A stretch of DNA of 44,762 bases from an uncultured Phycisphaerales bacterium. GTDB lineage: Bacteria > Planctomycetota > Phycisphaerae > Phycisphaerales > UBA1924. The translations under genes and the position numbers were made by a program. Each line of letters starts with the position of its first letter. Within the stretch, counting starts at the first letter, position 1. The notes below the pieces were generated by a model. The model did not search any database. It was not told the DNA's origin and was given only the letters and a program-made list of their open reading frames with translations. Location: assembly GCA_937995595.1 (NCBI GenBank), contig CALKJW010000019.1, positions 1 to 44,762 on the forward strand. Reading direction: 5' to 3'. Below, piece after piece: positions 1-44,762 of the stretch.

Positions 1-298
1 CCATGTTCTTGCCCATGTGCATCTGCGGGAAGATGTTGAGCAGGCCCGCCGGACCGGCTTCCCACTTCTTGATGAACTCCGGGTCGCGCGACTGAGCGTG
101 CGTCGCGCAGTTCGGGAACATGTATTGACCCGGCGCGATGCCGAGGCCGCGCACGTGCGCCATGAAACCGTTCTCATCGGGCAGGGCCTTGAAGTCGCCC
201 CGGTGGTGCGGCAGGACCGCCCACGCAAGGAAACTGCAGAAGAACACCGCAACCGATGCCGCGAGAATCGGAATCCAGAGGGCGGTGAGAAAGGCCAT
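1..298 (-). CDS. Membrane-anchored protein of unknown function (5' part only)
   Basis: The gene runs off the left edge of the window, so only its first 99 residues are visible. The minus-strand ATG at 298 is preceded by GGAG at seven bases, which decides the start. The protein opens with a hydrophobic stretch (about residues 5-28) that looks like an uncleaved membrane anchor. A soluble part follows, with 'LPHHRGDFKALPDE' and 'PGQYMFPNC' segments. I have an impression of small uncharacterised membrane proteins with this 'LPHHRGDF' signature in several phyla, but I cannot assign a function. A run of twelve G (on this strand) lies just upstream of the ribosome binding site. Confidence 0.75.
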   Translation of the reverse strand, partial: MAFLTALWIPILAASVAVFFCSFLAWAVLPHHRGDFKALPDENGFMAHVRGLGIAPGQYMFPNCATHAQSRDPEFIKKWEAGPAGLLNIFPQMHMGKNM

Positions 299-584
299 GT
301 CATCGCTCCATCCCCCCCCCCCCGACACACACTATCCCCTAAACGAGGTGTCGGACCTGCACCGGGCTGGGAACTTCGCACGCATCGGCTCAAGGGTCGC
401 TCTTTATGGACATTTCACCGGAATCCCCCAAACCCAAGCAAGGATCTTCGGAATCCTGAACCAACGCGGCGTGCGATGGCATCCAACTCGCGGCAATCTC
501 ACGCATCGGGTAGCCTGCCCGCCGCGACGATCGCGCGGGTCGCCGTGACGTTCCCGCGCCTTTGGTTGGTACCTGGAGAACAGA
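299..584. other. Intergenic region between divergent genes
   Basis: This 286-base gap separates the minus-strand membrane protein gene from the DinB-like gene. Apart from the C12 homopolymer at 312-323 and the DinB ribosome binding site, I see no RNA gene, strong hairpin or good sigma-70 promoter. The short open frames crossing it on both strands have no recognisable content. Confidence 0.5.
312..323. repeat. C12 homopolymer tract
   Basis: Twelve consecutive C on the plus strand (G on the minus strand), ending 14 bases upstream of the minus-strand start codon at 298 and just outside its GGAG ribosome binding site. Runs of this length are prone to slippage, and at this position could alter promoter or leader geometry. 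Confidence 0.9.
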
Positions 585-1154
585 ATGTTCGCGCCTCGCG
601 ATTCAGTGATCGGCGCAGGTCCGGAGCGGACCTGTGATTGCCTCGCCGCGCCGCTCGTTGAAATCCTCGACGAACTGCGCGCGGTGATCCGCACCCTCAC
701 CGACGACGAGTTCACGCGGCCGATGGGCCCGCTGTTTCTCGGCGCGACCATCGGCGGCCACGTGAGGCACTGCCTCGACCACGTGCGCGCGGTCGCCGAC
801 GGGTGCGTCCGCGGCGCGATCGACTACGACCACCGCGAGCGCGGCACGCCGGTCGAGCGCTCGCCCGCCGCGGCCTCGGACGAGTGCGCCGCGCTGACCG
901 CCGCGCTGCGGGCGATGTCGCGGACCGACGCGGCCCGCGGCGTGCGCGTGGCCGTCATGCCGCGACGCGACGGCGAGCCGGTCGAACTGCGCTCGACGCT
1001 GGCCCGTGAACTGGCGTTCGTGCTCAGCCACACCGTCCACCACAACGCGATGATCCGAGGGATGGTGACCTCGCTCGGGCGGCCGTTGCCGGGCACGTTC
1101 GGCTTCGCGCCCTCGACACTCGCACACCGGGACGCCGCGGCATGTGCACGGTGA
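585..1154 (+). CDS. DinB-like metal-binding four-helix protein
   Basis: The 189-residue protein has the hallmarks of the DinB/YfiT-like four-helix bundle superfamily. There is a histidine-rich helix (H59, H62, H66 in 'GGHVRHCLDH') and a C-terminal 'SHTVHHNA' helix (H149, H152, H153), the usual trio that binds a divalent metal. Members include thiol-dependent transferases and many uncharacterised stress proteins, so the reaction cannot be named. The ATG at 585 has GGAG at 574-577 with good spacing. It is the first gene of a coupled trio: its last 13 bases overlap the next gene. The long antisense frame here is a GC-rich shadow. Confidence 0.8.
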   Translation: MFAPRDSVIGAGPERTCDCLAAPLVEILDELRAVIRTLTDDEFTRPMGPLFLGATIGGHVRHCLDHVRAVADGCVRGAIDYDHRERGTPVERSPAAASDECAALTAALRAMSRTDAARGVRVAVMPRRDGEPVELRSTLARELAFVLSHTVHHNAMIRGMVTSLGRPLPGTFGFAPSTLAHRDAAACAR

Positions 1155-1915
1155 CGATCGTCCGTGCGCCGGCGTTGCGCGGCGGGCGCGGCTGGGTCCG
1201 CGTGGTGTGCAACCGTGACGAGCAGCGGACGCGCGCCGCCGAACTCCCGCCGCGAACGGTCGCCGTCGGCGCTCGGCACGCCGTCATGCCGATCGACTCG
1301 GGCGCGGGCGGAACGTGGATCGCGGCGACGGACGCGGGGCTGGCGCTGTGCCTGCTGAACGCGAACCCGACGCCGCGCGTGCCGCGGAGCGAGTGGGCGG
1401 TACGAAGCACGCGCGGGCGCGTCATCCCTTCGCTGGCGGACTGTGCGGACCTTCGCGGGGCCGCGGAGCGCCTCGGCGCGATGGACGCCGCTTCGACCGC
1501 GCCGTTCAAACTGCTCATCGCGGATTTGATGAGTGTCGTGGTCGCGCGGTCCGACGGCGAACGGATCGAGGTGTCGCCCGCGCGGGAGATCGACGGGCCG
1601 GTCATGCACACCTCGTCGGGCCTCGGCGATGAACTGGTGCAGCCGCCGCGGCGGGCGTTGTTCGACGCGGTCTTCGACGCGGGCGCGGACGTGCTGGAGT
1701 CGCAGCGCGTGTTCCACGAGCACGCGTGGGCGGACGCCGGGCACCTGAGCGTGGCGATGTCGCGCCCCGATGCTCGCACCATGAGCCGCACGGTGATCGA
1801 CCTTCACGGTTCGCACGTTCGGCTCGCGTGGACGCCGCTGGACGACCTCCTTGCGCCGGCGCGCGGCGCGGTGGAACTCGAACTCTCGACCGACGGCGCG
1901 GGGTGCATCGCATGA
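1142..1915 (+). CDS. NRDE family protein (TANGO2-like)
   Basis: The 257-residue protein begins Met-Cys-Thr and carries the name-giving Asn-Arg-Asp-Glu motif at residues 24-27 ('CNRDEQ'). This is the signature of the NRDE/TANGO2 family, whose fold resembles Ntn hydrolases and whose eukaryotic member has been linked to haem or lipid homeostasis. The bacterial role is not settled. Cys2 could be the N-terminal nucleophile after Met removal; that is inference. The start overlaps the DinB-like gene by 13 bases and the stop overlaps the next gene by four (ATGA), so the three are probably translated together. Confidence 0.85.
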   Translation: MCTVTIVRAPALRGGRGWVRVVCNRDEQRTRAAELPPRTVAVGARHAVMPIDSGAGGTWIAATDAGLALCLLNANPTPRVPRSEWAVRSTRGRVIPSLADCADLRGAAERLGAMDAASTAPFKLLIADLMSVVVARSDGERIEVSPAREIDGPVMHTSSGLGDELVQPPRRALFDAVFDAGADVLESQRVFHEHAWADAGHLSVAMSRPDARTMSRTVIDLHGSHVRLAWTPLDDLLAPARGAVELELSTDGAGCIA

Positions 1916-3135
1916 GCGCGACAGCCGCCGCCGCGCAGGCTGGATCGGTAGAGCGAGCCGCGCGATGCGACGACCGGCACGACGCGCCCGCGTCGCGGCT
2001 CGCACGCTTCAGCACGTGGGAGTTCTGGCCCGCGTGGGCGGTGTACGCGCCGCTTGTGCCGTACCTCGCGTGGCTCGGCCTGCGCCACGGCGGGTTGACG
2101 GTGTGCACGGCGTCCAACCCGGCGATCCCGCTCGGCGGGATCGTGGGCGAGAGCAAGTCGGAGATCCTGTCGCTCCTGCCGCGCCGGTGGGTCGCGCCGT
2201 TCGGAGTCATCGAAGCCGGCGCGGCGGCGCAGCGCCGGGACGCGCTCGGGCGGATCATGGGAGAACTGCGGTGCGGCTGGCCGGTCGTGCTCAAGCCCGA
2301 TCGCGGCGAGCGCGGCGAGGGCGTGCGGATCGTCCGCGACGCGGCCGAGGCGGCGGAGTACTTGGCCGCGAGACGCGACCGCGTGATCGCGCAGGCGTAC
2401 CACCCCGGCCCGTTCGAGGCGGGCGTGTTCTACGTGCGTCACCCGAGCGCGCAACGCGGCTTCGTATTCTCGATCACGGACAAGCGGTTCCCGTTCGTTG
2501 TCGGTGACGGGCGCGCGACGCTGGCCGAGTTGGTCGCTGCGCATCCGAGGTTCAGGCGTCAGCGGTCAGCGCACCTGGCCGCGCTGGGCCGTCGCGCGGC
2601 GGTCGTGCCCGCGCCGGGCGAGCGCGTCGCGCTGACGGGCATCGGCAATCACTGCCGCGGCGCGGTGTTCCTTGACGGAGGCGCGATGATCACGCCCGCG
2701 CTCGAAGAGGCGTTCGAGCGGATCGTGTCCGAAACGCGCGGCGTCAACTTCGGGCGGTTCGACGTCCGGTACACCGACCCGCACGAGTTCGCGGCGGGGC
2801 AGGGGTTCTCGATCATCGAGTTCAACGGCCTGTTGTCCGAGTCCACGAACATGTACGACCCGGCGTTCGGGTATTGGCGGGCCCAGCGGATCCTGAGGCA
2901 GCAGTGGCGACTGGCGTTCGAGGTCGGCCGCGGCAATATCGAGCGCGGCGCCGGGGCGGCTTCGCTGCTGACCGTGCTGCGGGAGATTCGGCGCGAACGC
3001 CGGCGGCGCGAAAGCCTTGGCCGCGATTCGAGTTCTCAACGGGAGAGAGGCGAATCCCGCGGCGCACCGGGTCCACGGACGGAGTCCGTTACTCTTCCAC
3101 CACCAAGCCTTTACGGTCAATCTGGCCGGCATTGA
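1912..3135 (+). CDS. ATP-grasp-like protein
   Basis: I start this 407-residue protein at the ATG within the ATGA overlap with the upstream gene, not at the longer open-frame start 186 bases earlier. The N-terminal third has 'FSTWEFWPAWAVYAPLVPY' and 'NPAIPLGGIVGESKS'. The middle has the ATP-grasp-type 'VVLKPDRGERGEGVRIV', and the C-terminal part has 'FGRFDVRY' and 'IIEFNGLLSEST', which look like the metal- and nucleotide-binding end of the fold. ATP-grasp enzymes join a carboxylate to an amine or thiol through an acyl-phosphate; the substrate here is unknown. The last 50 residues are low complexity, and the 3' end overlaps the convergent gene by 47 bases. Confidence 0.7.
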   Translation: MSATAAAAQAGSVERAARCDDRHDAPASRLARFSTWEFWPAWAVYAPLVPYLAWLGLRHGGLTVCTASNPAIPLGGIVGESKSEILSLLPRRWVAPFGVIEAGAAAQRRDALGRIMGELRCGWPVVLKPDRGERGEGVRIVRDAAEAAEYLAARRDRVIAQAYHPGPFEAGVFYVRHPSAQRGFVFSITDKRFPFVVGDGRATLAELVAAHPRFRRQRSAHLAALGRRAAVVPAPGERVALTGIGNHCRGAVFLDGGAMITPALEEAFERIVSETRGVNFGRFDVRYTDPHEFAAGQGFSIIEFNGLLSESTNMYDPAFGYWRAQRILRQQWRLAFEVGRGNIERGAGAASLLTVLREIRRERRRRESLGRDSSSQRERGESRGAPGPRTESVTLPPPSLYGQSGRH

Positions 3136-3487
3136 GCGCAACCAGCCAGTCGTTCAGGCCGCGGGCCAGCGCTCCACGGGGGATCACCCTGTCGGCTCCG
3201 GCCCGTCTCGCTGCGTCGAAGGCCTCGGTGGCGACGTGCGGCCCGAACGCGACGATGCGGATGGCGCGCTGTTCGGGCGTCGCCCGGTGGTCGCGCAACC
3301 GATTGATGAGAATCAGGGCGTATTCCGGCGCGTCGAGGTCCGCGAGCATGGCCCGTACGGGTGAATCAGCCAGACGCGCTTCGAGCATCTCCAGCGTGCG
3401 GACCGGTCGAGCCGAAACCCCGACGGCCTCGGCCGCCCCTTTGATCTTCGTCGCCCACAAGAGATCGGCCGCGAAGTAGAGTATCAT
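3089..3487 (-). CDS. Degenerate receiver-like domain protein
   Basis: The 132-residue protein is a single alpha/beta domain laid out like a response-regulator receiver. 'ILYFAADLLWATKIKG' forms the first strand and helix, 'AMLADLDAP' (D50, with D52 close by) sits where the phospho-acceptor strand should be, and 'IVAFGPHV' matches strand four. The conserved Lys after strand five is replaced by Arg (R104 in 'VIPRGAL'), and the paired acidic residues at the end of strand one are not both present. This suggests a pseudo-receiver. There is no output domain. I chose the internal ATG at 3487 because the fold begins there. The gene converges on and overlaps the ATP-grasp-like gene. Confidence 0.6.
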   Translation of the reverse strand: MILYFAADLLWATKIKGAAEAVGVSARPVRTLEMLEARLADSPVRAMLADLDAPEYALILINRLRDHRATPEQRAIRIVAFGPHVATEAFDAARRAGADRVIPRGALARGLNDWLVALNAGQIDRKGLVVEE

Positions 3488-3678
3488 GCAAGCCCCGAAC
3501 AGCCGGACTTCCGGCACGGGCGGGTACGCGCCGCCACACGCCGCGGCCGGCGCGCAAGGCCCGAACCTTTCCGACCGCGCGGAGCGTACGCCGCGCCGGG
3601 TCGCAAGGCGGGAGGACGCCGACCGGGGCGTCTGCGTTGCCGCGGCGGGCCAACAGCAAGAACGGACCAGGCCAGCAC

Positions 3679-5022
3679 ATGACCACGATCTCTCCTCCCA
3701 AGCCCATGAGCACGTCCCGGCGCGAGTTGTTCAAGAGCCCGGTGTTCGACGAGGTGGGCCTCCCCCGCGACCCGAACAACCTGTACCTCCAGACAGTGGA
3801 CACGATGCTCACCGCGGCGGAGATCATGGAACTGCCGCACGAGATCCAGTTGATCCTCGCGCAGCCCAAGAACGAGATCATGGTGCACTTCCCCGTGCGG
3901 ATGGACAACGGGGAGTTCAAGTTGTTCAAGGGCTACCGCGTCCAGCACAACAACGCGCTGGGCCCCTACAAGGGCGGCCTGCGTTTCCACCCGGACGTGC
4001 ACCTGGACGACGTCAAGAGCCTCGCGTTCCTGATGACGATGAAGACGTCGCTGGTGCGCGTGCCCTTCGGCGGCGGAAAGGGCGGCATCAAGGTCGATCC
4101 GCGCAAGCACTCGACGTCGGAGATGGAGCGGATCGTGCGCCGGTTCACGACGGCGATCGCGCACCAGATCGGCCCGGACTACGACATCCCCGCGCCCGAC
4201 GTGGGCTCCAACGCCCAGCACATGGCGTGGATCGCCGACACGTTCACGTTCCTGTCGGAGATGGGCGGGCACAACCCCGAGGCCGTGATCACCGGCAAGC
4301 CGGTGGAGTACGGCGGGTCGCTGGGCCGCGAGAAGGCGACCGGGCAGGGTCTGGTCGACGTGCTGGTCGAACTGGCGCCGGAGCTGGGCCTGAAGATCGA
4401 GGGCATGACCTTCAGCCTGATCGGCTACGGCAACGTGGGCTCGTGGACGGGCCGGATCCTCGGCCGCATGGGCGCGAAACTGCACGCCGTGATGGACCAC
4501 ACCGGCGCGATCTACAACGACAAGGGCATCGACACCGAGGCGCTGGCGCTCCACGTCGCCAAGCACGGCGGCGTGTCCGGGTTCCCCAACTCGACGCGCG
4601 TCTCGACCGAGGAGTTCTACAAGGCCAAGGTCGACGCGTTCATCCCCGCCGCGCTGGAGCAGATGATCAAGGAGCCCGAGGCGAAACTGATCAACGCCAG
4701 GGTGGTCGTCGAGGGCGCCAACGCGCCGACGACGCCCGCGGGCGACCGCATCCTGAGCGAGCGCGGCATCGAGGTCATCCCCGCCATCCTCGCCAACGCC
4801 GGCGGCGTGACGGTGTCCTACTTCGAGTGGGTGCAGAACAAGAGTTGCGTGTCCTGGGACGCCGAGGAGGTCGATCAGGCGCTCAACCGCCACATGGTCA
4901 TGGCCGCGCGCCGGACCAAACTCGCGCGCCAGAAGTACAACACCGACATGCGCACCGCGTCCTACATCGCCGCGCTGGAGAACATCGGCAAGGTGTACCA
5001 GGTCCGCGGCATCTTCCCGTGA
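3679..5022 (+). CDS. gdhA: Glutamate dehydrogenase
   Basis: The 447-residue enzyme interconverts glutamate with 2-oxoglutarate and ammonium using NAD(P). All family landmarks are present: 'GPYKGGLRFHP' (K98), 'MKTSL' (K122), the catalytic Lys in 'GGGKGGIKVDP' (K134), 'PAPDVGSN' (172-179) and the Rossmann motif 'GYGNVGS' (249-255). Length is normal for the hexameric class. A TTG at 3637 would add 14 non-conserved residues, so I chose the ATG at 3679; the ATG at 3706 is also possible. I cannot decide the cofactor from sequence. An intrinsic terminator follows the stop directly, so the gene is probably monocistronic. Confidence 0.95.
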   Translation: MTTISPPKPMSTSRRELFKSPVFDEVGLPRDPNNLYLQTVDTMLTAAEIMELPHEIQLILAQPKNEIMVHFPVRMDNGEFKLFKGYRVQHNNALGPYKGGLRFHPDVHLDDVKSLAFLMTMKTSLVRVPFGGGKGGIKVDPRKHSTSEMERIVRRFTTAIAHQIGPDYDIPAPDVGSNAQHMAWIADTFTFLSEMGGHNPEAVITGKPVEYGGSLGREKATGQGLVDVLVELAPELGLKIEGMTFSLIGYGNVGSWTGRILGRMGAKLHAVMDHTGAIYNDKGIDTEALALHVAKHGGVSGFPNSTRVSTEEFYKAKVDAFIPAALEQMIKEPEAKLINARVVVEGANAPTTPAGDRILSERGIEVIPAILANAGGVTVSYFEWVQNKSCVSWDAEEVDQALNRHMVMAARRTKLARQKYNTDMRTASYIAALENIGKVYQVRGIFP

Positions 5023-5048
5023 TGGGTACCGTCAAAGCGGCAGCACCC

Positions 5049-5083
5049 GAGGGCCGGCGACCGCCGGCCCTCTTTGCTTTTGT
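5049..5083 (+). terminator. Intrinsic terminator of glutamate dehydrogenase gene
   Basis: A perfect 10-bp stem (GAGGGCCGGC, loop GACC, GCCGGCCCTC) is followed by TTTGCTTTT, 26 bases after the stop. The T-rich tract lies only on the plus-strand side, so it serves the dehydrogenase gene rather than the convergent gene ending at 5107. Confidence 0.9.
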
Positions 5084-5106
5084 CGATCCGCCGAATCCCG
5101 CGACGC

Positions 5107-5418
5107 TCAGGCCGCGCACAGCGCGGGCGTCGGCACAGGCGGCTCGACGACGATCTGGCTCACCCACCCGCCGTAGCCGTTGCGGCGGATGCCGCCCGCG
5201 GCGTAGTCGGGCAGCCACGTGCAGCCGTCGACGAGGTAGGAGAACTCGTGGTCGCCCCGTTCGAGATTCAGCCGGACGAACCACCACCCGGTAGACTCGC
5301 GCACCAGACGGACCGGCGCGGCCCGCCAGTTGGTGAACGATCCGACCAGTTCGACGCTCGTCGCCTGCGGCAGGTACACCCGGAACAGCATCGTGGAATC
5401 GGACTCGCAGATGACCAT
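5107..5418 (-). CDS. Stand-alone glycogen-binding-type (CBM48/AMPK-like) domain protein
   Basis: This 103-residue protein consists almost entirely of an early-set carbohydrate-binding domain like those of AMPK beta subunits and glycogen-branching enzymes. 'VYLPQATSVELVGSFTNW' is the first strand pair, followed by 'GWWFVRLNLERGDHEFSYLVDG', the usual 'G..Y.YlvDG' motif. The exposed Trp residues would stack on glucan. No catalytic or kinase partner is encoded next to it. The ATG at 5418 is well supported by GGGAGG six to seven bases upstream. It is divergent from the secreted-protein gene, and the two proposed start codons share the palindrome CATG. Confidence 0.75.
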   Translation of the reverse strand: MVICESDSTMLFRVYLPQATSVELVGSFTNWRAAPVRLVRESTGWWFVRLNLERGDHEFSYLVDGCTWLPDYAAGGIRRNGYGGWVSQIVVEPPVPTPALCAA

Positions 5419-7285
5419 GTCGATCCTCCCGCCAAGTCGCCGCGGTGGCCCGCCCCGGCGGGTGTTATCGGGTGGTCGCGCGGCCGACTTTCGCCGACTT
5501 GCGTGCGCGCTGGCGTTGTTCGCGTGCGCGGCCGGGGCGGCGTGTCCGACCTTGGCGGGGGTCGATCGTCGGGCCTCGGCGGTCGCCGACGCGGCACAGC
5601 ATGTCGATCGCCGCGTGTGGGCCTGCGCGGGCGAAACGCTGCTGGTTCCCTTCGAGCCGACCGAAGCGCAGCGGCGCGCGGGCTCCGTCCCCGCCCGGCT
5701 GAGTCGGGGCGACGCGCTGTTTGCGCCGCTGTGGTGGATCGGCCGCACCGCGGCCGCACCGGGCCCGAGCCGTGCCGTGCCGGACCCGACGCCGGGCGCG
5801 GCGTTTCTCGCGGCGCGCGGCTCGTCGTGGATGGGCGAGAAGGGCCGATGGTCTGGCGTCGCCGCGACCGACACGGCGCGCCGCGGCACGATCACGTCCG
5901 ACGGTCGCTGGTACCTGATGATCGACCTGCCGCCCGATGCCGGCGGGCTTGAACTGATCATCGACGGTCGGCGCGTGCCGACGGGCTGGATCTCCCGCGC
6001 CGTCGCGACCGCACGGCCCGCCGGCGCGGCGGGAGACGCGGGTGACGGCTGGTTCGGCGCGGCGCTGGACGCGGCGCGGTGCGACCCGTTCGAGCGCTGG
6101 CGGGCACGGCTGGCCGCGGGCGAACCGCTGACGGCCGTCGGGCCCGCGGCGGACGAGTTCGCGGACCGCGCGGTCGAGGCGCTGGCCGACCAGGTCGGCG
6201 CACGCTGGGCGCAGGCGCTCCGCATCGTCGCGGATGAAGACGCGAGCGTCGCCGACCGCCTGCGCCGGCGTCTGGCGATGATCGGCGACTTCGGCGGGCC
6301 ACGGGTGCCGGTCTGGCCGGTCGAGTTTGAGTCGCTGGAACGGTTGCAGGAGGCGCTCCTGAACTCGACGCGCGGGGCCGCGGTCCGGGCTGCGCGCAAC
6401 TGGCTGGACGCTCAGCCGCGTGCCGCGTGCTGGATCGCCAACGACGCGGTGATGTACGACGGCGCGAACGGGCGCGTCGTATCGCGCATCGCGGCGGTAT
6501 CGCTCGACGCGGGCGCGGAGCCGGACGTGCTCATGGTCCGGACCGGCTCGACCGCCGCGCCCTTGGATGTGGTGAGCCTTCCGCCGCTGACGGTCGCGAG
6601 CGGGCTGTTCTCGATCGATCCGGACGCGTCTGCGTCCGCCGTCGTGCTCGCGGGCATCGGCAGGTGGACGGCGCGACGGGCGGTGCTCGCGCGTCCGGTT
6701 GCGGCCGCGCCGCCGGGCGCGCCCGTCGGCCCGCTGCTCCGGGAGTGGACACTGGCGTCGTGGCTCGAAGCGTGCACCGACGCGGGCGACCCGCGCGGCG
6801 GCGCAGCACGCGCGGGCCTGGGCCGGCCCCCCGCCGACGGCGAACCCTGGACGATGGGCATGCTGCTGGCGGACGCCCCGGCCGCGACCGGCGCGTTCGA
6901 CGCCGCGTCGCTGCGGTGGACGCTGTACGTGGAATGCGGGCTGGGCACGCGGGCCGGGGCCGACAGCGCGGCGCGCGAGGAGATCGTGCTCGCGATCTCC
7001 GGCGCCGGCGGCGAGACCATGGTGCGTGTGTTCGCGGACGGTGCGATGGTGGACTCGTCGGGCGCGGCGGGCCGCGCGCGGGTCGTGCGAGACGCTCGCG
7101 CGTGGCGTGTCTGGGTCCCGATCGCGCCCGACGTTCTCGCCGGCGGCGAGTGGGCGCGGCTGGGCCTGCTGCGGGTCGACGCTTGGGGCGCGAGAACGAG
7201 TTGGCCGCGCCCGGTGTTCCCTTGGGAGGATCGGCCCCCGCAGGCGGCGATCGATCTGCGCGCGTGGACCGGCGCGGGCCGCTAG
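5417..7285 (+). CDS. Secreted protein of unknown function
   Basis: I do not recognise this protein (622 residues from the ATG at 5417). Its N terminus has a basic region with 'DFRR', a hydrophobic core 'LACALALFACAAGAA' and a likely cleavage site, so it is probably exported. The body is Ala- and Arg-rich without clear motifs. The last 150 residues look like a beta-sandwich ('WTLYVECG', 'MVRVFADGAMV', 'RLGLLRVDAW', 'SWPRPVFPWE') and faintly recall carbohydrate-binding modules of the CBM9 type; that is a weak impression. The start is uncertain: neither the ATG at 5417 nor the GTG at 5462, which gives a neater signal peptide, has a good ribosome binding site. The stop shares CTAG with the convergent moxR-type gene. 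Confidence 0.6.
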   Translation: MSILPPSRRGGPPRRVLSGGRAADFRRLACALALFACAAGAACPTLAGVDRRASAVADAAQHVDRRVWACAGETLLVPFEPTEAQRRAGSVPARLSRGDALFAPLWWIGRTAAAPGPSRAVPDPTPGAAFLAARGSSWMGEKGRWSGVAATDTARRGTITSDGRWYLMIDLPPDAGGLELIIDGRRVPTGWISRAVATARPAGAAGDAGDGWFGAALDAARCDPFERWRARLAAGEPLTAVGPAADEFADRAVEALADQVGARWAQALRIVADEDASVADRLRRRLAMIGDFGGPRVPVWPVEFESLERLQEALLNSTRGAAVRAARNWLDAQPRAACWIANDAVMYDGANGRVVSRIAAVSLDAGAEPDVLMVRTGSTAAPLDVVSLPPLTVASGLFSIDPDASASAVVLAGIGRWTARRAVLARPVAAAPPGAPVGPLLREWTLASWLEACTDAGDPRGGAARAGLGRPPADGEPWTMGMLLADAPAATGAFDAASLRWTLYVECGLGTRAGADSAAREEIVLAISGAGGETMVRVFADGAMVDSSGAAGRARVVRDARAWRVWVPIAPDVLAGGEWARLGLLRVDAWGARTSWPRPVFPWEDRPPQAAIDLRAWTGAGR

Positions 7286-8352
7286 GCCTCGACGCGCGCA
7301 GGCAGTGTCGAGACGATGTTCTCGACGATCGCGTCGGCGGTGACGCCCTCGGCCTGGGCCTCGAAGTTCAGGAGCATCCGGTGGCGCAGCGCGGGGTGCG
7401 CCACGGCGCGGATGTCGTCGGCCGACGCCGCGGCTCGGCCGTCGAGGAGCGCGCGACACTTGGCCGCCAGCACCAGCGCCTGCGCGGCGCGCGGCGAGGC
7501 GCCGAGCCGCACGTACCGGTCGACCATCGGGGTCGAGAAGGACGGCGCCGCGCTGTCGCGGCGGTCGCGGGGGTGCGTGGCGAGCGTGAGACGCACGGCG
7601 TAGTCGAGAATCGGCGGGGCGATCGCGGCGCGGTGCACCAGCCGCTGGAACTCCACGATCCGATCGGCGGTCAGAACACGCTCGACGCCGGGCGCGGTCC
7701 CGGTGGTCGTGCGGTTGAGAATCTCCGCCAGGTCGTCGCGCCCCGATGGCCCGACCAGCAGTTTGAAGAAGAACCGGTCGAGTTGCGCCTCGGGGAGCGG
7801 GTAGGTGCCCTCCTGCTCGATGGGGTTCTGCGTCGCCATGACGAGGAACGGGCGCGGCAGCGGGTGCGTCGTGCCGGCGACGGTGACGCTGCGCTCCTGC
7901 ATGGCCTCGAGCAGCGCGGACTGGGTCTTGGGCGTGGCTCGGTTGATCTCGTCGGCGAGGACGATCTGGGCGAAGACCGGGCCGGGCTGAAAGGTGAACT
8001 GCCGGACCGGCGCGTGGGCGCCGGGCTTCTCGACCTCGACGACGATCGTCGTGCCGGAGATATCCGCGGGCATGAGGTCGGGAGTGAACTGGATCCGCGA
8101 GAACGACAGGTCGAGCGCCCGCGCAAGCGTGCGGACAAGCAGCGTCTTGCCCAGTCCCGGCACGCCCTCGAGCAGGACGTGGCCGTCGCAGAACAGGCAG
8201 GTCAAAACGCCCTCGACGACTGATTTGTGGCCGACGATGACGCGCTCGACCTGTTCGCGGACCGCCGCGAACGCGGACCGGAACTCCGCGATGCGGGCGT
8301 GAGCGGCCTCGATCTCGGTCTGGTCAGGTCGGTTCAGGTCTTTGCTCGGCAT
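7282..8352 (-). CDS. MoxR-type AAA+ ATPase
   Basis: The 356-residue ATPase has Walker A 'GVPGLGKT' (63-70), Walker B 'IVLADE' (130-135), the 'NRATPKTQSALLEAMQE' helix, sensor 1 in 'MATQNPIEQEGTYPLPEAQ' and the 'LDRFFFKL' segment, all typical of the MoxR branch. These act as chaperones that activate or insert cofactors into partner proteins, usually VWA-domain or DUF58 proteins encoded beside them. No such partner lies in this window: the upstream neighbour is divergent and the downstream neighbour converges. The stop codon TAG lies in the palindrome CTAG, used at the same place by the gene on the other strand. Confidence 0.93.
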   Translation of the reverse strand: MPSKDLNRPDQTEIEAAHARIAEFRSAFAAVREQVERVIVGHKSVVEGVLTCLFCDGHVLLEGVPGLGKTLLVRTLARALDLSFSRIQFTPDLMPADISGTTIVVEVEKPGAHAPVRQFTFQPGPVFAQIVLADEINRATPKTQSALLEAMQERSVTVAGTTHPLPRPFLVMATQNPIEQEGTYPLPEAQLDRFFFKLLVGPSGRDDLAEILNRTTTGTAPGVERVLTADRIVEFQRLVHRAAIAPPILDYAVRLTLATHPRDRRDSAAPSFSTPMVDRYVRLGASPRAAQALVLAAKCRALLDGRAAASADDIRAVAHPALRHRMLLNFEAQAEGVTADAIVENIVSTLPARVEA

Positions 8353-8635
8353 GTGTAAGGGCTGAAACCATGAAAGAAGGGGACCCGAACACGCCCCCGC
8401 ATGGGCTGGTCATCCGGGAGACATTTGGAGTCTGGAAGGACGGTGGTACGTGCTGGGGAGGTGTCTTGGCCGAAGTTCTTCGTTTTTTGCGGGAAGTGGG
8501 GTAGGCTATGCCCAGCCACGGCGTTCGGCGCGTCCCGCGATTTCCCATCGCGGACGTTGTTGTTGCATCGGGGCTTGAGTGCGCCGGGTTGATACTCAGT
8601 GGGTCCGTGCATTGACCGGCTAGGAGCGTGAGACT
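8353..8635. other. Intergenic region between divergent genes
   Basis: This 283-base gap holds the upstream regions of the moxR-type gene and the large secreted cytochrome gene. Apart from the AGGAG ribosome binding site at 8622-8626 I see no convincing -35/-10 pair, hairpin or RNA gene. Short open frames here have no recognisable content. Confidence 0.5.
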
Positions 8636-11600
8636 GTGCTACTCGAACATGGATGGACTCGAATCGCGGCGGCCGCGACGGTGTTGATGTCCAGCGCCTG
8701 GGCGCACGGTCAGGGCGCGGCCGCGCTCAAGAGCGGGCCGATCCAGGCCACGTCCGACGGGGCGTTCGTCTGGTTCGTGAACCCGGACCACGGATCGGTC
8801 TCGCGGCTTGCGACCAGCGACAACAGCGTGATGGAGTTCGCGCTGCCGACCGAGGCGGCGGCGAACAAGCCGCGGGCGCTCGCGCTGCGGCCCGGCGCCG
8901 ACGAGGTCTGGGTCGCCAGCCACGAGTCGGACCGGCTGCACGTGCTGGAAGCCTCGACCGGCACGGCGATCGACTCGATCGTCCTGCCGCACGGCTCGGG
9001 GCCGATCGGGGTCGCGTTCACGGCCGACGGCTCGACCGCGGTGGTGACGCTGTACCGGTCCGGCTCGGTCGCGCTGGTGGACGCGGCGACGCGGACCGTC
9101 TCGGAACTGCTGGCCAACCTGCCGGACAAGCCTCTGGGCGTGGTCCTCAACAGCGCCGGCATGGCGTGGGTGTCGCACCTCTACAGCGACGGCGACAACG
9201 GCTACGTGAGCGTGCTGGACATCCCCGGCGCGCGGCTGTACGCGGTGCTGAAGGTGCGGTCGCTTGACCCGAAGTTCAACTTCCAGATCCAGCAGACCGA
9301 GCCGCCGCCGTGGATCCCCGAGGGCGGCTGGGTGCTGCCGACGTCGCATGTGGCGATCTCGCCGGCGAACGGCGTGCTGTGGATGCCGACGCAGTTGCAG
9401 AACTTCCGGGCCACAACGCTCACGCCGCACACCTCGATCCAGGCGGCGGTGCTGCGGATCAACACGGCGACCAACGTCATCGACCTGAACAACCGGATCA
9501 TCTTCACGGCGATCGTCGCGCACAGCAACACCAACCAGTTTCTGGGCGACGGCTGGAACGCCGGCGTGGCGGGCCCGGCGGACATCGCGTTCGACTCCGC
9601 GGGCGCGACCGCCCTGATCGTCATGTCGCACAGCAACGACGTGCTGGTCGTGCCGACAAGCACGGGACAGGCGCGGCCCAACGGCAGCCCGCCGCTGACC
9701 GAGATCAACGTCGGCGACAACCCCATCGGCATCGCGTGGTCGCCGACGGCGCCGCGCGCGTACGTGCTGAACTACCTCTCTCGCGACGTGTCGGTGATCG
9801 ACACGGCGACGATGACGGAAGTGACGCGCGTGCCGGGCGTGGTCTCGAGCGAGCCGCTGAGCCCGACGATCCTCGCGGGCGCGAAGATGTTCAACAACAG
9901 TTCGCAGTTCCAGCACAGCCTGAACCAGAAGGTCTCGTGCGCCTCGTGCCACCCCGGCGGCGAGAGCGACGGTCTGATCTGGGACTTCTTCAGCATCGGC
10001 GCCGGCCGGCGAAAGACGCTGAGCATGCGCGGGCAGGCGATCTCGATGGCCCCGCAGGCCAACGGGCGCGGGCAACTGCACCGCTCGGGCGACCGCGACG
10101 AGGTGCAGGACTTCGACCTGGCCTTCTCCGGCAACTTCATGCTCGGCACGGGCTACCTGTTCCCGGCCAACCCGCCGCTGGGCGCGCCCAACGCGGGCAT
10201 CAGCCCGGAACTGGACTCGCTGGCCGAGTTCATCCTCAACCTGCCGCCGATCATGCGCAGCCCGCACCGCGAGGCCGACGGGTCGCTGACCGAGTCGGCG
10301 GTGCGGGGCGCGATGCTGTTCCGGCTCACCGACGGCCCGCTGGCGACCGGGTGCATCACCTGCCACCCCGCCCCGGCGTACACCGACTTCGGCTTCCACA
10401 ACGTCGGCGGGTTCCGGCCGCTGCCCGACAACGAGGGCCCGGCCTTCAACACGCCCACGCTCGTCGGTTCGTGGGACTCGGGCGGGTTCCGGCAGATCAT
10501 CCCCGTCGGCGGCGCGGCGATCACGCGCCAGAGCGGCGTAAAGATGTGGGACGTGCTGCGGGCCACGGCGCCGGGCGGCGTGCAGCAGAACCTGCACGGC
10601 AACGTGTCGAACCTCTCGCACGCCCTAATGCGCGACCTGGAGGCGTTCCTCAACGAACTCGACGGCGACCTGCACGCCGCGGGGATCGACGGCTTGGTGG
10701 ACACCACGCCGCCGCGCGTGCTGGCCGTCCGGCCCGTGTCGATGAACGCGGTCGAGGTGATCTTCAGCGAGGCGGTCGACCCGGTCACGGCCGGCGACCC
10801 GGCGAACTACGCGCTGACCGACGGCGTGAACACCATCCCCGCGGTCGCGGCGGCGGTGAACGCGGCCGAGGGCAACCGGGTGCGGGTCTCCGTGCCCATG
10901 GCGTGGTACGGGTGCGACGTGACGTACACGCTGGTGCCCGGCCCGATCCAGGACATGGCGGCCGCGCTGGGCGCACCGGCGAACAACGCGCTGGACGCAC
11001 AGGACACGGACAACCGCAAGTCGTTCACGATCGACGGGACGATCACGGTGACGTTCGGCGACACGGGTCTGGACACGTTCACGGGGGTGGCCGTCGACGC
11101 GGGCTTCACGCACAACGACTCGAACGTGTCGCACGACCACATGATCCTGATCCCCACGACCTTCCCTAAGACCAAGGGCCTGGTGCGGTTCAACTTCACC
11201 AACGTCCTGTCGTCGCAGTCGGGCGTGACGGACCCGGCGCGGATCGTCGATGCGCGGTACACGCTCATGCCCGACCACGGCGCACCGACCACGTTCGATG
11301 TGCGCCGGATCTTCAAGCCATGGAACGACCCGGACCGCGACGCGTGCAACTCCTGCCCGGGGAGCGTGACGACCGCGCACGCGCAGTGGAACACGCTGCA
11401 GTGGACCTTCACCGGCGCGCGGTCGCTGGGCGGGCCGGGAACAAGCCCGTCGGAGTACCACCCCAACCAGTCGTTCTTCGACGGCGCGGGCGTGCCCGAC
11501 GCGGTCGTGCCGATCACGCGGTTCGACCGGCGCGTCGAGGTCGCGGGTCCCGGCGTGACCGACGCGTTCCGCTTCTGGCTGGCCAACCCGTCGCTCAACT

Positions 11601-12004
11601 ACGGCCACTTCGTGGACATCGTCGGGACGACGGGCCCGAGCGTGGAGTTCTGGAGCGCCGAGTTTGACGGCGGCCGCAACGGCCCGGTGCTCAGCATCAC
11701 CTTCACGGTGCCGCTCACGCCGGCCGAGCCCGACTGCAACGGCAACGGGCGCGTGGACTGGTGCGACCTTGCGCTGGGCGCTTCGCAGGACACCAACGAG
11801 AACGGCGTTCCCGACGAGTGCGAAACGCCCGGGTGCCGGCCGGACTGGAACAACTCCGGCGCGACCGACGTCCCGGATATCTTCCTGTTCCTGGCCGACT
11901 GGTTCGCGGGCGACCCGCGCGCCGACTACGACGGCGAGAACGGCATCGGTGTCCCCGACATCTTCGCGTTCCTGGCCGACTGGTTCGCGGGCTGCCCGGG
12001 CTGA
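8636..12004 (+). CDS. Secreted beta-propeller/di-haem cytochrome c protein with dockerin-like tail
   Basis: The 1122-residue exported protein starts at GTG 8636, with AGGAG nine bases upstream, and opens with a signal peptide ending near 'AWAHG'. Residues about 30-400 are YVTN-type beta-propeller repeats ('ALALRPGADEVWVASHES', 'VAFTADGSTAVVT'). Two haem c motifs follow, C435-x-x-C438-H439 and C573-x-x-C576-H577, in a region like di-haem cytochrome c peroxidases. Next come an Ig-like 'VLAVRPVSMNAVEVIFSEAVDP' domain, a beta-sandwich segment, a Cys/Asn/Asp segment ('DCNGNGRVDWCDLA') and two copies of a 'VPDIF-FLADWFAG' motif, resembling the GC-type dockerin-like anchor of Phycisphaerae. A periplasmic or surface electron-transfer or peroxidase role is likely; the partner is unknown. 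Confidence 0.85.
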   Translation: MLLEHGWTRIAAAATVLMSSAWAHGQGAAALKSGPIQATSDGAFVWFVNPDHGSVSRLATSDNSVMEFALPTEAAANKPRALALRPGADEVWVASHESDRLHVLEASTGTAIDSIVLPHGSGPIGVAFTADGSTAVVTLYRSGSVALVDAATRTVSELLANLPDKPLGVVLNSAGMAWVSHLYSDGDNGYVSVLDIPGARLYAVLKVRSLDPKFNFQIQQTEPPPWIPEGGWVLPTSHVAISPANGVLWMPTQLQNFRATTLTPHTSIQAAVLRINTATNVIDLNNRIIFTAIVAHSNTNQFLGDGWNAGVAGPADIAFDSAGATALIVMSHSNDVLVVPTSTGQARPNGSPPLTEINVGDNPIGIAWSPTAPRAYVLNYLSRDVSVIDTATMTEVTRVPGVVSSEPLSPTILAGAKMFNNSSQFQHSLNQKVSCASCHPGGESDGLIWDFFSIGAGRRKTLSMRGQAISMAPQANGRGQLHRSGDRDEVQDFDLAFSGNFMLGTGYLFPANPPLGAPNAGISPELDSLAEFILNLPPIMRSPHREADGSLTESAVRGAMLFRLTDGPLATGCITCHPAPAYTDFGFHNVGGFRPLPDNEGPAFNTPTLVGSWDSGGFRQIIPVGGAAITRQSGVKMWDVLRATAPGGVQQNLHGNVSNLSHALMRDLEAFLNELDGDLHAAGIDGLVDTTPPRVLAVRPVSMNAVEVIFSEAVDPVTAGDPANYALTDGVNTIPAVAAAVNAAEGNRVRVSVPMAWYGCDVTYTLVPGPIQDMAAALGAPANNALDAQDTDNRKSFTIDGTITVTFGDTGLDTFTGVAVDAGFTHNDSNVSHDHMILIPTTFPKTKGLVRFNFTNVLSSQSGVTDPARIVDARYTLMPDHGAPTTFDVRRIFKPWNDPDRDACNSCPGSVTTAHAQWNTLQWTFTGARSLGGPGTSPSEYHPNQSFFDGAGVPDAVVPITRFDRRVEVAGPGVTDAFRFWLANPSLNYGHFVDIVGTTGPSVEFWSAEFDGGRNGPVLSITFTVPLTPAEPDCNGNGRVDWCDLALGASQDTNENGVPDECETPGCRPDWNNSGATDVPDIFLFLADWFAGDPRADYDGENGIGVPDIFAFLADWFAGCPG
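11870..11911 (+). repeat. Dockerin-like tail motif, copy 1
   Basis: Encodes residues 1079-1092 of the cytochrome protein (VPDIFLFLADWFAG). The second copy lies 81 bases (27 residues) later and the last 24 bases of the two units are identical, which points to a recent or constrained tandem duplication. Confidence 0.85.
11951..11992 (+). repeat. Dockerin-like tail motif, copy 2
   Basis: Encodes residues 1106-1119 (VPDIFAFLADWFAG), followed by Cys-Pro-Gly and the stop. It differs from copy 1 at one residue. Confidence 0.85.
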
Positions 12005-12075
12005 CCCGGACCGCCGATCGTCGTGCACGGCACGCGTAAAGCGTGTACGCTGCCGCGTCCGCTCCCGGACGCGTC

Positions 12076-13710
12076 ATGCCACGCTCTCGACGTCCCGACA
12101 TCTCCCTGCACACGCTCGCCGGCCCGCACGGCGGGTCGTACGCCTCCGGCGGCCGCGATCAACTCACGATCGGCCGCGCCGTCGAGTCCGACGTCTGCCT
12201 GCTGCACGAGACGGTGTCGCGCCGTCACGCCTCGGTGGTCTCGCGCCCCGAGGGCTGGTTTGTGGTGGACCACGGCTCGGCCATTGGGACCTGGCTCAAC
12301 GGCCAGCGCGTCTCACCCGCCGCCCCGCTGCCGCTGGTCTCGGGCGACCTGGTCCGCGTGGGCCCGTGGTCGTTCCGGGTCTCGATCGGCAATGGGACGC
12401 CGAGCACCGCCGCGACTGTCGCCGACGACCGCGGCCAGAGCACGCGGATCGAACGCGTGGGGCAGCGTCCGCTGTCGGCCGGCGCGCGGCAACTTCGCAT
12501 GCTGATGCAGGGCCTGTCGCGGATGTCGAGCGCCCCCGACGAGCACATGCTGGCCCGGGCCGCGCTCGACGCCGCGCTGGCCGGGGCCAACTGCACGCAC
12601 GGCGCGGTGCTGCGGCCGCAGGGCGAGGGCGACGACGTGGCCGTGCTGGCGTCGAGCAACGGTCGGGCACCGAGCGGAGAGGGCGAGATCGCCTTCAGCC
12701 GCTCGCTGATCCGCGCCGCCGCGGCGGGACAGACGGCGATCCTGAACGCGGCCGAAGCCGCGCTGCACGCGACCCGGAGCGTGAGCGAACTGGCGATCCG
12801 CTGGGCCGTATGCGCGCCGGTGTTCGTCGGGTCGGAACTGGTCTCGCTGCTCTACATCGACGCCAGAGAGTCGGGCACGGGCGATCACACCGCCGCGGCG
12901 GGCTTCTGCGAGGCCGTCGCCAACGCCTACGGCCTCGCGCTGGCGAACCTGAAGCGGGTCGAACTCGAACGCCGGCAGTCGGCCCTCTCGGCCGAACTGG
13001 CCGCGGCGAGAGAGGCGCAGCAGTTCATCATGCCGCCCGCGCACGCGGCGCAGGGGTTTCTGGGCTACGCGATGCAGATGCGCCCGGGCGTGTTCGTCGC
13101 GGGCGACATGTTCGACGTCGTGCCGATCGACGACGGGCGCGTCGCGGTGTGCCTGGGCGACGTCTCGGGGCACGGCGCGGCGTCGGCGATGCTCATGGCC
13201 GCGGCCCAGTCGCAACTGAACGCGCAGGTCCGCGCGACCCGCGACCCGGGCGCGGCGGTCTGCGCACTCAACCGCTACCTCGGCGAGCGGTCGCTGGGCG
13301 GGCGGTTTGTCTCGCTGTGGCTCGGCGTGTTCTCGCGCGAGGGCGACGTGGAGTTCGTCGACGCCGGGCACGGGTACTGGTTCCTGCGCACCGGCGCGGG
13401 CCTGCGCGGCCCCGCCGCGGGAACGTCGATCCCCGTCGGGATCGATCCCGAAGCGTGCTACGAGGTCTCGCGCGTTCGGCTGTCGCCGGGAGACCGCGTC
13501 GTGCTCTACTCCGACGGCGTGATCGACGAACGCAACCCCGCCGGGGAACCCTTCGGTCAGGAACGTCTGGAGCGCGCCCTCGCCGCGGCACGCAACTGCG
13601 ACGCGGACGTCATCGAGATCTTCAAGGCGGTTGCGCGGTTCGCCGAGGGCGCGCCGCCGACCGACGACGCCACCGCCGCGAGCATCGAGTATCTCGGCCC
13701 GGGTCAGTGA
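12076..13710 (+). CDS. FHA-GAF-SpoIIE (PPM-type) protein phosphatase
   Basis: The 544-residue protein has three modules. Residues 9-103 form an FHA domain that should bind phosphothreonine (GR at 33-34, SRRH at 48-51, 'NGQRV' from 75). Residues about 150-300 look like a GAF sensor domain. A coiled linker leads to a SpoIIE/RsbU-type phosphatase from about 325 with metal-binding motifs 'GDMFD' (343-347), 'GDVSGHG' (361-367), 'YSDGVIDERN' and 'DDATAASI'. Such proteins usually dephosphorylate anti-sigma antagonists or other phosphoproteins. I prefer the ATG at 12076 to the GTG at 12043 because the FHA fold begins there. It ends six bases from the stop of the facing Ser/Thr kinase gene. Confidence 0.9.
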   Translation: MPRSRRPDISLHTLAGPHGGSYASGGRDQLTIGRAVESDVCLLHETVSRRHASVVSRPEGWFVVDHGSAIGTWLNGQRVSPAAPLPLVSGDLVRVGPWSFRVSIGNGTPSTAATVADDRGQSTRIERVGQRPLSAGARQLRMLMQGLSRMSSAPDEHMLARAALDAALAGANCTHGAVLRPQGEGDDVAVLASSNGRAPSGEGEIAFSRSLIRAAAAGQTAILNAAEAALHATRSVSELAIRWAVCAPVFVGSELVSLLYIDARESGTGDHTAAAGFCEAVANAYGLALANLKRVELERRQSALSAELAAAREAQQFIMPPAHAAQGFLGYAMQMRPGVFVAGDMFDVVPIDDGRVAVCLGDVSGHGAASAMLMAAAQSQLNAQVRATRDPGAAVCALNRYLGERSLGGRFVSLWLGVFSREGDVEFVDAGHGYWFLRTGAGLRGPAAGTSIPVGIDPEACYEVSRVRLSPGDRVVLYSDGVIDERNPAGEPFGQERLERALAAARNCDADVIEIFKAVARFAEGAPPTDDATAASIEYLGPGQ

Positions 13711-13716
13711 CCCGGT

Positions 13717-16461
<2,745 letters not shown>

Positions 16462-16491
16462 CCGGCCTCCTTGCGCGCGGGTTATCGGTCT

Positions 16492-16510
16492 TCCCGGCGT
16501 CGCGCCGGGA
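16492..16510. other. GC hairpin in the leader of the kinase gene
   Basis: A perfect 8-bp inverted repeat (TCCCGGCG, loop TCG, CGCCGGGA) lies between the end of the Rrf2 gene and the kinase start, 31 bases upstream of the TTG. No T-tract follows on either strand, so it is not a standard terminator. It may shape the kinase leader or weaken read-through from the Rrf2 gene. Confidence 0.4.
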
Positions 16511-16575
16511 GATCGCGCCGTTTCGCCCGGATAGTTCGGAGCATCGGGCGCGCGACTTGCCCGATCGGACCCAGT

Positions 16576-17070
16576 TCAGCCCGCGCGCCGCGTCACCTGG
16601 TCGGCCTGATCGGGCCGCGGGACGTCCGCCCGAGGCAGGCTGAGTTGCGCTCGCACGCCGGCCTGCCCGCGCTGCTGGAACAACGCCATGTCCGCGATGG
16701 TCGTGGCGCTGAGGAACTCGATGTGCGCTGCGCGGTGCGCGCTCCAGAACGCGTGCGCCGGGCACGACCGCTCGTCGCTGCACGGGTGCGGCCCGAGCAT
16801 GCACCGCGGCTGCACGATGGGGTCGCCGAGCGCCTCGCACAGGTCGAGCAGCGTGATCTGCCGGGGCTCGCGCGCGAGCGTCACCCCGCCGCCGATGCCG
16901 CGCTGCGTCGAGACAAACCCGCGGCGGGCGAGCTGGTTCACGATCTTGGCCAGATACGCCGGCGGGATGCCGCACGCCTCGGCGACGTCCTTGACCAGCA
17001 GGGGCCTGCCCGCGGCAAGCGCGACGTGGCCAAGAGCGGCGGCGGCATAGCCAACGGCCTGAGCGAGCAT
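16576..17070 (-). CDS. Rrf2 family transcriptional regulator with putative Fe-S cluster
   Basis: The 164-residue protein has the Rrf2 winged helix ('VKDVAEACGIPPAYLAKIVNQL' and 'RRGFVSTQRGIGGGVTL') followed by the dimerisation helix. Three Cys (C90, C97, C103) sit in the loop where IscR and NsrR bind a [2Fe-2S] or [4Fe-4S] cluster; the spacing here is Cys-X6-Cys-X5-Cys, slightly wider than in IscR. The cluster would let it sense oxygen, nitric oxide or iron-sulphur status. It is divergent from the cbb3 oxidase operon and the two promoters share an 11-bp motif, so it very probably controls both itself and the oxidase. The ATG at 17070 has AGGAGGG ten bases upstream. Confidence 0.92.
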   Translation of the reverse strand: MLAQAVGYAAAALGHVALAAGRPLLVKDVAEACGIPPAYLAKIVNQLARRGFVSTQRGIGGGVTLAREPRQITLLDLCEALGDPIVQPRCMLGPHPCSDERSCPAHAFWSAHRAAHIEFLSATTIADMALFQQRGQAGVRAQLSLPRADVPRPDQADQVTRRAG

Positions 17071-17094
17071 GGGCGAGGAGCCCTCCTAAACAAG

Positions 17095-17123
17095 AGTATA
17101 GGATCAATATATCCCTTTGTCAA
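17095..17123 (-). promoter_or_regulatory. Promoter of the Rrf2 gene
   Basis: On the minus strand, TTGACA (17123-17118), a 17-base spacer and TATACT (17100-17095) form a near-consensus sigma-70 promoter 25 bases upstream of the Rrf2 start codon. The spacer contains the putative operator. Confidence 0.85.
17101..17114 (-). promoter_or_regulatory. Putative Rrf2 operator within its own promoter
   Basis: On the minus strand the spacer of the Rrf2 promoter reads GGATATATTGATCC, an imperfect inverted repeat with GGAT/ATCC arms. It contains the 11-mer GATATATTGAT, repeated with one change (GATATGTTGAT) at the oxidase promoter. A protein bound here would block RNA polymerase, consistent with autorepression. 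The link to the Rrf2 protein is inferred. Confidence 0.6.
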
Positions 17124-17139
17124 CGGGCCACTGTTGACA
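17118..17139. repeat. Inverted repeat between the divergent promoters
   Basis: Seven-base arms TGTCAAC (17118-17124) and GTTGACA (17133-17139) are separated by eight bases. The left arm contains the -35 box of the Rrf2 promoter. The right arm is a TTGACA without a good -10 partner downstream. It may be a second regulator site or a by-product of -35 sequences. Confidence 0.5.
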
Positions 17140-17214
17140 TACCAAACAAAACACAAGTCTATGTACGACGGTTCCGCAATCACAGGAACCTGTGCGTTTC
17201 CACAAGACTCAGAC

Positions 17215-17242
17215 TTGACATCGGGCGATAAAACCGGATAAT
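17215..17242 (+). promoter_or_regulatory. Promoter of the cbb3 oxidase operon
   Basis: TTGACA (17215-17220), a 16-base spacer and GATAAT (17237-17242) form a strong sigma-70-like promoter. The predicted start point is near 17249, giving a leader of about 80 bases before ccoNO. Confidence 0.8.
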
Positions 17243-17245
17243 GAC

Positions 17246-17256
17246 GATATGTTGAT
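17246..17256 (+). promoter_or_regulatory. Putative Rrf2 operator at the oxidase start point
   Basis: GATATGTTGAT on the plus strand matches GATATATTGAT in the Rrf2 promoter at 10 of 11 bases. It covers about -3 to +8 of the predicted oxidase transcript, where a bound repressor would block open-complex formation. It also contains one TTGAT half-site of FNR type but no matching ATCAA. Confidence 0.6.
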
Positions 17257-17330
17257 ATGATTGTCGATTAGTCCGCAATGACCGTTCGGTACCGTGTGCA
17301 CATCGCTCGACCGGTTGGGAGAAGCCAGAC

Positions 17331-19730
17331 ATGAGCGCGACTTCGTCGGTGATCTCAGAACGCCCCGCCCATGCGTCGCACGACGCGGCGACCGAACCGG
17401 ACCCCCTGCACGGCGTGGAGGTGCGTCCGGGGCCGATGGAGCAGTTCACCTACAACGACGCGGTGGTGCGCAAGTTCGCCTTCGCGATCCTGCTGTGGGG
17501 CGTGGTGGCGATGCTGGTGGGGCTGATCGTCGCGCTGCAACTGGTGCTGCCAGTCGCGGCCGAGACGGTCGTCGGCGGGGTGCGGCCGTTCGCGTTCCTC
17601 GACGGCCTGCTGCCGTTCCTCTACGAGACCCCGTGGCTGAACTTCGGGCGGCTGCGTCCGCTGCACACCAACGCCGCGATCTTCGCGTTCGCGGGCAACG
17701 CGATCTTCGCCGCGGTCTACTACTCGACGCAGCGGCTGTGCAAGGCGCGGATGTGGAGCGACACGCTGAGCAACCTGCACTTCTGGGGCTGGCAGGCGAT
17801 CATCGTCGCCGCGGCCCTGACGCTGCCGCTGGGCTACACGCAGAGCAAGGAGTACGCGGAACTGGAGTGGCCGATCGACGTGGCGATCGCGGTGGTGTGG
17901 GTCGGGTTCTTCGGCGTGAACTTCATGATGACGCTGCTGACGCGGCGCGAGCGGCACATGTACGTCGCGCTTTGGTTCTACATCGCGACGATCGTGACGG
18001 TCGCGGTGCTGCACGTGTTCAACTCGCTGGCGATCCCGGCGGGCGCGCTGAAGAGCTACTCGGTCTACGCCGGCGTGCAGGACGCGATGGTGCAGTGGTG
18101 GTACGGGCACAACGCGGTGGCGTTCTTTCTCACCACGCCGTTCTTGGGCCTGATGTACTACTTCCTGCCCAAGGCCGCCGAGCGACCCGTGTACAGTTAC
18201 CGGCTCAGCATCGTGCACTTCTGGAGCCTGGTGTTCATGTACATCTGGGCCGGGCCGCACCACCTGCACTACACCGCTCTGCCGCAGTGGGCCAGCACGC
18301 TGGGCATGCTCTTCAGCCTCATGCTGTGGATGCCCTCGTGGGGCGGGATGATCAACGGCCTGCTGACGCTGCGCGGCGCGTGGCACAAGGTCGCGGCGGA
18401 CCCGGTGCTGAAGTTCTTCGTCGTGGGCATCACGTTCTACGGCATGGCGACCTTCGAAGGGCCGATGCTCTCGATCAAGAGCATCAACGCGCTGAGCCAC
18501 TACACCGACTGGACCATCGCGCACGTGCACGGCGGCGCGCTGGGATGGAACGGCTTCATGACCTTCGGCATGCTGTACTGGCTGGCCCCGCGGCTGTTCC
18601 AGTCGCGCACCGGCGCGCTGTGGAGCAGGCGACTGGCCGAGACCCACTTCTGGGTCGGGACCATCGGCATCCTGATGTACATCGTGCCCATCTACTGGGC
18701 GGGGATCACCCAGGGCCTGATGTGGCGCGCCTTCGACGAGAGCGGCGCGCTGCGCTTCCCCGACTTCGTCGAGACCGTCATGAAGATCATGCCCATGTAC
18801 TGGATCCGCGTCATCGGCGGGTCGCTGTTCCTGCTGGGCATGATCATGTGCGCGGTCAACGTGCTGATGACCTGGACGCTGCGGCCGTCGCGCTACGCCG
18901 AGCCGGTGCAGTCGGCCCCAGCGCTGGGCGCGGTCTACCGCGACCCGCCGAAGCCCGCCTCGCGCCTGCACGCGAACACCGAGTTCGGCCACAGGGGCGA
19001 CGTGTTCCTGCAGGGCCTCTGGCACCGGACGTGGGAACGGCTGCCGGTGAAGTTCACCGTGTGGGTCGTGATCGCGGTGCTCGTCGCGTCGGCGCTGGAA
19101 CTGATCCCCATGGTCGTCGCGCCGATGTTCTCGACGGCGTGGCGCGAGAAGAACATCCCGCGGATCGCCAGCGTGCAGCCCTACACCCCGCTGGAACTGG
19201 CCGGGCGCGACGTGTACGTCGCCGAGGGCTGCTACAACTGCCACTCGCAGATGGTCCGCCCGATCTGGGCCGAGACCAAGCGCTACGGCGAGTACTCCAA
19301 GCCCGGCGAGTTCGCCTACGACCATCCGTTCCAGTGGGGCTCGCGCCGCATCGGGCCGGACTTGGCCCGCATCGGCGGCCTGCGCAGTTACGACTGGCAC
19401 GTGGCGCACCTCGAGAACCCGCGGATGGTGCCGGGCTCGATCATGCCGTCGTACAAGCACCTGTCGCACGAGAAACTCGACTTCAAGGCCATCCAGCGGC
19501 GCGTGAACGCGATGGCGATGCTCGGCGTGCCCTACGGCGAGGCCGTCAAGGGCGACAACGCCGCGCAGATGGCCCGTGACCAGGCCGAGTCGATCGCGGC
19601 CGAGATCGCCACTCAGGGCGGTCCGACGGGCCTGGAGGACACGAAGATGATCGCGCTGGTCGCGTACCTGCAGCGACTGGGAACGGACCTGCACGCCCCC
19701 GCCCCGGCCGAGGCCGGCGCGGCCAAGTGA
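17331..19730 (+). CDS. ccoNO: Fused cbb3-type cytochrome c oxidase subunits I and II (CcoNO)
   Basis: The 799-residue protein joins the catalytic subunit CcoN to the mono-haem subunit CcoO. The CcoN part (about 1-520) has the low-spin haem ligand H112, Cu-B ligands H260 and H310/H311 in 'WWYGHNA' and 'YIWAGPHHLHY', the cross-linking Tyr candidate Y304, and the haem ligands H398/H400 in 'AHVHGGALGW'. The CcoO part (about 550-799) has one membrane helix and the haem c site C634-Y-N-C637-H638 followed by 'SQMVRP', as in other CcoO. It reduces oxygen to water at high affinity and pumps protons in the cytoplasmic membrane. GGGAGAAG precedes the ATG. It is the first gene of an eight-gene operon. 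Confidence 0.96.
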   Translation: MSATSSVISERPAHASHDAATEPDPLHGVEVRPGPMEQFTYNDAVVRKFAFAILLWGVVAMLVGLIVALQLVLPVAAETVVGGVRPFAFLDGLLPFLYETPWLNFGRLRPLHTNAAIFAFAGNAIFAAVYYSTQRLCKARMWSDTLSNLHFWGWQAIIVAAALTLPLGYTQSKEYAELEWPIDVAIAVVWVGFFGVNFMMTLLTRRERHMYVALWFYIATIVTVAVLHVFNSLAIPAGALKSYSVYAGVQDAMVQWWYGHNAVAFFLTTPFLGLMYYFLPKAAERPVYSYRLSIVHFWSLVFMYIWAGPHHLHYTALPQWASTLGMLFSLMLWMPSWGGMINGLLTLRGAWHKVAADPVLKFFVVGITFYGMATFEGPMLSIKSINALSHYTDWTIAHVHGGALGWNGFMTFGMLYWLAPRLFQSRTGALWSRRLAETHFWVGTIGILMYIVPIYWAGITQGLMWRAFDESGALRFPDFVETVMKIMPMYWIRVIGGSLFLLGMIMCAVNVLMTWTLRPSRYAEPVQSAPALGAVYRDPPKPASRLHANTEFGHRGDVFLQGLWHRTWERLPVKFTVWVVIAVLVASALELIPMVVAPMFSTAWREKNIPRIASVQPYTPLELAGRDVYVAEGCYNCHSQMVRPIWAETKRYGEYSKPGEFAYDHPFQWGSRRIGPDLARIGGLRSYDWHVAHLENPRMVPGSIMPSYKHLSHEKLDFKAIQRRVNAMAMLGVPYGEAVKGDNAAQMARDQAESIAAEIATQGGPTGLEDTKMIALVAYLQRLGTDLHAPAPAEAGAAK

Positions 19731-19757
19731 ACGAGCACAGCCGACGGAGGACGACCC

Positions 19758-19937
19758 ATGCGCATGAGCGACATCGTGAGCAGTCTGGACCTGAGCGTCT
19801 ACACACAGGTCGCGCTGGTGCTGTTTGTCGGGGCGTTCGCGGCCGTGCTGGCGCGGACCTTCAGCCGACGCCACCGCGACGAGATGAACCGCGCGGCCCG
19901 CCTGCCGCTGGCCGACGACACCCGCACCGACCGCTGA
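19758..19937 (+). CDS. ccoQ: Small cbb3 oxidase subunit, CcoQ-like
   Basis: This short gene encodes 59 residues: a start 'MRMSDIVSSLDLSVYTQ', one membrane helix ('VALVLFVGAFAAVLARTF') and a basic then acidic tail. Size, topology and position between ccoNO and ccoP match CcoQ/FixQ, which stabilises the interaction of CcoP with the core. The sequence is too short for a firm match, so the call rests largely on context. GGAGG lies seven bases before the ATG, 27 bases after the ccoNO stop. Confidence 0.85.
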   Translation: MRMSDIVSSLDLSVYTQVALVLFVGAFAAVLARTFSRRHRDEMNRAARLPLADDTRTDR

Positions 19938-19972
19938 GCACGACGCGCGACCGAGCCGCAACGAGGACGACC

Positions 19973-20569
19973 ATGAGCCATACCAAAGCCGCTGACCCGC
20001 TGCTGAACCACGAGTACGACGGCATCCGCGAGTACGACAACCCGACGCCGGGGTGGTGGCACGTGCTGTTTTTGCTGACCATCATCTTCTCGTTCTTCTA
20101 CTTCCTGTACTACGAGATCAACCCCGAGTCGGCGACCAACGAGAGCAACCTGCAGGCGGCTCGCGTGGCGCAGACCAAGCGGATCTTCGGCGCCGTCGGC
20201 GAACTGTCGCCCGACGAGGCGACCATTCAGAAGATGCGCGGCAACGCGCAGTTCCTCGAGATCGCCTCGGGCATCTTCCTCGGCAACTGCGCCCAGTGCC
20301 ACGCGCGCGACGGCACCGGCGGCACGGGCGTGAACCTGACCGACGACGCGTACAAGAACGTCAACCGGGTCGAGGACATCTACGCGGTCATCACCCGCGG
20401 CGCGGGCGGGCAGGCCATGCCCGCCTGGGAGAACCGCCTGTCGCAGAACGAGCGGGTCATCCTCGCCGCGTTTGTCGCCAACCTCCGCGGATCGGCGACC
20501 GGCGGCAAGGCGCCCGAGGGCAAGGAGATCCCGCCGTGGCCGCCGATCCCCGCGCCGGAGAGCAAGTAG
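19973..20569 (+). CDS. ccoP: cbb3 oxidase cytochrome c subunit CcoP, single-haem form
   Basis: The 198-residue protein starts with the CcoP N-terminal domain ('DGIREYDNPTPGWWHVLFLLTIIFSFFYFLYYE'), which carries the membrane helix. One cytochrome c domain follows with C106-x-x-C109-H110 ('NCAQCH') and M149 in 'QAMPAW' as probable sixth ligand. The classic proteobacterial subunit has two such domains and about 300 residues. Here the second is absent and the reading frame ends in a Pro-rich tail, so this is a complete one-haem variant, not a truncation. It carries electrons from soluble cytochrome c to CcoO. GAGG precedes the ATG. Confidence 0.95.
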   Translation: MSHTKAADPLLNHEYDGIREYDNPTPGWWHVLFLLTIIFSFFYFLYYEINPESATNESNLQAARVAQTKRIFGAVGELSPDEATIQKMRGNAQFLEIASGIFLGNCAQCHARDGTGGTGVNLTDDAYKNVNRVEDIYAVITRGAGGQAMPAWENRLSQNERVILAAFVANLRGSATGGKAPEGKEIPPWPPIPAPESK

Positions 20570-20648
20570 GCACGCTCCACGTGCGCGACGGCCCGCTCCG
20601 AGTTGAGTCGCTCCCGCCTCTGACCGCCTCTTGTCGGGAACACAGGCT

Positions 20649-22172
20649 ATGAACGCCAGACTTCCCAGCCCGCCCGCCACAACCGCCCCGCCGCCTTGGG
20701 CTCCCCGAACGGCACCGGGCGACAAGGGGTCATCGGCACCCGACGATGGGCACGAAGGGACGGGCATTCTCTCCACGCTCAACGACGACGGATCGCGCCG
20801 GTGGCTCACGCCGCGCGTGTCGCCCGGCAGGTTCCTGACGGCCCGGCGCGCCGTCGCGTACTTCCTGATCGCGGTCTTCACGCTGATCCCCTACCTCGAG
20901 ATCGGCGGCAAGCCGGTGATCCTGCTGGACATCGCCGCGCGGCGGTTCACGCTGTTCGGCAAGACCTTCCTGCCGACCGACACGCTGCTGATGGCGCTCT
21001 TGATGGTGGGCGTGTTCCTCGCGGTGTTCTTCTTCACCGCGTTGTTCGGCCGCGTGTGGTGCGGCTGGGCGTGCCCGCAGACGGTGTACATGGAGTTCCT
21101 GTACCGGCCGATCGAGCGGCTCTTCGAGGGCGCACCGGGGCGGGTTCGCAAGGGCGGGTTCCGCGGCAGCGCGCCGGCCAAGGCCATGAAGTACACCGTC
21201 TACGTCGCGTGCTCGGCCTTTCTGGCGCACACGTTTCTTGCGTACTTCGTCGGCGTCGAGCAACTGCGGCACTGGGTCTTCGGCTCGCCGCTGGACCACC
21301 CGGTCGGCTTCGGCGTGGTGGTGGTTGTGACGGCCCTGATGCTCGTGGACTTCGGCTTCTTCCGCGAGCAGATCTGCCTGGTCGCGTGCCCCTACGGCCG
21401 GTTCCAGTCGGCCCTTCTGGACCGCAACTCGCTGATCATCAGTTACGACCGCGCCCGCGGCGAGCCGCGCGGCAAGGGCAGGCGCGAGCCGCGCCGGACG
21501 CCGGTGAACCTGACCGTCGGCCGCAGCGACGGCGCGCCCGCGCTGGGCGACTGCATCGACTGCCGCATGTGCGTGACGACCTGCCCCACGGGCATCGACA
21601 TCCGCAACGGCCTGCAGATGGAGTGCATCGGCTGCGCGCAGTGCATCGACGCGTGCGACGCCGTGATGGACAAGATCGGCCTGCCGCGCGGGCTGATCCG
21701 GTACAGTTCGCAGGCCGCGATGGAGGGCAGGGGCAGGCGGATCCTCCGCCCGCGGGTCGTGGTGTACCTCGGCGTGCTGGCCGTGGTCGCGACGGTGTTC
21801 ACGCTGCTCTTGTCGACGATGGGCGGGGTGGACCTGACGGTCCTGCGCGGCCTCGGGCACCCGTACACGATGCTCGACGACGGCCGCGTGAGCAACCCGG
21901 TGAAACTGCGCATCGTCAACCGGACCGACCGGGCGCGACAGGTCGGCGTCGAGGTGGTCAGCCCCGCGGGCGCGACGCTGCGGACCGACGAATCGCGGCC
22001 GACGGTCGCGCCCGGCGAGTCCGCCCTGCTGCTGGGCTCGCTCGTCGCGCCGGCCGAGGCGTTTGTCGACGGGCGGTGCGTCGTGACGCTGCGGACGGTC
22101 GCGGAAGACGGCAAGGCGCGCGAGGCCCGGTTCATCATGACCGGCCCGCGCTCGAGGGGAGACCGACGATGA
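20649..22172 (+). CDS. ccoG: cbb3 oxidase assembly protein CcoG (FixG/RdxA)
   Basis: The 507-residue membrane protein is a polyferredoxin needed for copper reduction during cbb3 assembly. It shows 'WCGWACPQTVYMEFLYRPIE' (137-156), several membrane helices and two [4Fe-4S] motifs: C302-x2-C305-x2-C308-x3-C312 and C326-x2-C329-x2-C332-x3-C336. A C-terminal immunoglobulin-like domain begins near residue 415 ('VSNPVKLRIVNRTDRARQV'). I start at ATG 20649; a TTG 18 bases earlier is unlikely. The 79-base gap after ccoP is the widest within the operon and shows no clear promoter. The stop overlaps ccoH by four bases. Confidence 0.96.
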   Translation: MNARLPSPPATTAPPPWAPRTAPGDKGSSAPDDGHEGTGILSTLNDDGSRRWLTPRVSPGRFLTARRAVAYFLIAVFTLIPYLEIGGKPVILLDIAARRFTLFGKTFLPTDTLLMALLMVGVFLAVFFFTALFGRVWCGWACPQTVYMEFLYRPIERLFEGAPGRVRKGGFRGSAPAKAMKYTVYVACSAFLAHTFLAYFVGVEQLRHWVFGSPLDHPVGFGVVVVVTALMLVDFGFFREQICLVACPYGRFQSALLDRNSLIISYDRARGEPRGKGRREPRRTPVNLTVGRSDGAPALGDCIDCRMCVTTCPTGIDIRNGLQMECIGCAQCIDACDAVMDKIGLPRGLIRYSSQAAMEGRGRRILRPRVVVYLGVLAVVATVFTLLLSTMGGVDLTVLRGLGHPYTMLDDGRVSNPVKLRIVNRTDRARQVGVEVVSPAGATLRTDESRPTVAPGESALLLGSLVAPAEAFVDGRCVVTLRTVAEDGKAREARFIMTGPRSRGDRR

Positions 22173-22648
22173 AGCGCTTCAACCTGTTCCCCGCCATCGT
22201 CTTCGTCCTGCTGGGGCTGAACTTCCTGATCGTCGGCATCACGGTCTTCGCGGCCAGCAGCGACGGGGGCGCGGCGATCGAGCCCGACTACTACCAGAAG
22301 GCGCTGCACTGGGACGAGCACCGCGCACAGGAACGCAGGAGCCTTGCCCTGGGCTGGGACGTTCGTGCCGAACTGAGCAGGCGCGACGGCGCGCTGGCGC
22401 TGCGCGTCCGCGTCAACGACGCCGCGGGCGCGGCGATCTCCGGCGCGAGCGTGCACGCGACCGTGTTCCGCAGTGCCGAGGCGCGCCGCCGCTTCACGCT
22501 CGAACTGCGCGAGACGAACACGCCCGGCGAGTACGGCGCGGCGGTCCCGTCCGGCGCGGCGGGCGCGTGGCAGGTGGAACTGGCCGTCGCCGCGCGGGGC
22601 AACGAGTACTCGCGCGTGCTCACCGCGTTCGCGGAGCGCGAGCCATGA
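22169..22648 (+). CDS. ccoH: cbb3 oxidase assembly protein CcoH/FixH
   Basis: The 159-residue protein has an N-terminal membrane helix ('LFPAIVFVLLGLNFLIVGITVFA') and the conserved FixH segment 'IEPDYYQKALHWDEHRAQ'. The rest is a beta-rich periplasmic domain. FixH-type proteins are needed for cbb3 oxidase maturation. ATGA overlaps at both ends link it translationally to ccoG and the next gene. Confidence 0.93.
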   Translation: MKRFNLFPAIVFVLLGLNFLIVGITVFAASSDGGAAIEPDYYQKALHWDEHRAQERRSLALGWDVRAELSRRDGALALRVRVNDAAGAAISGASVHATVFRSAEARRRFTLELRETNTPGEYGAAVPSGAAGAWQVELAVAARGNEYSRVLTAFAEREP

Positions 22649-23442
22649 CCGCGCTCCTGCTGGCCGTGCTCGCCGCGAGCCTGCTGGGCAGCACGCACTG
22701 CGCGGGCATGTGCGGCGCGTTCGTGCTCTTTGCCGTCGCGACGCCCGACGACGCGCCGAGCGTGTGGCGCTCGCGCGCGACGCTGAACGCGGCGTACAAC
22801 CTCGGCCGGCTGGTGACGTACACACTCCTGGGCGCCGTCGCGGGCCTCGTCGGCGCGGGGCTGGACCTCGGGGGCTCGATGATCGGCGTGCAGCGCTCCG
22901 CCGCGGTCGTCGCGGGGGCGATGATGATCGGCTTCGGCGTGGTCGCGCTGCTGCGGGCCCGGGGCGTGCGGGTCGGGCGCGTGCCGCTGCCGGGCGTGGT
23001 CACGCGCGTCGTGGCGGGCGGGCACAGGGCGGTGGCCGACGCCGCGCCGATCACGCGGGCGTGGACCGTCGGCCTGCTCACCACGCTCCTGCCCTGCGGA
23101 TGGCTGTACGCGTTTGCGATCACCGCGGCGGGCACGGGCAGCCCTGTCCCGGGCGCGGCGGTGATGGCCGTGTTCTGGGCGGGCACCTTGCCGGTGCTCG
23201 CGGCGGTGGGCGTCGGCGCGCAGGCGCTGGCCGGGCCGCTGCGTGCCAAGTTGCCGGTGCTGACGAGCCTGCTGCTGGTCGGCGTGGGCGTCTACACCGT
23301 GCTGGGCCGCATGGCCCTGCCGACGCTCGCTCGTCCGCAGGCGGCCGTGGTTGTTGAAACGGTCGACGGCCGGACCGTCGCCCACCGGACCGACGACCTG
23401 CCCCCGTGCTGCCACGGCCCATCGGCCAGGGAGAAGCCATGA
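22645..23442 (+). CDS. TauE/UreH-like membrane protein of the cbb3 cluster
   Basis: The 265-residue protein has about six membrane helices and the motifs 'GSTHCAGMCG' (15-24) and 'LLPCGWLYAF' that mark the sulfite exporter TauE/SafE-UreH group close to DsbD and CcdA. Members found between fixH and the copper ATPase in cbb3 clusters are thought to handle copper or thiols during oxidase assembly; the two Cys-containing membrane motifs fit this. A Cys-Cys-His near the C terminus ('PPCCHG') could also bind metal. The start at ATG 22645 and the stop both overlap neighbours as ATGA. Confidence 0.85.
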   Translation: MTALLLAVLAASLLGSTHCAGMCGAFVLFAVATPDDAPSVWRSRATLNAAYNLGRLVTYTLLGAVAGLVGAGLDLGGSMIGVQRSAAVVAGAMMIGFGVVALLRARGVRVGRVPLPGVVTRVVAGGHRAVADAAPITRAWTVGLLTTLLPCGWLYAFAITAAGTGSPVPGAAVMAVFWAGTLPVLAAVGVGAQALAGPLRAKLPVLTSLLLVGVGVYTVLGRMALPTLARPQAAVVVETVDGRTVAHRTDDLPPCCHGPSAREKP

Positions 23443-25955
23443 GCTCCGACGCGCGGACAACCCCGGCCGCGGCAACGCGCACCGACATCGCCTGCTCGCA
23501 CTGCGGCCTGGCCGTGCCGGCGGGGCTCGTCGATCGCGGCGCGTCGGAGCAGTTCTGCTGCGAAGGTTGCCGCACGGCGTACGCGGTGATCCACTCGTGC
23601 GGGCTGGACAGGTACTACGCGCTCCGAGAGAGGCTGGAGGATCGGGAGGACCGCGCGCCGGCCCGCTCGACGCGCGCCCGCTACACCGAGTTCGACGATC
23701 CGGCGTTCGCCGAGTTGTACTGCCGCCCCGCCGCGCCCGACGCCGCGCCGGGGCGCGGGCTGTGGTCGTGCGAGTTGTTCCTGCAGGGCGTGCACTGCGC
23801 GGCGTGCGTGTGGCTGGTTGAGCGTCTGCCGCGGGTGTGCGACGGCGTGGTGGAATCGCGCCTCGACCTGCGCCGCGGCATGGTGCGGATCGTCTGGGAC
23901 GCGGGCCGGGTGCACCTGTCGCGCGTCGCCCGCGCGCTGGACTCGCTCGGCTACCCGCCGCACCCGGCGCGCGACGCGAGCGACCGCGACCTGCGCCGGC
24001 GCGAGGACCGCCGCCAACTGGTGCGCGTTGGCGTGGCGGGCGCGTGCGCGGGCAACGTGATGCTGCTGGGCCTTGCGCTCTACGCCGGGCTGTTCGACGC
24101 GATGGAGCCGGCGTACGCCGCGCTGTTCCGCTGGGCGAGCATGGGCGTCTCGCTGGTCGCGCTGGCGTGGCCGGGGTCGGTGTTCTTCCGCTCGGCGTGG
24201 GCCGCGCTGCGGACGCGGACGATGCACCTGGACGTGCCGATCGCGCTGGCGCTGGGCACCGGCGGCGTGTGGGGCGTGGTGAACACGGTGCGCGGCGCGG
24301 GCGAGATCTACTTCGACTCGCTGAGCGTGCTGGTGTTCCTGCTGCTGGTGGGCAGGTTCATCCAGCACCGCCAGCAGCGGCGGAGCGCGGACGCGGTCGA
24401 GATGCTCTTCTCGCTCACGCCCACCAGCGCGCTGCTGGTCGAGGACGACCCGGACGGCGGCCCCGGCTCGACGCGCGAGGTCTCGATCCAGAGCCTCCGC
24501 GCCGGGCAGACGGTCGAGGTGCGCGCGGGCGCTTCGGTGCCGGTCGACGGCGTGGTCGTCGCCGGCCTGTCGCAGGTCGATCAGTCGCTGCTCACCGGCG
24601 AGTCGCGCGCCGTGACGGTCGAGACCGGCGACCGCGTCGCGGCGGGCACGGTCAACCTCGCCGCGACCATCCGCGTGCGCGTGGAGGCCACCGGCGCGCA
24701 GACCCGCATCGGCAGGCTGATGGCGCTGGTGCAGGAGTCGCTGGGCCGCCGCGCGCCGATTGTCCGGCTCGCCGACCGCATCGCGGGCTGGTTCCTGGCG
24801 GGGATGCTGGGCCTGGCCGCGCTCACGCTCGGCCTGTGGCTCGCGCTGGACCCGGCCAACCCGTCGCTGGCGGTCGATCACGCCGTCGCGCTGCTGGTCG
24901 TGACGTGCCCGTGCGCGCTGGGCCTGGCGACGCCGCTGGCGCTGACGGTGTCGATCGGCCGCGCGGCGCGGCGCGGCATCCTCATCAAGGGCGGCGGCGT
25001 GCTGCAGGCGCTCGCCTCGCCGGGCACGATCGTGCTCGACAAGACCGGCACGCTCACCGTCGGCCGCATGCGCGTGGTGCGTACGCGCCTCAACGGAGAG
25101 ACCCGCGCCGCCGTGTGCGCAATCGAGCGGCACTCGACGCACCCCATCGCCCGGGCGATCGTCGAAGCGTTCGCCTGCCCGGCCTGGGCGGAAGCAACCG
25201 ACGTGTCGCACACGCTCGGCGGGGGCATGGAGGGCACGGTGCGCGGGCGGCGGCTGGCCGTCGGCTCGCCCGCCTTCATCGCGTCGCGAATCGGCGGGCT
25301 GTCTGATGCCGACGCACGCGCCGTCGGCGAGCTCACCGGCGCGGGTCTCACGCCCGTGCTCGTCGCCGAGAGCGGCCGCGTCGTGGGGTCGGTCGGCCTG
25401 GGCGACCCGCTCCGCCCCGATTCGGCCGGCGCGGTCGCCGACCTCCGCGCCCGCGGCTGGGAGCCGCTGGTCCTGTCGGGCGATCACGACGCCGTCGTCG
25501 GCGCGGCGGCGAGCGACCTGGGCCTGCCGCGCGCCTCCGCACGCGGCAGCGCGACGCCCGAGGACAAGGTGAGCGTGGTGCGCGATCTCGCGTCGCGCGG
25601 CGGGACGGTCGTCATGGTCGGCGACGGCGTGAACGACGCGGCCGCGCTGGCCGCGGCGACGGTCGGCATCGCCGTCCACGGCGGCGCGGAGGCGAGTCTT
25701 GCCGCGGCGGACGTGTACCTCTCGCGTCCGGGGTTGAGCCCGGTGCTGGAACTCAACGACGGCGCGCGTCGGACCATGCGGACCATCAAGGCGTGCCTGG
25801 GCGCGTCGCTGTGCTACAACCTCGCCGCGGCGTCGCTGTGCGTGGCGGGATTGATCAGCCCGCTGATCGCGGCGGTGGTCATGCCCGCCAGTTCGCTGAC
25901 CGTGCTGACGTTGTGCGTGCGTTCGGGCGCGTTCCGTGGCAGGAGGGTGTCATGA
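23439..25955 (+). CDS. ccoI: Copper-translocating P-type ATPase CcoI
   Basis: The 838-residue P1B-ATPase exports copper for cbb3 assembly. The N terminus holds a Cys-rich metal-binding domain (C19-x2-C22, 'FCCEGC' from 39), then a heavy-metal-associated domain with 'HCAACVWLV' (C120, C123). Membrane helices follow, the actuator 'TGES' (386-389), the transport motif C490-P-C492, 'DKTGT' (phosphorylated D534), 'HSTHPIA' and 'GDGVNDAAAL'. All catalytic residues are present. The combined Cys-rich plus HMA N terminus is typical of CcoI/FixI rather than general copper exporters. It starts in the ATGA overlap with the TauE-like gene and ends in one with ccoS. Confidence 0.95.
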   Translation: MSSDARTTPAAATRTDIACSHCGLAVPAGLVDRGASEQFCCEGCRTAYAVIHSCGLDRYYALRERLEDREDRAPARSTRARYTEFDDPAFAELYCRPAAPDAAPGRGLWSCELFLQGVHCAACVWLVERLPRVCDGVVESRLDLRRGMVRIVWDAGRVHLSRVARALDSLGYPPHPARDASDRDLRRREDRRQLVRVGVAGACAGNVMLLGLALYAGLFDAMEPAYAALFRWASMGVSLVALAWPGSVFFRSAWAALRTRTMHLDVPIALALGTGGVWGVVNTVRGAGEIYFDSLSVLVFLLLVGRFIQHRQQRRSADAVEMLFSLTPTSALLVEDDPDGGPGSTREVSIQSLRAGQTVEVRAGASVPVDGVVVAGLSQVDQSLLTGESRAVTVETGDRVAAGTVNLAATIRVRVEATGAQTRIGRLMALVQESLGRRAPIVRLADRIAGWFLAGMLGLAALTLGLWLALDPANPSLAVDHAVALLVVTCPCALGLATPLALTVSIGRAARRGILIKGGGVLQALASPGTIVLDKTGTLTVGRMRVVRTRLNGETRAAVCAIERHSTHPIARAIVEAFACPAWAEATDVSHTLGGGMEGTVRGRRLAVGSPAFIASRIGGLSDADARAVGELTGAGLTPVLVAESGRVVGSVGLGDPLRPDSAGAVADLRARGWEPLVLSGDHDAVVGAAASDLGLPRASARGSATPEDKVSVVRDLASRGGTVVMVGDGVNDAAALAAATVGIAVHGGAEASLAAADVYLSRPGLSPVLELNDGARRTMRTIKACLGASLCYNLAAASLCVAGLISPLIAAVVMPASSLTVLTLCVRSGAFRGRRVS

Positions 25956-26095
25956 GCATCCTGTTCTTCATCGTCCCGCTGGCGTTCGTGCTGGCCGGCG
26001 GGGCCGTCGCGGCGTTCATCTGGGCGGTGCGGCAGGGTCAGTTCGACGACCTCGACACCCCGGCCCACCGCATGGTGGTGGACGACGACACCTGA
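25952..26095 (+). CDS. ccoS: cbb3 oxidase maturation protein CcoS
   Basis: The 47-residue protein is almost a single membrane helix ('ILFFIVPLAFVLAGGAVAAFIWAV') followed by the family signature 'RQGQFDDLDTPAHRMV'. CcoS/FixS is required for insertion of haem b and copper into CcoN. AGGAGGG precedes the ATG, which overlaps the ccoI stop by four bases. It is the last gene of the oxidase operon. Confidence 0.95.
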   Translation: MSILFFIVPLAFVLAGGAVAAFIWAVRQGQFDDLDTPAHRMVVDDDT

Positions 26096-26124
26096 CCGCT
26101 GCAGCGCGCGGCGCGGCCGCCTGG

Positions 26125-26130
26125 TACACT
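26125..26130 (+). promoter_or_regulatory. -10 element for leaderless aminopeptidase transcript
   Basis: TACACT, preceded by TGG as in an extended -10, lies six bases before the ATG at 26137. No Shine-Dalgarno sequence fits between them, so transcription would begin at or next to the start codon. Confidence 0.5.
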
Positions 26131-26136
26131 GCGCCC

Positions 26137-28818
26137 ATGCTTGGCAAAGCCATCGTCGCGCTCCTGGCAGGTTGGGTGTCCGTAGCCTCGGCCGCGCCGC
26201 AGCCCGAGGGCGAGCCGGCGACACCGCCGTCGCGCAACCGCCTGCTGTGGATCGACCCCGAGACCGGCCGCAGCCGGCTGAACTATCCCCCCCACCGGCT
26301 GGCCGACGTCCGGCACGTGCAACTGGTCCTCCGCATCGAGGACATGAACGTGCGCCGACTCGACGGCGTCGCGACCATCACGTTTGCGCCGATCGCCCGG
26401 CCGGTGTCGGACCTGACGCTCAACGCCGCGGCGATGCGGATCGAGTCGGTGACGTGCGCCGGCCGCGCGGTGCGGTTCCTGCACGACGCGGAGCGGGAGC
26501 AACTCGACGTGTCGCTCGACCCGCCGGTCGAGATGGGCGCGACCGCCGACCTGGTGGTGCGCTACAGCGTGACCGACCCGGAGGAGGGCCTGATCTGGTC
26601 GCCCGAGTCGGCGGCGATGCCGGGGCGCGCCGCGCAACTGCACACGCAGGGGCAGGCCGAGTCGTCGCGGTACTGGTTCCCGTGCTTCGACTTCCCCAAC
26701 GAGCGTCACACCAGCGAAGTCGTGGTGACGGTTCCGCGCGGGTACGAGGCGCTCTCGAACGGCAGGCTGGTGTCGCGCGTCGTCAACGAGGGGCGCGAGA
26801 CCTTCGCCTGGAAGCAGTCGCGCGAGCACGTGGCGTACCTCATGACGCTGGTGGTCGGGAAGTTCGACGTCGTCGACGTCGCGCCGCCGGGCTCGCGCGT
26901 ACCGATGCCCGTGTACGTCCCTCCCGGCTCGGGCCCGTACGTACAGGCGACCTTCGGCCGCACGTCGAAGATGGTCGCGCTCTACGAGCGCCTGTTCGAC
27001 GAGCCGTACCCGTGGGACAAGTACGCGCAGGCCGTGGTGTGGAACTTCGCCTGGGGCGGGATGGAGAACACCTCGGCGACCACGCTGGTCGAGACCACGC
27101 TGCTGGACCGCGCCGCGCTGCTCGACGGCGACGAGGACCGGCTGATCGCGCACGAACTGGCGCACCAGTGGTTCGGCGACCTCGTGACGTGCAAGTCGTG
27201 GGAGCACATCTGGATCAACGAGGGGCTGGCGACCTACAGCGAACTGCTGTGGGAGCAGTACCGCGACTCGCCCGCGGGCGCGCTCCGCGCAAACGACGAC
27301 GCGTACCTGTGGTGGGCGATGCAGGACTTTGCGCAGTTGATCGAGGCCGACACCGGCGAGGACCGCTTCGAACCCGCGATGGTGTGCAAGTGCTACGCGC
27401 ACCCGACCGACGTGTTCGACAAGAACGCCAACCCCTACCCCAAGGGCTCGGCCGTCCTGCACATGCTGCGGGAACGGCTGGGCGACGACTGCTTCTTCCG
27501 CGCGCTGGCGCTCCACCTCGACCGGCACGGCGGGAAGAGCGCCGAGACCTACGACCTTCGCCGCGCCTTCGAGGACGCCTCGGGCCTGAGCCTGCAGCGG
27601 TTCTTCGAGCAGTGGTCCGCACGCCCCGGCATCCCCAGGTTGATCGTGAGGCCCGAGTACCGGACCGACGAGCAGAAACTCGTCGTGAGCGTCGAGCAGA
27701 CCCAGCGCATCGACGGCGACAGCCCGGCCTACGCGTTCACGCTCCCGGTCTGGGTGCGGACGGACTCGGGCCCGCGGTGGCTCAGCGTCGCCGTCGATGC
27801 ACGCTCCGCGACCGGCGAACTGCCGCTGGCCGCGCCGCCGCGCGCGGTGGTCGTGGACCCGCGCCTGACGGTGCTGGCCGAGGTGCGCGTCGAGCACGGG
27901 CCGGCCCGCGAGGCCGCGCTGTGGCTGGCCCAACTCGAAGGCGGCCCGACCATCGCCGCGCGCGTGCAGGCGGCCGGCGCGCTGGCCGCGGCGGTCGCCC
28001 CGCGCGAGCGCGGCGCGCCCGCGCACCCGGACCTCGTGCCCGCGCTGCGGGCGCTGACGCTGACCGCGCGCGACACGCGGGCCCACTTCGGCCTGCGCAC
28101 GCGGGCCGTCGAGGCGCTCGGACTCCTCGCCAACCCTTCACGCCCCGGCGCGCCCGTCGCCGCGTGGCCGCGGCGCGAGCGCGTGGCCGACCGCAACGCC
28201 GCGGCCGCGCTGGTCAACCTGCTGCGCGACAACCCCGACGACGCGCGCGTGCGCCGCGCGATCGTCGAGCAACTGGCCTACGCCGCAGCCGAGGGCGGCG
28301 CGGCCGACGACGCCACCCGCGCGCAGGTGCTGGCCATCCTGAGCGAACGGTTCCGGCGCGACCCCTCGCCGGGGGTGCGCGAGGCGGCCGTCCGCGGCGT
28401 GGGCGTGATGCGCGCCCAGGACGGGCTGGCGCTGGTTCGCGAAGCGCTGGAGGTCGATTCGCACGGCGACCGCGTGCGCCGGGCCGCGATCGGCACGCTC
28501 GCGAACTTGGACGCCCCCGACGCGCTCGACGTCGCGCTCCGGCACGCGGCGCCCAACTGGCCGCAGTTCACGCGCGCCGCGGCGGCCGACGCGCTGGCGG
28601 CGCTCGCGACGCGCGACCCGCCACGCGTCGTCTCCGTGCTCGCCGCGCTGCTGAGCGACCGCGTGCCGCGTGTGCGGCAGGCGGCGGCCGAGGCCTTGGG
28701 CAGGATCGACGACCCCGGCGCGCGGGCCGCGCTGCAGCACGCGGCGTCAACAACACGCAGCCGCGAGTTCCGGCACGCCGTGCAGCGCGCGCTGGAGAGC
28801 CGCGAATCGCCCGAATGA
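26137..28818 (+). CDS. M1 family zinc aminopeptidase with HEAT-like C-terminal region
   Basis: The 893-residue protein begins with a signal peptide ('AIVALLAGWVSVASAA') and so is probably periplasmic. The M1 catalytic core has the substrate-binding 'GGMEN' (307-311), the zinc site H339-E340-L-A-H343 with E362 ('NEGLATY'), and upstream beta-sheet domains. From about residue 650 the chain is Ala-rich with alpha-helical repeats ('AAVRGVGVMRAQDGLALV', 'QAAAEALGRIDDPGARAAL') that read as HEAT-like repeats. It should remove N-terminal residues from peptides. It lies 41 bases after ccoS with its own promoter element, so it need not belong to the oxidase operon. Confidence 0.92.
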   Translation: MLGKAIVALLAGWVSVASAAPQPEGEPATPPSRNRLLWIDPETGRSRLNYPPHRLADVRHVQLVLRIEDMNVRRLDGVATITFAPIARPVSDLTLNAAAMRIESVTCAGRAVRFLHDAEREQLDVSLDPPVEMGATADLVVRYSVTDPEEGLIWSPESAAMPGRAAQLHTQGQAESSRYWFPCFDFPNERHTSEVVVTVPRGYEALSNGRLVSRVVNEGRETFAWKQSREHVAYLMTLVVGKFDVVDVAPPGSRVPMPVYVPPGSGPYVQATFGRTSKMVALYERLFDEPYPWDKYAQAVVWNFAWGGMENTSATTLVETTLLDRAALLDGDEDRLIAHELAHQWFGDLVTCKSWEHIWINEGLATYSELLWEQYRDSPAGALRANDDAYLWWAMQDFAQLIEADTGEDRFEPAMVCKCYAHPTDVFDKNANPYPKGSAVLHMLRERLGDDCFFRALALHLDRHGGKSAETYDLRRAFEDASGLSLQRFFEQWSARPGIPRLIVRPEYRTDEQKLVVSVEQTQRIDGDSPAYAFTLPVWVRTDSGPRWLSVAVDARSATGELPLAAPPRAVVVDPRLTVLAEVRVEHGPAREAALWLAQLEGGPTIAARVQAAGALAAAVAPRERGAPAHPDLVPALRALTLTARDTRAHFGLRTRAVEALGLLANPSRPGAPVAAWPRRERVADRNAAAALVNLLRDNPDDARVRRAIVEQLAYAAAEGGAADDATRAQVLAILSERFRRDPSPGVREAAVRGVGVMRAQDGLALVREALEVDSHGDRVRRAAIGTLANLDAPDALDVALRHAAPNWPQFTRAAAADALAALATRDPPRVVSVLAALLSDRVPRVRQAAAEALGRIDDPGARAALQHAASTTRSREFRHAVQRALESRESPE

Positions 28819-28825
28819 ACGCGGG

Positions 28826-30127
28826 CTACCTGGTCGCGCGCCGGCGGACGTCGGCCGCGGGGTCCGCGCGGCAGCCGGCCAGCGTCGCCGCGCCCACGAG
28901 GCCCTTGGCCGGCCCGCCTTCGGCCGCGGCCCAGGTCAGGTCGGCCAGCGGCCGGCCCGGCGACCACGCATAGGTCCATGTGCCCCGGGACGCGCGCACG
29001 TCCGCGCCGAGGGGCCCAAGAAAGTGCGCGACATCCGCGGCGATGGTCGCGGGGGCCGCGCCGTCGTCGCGCGTGCGAGCCTCGATGCGCAGCAGCCCCG
29101 GAACGCTCGCATCAAGCCCGATGAGCAGCCAGCCGTGCAACGACCCGCAGGCGCGGTCGAGGCGCGAGCGCGACTCCTGCCGCCACGAACGCACGCGGTC
29201 GGCGAAACGTTCGCGTTCGCCGCGCGCCAGCCACGCCGCGCGGGCCTCCAGCACACGCTCCAGCCGCACAAACCACGGCCAGCGAATCACGACGACCGAT
29301 GTCGCGCTCGCCGCCGGCTCGCGCAGCGCCGCGGCGGGCCAGTGTCCTGCCGCGATGTTCGTGCCGCGGATCGTGCGCAGGTCGTCGGCACGAGAGTTCC
29401 ATGAGACGTCGATGCGCAGCAGCGGCGGACCCTTGTACTCGCCGAGCCGCAGCGACGAGCGCGGCAGCGGGAGCGAGGGGTCGGCCAGCGCGACACCGTC
29501 GGGCGAGGCCCACCGCCCGTGCAGCATCACGGAGCGAACGTTGGCCAGACCCGCAGCGCGCAACAACCCCGGGAGCCGGTCGTCTTCGAGCGTGTCCGCG
29601 AAGCGCCTCCGCAGGGCGTTCACGTCGATCCAGACCTCGAACGCCGGCGGCAGGTCGGGCGCGGCCGAGTCCGCCCACGCACGGTGTACCGCGAGAGAAG
29701 CCGCGGGCCGCTCGTCGCCCTCGGCCGCCGGAATCACCTCGGGGCGCTCGGCGGTCGTGCTCGCCTCGATCAGCGTCCGGCCGTCCTCAAACCGCACCGA
29801 CACCAGCACCGCCTCGCGCCGCGAGATCGCGGAGCCCGCCGCGGCCAATGCGCCGCGAATGGCGTCGTCGATCGGTCCGAACAGTTCGACAATGCCCGCG
29901 GCGGTCTGTGCAATCACCGCCGTCTCCGCCGCGGCGTCCCCGGCGGGGCCGAGCGTGCGGCCGTCGATCCAGACCCAGATGGGCGCTTCGGCCGGCGCGG
30001 TTGCATCTCCAACGGTTGACCATCCCGCGAGCACCCCGTCGCCCGCCGCGTGCGACCACGCAGCGGACACGACACACACCAGCACGCCGAACCACCTGCC
30101 CGCTTGCTTGGCCCTGCCCGCGTTCAT
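28826..30127 (-). CDS. Secreted protein of unknown function
   Basis: I do not recognise this 433-residue protein. It starts with a clear signal peptide ('RWFGVLVCVVSAAWSHAAG') and is otherwise soluble, with moderately spaced Trp and no Cys pairs or catalytic motif that I can name. Its start, ATG 30127, follows a TACACT element by six bases. The stop lies seven bases from that of the convergent aminopeptidase gene. The codon use and amino acid composition match its neighbours. Confidence 0.7.
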   Translation of the reverse strand: MNAGRAKQAGRWFGVLVCVVSAAWSHAAGDGVLAGWSTVGDATAPAEAPIWVWIDGRTLGPAGDAAAETAVIAQTAAGIVELFGPIDDAIRGALAAAGSAISRREAVLVSVRFEDGRTLIEASTTAERPEVIPAAEGDERPAASLAVHRAWADSAAPDLPPAFEVWIDVNALRRRFADTLEDDRLPGLLRAAGLANVRSVMLHGRWASPDGVALADPSLPLPRSSLRLGEYKGPPLLRIDVSWNSRADDLRTIRGTNIAAGHWPAAALREPAASATSVVVIRWPWFVRLERVLEARAAWLARGERERFADRVRSWRQESRSRLDRACGSLHGWLLIGLDASVPGLLRIEARTRDDGAAPATIAADVAHFLGPLGADVRASRGTWTYAWSPGRPLADLTWAAAEGGPAKGLVGAATLAGCRADPAADVRRRATR

Positions 30128-30133
30128 CGAGTC

Positions 30134-30139
30134 AGTGTA
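30134..30139 (-). promoter_or_regulatory. -10 element for leaderless secreted-protein transcript
   Basis: On the minus strand TACACT is followed by six bases (GACTCG) and the ATG at 30127, with no ribosome binding site. Confidence 0.5.
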
Positions 30140-30167
30140 CCGCGCGAGGTCGGCATCGGCCGTCCGC

Positions 30168-30173
30168 TACGAT
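30168..30173 (+). promoter_or_regulatory. -10 element for leaderless glycosyltransferase transcript
   Basis: TACGAT preceded by GC ends nine bases before the ATG at 30183. Together with the element at 30134-30139 it forms a compact divergent promoter pair. Confidence 0.4.
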
Positions 30174-30182
30174 TGCCGCGGC

Positions 30183-31313
30183 ATGAAGGCACCGGGCCGT
30201 CAACCCGAGCGCGTTCTCATCATCCGGCCCAGCGCGCTGGGCGATGTCTGCCGCACCGTGCCCGTGCTGGTGACGCTCAAGCGGCGCTGGCCGAACGCGC
30301 GGATCGACTGGCTCGTGCAGGATTCGTTCGCCGCGGCGGTCGAGAATCACCCGGACCTCGGCCGCGTCGTGCCGTTCCCCCGCGCGGGCCTTGCGAACTG
30401 GTGGCGCTCTCCCGCCGCGTTCGGAGCGTTGAAGCGGTGGCTCGGCGCGCTGCGGCGCGAGCGGTACGACCTCGTGCTCGACTGTCAGGGGTTGCTGCGG
30501 TCGGGCCTGTTCGCGCTGGCGACCGGCGCACCGCGCCGGATCGGCTACGCCAACGCGGAGGAACTCGGGTGGTTCGGGCTCAACGAACGCGTCGACGCCC
30601 CGATGAGCGAGCACACGGTCGACCGGATGCTCCGGCTGGCCAGCGCGGCCACGGGGGACGAAGCGGTGCGCGACATGCGGCTCTACACCGGCGCGACGGA
30701 GCGCGACGCGGTCGCGGCCGATCCGCGCCTGTGCGGACGCGCGTTCGCCGTCATCGCGCCGACGAGCCGCTGGCCGGGCAAACTGTGGCCCGCGGACCGC
30801 TACGCGCGCGTCGCCGCGGCGTTGCTCCAAGAACGGGTCCGCGGCGCGCCGGGCTTCGACGCGGTGGCCATCGTCGGCACCCGATCCGAGCGCGGGCAGA
30901 TCGGCCCGCTGCTCGAACTTTCGCGGCGGGATGAACGCGTGATCGACCTGGTCGGCGCGACGAGCATCGCGCGGCTGCTGGCCGTGATCGAGGCGTCGGC
31001 ACTCGTCGTCGCCAACGACTCGGCCGCGGTGCACATGGCGGTAGGCTTGGACCGGCCCATCGTCGCGCTCTACGGTCCGACCGACGTCGCGCGGGTCGGG
31101 CCGTACGGGCGCGCGTCGAGTGTCGTGCAGGTCGTTCGCGACGGCGACGTGTTCGACCACAAGGACGGCGCCCGCGGGCGGGCCATGATGGAGCGGATCA
31201 CTGTGGAGATGGTCTTGGAACGGTGCGAGAGGTCGCTCGTCGGCGGCGCGGACGGTGGAACGCGAAGCGCGGGATGCGGAGTGCGGAGCGATGCGTGCGA
31301 AGAGCGGGTCTGA
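30183..31313 (+). CDS. Glycosyltransferase family 9 (heptosyltransferase-like)
   Basis: The 376-residue protein matches the ADP-heptose:LPS heptosyltransferase family. 'VLIIRPSALGDVCRTVPVL' near the N terminus is the family's opening motif. 'FAVIAPTSRWPGKLWP' begins the nucleotide-sugar domain, and 'VVANDSAAVHMAVGLDRPIVALYGPTD' is the C-terminal donor site. It probably adds a heptose or related sugar to lipopolysaccharide on the inner face of the membrane; the acceptor cannot be read. The last 25 residues are encoded by a GCGGAGTGCGGAGC-rich stretch and look non-conserved. The next gene starts 54 bases later. Confidence 0.9.
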   Translation: MKAPGRQPERVLIIRPSALGDVCRTVPVLVTLKRRWPNARIDWLVQDSFAAAVENHPDLGRVVPFPRAGLANWWRSPAAFGALKRWLGALRRERYDLVLDCQGLLRSGLFALATGAPRRIGYANAEELGWFGLNERVDAPMSEHTVDRMLRLASAATGDEAVRDMRLYTGATERDAVAADPRLCGRAFAVIAPTSRWPGKLWPADRYARVAAALLQERVRGAPGFDAVAIVGTRSERGQIGPLLELSRRDERVIDLVGATSIARLLAVIEASALVVANDSAAVHMAVGLDRPIVALYGPTDVARVGPYGRASSVVQVVRDGDVFDHKDGARGRAMMERITVEMVLERCERSLVGGADGGTRSAGCGVRSDACEERV

Positions 31314-31367
31314 GCAGCGCGGCCCTTCGCGACCGCGCCTTCCGGTCGCGCGGCGCGTGGAGATCCG

Positions 31368-31916
31368 ATGAGCGGTCGTCGCGCGGTCATGCGCCTGTTC
31401 GTCGCGGCGTACCCGCCCGCCGGTTCGGCGCGGGCGATGCTCGACCTGCTGCGCCAACTCGACCTGCCGGAGCACCGCGCCGTGTCGCCCGAGCAGGTGC
31501 ACATGACGCTGCAGTTCATCGGCGACACCGACTCCCGCCAACTCGACGGCGTGATGCAGTCGGTCGAGCGCGCCGCCGCGGGCATCGCGCCCTTCGACCT
31601 CACACCGCGCGAACTCGTGTGCCTGCCCGAGCGCGGCGACCCGCGCCTGGTCGCGCTCGCGACCGATGCGCCGCCGGGCCTGCTGGAGATGCAGCGGCGG
31701 CTGGCCGCGCGGCTGGCGCGGAACCCGCGCGACAGGCAGCGGTTCCTCCCGCACTTCACGCTCTGCCGCTTCCGCGCCGACGCGGAGGTGTGGCGGGTGC
31801 GGCGCGATGCGCCGCCCGCCGCGCTCCCGGTTCGTGCCGTGCGCCTGATGGAGAGCGTGCTGCGACCCGAGGGCGCGCAGCACCGCGAGGTCGCGCGCTT
31901 CGACCTGACCGGCTGA
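31368..31916 (+). CDS. thpR: RNA 2',3'-cyclic phosphodiesterase (2'-5' RNA ligase family)
   Basis: The 182-residue protein has both HxT/S motifs of the 2H phosphoesterase fold: 'VHMTLQFIG' near residue 45 and 'HFTLCRF' near residue 127. The opening 'MRLFVAAYPP' is typical of ThpR. These enzymes open 2',3'-cyclic phosphate RNA ends and can join tRNA halves in vitro. The ATG at 31368 has GGAG five bases upstream; the ATG at 31389 would also keep the whole fold. Confidence 0.9.
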   Translation: MSGRRAVMRLFVAAYPPAGSARAMLDLLRQLDLPEHRAVSPEQVHMTLQFIGDTDSRQLDGVMQSVERAAAGIAPFDLTPRELVCLPERGDPRLVALATDAPPGLLEMQRRLAARLARNPRDRQRFLPHFTLCRFRADAEVWRVRRDAPPAALPVRAVRLMESVLRPEGAQHREVARFDLTG

Positions 31917-31931
31917 GCCGCCGCGCCGTGT

Positions 31932-32915
31932 TCAGCGCCGGTAGCCCATCGGCTGCTCCAGCAGCGCGTACGCCTCGCGCACGACGGTCATGCCCAGGAA
32001 CCCCGCCGCGGCCAGCGCGGTGAGGATCCACCCCTCCGTCCAGTACCCTTGGCCGAAGAGCCACGTGCACGCGTAGAGCGCGAGCCACAGCGCGCCGTAG
32101 CGGCCGATCTTGTCCGCCGCGCGGGTGCCGCGGCCGAGCAGTCGCACGCGCCGCCACGCGAGGACCACGAACAGCGCGGCGAGCGCGGTCGGGCCGATCG
32201 CGGCGGTGGGCTGGACCCACTCGGGCCACAGGCCGCCCTGCCCGCGGTTGCGCGACTCGCCGAAGTAGAAGATGACCGCGCTCCAGAACGCCCACCCCGC
32301 CACGGCGAACGCGACGGCGCGGGCCGACAGCGCGGGCGGCTTGCGGCCCAGCGTGTGCACCGCCAGGCCGACCAGCAGCGCGTGCGTCATCACCAGCCAC
32401 ACCGGCCACACGAACCGGAGCGAGAGGTTCGGCACCACCATCTGCCCGGCGTAGATCAGCCCGAGCATCACCAGCCCGACCGCCGGCACGAACTTGCCCG
32501 CGACGTTGAAGAACAGGATCGCCCCCGCGACCAGCAGCGTCAGCAGCACGGCGCGCATGCCCAGCGGCGTCGCGCCCAGCACCGCCAGTCCGAACGTCAC
32601 CACCACCAGCGCGACCGCCGCGTCGCGGCTGAGCCGGCCGCTGGGCAGCGGCCGCTCGGGGTGCACGGCCAGGTCGCGCCGCAGGTCCACCACGTCGTTG
32701 AGCGCGGTGGCGAATCCGAACAGCCCCAGCGCGTTGCACGCGCTGCCCAGCAGCAGGAGCCACAGCGGCGCGGCACGGAAGTCCGCCGTGCCGGTCTCGT
32801 GCCCGCAGGCGTGCGTCCACAGCACCACGAACCACACGTTCGCCACCGCCGCGAACGCGGTCGTCAGCCGCGTCAGGTGCAGCGCGGGGGACATGCGGAG
32901 CAGCAGGCGGCGCAT
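31932..32915 (-). CDS. UbiA-type polyprenyltransferase
   Basis: The 327-residue integral membrane protein has about eight helices and the first aspartate-rich motif N73-D74-V-V-D77-L-R-R-D81, followed by 'HPERPLPSGRLS', the diagnostic UbiA stretch that binds prenyl diphosphate. The second Asp-rich motif is not evident to me. The family makes prenylated quinone, haem or lipid precursors; the acceptor here cannot be told. The start at ATG 32915 follows a TACGCT element by seven bases and ends a longer upstream open frame that has no matching content. Confidence 0.85.
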   Translation of the reverse strand: MRRLLLRMSPALHLTRLTTAFAAVANVWFVVLWTHACGHETGTADFRAAPLWLLLLGSACNALGLFGFATALNDVVDLRRDLAVHPERPLPSGRLSRDAAVALVVVTFGLAVLGATPLGMRAVLLTLLVAGAILFFNVAGKFVPAVGLVMLGLIYAGQMVVPNLSLRFVWPVWLVMTHALLVGLAVHTLGRKPPALSARAVAFAVAGWAFWSAVIFYFGESRNRGQGGLWPEWVQPTAAIGPTALAALFVVLAWRRVRLLGRGTRAADKIGRYGALWLALYACTWLFGQGYWTEGWILTALAAAGFLGMTVVREAYALLEQPMGYRR

Positions 32916-32922
32916 GGCGCAG

Positions 32923-32928
32923 AGCGTA
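32923..32928 (-). promoter_or_regulatory. -10 element for leaderless prenyltransferase transcript
   Basis: On the minus strand TACGCT, preceded by GC, lies seven bases before the ATG at 32915. No ribosome binding site is seen. Confidence 0.45.
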
Positions 32929-32993
32929 GCGGCCCTGTTGGTGGGCCGGCACTCCGTGTCGGCCGCGCGTCCGATGCTCCACCCGCTCCCGCC

Positions 32994-32999
32994 TACCAT
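32994..32999 (+). promoter_or_regulatory. -10 element for leaderless ribH transcript
   Basis: TACCAT lies six bases before the ATG at 33006, with only CGGCCG between them. Confidence 0.45.
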
Positions 33000-33005
33000 C
33001 GGCCG

Positions 33006-33545
33006 ATGCGAATGACCGAGCCCCCCTCCCGCGGCCGCGCCGCGCTGAACCCACCGCCGCGTGTCGCCGTCGTCGTCAGCCGCTACAACGAATCCGTCAC
33101 CGACGCGCTGCTCGAAGGCGCGGCGGAAGCGTACGGCGAGCGCTGCGGCGGCGGGTCCAGCGTCTTCTTCGTGCCCGCGCCGGGCGCGTTCGAGATTGTC
33201 GTCATCGCCGAGGAGCTCGCCGCGTGCGGGCGGTACGACGCGATCGTCGCGCTGGGGTGCATCATCAGGGGCCAGACGTCGCACGACCAGCACCTGGCCG
33301 CCGCGGTGACGCGCGGGCTGACCAACATCTCCGCGACGCGCCGCATCCCGATCGGGCTGGGCGTGCTGACCGTCAACAACGCCGGACAGGCGCGCGAGCG
33401 GGCGGGCGGGCGCTGGGGGAACAAGGGCGCCGAGGCGATGCACGCCGCGCTCGACACGCTCGCGGTGCTGCGGGCCATCCGCAAGGGCGCGGGGGCCGCA
33501 GCGGCCGGCTCCGGCAGGGCGCGACGCGCCCGGGGGGCGCGCTGA
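33006..33545 (+). CDS. ribH: 6,7-dimethyl-8-ribityllumazine synthase
   Basis: The 179-residue enzyme condenses 5-amino-6-ribitylaminouracil with 3,4-dihydroxybutanone phosphate, the penultimate step of riboflavin synthesis. The family motifs are clear: 'VVVSRYNESVTDALLEGA', 'PGAFEIVVIAEEL', 'ALGCIIRGQTSHDQH' with the catalytic His, and 'IGLGVLTVNNAGQA'. The last 20 residues are a basic, Ala/Arg-rich tail outside the fold. The stop overlaps the nusB start by one base (TGATG), a translationally coupled arrangement often seen for these two genes. No FMN riboswitch is visible upstream. Confidence 0.95.
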   Translation: MRMTEPPSRGRAALNPPPRVAVVVSRYNESVTDALLEGAAEAYGERCGGGSSVFFVPAPGAFEIVVIAEELAACGRYDAIVALGCIIRGQTSHDQHLAAAVTRGLTNISATRRIPIGLGVLTVNNAGQARERAGGRWGNKGAEAMHAALDTLAVLRAIRKGAGAAAAGSGRARRARGAR

Positions 33546-34096
33546 TGGCCATGCCGCGCGACATCTATAACGTTCCAAGAAGTCCACTCTCCGAAGAAGA
33601 GCGGGCGGTTCAGATCGCCATCCGCCGACTGGCGTTCCAGGTGCTCTACCAACTCGACGCCCGCAACGGGCAGGACCCCGAGGCCGAGCTCGCGACGATG
33701 ATGGCGCCCGAGGAGGACTCGGGTGACAAGACCGAGTTGACCGCGGACGAGCGGCGCAAGGCGTTCGAACTCGGCTCGGCGGCGTTCGCCAACCGCGACA
33801 AGGCCGACGCGTTCATGGTCGAGGCCGCGCCGGGCTGGCCGGCGCACCGGCAGGCCGCCGTCGACCGCGCCATCCTGCGGCTGGCGCACTACGAGATGAC
33901 CAGCGGCCGCACGCCGCCGAAGGTCGCGGTCAACGAGGCGGTCGAACTGGCCAAGGAGTACAGCACGGACAGATCGCCCAAGTTCGTCAACGGCCTGCTC
34001 GACAGACTCCTCAAGGTCGTGCTGGCCGAACGGGGCGGGGGCCCGGCGGAGGAGGGCGGCTCGCCGGCCGACGCCGGCACGGTGGAGGCCGCCTGA
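33545..34096 (+). CDS. nusB: Transcription antitermination factor NusB
   Basis: The 183-residue protein has the NusB helical fold, with 'AFQVLYQLDARNGQDPE' near the N terminus and the signature 'VDRAILRLAHYEM', 'PPKVAVNEAVELAKEYS' and 'SPKFVNGLLDRLLK' at the C terminus. NusB with S10 promotes rRNA antitermination. An N-terminal extension of about 25 residues and a charged insert ('PEEDSGDKTELTADERRK') make it longer than most. A 15-residue Gly/Ala tail follows the fold. It sits between ribH and ftsY. Confidence 0.95.
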   Translation: MAMPRDIYNVPRSPLSEEERAVQIAIRRLAFQVLYQLDARNGQDPEAELATMMAPEEDSGDKTELTADERRKAFELGSAAFANRDKADAFMVEAAPGWPAHRQAAVDRAILRLAHYEMTSGRTPPKVAVNEAVELAKEYSTDRSPKFVNGLLDRLLKVVLAERGGGPAEEGGSPADAGTVEAA

Positions 34097-34099
34097 GCC

Positions 34100-35029
34100 A
34101 TGGCGTTCTTCAAGTCTGTCCTCGGCAAGATCAAGGACGGCCTGACGCGGACGCGTGAGGTCTTCGCGGGCGCCATCCGCTCGCTGCTCGTCGGGCGCGT
34201 GCTCAACGACCAGGTGATCGGCGAACTCGAGACCGCGCTGCTGCAGGCCGACGTGGGCGTCGTCGGCACGCGCAGACTCATCGACGGCATCCGCGCCGAC
34301 TACAAGGCGGGCAGGATGACCCGCGGCGAGGACGTCCTTGAGTACATGAAGCGCGAACTCAAGGCCCTCTGGCCGCCGGAGGACCGCCGGCTGCGCGAGG
34401 CCCCGCCGGGCGCCGGCCCGACGGTCATCCTTGTCACCGGCATCAACGGCGCGGGCAAGACCACCAGCATCGCCAAGTTGTGCGCCACGCTCCGCAAACA
34501 GGACAAGCGCGTGCTGCTCGCCGCGTGCGACACCTTCCGCGCCGGCGCGGTGCGGCAACTGGAGATCTGGGGCGAGCGGCTGGGCGTCGAGATCGTCAAG
34601 GGCCAGCAGGGCGGCGACCCCGCGGCGGTCGCCTTCGACGCGTGCAAGGCCGCGGTCTCGCGCGGCGTCGACTACCTCATCATCGACACCGCCGGCCGCC
34701 TGCAGACCCAGGACCCGCTGATGCGGCAACTGACCAAGATCCGCTCGGTGATCGCCAGGCAGATCCCCGGCGCGCCGCACGAAACGCTGCTCGTGCTCGA
34801 CGCGACCAGCGGCCAGAACGCCCTGCGACAGGCCGAGGAGTTCTCCAAGGCCGCCGACGTCACCGGCATCTTTCTGGCCAAACTCGACGGCACCGCCAAG
34901 GGCGGCATCGTCGTCGCCATCCGGCACGCGACGAACATCCCCGTCAAGTTCATCGGCGTCGGCGAGACGCCCGACGACGTGCAGCCCTTCGACCCCGAGC
35001 AGTTCGTCGAGGCGATGTTCGCGGCGTAG
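34100..35029 (+). CDS. ftsY: Signal recognition particle receptor FtsY
   Basis: The 309-residue GTPase docks SRP-bound ribosomes at the membrane. NG-domain motifs are complete: 'GINGAGKTTSIAKL' (G1), 'DTFRAGAVRQLEIWG', 'DTAGRLQTQDPLM' (G3), 'TKLDGTAKGG' (G4) and 'VGETPDDVQPFDPEQFV'. It lacks the acidic A domain of E. coli FtsY and starts directly with the N domain. The gene begins three bases after nusB and has no terminator that I can see at its end. Confidence 0.96.
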   Translation: MAFFKSVLGKIKDGLTRTREVFAGAIRSLLVGRVLNDQVIGELETALLQADVGVVGTRRLIDGIRADYKAGRMTRGEDVLEYMKRELKALWPPEDRRLREAPPGAGPTVILVTGINGAGKTTSIAKLCATLRKQDKRVLLAACDTFRAGAVRQLEIWGERLGVEIVKGQQGGDPAAVAFDACKAAVSRGVDYLIIDTAGRLQTQDPLMRQLTKIRSVIARQIPGAPHETLLVLDATSGQNALRQAEEFSKAADVTGIFLAKLDGTAKGGIVVAIRHATNIPVKFIGVGETPDDVQPFDPEQFVEAMFAA

Positions 35030-35169
35030 GTCTGTAAGCAGCCCGACCGTGAGGGAGGGCGCTCGCGGCGCAGCCGCGAATCTCCGCCGAGTCAATCATT
35101 CTCCATTCTTCCACTTCCCCTTCACGCCTTGCGCCCCGCTGCGCGTTCCGGATTCTCTCAGCGCCTCCC

Positions 35170-36369
35170 ATGGACCGCTCCGACGTCATCATCATCGGCC
35201 TTGGCGCCATGGGTTCGGCCGCCGCGGCGCATGTCGCGCGGCGCGGCAGGCGCGTGCTGGGCATCGAGCAGTTCGCCCTCGGCCACGCGCGCGGCAGTTC
35301 GCACGGCCGCTCGCGCATGATCCGCATGGCGTACTACGAGCACCCGGACTACGTCCCGCTGCTGCGCCGCGCGTACGAACTCTGGCGACAGACCGAGGCC
35401 GCCGCGGGCCGACGGCTGCTGCACGTCACCGGCGGGGTCTACATCGGCCCGCCCGATTCCGAGGCCGTCAACGGCGCGGCACGCTCCGCGGCCGAGCACC
35501 GCCTCGACCACGAAACGCTCGACCGCGCCGCGCTGGCCGCGTGTTTCCCGCGGTTCGCCGTGCCCGATGACCACCGCGCGCTCTTCGAGCCCATGGCCGG
35601 GTACCTCGTGCCCGAGGACGCCATCGAGGCGCACCTGCACCTGGCGCGCCGGGCCGGCGCCGACCTGCACGAACACGAGCGCGTGCTTTCGTACCGCGCC
35701 GATGGGGCGCGGGTGCGCATCCGCACCGATCGCGCCGAGTACGAGGCCGACCGCGTCATCTTCGCCTGCGGCGCGTGGGCGACGCGCGTCGTGCGCGATC
35801 TGGGCGTCGAGGTCCGCGCCACGCGCCAGGTGCTGGGCTGGGTCACGCCGACCAATCCTGCGCCGTTCGCACCGGGTGCGTGCCCGGTCTGGGCGATCGA
35901 CTGCCCGCGCGGGGATTCCCGCCGCGGCGTGCGCGCGGGCCTCTACTACGGCTTCCCGCTCGACGCCGGGGCGAGCGGCACGGACGGCCGCGGATTCAAG
36001 ATCGCGCGCCACGCCATCGGCGCCGAGACCGACCCCGACACCAACGACTTCTCGCCGCGGCCGGACGACGAGGCCGACTTCCGCCCCGCCCTTCGAGCGT
36101 TCATGCCCGATGCCGATGGCCCGCTCGCGCAGATGCGCATCTGCATGTACGAGAACAGCCCCGACGGGCACTTCATCGTCGACCGTCACCCGCGGACGCC
36201 CAACGTCCTCGTCGCCTGCGGCTTCTCGGGCCACGGCTTCAAGTTCGCCAGCGTGATCGGCGAAGTCCTGGCCGACCTGGCGATCGACGGCGCGACGCGG
36301 CACCCGGTCGGGTTTCTTGGCCTGTCGCGGTTTGCACAATCGCTGCGCGCACCCACCGAGCGCCGCTAG
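35170..36369 (+). CDS. Monomeric sarcosine oxidase / N-methyltryptophan oxidase family flavoenzyme
   Basis: The 399-residue protein starts with the FAD-binding 'VIIIGLGAMGSAAAAHVARRG' and has the family's 'GSSHGRSRMIRMAYYEHPDY'. C325 in 'MRICMYENSPDGHFIVDRHP' aligns with the Cys that carries covalent FAD in monomeric sarcosine oxidase. 'FSGHGFKFA' near the C terminus is also typical. It should oxidise a secondary N-methyl amino acid, releasing formaldehyde and hydrogen peroxide; whether the substrate is sarcosine or another amine cannot be read. It is convergent with the guanine deaminase gene, 21 bases apart. Confidence 0.92.
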   Translation: MDRSDVIIIGLGAMGSAAAAHVARRGRRVLGIEQFALGHARGSSHGRSRMIRMAYYEHPDYVPLLRRAYELWRQTEAAAGRRLLHVTGGVYIGPPDSEAVNGAARSAAEHRLDHETLDRAALAACFPRFAVPDDHRALFEPMAGYLVPEDAIEAHLHLARRAGADLHEHERVLSYRADGARVRIRTDRAEYEADRVIFACGAWATRVVRDLGVEVRATRQVLGWVTPTNPAPFAPGACPVWAIDCPRGDSRRGVRAGLYYGFPLDAGASGTDGRGFKIARHAIGAETDPDTNDFSPRPDDEADFRPALRAFMPDADGPLAQMRICMYENSPDGHFIVDRHPRTPNVLVACGFSGHGFKFASVIGEVLADLAIDGATRHPVGFLGLSRFAQSLRAPTERR

Positions 36370-36390
36370 GTCCCCTGTGACCCTTGTGAC

Positions 36391-37644
36391 TCAAGCGACC
36401 CGCGCCCATGCGACCACCCCCGCCGCGATCGTCGCCCCCACCCACCGCTCATCCCAACCGTACATCAACTCGCCCAGCGCAGCGCCCGGGTCATTCAACT
36501 CGACATCCGGCTCGATGATCACAAGGTCCGCCGCGGCGCCGACCTCGATCCGCCCCGCGTCGCGCCACCCGAGCGCAACGGCGTTGCCCGCGTTGATCTG
36601 CCACCACCAGTAGCCCGGCCCGAACGCGGGCGCGGCCTGGGACTGCGGGCTCGCGAGCCATGCTTCGCGCGCCGCCCGCGCCACGCGCACCATGCTCACG
36701 TCCGGCCCGCCCGCCACGTCGCTCCCCAGCGCCAGCGGCCGGAAGCGCTGGCCCGAGAAATCGCCCGATGACAGAAAGCGGTTCGCCGTGGGGCAGTGCG
36801 CCACCACGCACCGCCATCCCTCCAGTTCGCGCCGGTCCACCTCGCTCAGCCAGATCGCGTGCGCCAGCACCGTCCGCGGCCCCAGAAGCCCCGCGTGCTT
36901 GTACACGTCGAGGTACGGCATGCCGTGCAGCCGCTCCACCAGTTCGCACTCCGGCAGCATCTCGGCCAGGTGAGTCTGGATCGGCCAGTCGCGCTCTCGC
37001 GCCAGCGCGGCCGCGCCGCGCATCAACTCCATCGAACAACTCACCGCGAACCGCGGCGACACGACCGGCTCGATCCTGCCGACGCCCTCCATCCGCGCCG
37101 CTTCGTCGAGCAACCGGGCCGCGGGACGGAGCAGGTCGTCCGGCCCCTGCTGGTCCATCAGCACCTGCCCGACGCACCCCCGCAAGCCCGCCGCGGCGAG
37201 CGATCCCATCGCCGCGCGGGTTCCCTCGTGGTGCACGGTGCCATACGCGCAGATCCCTGTCGTTCCGTGCGAGAGCAGGCGCTTGGCCACCCGCGCACCC
37301 ATCGCCCGTGCGTACGCCGCGTCCTCCCAGCGTCGCTCCGCCGGGAAGATCACGTCGTTCAGCCAGTCGAGCAGCGTCAAGCCGTCGCGCCCGATCGAGT
37401 CGAACTGTGGGATGTGCAGGTGGGCGTCGATGAACCCCGGGCAGATGATCCGGCGCGGGTCGATCGGCGCGCCCTCGTCGGTCTCGAGGGCCGCGATGCG
37501 CCCGCTCTCGATGCGCACCGCGCCGCGCACCAGTCGCACGCTCTCGCGCCCGCGCAGGCTCGCATCGGCGCCCGCGGGCGCACCTGTGCGGGCATCGAGC
37601 ATCAGCGTGCCTTCCAGCGTCCGGATCTGTTCGCCGATGCGCAT
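36391..37644 (-). CDS. guaD: Guanine deaminase (amidohydrolase family)
   Basis: The 417-residue enzyme converts guanine to xanthine. 'ICPGFIDAHLHIPQFDSIG' holds the first metal-binding His pair, and 'LTLLDWLNDVIFPAERR' is characteristic of guanine deaminases. 'IQTHLAEMLPE' and 'LAHAIWLSEVDRRELE' supply further His ligands, and 'GSDVAGGPDVSM' the catalytic Asp. I chose the ATG at 37644 because GGGGAGAGG precedes it; a longer frame upstream has no conserved content. Other amidohydrolase substrates cannot be wholly excluded. Confidence 0.87.
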   Translation of the reverse strand: MRIGEQIRTLEGTLMLDARTGAPAGADASLRGRESVRLVRGAVRIESGRIAALETDEGAPIDPRRIICPGFIDAHLHIPQFDSIGRDGLTLLDWLNDVIFPAERRWEDAAYARAMGARVAKRLLSHGTTGICAYGTVHHEGTRAAMGSLAAAGLRGCVGQVLMDQQGPDDLLRPAARLLDEAARMEGVGRIEPVVSPRFAVSCSMELMRGAAALARERDWPIQTHLAEMLPECELVERLHGMPYLDVYKHAGLLGPRTVLAHAIWLSEVDRRELEGWRCVVAHCPTANRFLSSGDFSGQRFRPLALGSDVAGGPDVSMVRVARAAREAWLASPQSQAAPAFGPGYWWWQINAGNAVALGWRDAGRIEVGAAADLVIIEPDVELNDPGAALGELMYGWDERWVGATIAAGVVAWARVA

Positions 37645-37712
37645 GGCCTCTCCCCGGCGCGCGACGCCCACCGCCCCCCTTCCCAACCCCACACGCCGCG
37701 CTCGACCAACGC

Positions 37713-37718
37713 TACACT
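37713..37718 (+). promoter_or_regulatory. -10 element for leaderless DUF4236 transcript
   Basis: TACACT preceded by GC ends eight bases before the ATG at 37727; no ribosome binding site lies between them. Confidence 0.45.
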
Positions 37719-37726
37719 GGCCGCGC

Positions 37727-38044
37727 ATGGGTTTCCGCTATCGAAAGTCCGTGAACTTCGGGCCCTTCCGGGCCAATCTGTCCAAGTCCGGCGTGGGGTA
37801 CTCATTCGGCGGACGCGGCTTCCGGGTGGGGGTCGATTCGCGCGGCCGGTCCTACTCCTCCATCGGTCTGCCCGGCACCGGCATGTCGTACCGAACTTCC
37901 GGCTCCGGCCCCCGAGGCCGACTCGGTCGATCGGTCGCGGGCCGGCCATCCTCCGGGTGCGTGTTTGTGGTAGTCTGCTTCTTCGCGCCGGCCCTGCTTG
38001 GCGCGGCGGGCTGGGCCTTGGCCATCTGGAGCGCGGCAACATGA
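37727..38044 (+). CDS. DUF4236 domain protein
   Basis: The 105-residue protein starts with 'MGFRYRKSVNFGPFRANLSKSG', the signature of DUF4236, and continues with repeated short Gly/Ser strands ('GYSFGGRGFRVGVDSRG', 'SSIGLPGTGMSYR') before a single C-terminal membrane helix. The function of this domain is not known; it is widespread and often fused to other small domains. The last codon overlaps the next gene by four bases (ATGA). Confidence 0.8.
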   Translation: MGFRYRKSVNFGPFRANLSKSGVGYSFGGRGFRVGVDSRGRSYSSIGLPGTGMSYRTSGSGPRGRLGRSVAGRPSSGCVFVVVCFFAPALLGAAGWALAIWSAAT

Positions 38045-38355
38045 TCAAGTGGAAGCGCACGTTGCGAACGCCGTCGAGCGAGCGGTTCATCGCCTTTCAG
38101 GACTCGGACGCCTCGCAACGCGAAGTCGCCGCGGTCGACCTGCACTACCTGCACGACGGCACGGTGTCGGGCACGGTCGTGCTGCTCCGCGGCGGGGGTG
38201 AAGAGTGGAGCGAGGAACGCATCCCCGACCTGCTCGCCTCGCTCGACGAGGAGTTTCTCCCCGACGTCGACCTTGCCCGCGGCAACCTGCTGTACACGGT
38301 CGTGATCGGCGAAGTGGTCGGCTCCTACCAGGCCGAGCGCGACGACAACCGTTGA
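38041..38355 (+). CDS. Small acidic protein coupled to DUF4236
   Basis: The 104-residue protein is soluble and acidic, with an alternating pattern of strands ('VDLHYLHDGTVSGTVVLLRG', 'LLYTVVIGEVVGSYQ') and one helix. I do not recognise a family. The ATGA overlap with the DUF4236 gene shows the two are co-translated, which suggests a joint role. Its stop is seven bases from that of the convergent zinc-ribbon gene. Confidence 0.7.
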   Translation: MIKWKRTLRTPSSERFIAFQDSDASQREVAAVDLHYLHDGTVSGTVVLLRGGGEEWSEERIPDLLASLDEEFLPDVDLARGNLLYTVVIGEVVGSYQAERDDNR

Positions 38356-38362
38356 CCGTTCG

Positions 38363-38857
38363 TCAGAAGAGGACCTCGGCGGCGACGAACGCAACCCAGA
38401 TCAGCGCGATCAGAACGGACAGGCCGACCGTCACCCACCCGCAGATCACGCCCGCCTTGGCCGTGCTCCTCGCGCTGCTGTGATGGCCTTGCAGCGCGAC
38501 CGCCTCGACGCTCGCCCTTCGGCCGATGATGATCGCGGGGATCGCAAGGCCGATCGCCAACGGCCCGATGCACGTCACGCACAGCACCAACCCGAGAATG
38601 CCCAGCACGAGCGCGACGGTGGCCGTTGAACTTCCCGCCGCGGCGGGCGGGACCGACCAGATCGGCGTGCCGCACTCGGGGCACCGACCGTCCACTCGAA
38701 CACCGGACAGGTTGTACCCGCACTTCCAGCACGTCGGCTGCGTCGGCGGCGACGGTTCTGGAGGCGGCGGTGCACCGACCGGCCCGGCTTGCGTCGGTGG
38801 CGCGCCGAACAGCGGCGGCACGGCTCGGTCGTAGGGTGATGGGCCCGGATCGGCCAT
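38363..38857 (-). CDS. Zinc-ribbon membrane protein (DUF4190-like)
   Basis: The 164-residue protein has a Pro-rich N terminus, a zinc ribbon (C-W-K-C, then C-P-E-C, in 'CWKCGYNLSG' and 'RCPECGTPIW') and two membrane helices ('ALVLGILGLVLCVTCIGPLAIG' and 'GVICGWVTVGLSVLIALIWVAF') with a small cytosolic or periplasmic loop between. The pair of helices fits the DUF4190 pattern. Function unknown. The ATG at 38857 is preceded by TATGCT at six bases. Confidence 0.75.
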   Translation of the reverse strand: MADPGPSPYDRAVPPLFGAPPTQAGPVGAPPPPEPSPPTQPTCWKCGYNLSGVRVDGRCPECGTPIWSVPPAAAGSSTATVALVLGILGLVLCVTCIGPLAIGLAIPAIIIGRRASVEAVALQGHHSSARSTAKAGVICGWVTVGLSVLIALIWVAFVAAEVLF

Positions 38858-38863
38858 GCCGAC

Positions 38864-38869
38864 AGCATA
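38864..38869 (-). promoter_or_regulatory. -10 element for leaderless zinc-ribbon protein transcript
   Basis: On the minus strand TATGCT (a good -10) is followed by GTCGGC and the ATG at 38857. Confidence 0.5.
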
Positions 38870-38967
38870 TCGCCGCGGCGCGATGCGCCCCGAGGACGCG
38901 GCGAAGCCGTCAGGGCCGGCTCCCATACCATCCGGGCCAGTTGCGTACTCACCCCGGAGTCGATTCC

Positions 38968-41208
38968 ATGCCGCGAAACGTCGCCGTCTCCCTTCTGCTC
39001 ATTCTGCCCGCTGCGGCGGGCTCGACCATCGCTCTTGCCGGCGGCGAACCGCAGTCGCCCAACAGGGCCGGCCCCGCGATCGCCGGGCCGGCCGGCGCCC
39101 AGCCCGTGCAGCGGCTGGTGTACCCGCCCACCGAACGGCAGGAACGCACGATCACCTTCCACGGCGTGGAAGTCAGCGACCCGTACGAGTGGCTCGAAGA
39201 GGCCGACACGCCCGGATCGACGGTCTGGCCGAAGGTCGAAGCGTGGATCGAGGCGCAGAACAAGGTCACCTTCGCGTACCTCGACAGCCTGCCGATGCGC
39301 GACTCGATCCGCAGCCGCATGACCGAACTGTGGAACTACGAGCGATTCAGCACGCCCACCAAGGAGGCGGGGCGGTACTTCTATTCGCGGAACTCGGGGC
39401 TGCAGCGCCAGAGCGTGGTGTTCGTCACCGACGACCTGAACGGCACGCCGCAGGTGCTGCTGGACCCCAACGGCCTGAGCGCCGACGGCACGGTCGCGCT
39501 CAGCGGGTCGTCGCCCTCGCCGTGCGGGCGCTACTGGGCCTACGGGCTGTCGGAGGCGGGCAGCGACTGGCGCACGTGGCGCGTCCGCGACCTGATCGCG
39601 GGCGAGGACCTCGCCGACGAGGTGCGGTGGTCGAAGTTCACGGGCGCGTCGTGGCTCAAGGACGGCAGCGGGTTCATCTACAACCGCTACCAGGAGCCGG
39701 GCAAGGGCGAGGCCTTCCGCGCCTCTGACCAGCCGCCGCAGATCTGCTTCCACCGAATCGGCACGCCGCAGAGCGACGATCTGGTCCTCTTCGAGATGCC
39801 CGACCAGAAGGAGTGGTCCTACGGCGCGGGGATGACCGACAGCGGCGAGTTCCTGCTCATCGGCCTCGGGCGCGTCGGCACGGTGAACCGCAACCTGTCG
39901 TACGTCGATCTGCGCGGCCGCTCGCTGCAGGAGGCCCACGCCGCGGGGCTGAAGGTCGTCCCGCTGTTCGACAAACTCGACGCCCAGTACACCGTCATCG
40001 ACCACGACGGCGACGTGTTCTGGGTGCTCACCGACCTCGATGCGCCGATGCGGAAGGTCGTCGCGATCGACATCCGCAAGCCCGAGCGCGACAACTGGGT
40101 CACGCTCATCCCCGAGAGCAGGGACGCCATCCAGGGCGTGTCGAGCGTCGGCGATCACTTCATCGTCGAGTACCTGCAGGACGCCAGGAGCGTCGTGAAG
40201 GTCTTCGATCTCGCGGGCAGGTTCGTGCGCGACGTGGACCTGCCCGGCATCGGCTCGGCCGGCGGTTTCGGCGGCAAGCGCTCCGACCCAGAGACGTTCT
40301 ACTCGTTCACCTCGTACACCAACCCGGGCGCGATCTACCGCTACGACGTGAAGACAGGCCGCTCCACCATCTTCAAGCAGCCGAGCGTCCCCTTCAACGC
40401 CGACGACTTTGAAACCCGGCAGGTCTTCTACACCTCCAAGGACGGCACGCGCGTGCCGATGTTCATCACCCACAAGAAAGGCCTGAAGCCCGACGGCCAA
40501 CTGCCCACGCTCCTCTACGGCTACGGCGGGTTCAACATCTCGATCACGCCGGCGTTCAGCCCGACGACCATCACCTGGCTCGAACTCGGCGGGGTCTACG
40601 CCGTTCCGAACATCCGCGGCGGCGGCGAGTACGGCCGGCAGTGGCACCTGGCCGGGACCAAGACCCGCAAGCAGAACGTATTTGACGACTTCATCGCCGC
40701 CGGCGAGCACCTCATCAGCAGCGGCTGGACCAACCCGAAGCAACTGGGCATACAGGGCGGCTCCAACGGCGGCCTGCTTGTCGGCGCGTGCATGACGCAG
40801 CGGCCCGACCTGTTCGGCGCGTGCATCCCCGCCGTTGGCGTGATGGACATGCTCAAGTATCACACGTGGACCGTCGGCCGCTTCTGGACCGCCGACTACG
40901 GATCGGTCGAGGCCGAGGACGAGTTCCGCGCCCTGCTGGCCTACTCCCCCTACCACAACCTGCGCAAGGGCACCTGCTACCCACCCACGCTCATCACCAC
41001 CGGCGACCATGACGACCGCGTCTTCCCCGCGCACTCGTTCAAGTTCGCCGCGGCGGCGCAGTACGCCCAGTCGTGCGACAACCCGGTGCTCATCCGGGTC
41101 GACGTTCGCGCGGGGCACGGCGCAGGCAAGCCGACGCAGAAGCGCATCGAGGAGGCGTCCGACGTGTGCGCGTTCCTTGCCAAGCACCTGGGCGTCAGGG
41201 CCCAGTGA
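38968..41208 (+). CDS. Prolyl oligopeptidase (S9 family serine peptidase)
   Basis: The 746-residue protein has a signal peptide ('[19 protein letters not shown]') and is probably periplasmic. A beta-propeller fills residues about 60-460; the alpha/beta-hydrolase domain follows. The catalytic triad is S599 ('GGSNGGLL'), the Asp of 'DHDDRVFP' and H717 ('RAGHGAGK'). These motifs place it with true prolyl endopeptidases that cut short peptides after Pro. The ATG at 38968 has GGAG nine bases upstream; longer in-frame extensions upstream are unsupported. It is divergent from the zinc-ribbon gene. Confidence 0.93.
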
Positions 41209-41235
41209 ACGCCGGTCGCCCCGGCGAAATGCAAG

Positions 41236-41895
41236 TCAGGGCAGTTCGCCGCTGGCGATGACGGACTGCGCCACCTCGACCAGCGGCCGGCGCTGGTCGC
41301 GCGCCACGCGCTGCAGGCGCTCGTGCGCCTGCGCCTCGGTCAGCCCGTGCTTCTCGACCATCAGCCACTTGGCCTGCTCGACCACGCGCCGGTTCGCCAG
41401 GTTCTGCTCCAGTTGCGCGATCCGCCGCTGGCGGAACGCGCCCACCGCGGCGCACTGCACCGCCACGCCGATCGCCACGCGCAGGTCGTTCTTGTCCACC
41501 GGCTTGAGCAGATAGCCGAACACGCCCGACACGTCGGGTCGGGCGCGGATCCGGTCCAGATGCTCCTGATCCGAGTACGCCGAAACGATCACGCTCGGGA
41601 TGCCCAGTTCCGCGGCGATCGCCGCCGCGGCGTCGATCCCGTCCATCCGCGGCATTCGGATGTCGAGGATCGCGACCGAGGGCACGTGCTCGCGCGCCAG
41701 TCGCAGCGCCGCCTCGCCGTCGGGCGCGACCCCGACGACCTCGTGCCCCAGTTCGCGGAGCGAGCCGGCAAGGCCTGTCGCCACCAGGTGCTCGTCGTCC
41801 GCGACCAGCACGCGCAGCGGACCCTCCGGCATGTCGAACCGATCGGTCCTCGACGCCGCCCGCGGTTCGGACTTGCCATCGTGGCTGCGGGTCAT
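41236..41895 (-). CDS. ANTAR-domain response regulator
   Basis: The 219-residue protein has a receiver domain (about 27-145) with D33/D34, phospho-acceptor D78 ('LDIRMPRMDG') and K131 ('GYLLKPVDK'). A short coiled-coil leads to an ANTAR RNA-binding domain (about 155-215: 'LEQNLANRRVVEQAKWLMVEKHGLTEAQAHERL'). ANTAR proteins bind paired hexaloop hairpins in nascent mRNA and prevent termination, often in nitrogen-assimilation genes. No sensor kinase is encoded nearby. The ATG at 41895 is preceded by CATACT at seven bases. Confidence 0.92.
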   Translation of the reverse strand: MTRSHDGKSEPRAASRTDRFDMPEGPLRVLVADDEHLVATGLAGSLRELGHEVVGVAPDGEAALRLAREHVPSVAILDIRMPRMDGIDAAAAIAAELGIPSVIVSAYSDQEHLDRIRARPDVSGVFGYLLKPVDKNDLRVAIGVAVQCAAVGAFRQRRIAQLEQNLANRRVVEQAKWLMVEKHGLTEAQAHERLQRVARDQRRPLVEVAQSVIASGELP

Positions 41896-41902
41896 TCGAT
41901 CA

Positions 41903-41908
41903 AGTATG
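41903..41908 (-). promoter_or_regulatory. -10 element for leaderless ANTAR regulator transcript
   Basis: On the minus strand CATACT ends seven bases before the ATG at 41895, with no ribosome binding site. It matches TANNNT poorly at the first base, so this is the weakest of the group. Confidence 0.35.
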
Positions 41909-42097
41909 GCTGTCGTCAAGCGCTCAGTCCCCATTCACAAAAGCCCACGGACTCGCAGCGCCGGCAAGGGATCGCCCCGAAAGACGATGACCTTCGTCCG
42001 ACCCTGTTCGGCAACTGTACCATAGTCCGCGCCAGTCTGCCCGGCGAGGCGACAACCTCCGCCCCCGCCATTGAACCCTGATCTGCGCCGATCCCGC

Positions 42098-42874
42098 ATG
42101 GAAACGCCCCTCCACGCATCCCTTCGGGCCGACGCCGTGCGGTTCCTCTTCGCCGTCGGGTGCGCGGCGGCGGCCACCGAGGTTCCCTGCCCGATCTCGC
42201 GCTTCCGCGTGGACGCCGCGGGGTACCTCGACCCGCGGCCGCGCGGCGGCGAGAGACTGCCCGACGGCTGGCGGGCGGCGTCGTCGCGGACCGTCATCGT
42301 CGAGTGCAAGCAGTCCCGGGCCGACTTCCTGCGCGATTCGCGCCAGACCCCCGCGCTGCTGGCCCGGCGGCGGGAACTCGAGGCGGCCCGGGTGTGCCTG
42401 GAGGACCGCATCATCCGCGTCGCCGAGCCCGAACTCCGCGTCGGCGGGTCGGCCCTGTTCCCCGAACTGGAACGCTGGGACTTTGACCGCAGCCGGCTGG
42501 CGTCGTACCGCCGGATCGTCGCCGAACTCCGCCGGACCGACCTGGCCCTGCACGGCCAGACCAAGTTCTGGCTGCTCCGTCAATATAAGTTGGCGAGTTT
42601 CTTATATGTCGCCGCGCCCCGGGGCGTGCTCGAGCCGTCCGAGGTCCCGCCGGGGTGGGGCCTGCTCGAACCGGCCGCGGACGGCGCGCCGGGGTCGCCG
42701 CCGCTGCGCGTCCGCGTGCCCGCGCCCGACCTGGGCGCCCGCGACGACCGGCGGCTGCGCCTGCTGCGGAACATCGCCGCGACCGCCTCGCGCCGAGCGC
42801 TGGCCGCGCCGACAAACGAAAGCGACCCGGCCGGGGCCGGGTCGCTCGAAGAGTCCGTGGATGTTCCGGGCTGA
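42098..42874 (+). CDS. MmcB-like PD-(D/E)XK nuclease-fold protein
   Basis: The 258-residue protein contains 'SRFRVDAAGYLD' and, further on, 'TVIVECKQSRADFLRD', the Asp and Glu-x-Lys layout of a PD-(D/E)XK nuclease core. 'QYKLASFLYVAAPRGVLEPSEVPPGWGLLEP' resembles the end of the MmcB DNA-repair family. An insert of about 80 residues separates the two halves, unlike the compact proteobacterial MmcB. DNA repair is plausible but not shown. I start at ATG 42098; a TTG at 42071 is less likely. The last 35 codons contain the terminator of the facing rpsB-tsf operon. Confidence 0.7.
   Translation: METPLHASLRADAVRFLFAVGCAAAATEVPCPISRFRVDAAGYLDPRPRGGERLPDGWRAASSRTVIVECKQSRADFLRDSRQTPALLARRRELEAARVCLEDRIIRVAEPELRVGGSALFPELERWDFDRSRLASYRRIVAELRRTDLALHGQTKFWLLRQYKLASFLYVAAPRGVLEPSEVPPGWGLLEPAADGAPGSPPLRVRVPAPDLGARDDRRLRLLRNIAATASRRALAAPTNESDPAGAGSLEESVDVPG
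42812..42846 (-). terminator. Intrinsic terminator of rpsB-tsf, inside the convergent gene
   Basis: A perfect 12-bp stem (AGCGACCCGGCC, loop GG, GGCCGGGTCGCT) is followed on the minus strand by TTCGTTTG, 47 bases after the tsf stop. The hairpin lies within the coding sequence of the MmcB-like gene. Confidence 0.85.
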
Positions 42875-42892
42875 CCCGCCCGCGCGGGCGCT

Positions 42893-43717
42893 TCAGGCCG
42901 TTTCGCCGACCTGCCAGCGGAGGAACGTCAGGATTCGGGCCTTGGGGCCCACGATGTCCTTGATCTTCTTGGTCTCGTCGCGGATGAACGGTTGTTCGAG
43001 CAGCGCGACCTCCTCGTAGAACTTCCGCATACCGCCCTCGACCATCTTCTCGGCGATCTCCTTGGGCTTGCCCGACTCCATCGCCTGCTCGATGCGGAAC
43101 TTCCGCTCGCGCTCGACGACGTCGGCCGGGATGTCCGCGGCGGTCACGCCCAGGGGCTTGGGGAGTTTGGCGGTGATGTGCATGCAGATGTCTCGCAGCG
43201 TGTCGTCGTTGATCGACCCCTCGGCCTGCACGAGCACGCCCGTCTTGCCGTCGTGGTGCACGTACTTGCCGTAGGCGGTCGTGCCCGTCGCGCCCGTGAG
43301 TTTGTGCCCGCGCGCGTACGACACGTTCTCGCCCGTCGAGATGCGCAGGTCGTCGATGAGTTTCTGCGCCTCGGGGAACACGGGGACGTTGCCGGCGTGC
43401 TGCATGATCGCCGCGTCGGCGATCTGCTGGACCGTGCCGATGAACTTGTCGTTCTTGGCCGTGAAGTCGGTCTCGGCCCGCACCTCGACGATCGCCGCGA
43501 CGCCCGCGGCCTCGTTGACGCTGATCGCGATCCGGCCCTCGCCGGCGGCGCGGTCCGTCTTCGCGTCCATCTTGCCCTTCATGCTCCTGCGGAGAAGGTC
43601 CTTGGCCTTCTCGAAGTCGCCGGCGGCCTCGGCCAGCGCCTTCTTGCACTCCATCATCGACAACCCCGTCTCGTTGCGGAGTTTCATCACGTCCTTGGCG
43701 TTGATCTCGATGCTCAT
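42893..43717 (-). CDS. tsf: Elongation factor Ts
   Basis: The 274-residue protein exchanges GDP for GTP on EF-Tu. The N-terminal UBA-like helix has 'VMKLRNETGLSMMECKKAL', followed by the core 'VEVRAETDFTAKNDKF' that contacts EF-Tu, and the C-terminal repeats 'EGSINDDTLRDICMHITA' and 'LLEQPFIRDETKKI'. GAGG lies upstream of the ATG. It follows rpsB after 119 bases in the usual order and ends with a strong terminator. Confidence 0.97.
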   Translation of the reverse strand: MSIEINAKDVMKLRNETGLSMMECKKALAEAAGDFEKAKDLLRRSMKGKMDAKTDRAAGEGRIAISVNEAAGVAAIVEVRAETDFTAKNDKFIGTVQQIADAAIMQHAGNVPVFPEAQKLIDDLRISTGENVSYARGHKLTGATGTTAYGKYVHHDGKTGVLVQAEGSINDDTLRDICMHITAKLPKPLGVTAADIPADVVERERKFRIEQAMESGKPKEIAEKMVEGGMRKFYEEVALLEQPFIRDETKKIKDIVGPKARILTFLRWQVGETA

Positions 43718-43836
43718 GTCGTCCTCGTCGTTGGTCGGGCGGGGATTGCTGGGAGCGGCGGCGGGGTCCGCGCCGCGGGCCGGCCCGGGGCCGGGCCGGG
43801 ATGTGTCAACGGGTGGTGCGTCCGGGGCCGGAACGG

Positions 43837-44688
43837 TCAGGCGGGCTTGGCGGCCATCGGGGCGTCGGCGCCGCGCTCGGCGCCGTTGTCCTCGCCGCCG
43901 GAGACGGTCGAGTCGTCGGCGCGGAACTGCGACCGACGCGACCGGCGCGGGCCGGAGGACGCGGCGGCTTCGCCGCCCGCGCCGGCCTGCTCGCGGATGG
44001 TCTCACGCTGCTGGCGCCCCTCGTTCACCGCCAGGCACAGTTCGCGAACCACCACGTCGATCGAGCGCATCGAGTCGTCGTTGCCGGGGATGGGGATGTC
44101 GGCCATCTCCGGGTCGCCGTCGGTGTCGATCAGGCAGATCGTCGGGATGCCGAGTTTGCGGGCCTCGCGCAGCGCGGTGACCTCGTGGTTGGTATCGATG
44201 ACGATGATCGCGCCGGGCAGTTTGTCCATCGCGCGGATGCCCGACAGGTTGCGGGCGATCTTGGCCCGCTCGCGCCGCAACTGGCTCTCCATCTTCTTGG
44301 AGTAACTGGCGAAGTTGTCGGTGTTGGCGATGGCGTCGAGTTCCTCGAGCCGGCGCAGTCGCGAGCGGATGGTGCGGAAGTTGGTCAGCGTGCCGCCCAG
44401 CCAGCGCTCGGTGACGTAGTGCATCTTCGCGTCGGCGACGCGCTGCTCGATCACCGCCTTGGCCTGGCGCTTGGTGCCGACAAAGCACACGTCCTTGCCC
44501 TCGGCCACGCACTTGCTGATGAACTTCTTGGCCAGCAGGAGACCCTTGATCGTCTCCTTGATGTCGATGATGTGGATGTTGTTCCGCTTGCCGTAGATGT
44601 ACGGCGCCATCTTCGGGTTCCAGTTGCTGGCACGCTGGCCGAAGTGGATCCCCGCTTCGATGAGGTCCTGGACGAGCGACGTCGACAT
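43837..44688 (-). CDS. rpsB: 30S ribosomal protein S2
   Basis: The 283-residue protein has all S2 landmarks: 'DLIEAGIHFGQRASNWNPKMAPYIYG', 'VCFVGTKRQAKAVIEQ', 'ERWLGGTLTNFRTIRSRLRRLEEL' and 'DTNHEVTALREARKLGIPTICLIDTD'. I start at ATG 44688, with AAAGGA nine bases upstream, rather than at 44712. The C-terminal tail of about 45 residues ('GAGGEAAASSGPRRSRRS...') is longer than in E. coli and disordered in character. It forms an operon with tsf. Confidence 0.97.
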   Translation of the reverse strand: MSTSLVQDLIEAGIHFGQRASNWNPKMAPYIYGKRNNIHIIDIKETIKGLLLAKKFISKCVAEGKDVCFVGTKRQAKAVIEQRVADAKMHYVTERWLGGTLTNFRTIRSRLRRLEELDAIANTDNFASYSKKMESQLRRERAKIARNLSGIRAMDKLPGAIIVIDTNHEVTALREARKLGIPTICLIDTDGDPEMADIPIPGNDDSMRSIDVVVRELCLAVNEGRQQRETIREQAGAGGEAAASSGPRRSRRSQFRADDSTVSGGEDNGAERGADAPMAAKPA

Positions 44689-44762
44689 GAGGCACGGTCC
44701 TTTCAGCGTCACCGGCGGGGCGAGGGTTCGACCGGCGCGGCCGAAACCACGCCCGACGCGCC

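Follow-up and report, generated by a model that had tools for sequence, protein, structure and literature searches.

The divergent rrf2 and ccoNO genes

The window (the whole stretch of DNA analysed, 44,762 nucleotides from an uncultured Phycisphaerales bacterium) contains a cbb3 oxidase operon together with its assembly genes, the fused ccoNO, ccoP (recognised by Pfam), ccoG and a CcoI-type ATPase all being present. The gene of an Rrf2-family regulator is divergent from ccoNO, and an AT-rich gap of 266 bp lies between the two. The genes are the following.

16576-17070, minus strand: rrf2, Rrf2-family regulator of 164 amino acids with C90-X6-C97-X5-C103-X2-H106
17331-19730, plus strand: ccoNO, fused cbb3 subunits I and II, 799 amino acids; NF011053, 1187 bits (cut-off 1080)
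19973-20569, plus strand: ccoP, cbb3 subunit III, start inferred within the ORF 19727-20569; Pfam FixP_N and Cytochrome_CBB3; TIGR00782, 110 bits, below the cut-off of 180
20631-22172, plus strand: ccoG; TIGR02745, 426.5 bits (cut-off 316.7)
22567-23442, plus strand: DsbD_2-type membrane protein encoded among the oxidase genes; PF13386, E 6.4e-40; no NCBIfam match
23406-25955, plus strand: ccoI-type copper P-type ATPase; TIGR01511, 434.7 bits (cut-off 397); the name CcoI is inferred from context

A ccoN-ccoO fusion has been described in the accessible text on Melioribacter (PMC3534657). Two genes that converge tail to tail occupy 12043-16461, beyond rrf2: the plus-strand one has FHA and SpoIIE-phosphatase domains, the minus-strand one a Ser/Thr kinase domain and TPR repeats.

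By its domain, its cysteines and its fold the regulator is a member of the Rrf2 superfamily. It scored over the cut-offs of the general Rrf2 models (TIGR00738, 98.3 bits, cut-off 73.3; Pfam Rrf2 PF02082, E 6.7e-28) and below those of the equivalogs, among which the Xanthomonas-type SUF regulator was the best-scoring (TIGR02944, 60 bits, cut-off 110.65); the corresponding values were 55.6 bits against 207.55 for IscR (TIGR02010), 48.7 against 193 for RirA, 40.7 against 195 for CymR and 37.4 against 182 for NsrR (NF008240). The structure model had a mean pLDDT of 85.2, and the fold search matched it to CymR (Z 14.7, rmsd 3.1, 126 aligned), IscR (Z 13.8, rmsd 2.7, 116 aligned), RsrR (Z 12.9, rmsd 4.1, 132 aligned) and NsrR (Z 12.8, rmsd 3.5, 135 aligned). 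This search confirms the superfamily only, and the protein could still belong to a family missing from its list. The Cys-X6-Cys-X5-Cys motif pointed out in the preliminary description of the locus, which had been made from the DNA letters, is present as C90-X6-C97-X5-C103, and these cysteines as well as H106 were invariant in 12 aligned sequences. Three conserved cysteines suit the binding of an Fe-S cluster, which would be carried by C90, C97 and C103 (with H106).

The usual control of cbb3 operons is exerted by FNR or FixK, and it had been suggested that an Rrf2 protein takes over this role here. The genome is in line with this: a cNMP-binding domain (PF00027, E 0.001) was not found in the 96%-complete genome, and HTH_Crp_2 (PF13545) gave a single genome match, in a protein of 178 residues which we take to be MntR-like. 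An FNR-like box (TTGAT-N4-ATCAA, at most 2 mismatches) was not found in the gap, and elsewhere in the window weak FNR-box matches numbered 8 against 2.2 expected. With no CRP/FNR-type regulator detected in a genome of this completeness and no FNR-like box in the gap, the FNR/FixK route appears to be absent, though an FNR may conceivably have been missed, and the locus does not fit an FNR-controlled cbb3 operon.

Each arm of the gap carries a promoter and an 11-mer; operators R and C, to which the 11-mers are referred below, are described in the next section.

17095-17123, minus strand: rrf2 promoter, -35 TTGACA (17123-17118), N17, -10 TATACT (17100-17095); 11 of 12 consensus bases
17103-17113, minus strand: first 11-mer, GATATATTGAT, within the N17 spacer of the rrf2 promoter; core (positions 9-19) of operator R
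17215-17242, plus strand: oxidase promoter, -35 TTGACA (17215), N16, -10 GATAAT (ending at 17242); 11 of 12 consensus bases
17246-17256, plus strand: second 11-mer, GATATGTTGAT, just 3' of the oxidase -10 and over the predicted start; left part (positions 1-11) of operator C

The two 11-mers and the two sigma70-like promoters were all recovered, by sequence and by promoter scan, where the preliminary description had placed them. The scan returned 3 sites in 2.6 kb compared with a mean of 0.3 in shuffles, and the rrf2 promoter was identical in the sister species (L033) in the gap alignment. Midway through the gap (within 17134-17165) the plus strand has an extra TTGACA, for which the scan gave no good -10; it is partly kept as TTGACC in the sister species.

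At up to one mismatch the 11-mer has 2 copies in the window against 0.01 expected, and in the whole 3.11-Mb genome its pattern occurs exactly twice, both times in the gap, and the reversed pattern 0 times. Inside the gap 2 pairs of 11-mers alike within one mismatch were observed; when the gap was dinucleotide-shuffled 200 times, 26% of the shuffles gave one such pair or more and 10% gave two or more. The pair is weak evidence by itself, because such pairs are not rare in shuffles of this AT-rich gap. The check that had been proposed, a search for GATATRTTGAT upstream of orthologous Rrf2-cco pairs, was run and the literal form failed: it was present in only 1 of 57 non-redundant gaps (3 of 120 loci, namely the window and two copies of the sister-species locus). 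The literal 11-mer, confined to the genus of the window, was consequently rejected as the operator.

The 28-bp operator

Searches for the regulator covered 151 genomes from the order and 163 from the family, 75 of the latter matching the ortholog profile with E <= 1e-30, as well as the GTDB contigs, from which the best 80 of 100 relatives were kept. The 120 loci with an rrf2-ccoNO pair (some genomes were fetched twice) were reduced to 57 gaps at most 60% alike, and motif discovery was carried out on 105 arms from 56 gaps, excluding the own genus of the window. The dominant motif, found in both arms, was a 28-bp inverted repeat, GAnTAnnnGA-N8-TCnnnTAnTC, consisting of two 11-bp halves 6 bp apart (11-6-11); its 20-mer version reads GActA.a.GA.c...t.gTC. 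Log-likelihoods of 528 (20-mer) and 620 (28-mer dyad) were reached, compared with 56-63 and 32-44 for six shuffled sets, although the search of these sets used fewer starting points (60 versus 120-200). The 20-mer scored above 6 in 99 of the 105 arms, in sample.

Under two-fold cross-validation, the top-scoring site of a locus fell in the rrf2-ccoNO gap, which made up 5.5% of the sequence searched, in 56 of 57 loci, and both best sites did so in 53 of 57; the single miss, L101, has its best site at the edge of the gap. Models built from one arm recognised the other: with a model from the rrf2 arms only, 48 of 49 oxidase arms (20-mer) or all 49 (28-mer) exceeded the 95th shuffle percentile, and with a model from the oxidase arms only the same held for 50 (20-mer) or 48 (28-mer) of 56 rrf2 arms. 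The rrf2 arm of L098 escapes the 20-mer model, and those of L075 and L108 score below 0; in L075 the long gap contains a second, more distant site, and L108 has one site only. A segment control ruled out that the motif derives from sigma70 promoter elements: the rrf2-arm model marked none of 26 oxidase -35/-10 segments (with the operator elsewhere) against 25 of 26 segments downstream of the -10. Furthermore, a model trained solely downstream of the -10 placed 49 of 56 rrf2 arms above the 95th shuffle percentile.

The window has two such operators.

17094-17121, unstranded: operator R, 28-bp dyad, GAGTATAG-GA-TCAATATA-TC-CCTTTG-TC; covers the rrf2 promoter from -35 to -10
17246-17273, unstranded: operator C, 28-bp dyad, GATATGTT-GA-TATGATTG-TC-GATTAG-TC; centred at about +11 relative to the predicted oxidase start

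When the model made without the genus was applied to the 44,735 positions of the window, operator C ranked first (13.45) and operator R second (13.07); ranks three and four (7.31 and 4.43) were these two sites displaced by 8 bases, and the best score elsewhere was 3.24. The sister species (L033, on the same contig as L147 of the same-genus genome G205; Rrf2 90% identical over 134 residues) keeps 28 of 28 bases of operator C and 27 of 28 of operator R, compared with 61% of the remaining gap. The earlier proposal that both promoters share an operator stands in this form, but the shared unit is a degenerate 28-bp dyad and not GATATRTTGAT, in whose alignment the core of one operator had been matched to the left part of the other. 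The two 11-mers occupy different registers of the operator, and their identity is in part a by-product of an 8-base GA periodicity.

Operator R is centred at -19 relative to the predicted rrf2 start. Among 53 rrf2 arms with site and promoter, 18 had the centre at -27/-28 and 15 had it at -19/-20; among 51 oxidase arms, 16 had it between -28 and -11 and 35 between 0 and +29. These counts omit low-scoring sites and promoters, allow a promoter at most 75 bases from the operator, which favours overlap, and refer to predicted starts. The two registers of the rrf2 arm are 8 bases apart, thus the GA of the -35 TTGAC acts as either the inner or the outer GA of the dyad. Nearly all of the placements predict repression, as the preliminary description had read the two arms of the window, where the operators lie over the rrf2 core promoter and over the predicted oxidase start.

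At up to one mismatch the dyad pattern occurs in 3 places of the genome, which are operators R and C and the GC-rich C15:1846-1873, and this restriction points to a dedicated local switch.

Regulator and operator in other genomes

Within the family, 64 loci (L113-L176) were compared, comprising matches to E 2e-56 minus the own locus of the window and one cut by the contig end. In 54 of them ccoNO is divergent from rrf2; the ten others include two with fewer than 300 bases beyond the rrf2 start and L174, which has a weak ccoNO match only.

The operator was then scored before ccoNO genes, counting the best site within 300 bases if it exceeded the 99th shuffle percentile (30 of 33 non-training ccoNO genes were examined). 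It was present before 56 of 57 ccoNO genes with a close Rrf2 ortholog, all of which except L003 had been used in training, and before 12 of 17 whose divergent Rrf2 is less closely related, with 27-40% identity to the closest of six Rrf2 queries. By contrast, among 13 ccoNO genes without adjacent Rrf2 it was present in 2 and absent in 11. A reciprocal view was given by 26 distinct relatives of the regulator not seen beside ccoNO (47-65% identical to that of the window; 4 of the 26 have fewer than 450 bases upstream, so that ccoNO may lie out of view there): in the 150 bases upstream of rrf2, 23 had a site above the 95th and 16 above the 99th shuffle percentile, with scores of for example 18.0 in L016, 15.5 in L175 and 15.2 in L081, a record titled Acidobacteria. 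The other three (L014, L078 and L086) had no site in these 150 bases.

On this comparison the operator goes with the regulator clade rather than with ccoNO, 23 of 26 relatives keeping it and 11 of 13 ccoNO genes without Rrf2 lacking it. The link between regulator and operator, put forward originally as an inference, therefore holds in comparative genomics. Two loci, L196 and L190, have a good operator before ccoNO with no Rrf2 adjacent; the genome of L196 (G134) has a relative of the regulator elsewhere on the same contig, and these sites are possibly served in trans.

In L185, L189, L191-L193, L195, L199, L200 and L206 ccoNO is divergent from a more distant Rrf2, which has 33-40% identity to the L018 query. 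These loci carry variant sites such as CGATAAGTATATCCG or GCATAAATATATC, and regulator and operator seem to have diverged together in them. The titles of two records, L063 and L093 (Cyanobacteria and Leptolyngbya), look mislabelled, their loci matching genomes of the family of the window: L063 shares the gap start of L008, and L093 shares the locus of L163.

Another kind of neighbour was met in records titled Trueperaceae. In six of eight such loci (L070, L074, L077, L079, L087, L088) the small subunit of a NiFe hydrogenase follows the rrf2 relative, with the large subunit after it in the five loci reaching that far, and a second, weaker site (4.1-8.5) stands 73-80 bases before the small-subunit gene; the hydrogenase was called by Pfam on L087 and L074 and by tblastn matches in the others. 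In L081 the rrf2 relative precedes a ferredoxin-oxidoreductase-like gene.

Proposed control, alternatives and related systems

The operator, its two copies, their conservation, their placement relative to predicted promoters, the link with the regulator clade and the lack of detectable CRP/FNR-type regulators and of an FNR-like box in the gap were computed here; binding, cluster, repression and signal are inferred, and it is very probable that a dedicated Rrf2 repressor controls the cbb3 operon and its own gene through the two 28-bp operators. An Rrf2 dimer would bind both inverted repeats. At rrf2 the site over the -35 and -10 would exclude RNA polymerase, a negative autoregulation limiting the amount of the regulator, and at ccoNO the site over the start point would block initiation or escape, preventing synthesis of the oxidase as long as there is no signal. 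In air the repressor would be in its DNA-binding form, which would disappear on reduction of the cluster, as for RsrR, and the oxidase would thus be made at low oxygen. The most likely signal is a fall in oxygen or in cellular redox potential, an assignment by analogy which we make tentatively and at somewhat less than an even chance. It is suggested by the high-affinity oxidase here and by the hydrogenase in the Trueperaceae-titled records, since both suit low oxygen or reducing conditions.

Other readings differ in how much of this scheme they keep. The simplest of them takes the shared 11-mer as a chance repeat in an AT-rich gap between ordinary, unregulated promoters; the frequency of one-mismatch pairs in the gap shuffles (26%) and the absence of the literal 11-mer from the other 56 gaps speak for it, but a 28-bp model made without the genus ranks precisely these two sites first and second in the window, and they are nearly unchanged in the sister species. 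Motif discovery against shuffles, cross-validation, the cross-arm models and the window ranking refute this reading, and we give it practically no weight. It is also conceivable that the dyad is the site of another regulator and the neighbouring Rrf2 a passenger, given that binding of Rrf2 to the dyad is a prediction and that good sites precede 2 of the 13 ccoNO genes with no Rrf2 beside them. This is, however, highly improbable in view of the relatives away from ccoNO, 23 of 26 of which keep the site upstream of rrf2, of the 11 of 13 ccoNO genes without adjacent Rrf2 that have no site, and of the site variants accompanying more distant Rrf2 proteins.

The two remaining readings keep operators and repressor and change the signal. 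With nitric oxide in this role, as for NsrR, the cluster would be damaged, repression would end and the oxidase would be made under nitrosative stress. NsrR is a structural neighbour (Z 12.8), and the three invariant cysteines lie in the region of the NsrR/IscR ligands; nevertheless the NsrR equivalog score (37.4, cut-off 182) is low, and the hydrogenase of the six Trueperaceae-titled records and the ferredoxin-oxidoreductase-like neighbour in L081 fit low oxygen or reducing power better, which makes nitric oxide an improbable signal. Less remote, but still unlikely in our judgement, is a regulator that reads the supply of Fe-S clusters or iron, in the manner of IscR, RirA or RisR, and lowers the synthesis of the oxidase. 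The Cys3-His pattern, invariant in the 12 aligned sequences, resembles that of IscR, which is also a near fold (Z 13.8), and the best-scoring equivalog, below its cut-off, is the SUF regulator. In addition, RisR represses from sites over -35/-10, its release being modelled on iron starvation or oxidative stress in the accessible text of PMC9973013. Against a reading of iron or Fe-S supply, the nine window proteins scanned include no isc or suf gene, and the dyad marks the divergent pair and one GC-rich place, a set too small for an iron-homeostasis regulon.

The dedicated Rrf2 repressor proposed here can be compared with several characterised systems. IscR of Escherichia coli shares the Rrf2 fold and the pattern of three Cys and one His. 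Its ligand spacing is C-X5-C-X5-C-X2-H and that found here is C-X6-C-X5-C-X2-H; the layout of its sites differs from the 28-bp dyad, and its targets are isc and suf instead of a cbb3 oxidase. NsrR, an Fe-S repressor, has the same fold, but the score obtained here is far below its equivalog cut-off, and the operator fragment in the solved complex is of 23 bp according to the structure title, compared with 28 bp here. FNR/FixK, an activator of another family, has the cbb3 oxidase as its target as well, and the same low-oxygen outcome is presumed here. The cluster of RsrR is held by E8 and H33, which are not kept in this regulator, position 8 being an invariant Tyr and position 33 a His in 0 of 12 aligned sequences.

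There are also likenesses to RsrR of Streptomyces venezuelae, which has the Rrf2 fold, is an autoregulator and has a divergent partner gene (PMC5015018). According to the accessible text of that paper it carries a [2Fe-2S] cluster, its oxidised form binds best, and the region between the two divergent genes contains two full inverted-repeat sites that are thought to block RNA polymerase (PMC5015018). The same text gives differences: the full sites of RsrR are 11-3-11 and one base apart, against the 11-6-11 operators here, 117 ChIP-seq targets stand against one divergent pair, and the gene divergent from that of RsrR encodes not an oxidase but a regulator that has an NAD(P)-binding-type domain (PMC5015018). 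RisR of Myxococcus xanthus is likewise an Rrf2 protein with an Fe-S cluster (predicted in our case) whose sites overlap the -35/-10 (suf) or the -10 (isc) of its targets; it differs in controlling isc and suf and in its cysteines, C92, C102 and C108 (accessible text of PMC9973013). The gene of CtaR, an Rrf2 protein of Acidithiobacillus ferrooxidans, also stands beside oxidase biogenesis genes, those of aa3 oxidase assembly, and the accessible text of PMC2754497 describes no operator; a CtaR-type regulator of T. denitrificans is stated there, with data not shown, to cluster with cbb3 biogenesis genes.

In the open-access literature searched, no Rrf2 operator at a cbb3 promoter in Planctomycetota was found, nor was an operator for an Rrf2-oxidase pair, or this regulator in Planctomycetota, found described. 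The switch appears to be common to many related uncultured planctomycetes, where it apparently replaces the usual cbb3 regulator. On a wider scale, a large part of Phycisphaerales and, by record titles, a few other phyla might use an Rrf2 clade with a 28-bp operator on cbb3 as an FNR-independent oxygen or redox switch, with regulator and operator moved to a NiFe hydrogenase in the Trueperaceae-titled records; we put the chance of this only slightly below even. If true, it would represent a portable one-component module for microaerobic energy enzymes, and a journey of the operator with its regulator to another energy enzyme is suggested. For uncultured bacteria this is a concrete proposal, in which regulator and operator are specified together with the two promoters and the sign of the regulation, and the motif is so precise that the two sites stand out in a 3-Mb genome; the largely unexplored Rrf2 superfamily would gain a respiratory oxidase as target with a defined operator.

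The search of the 163 family genomes with a strict form of the dyad, too strict for sensitivity as it misses even the window, matched 11 genomes against 5 for the reversed control. Among these 11 matches, 6 lie some 20-160 bases upstream of the rrf2 ortholog, 1 (L225) is unexplained and 4 belong to one macro-domain locus. The latter locus was seen in four species of one genus (L219-L222, genomes G169-G172), where an identical, perfect 28-bp dyad stands at promoter-like sequence before a macro-domain gene (PF01661 was run on L221 only, and the other three share the same gene start). In L219-L222 the dyad and the rrf2 ortholog are on different contigs, and the macro-domain gene is a possible second target of the regulator.
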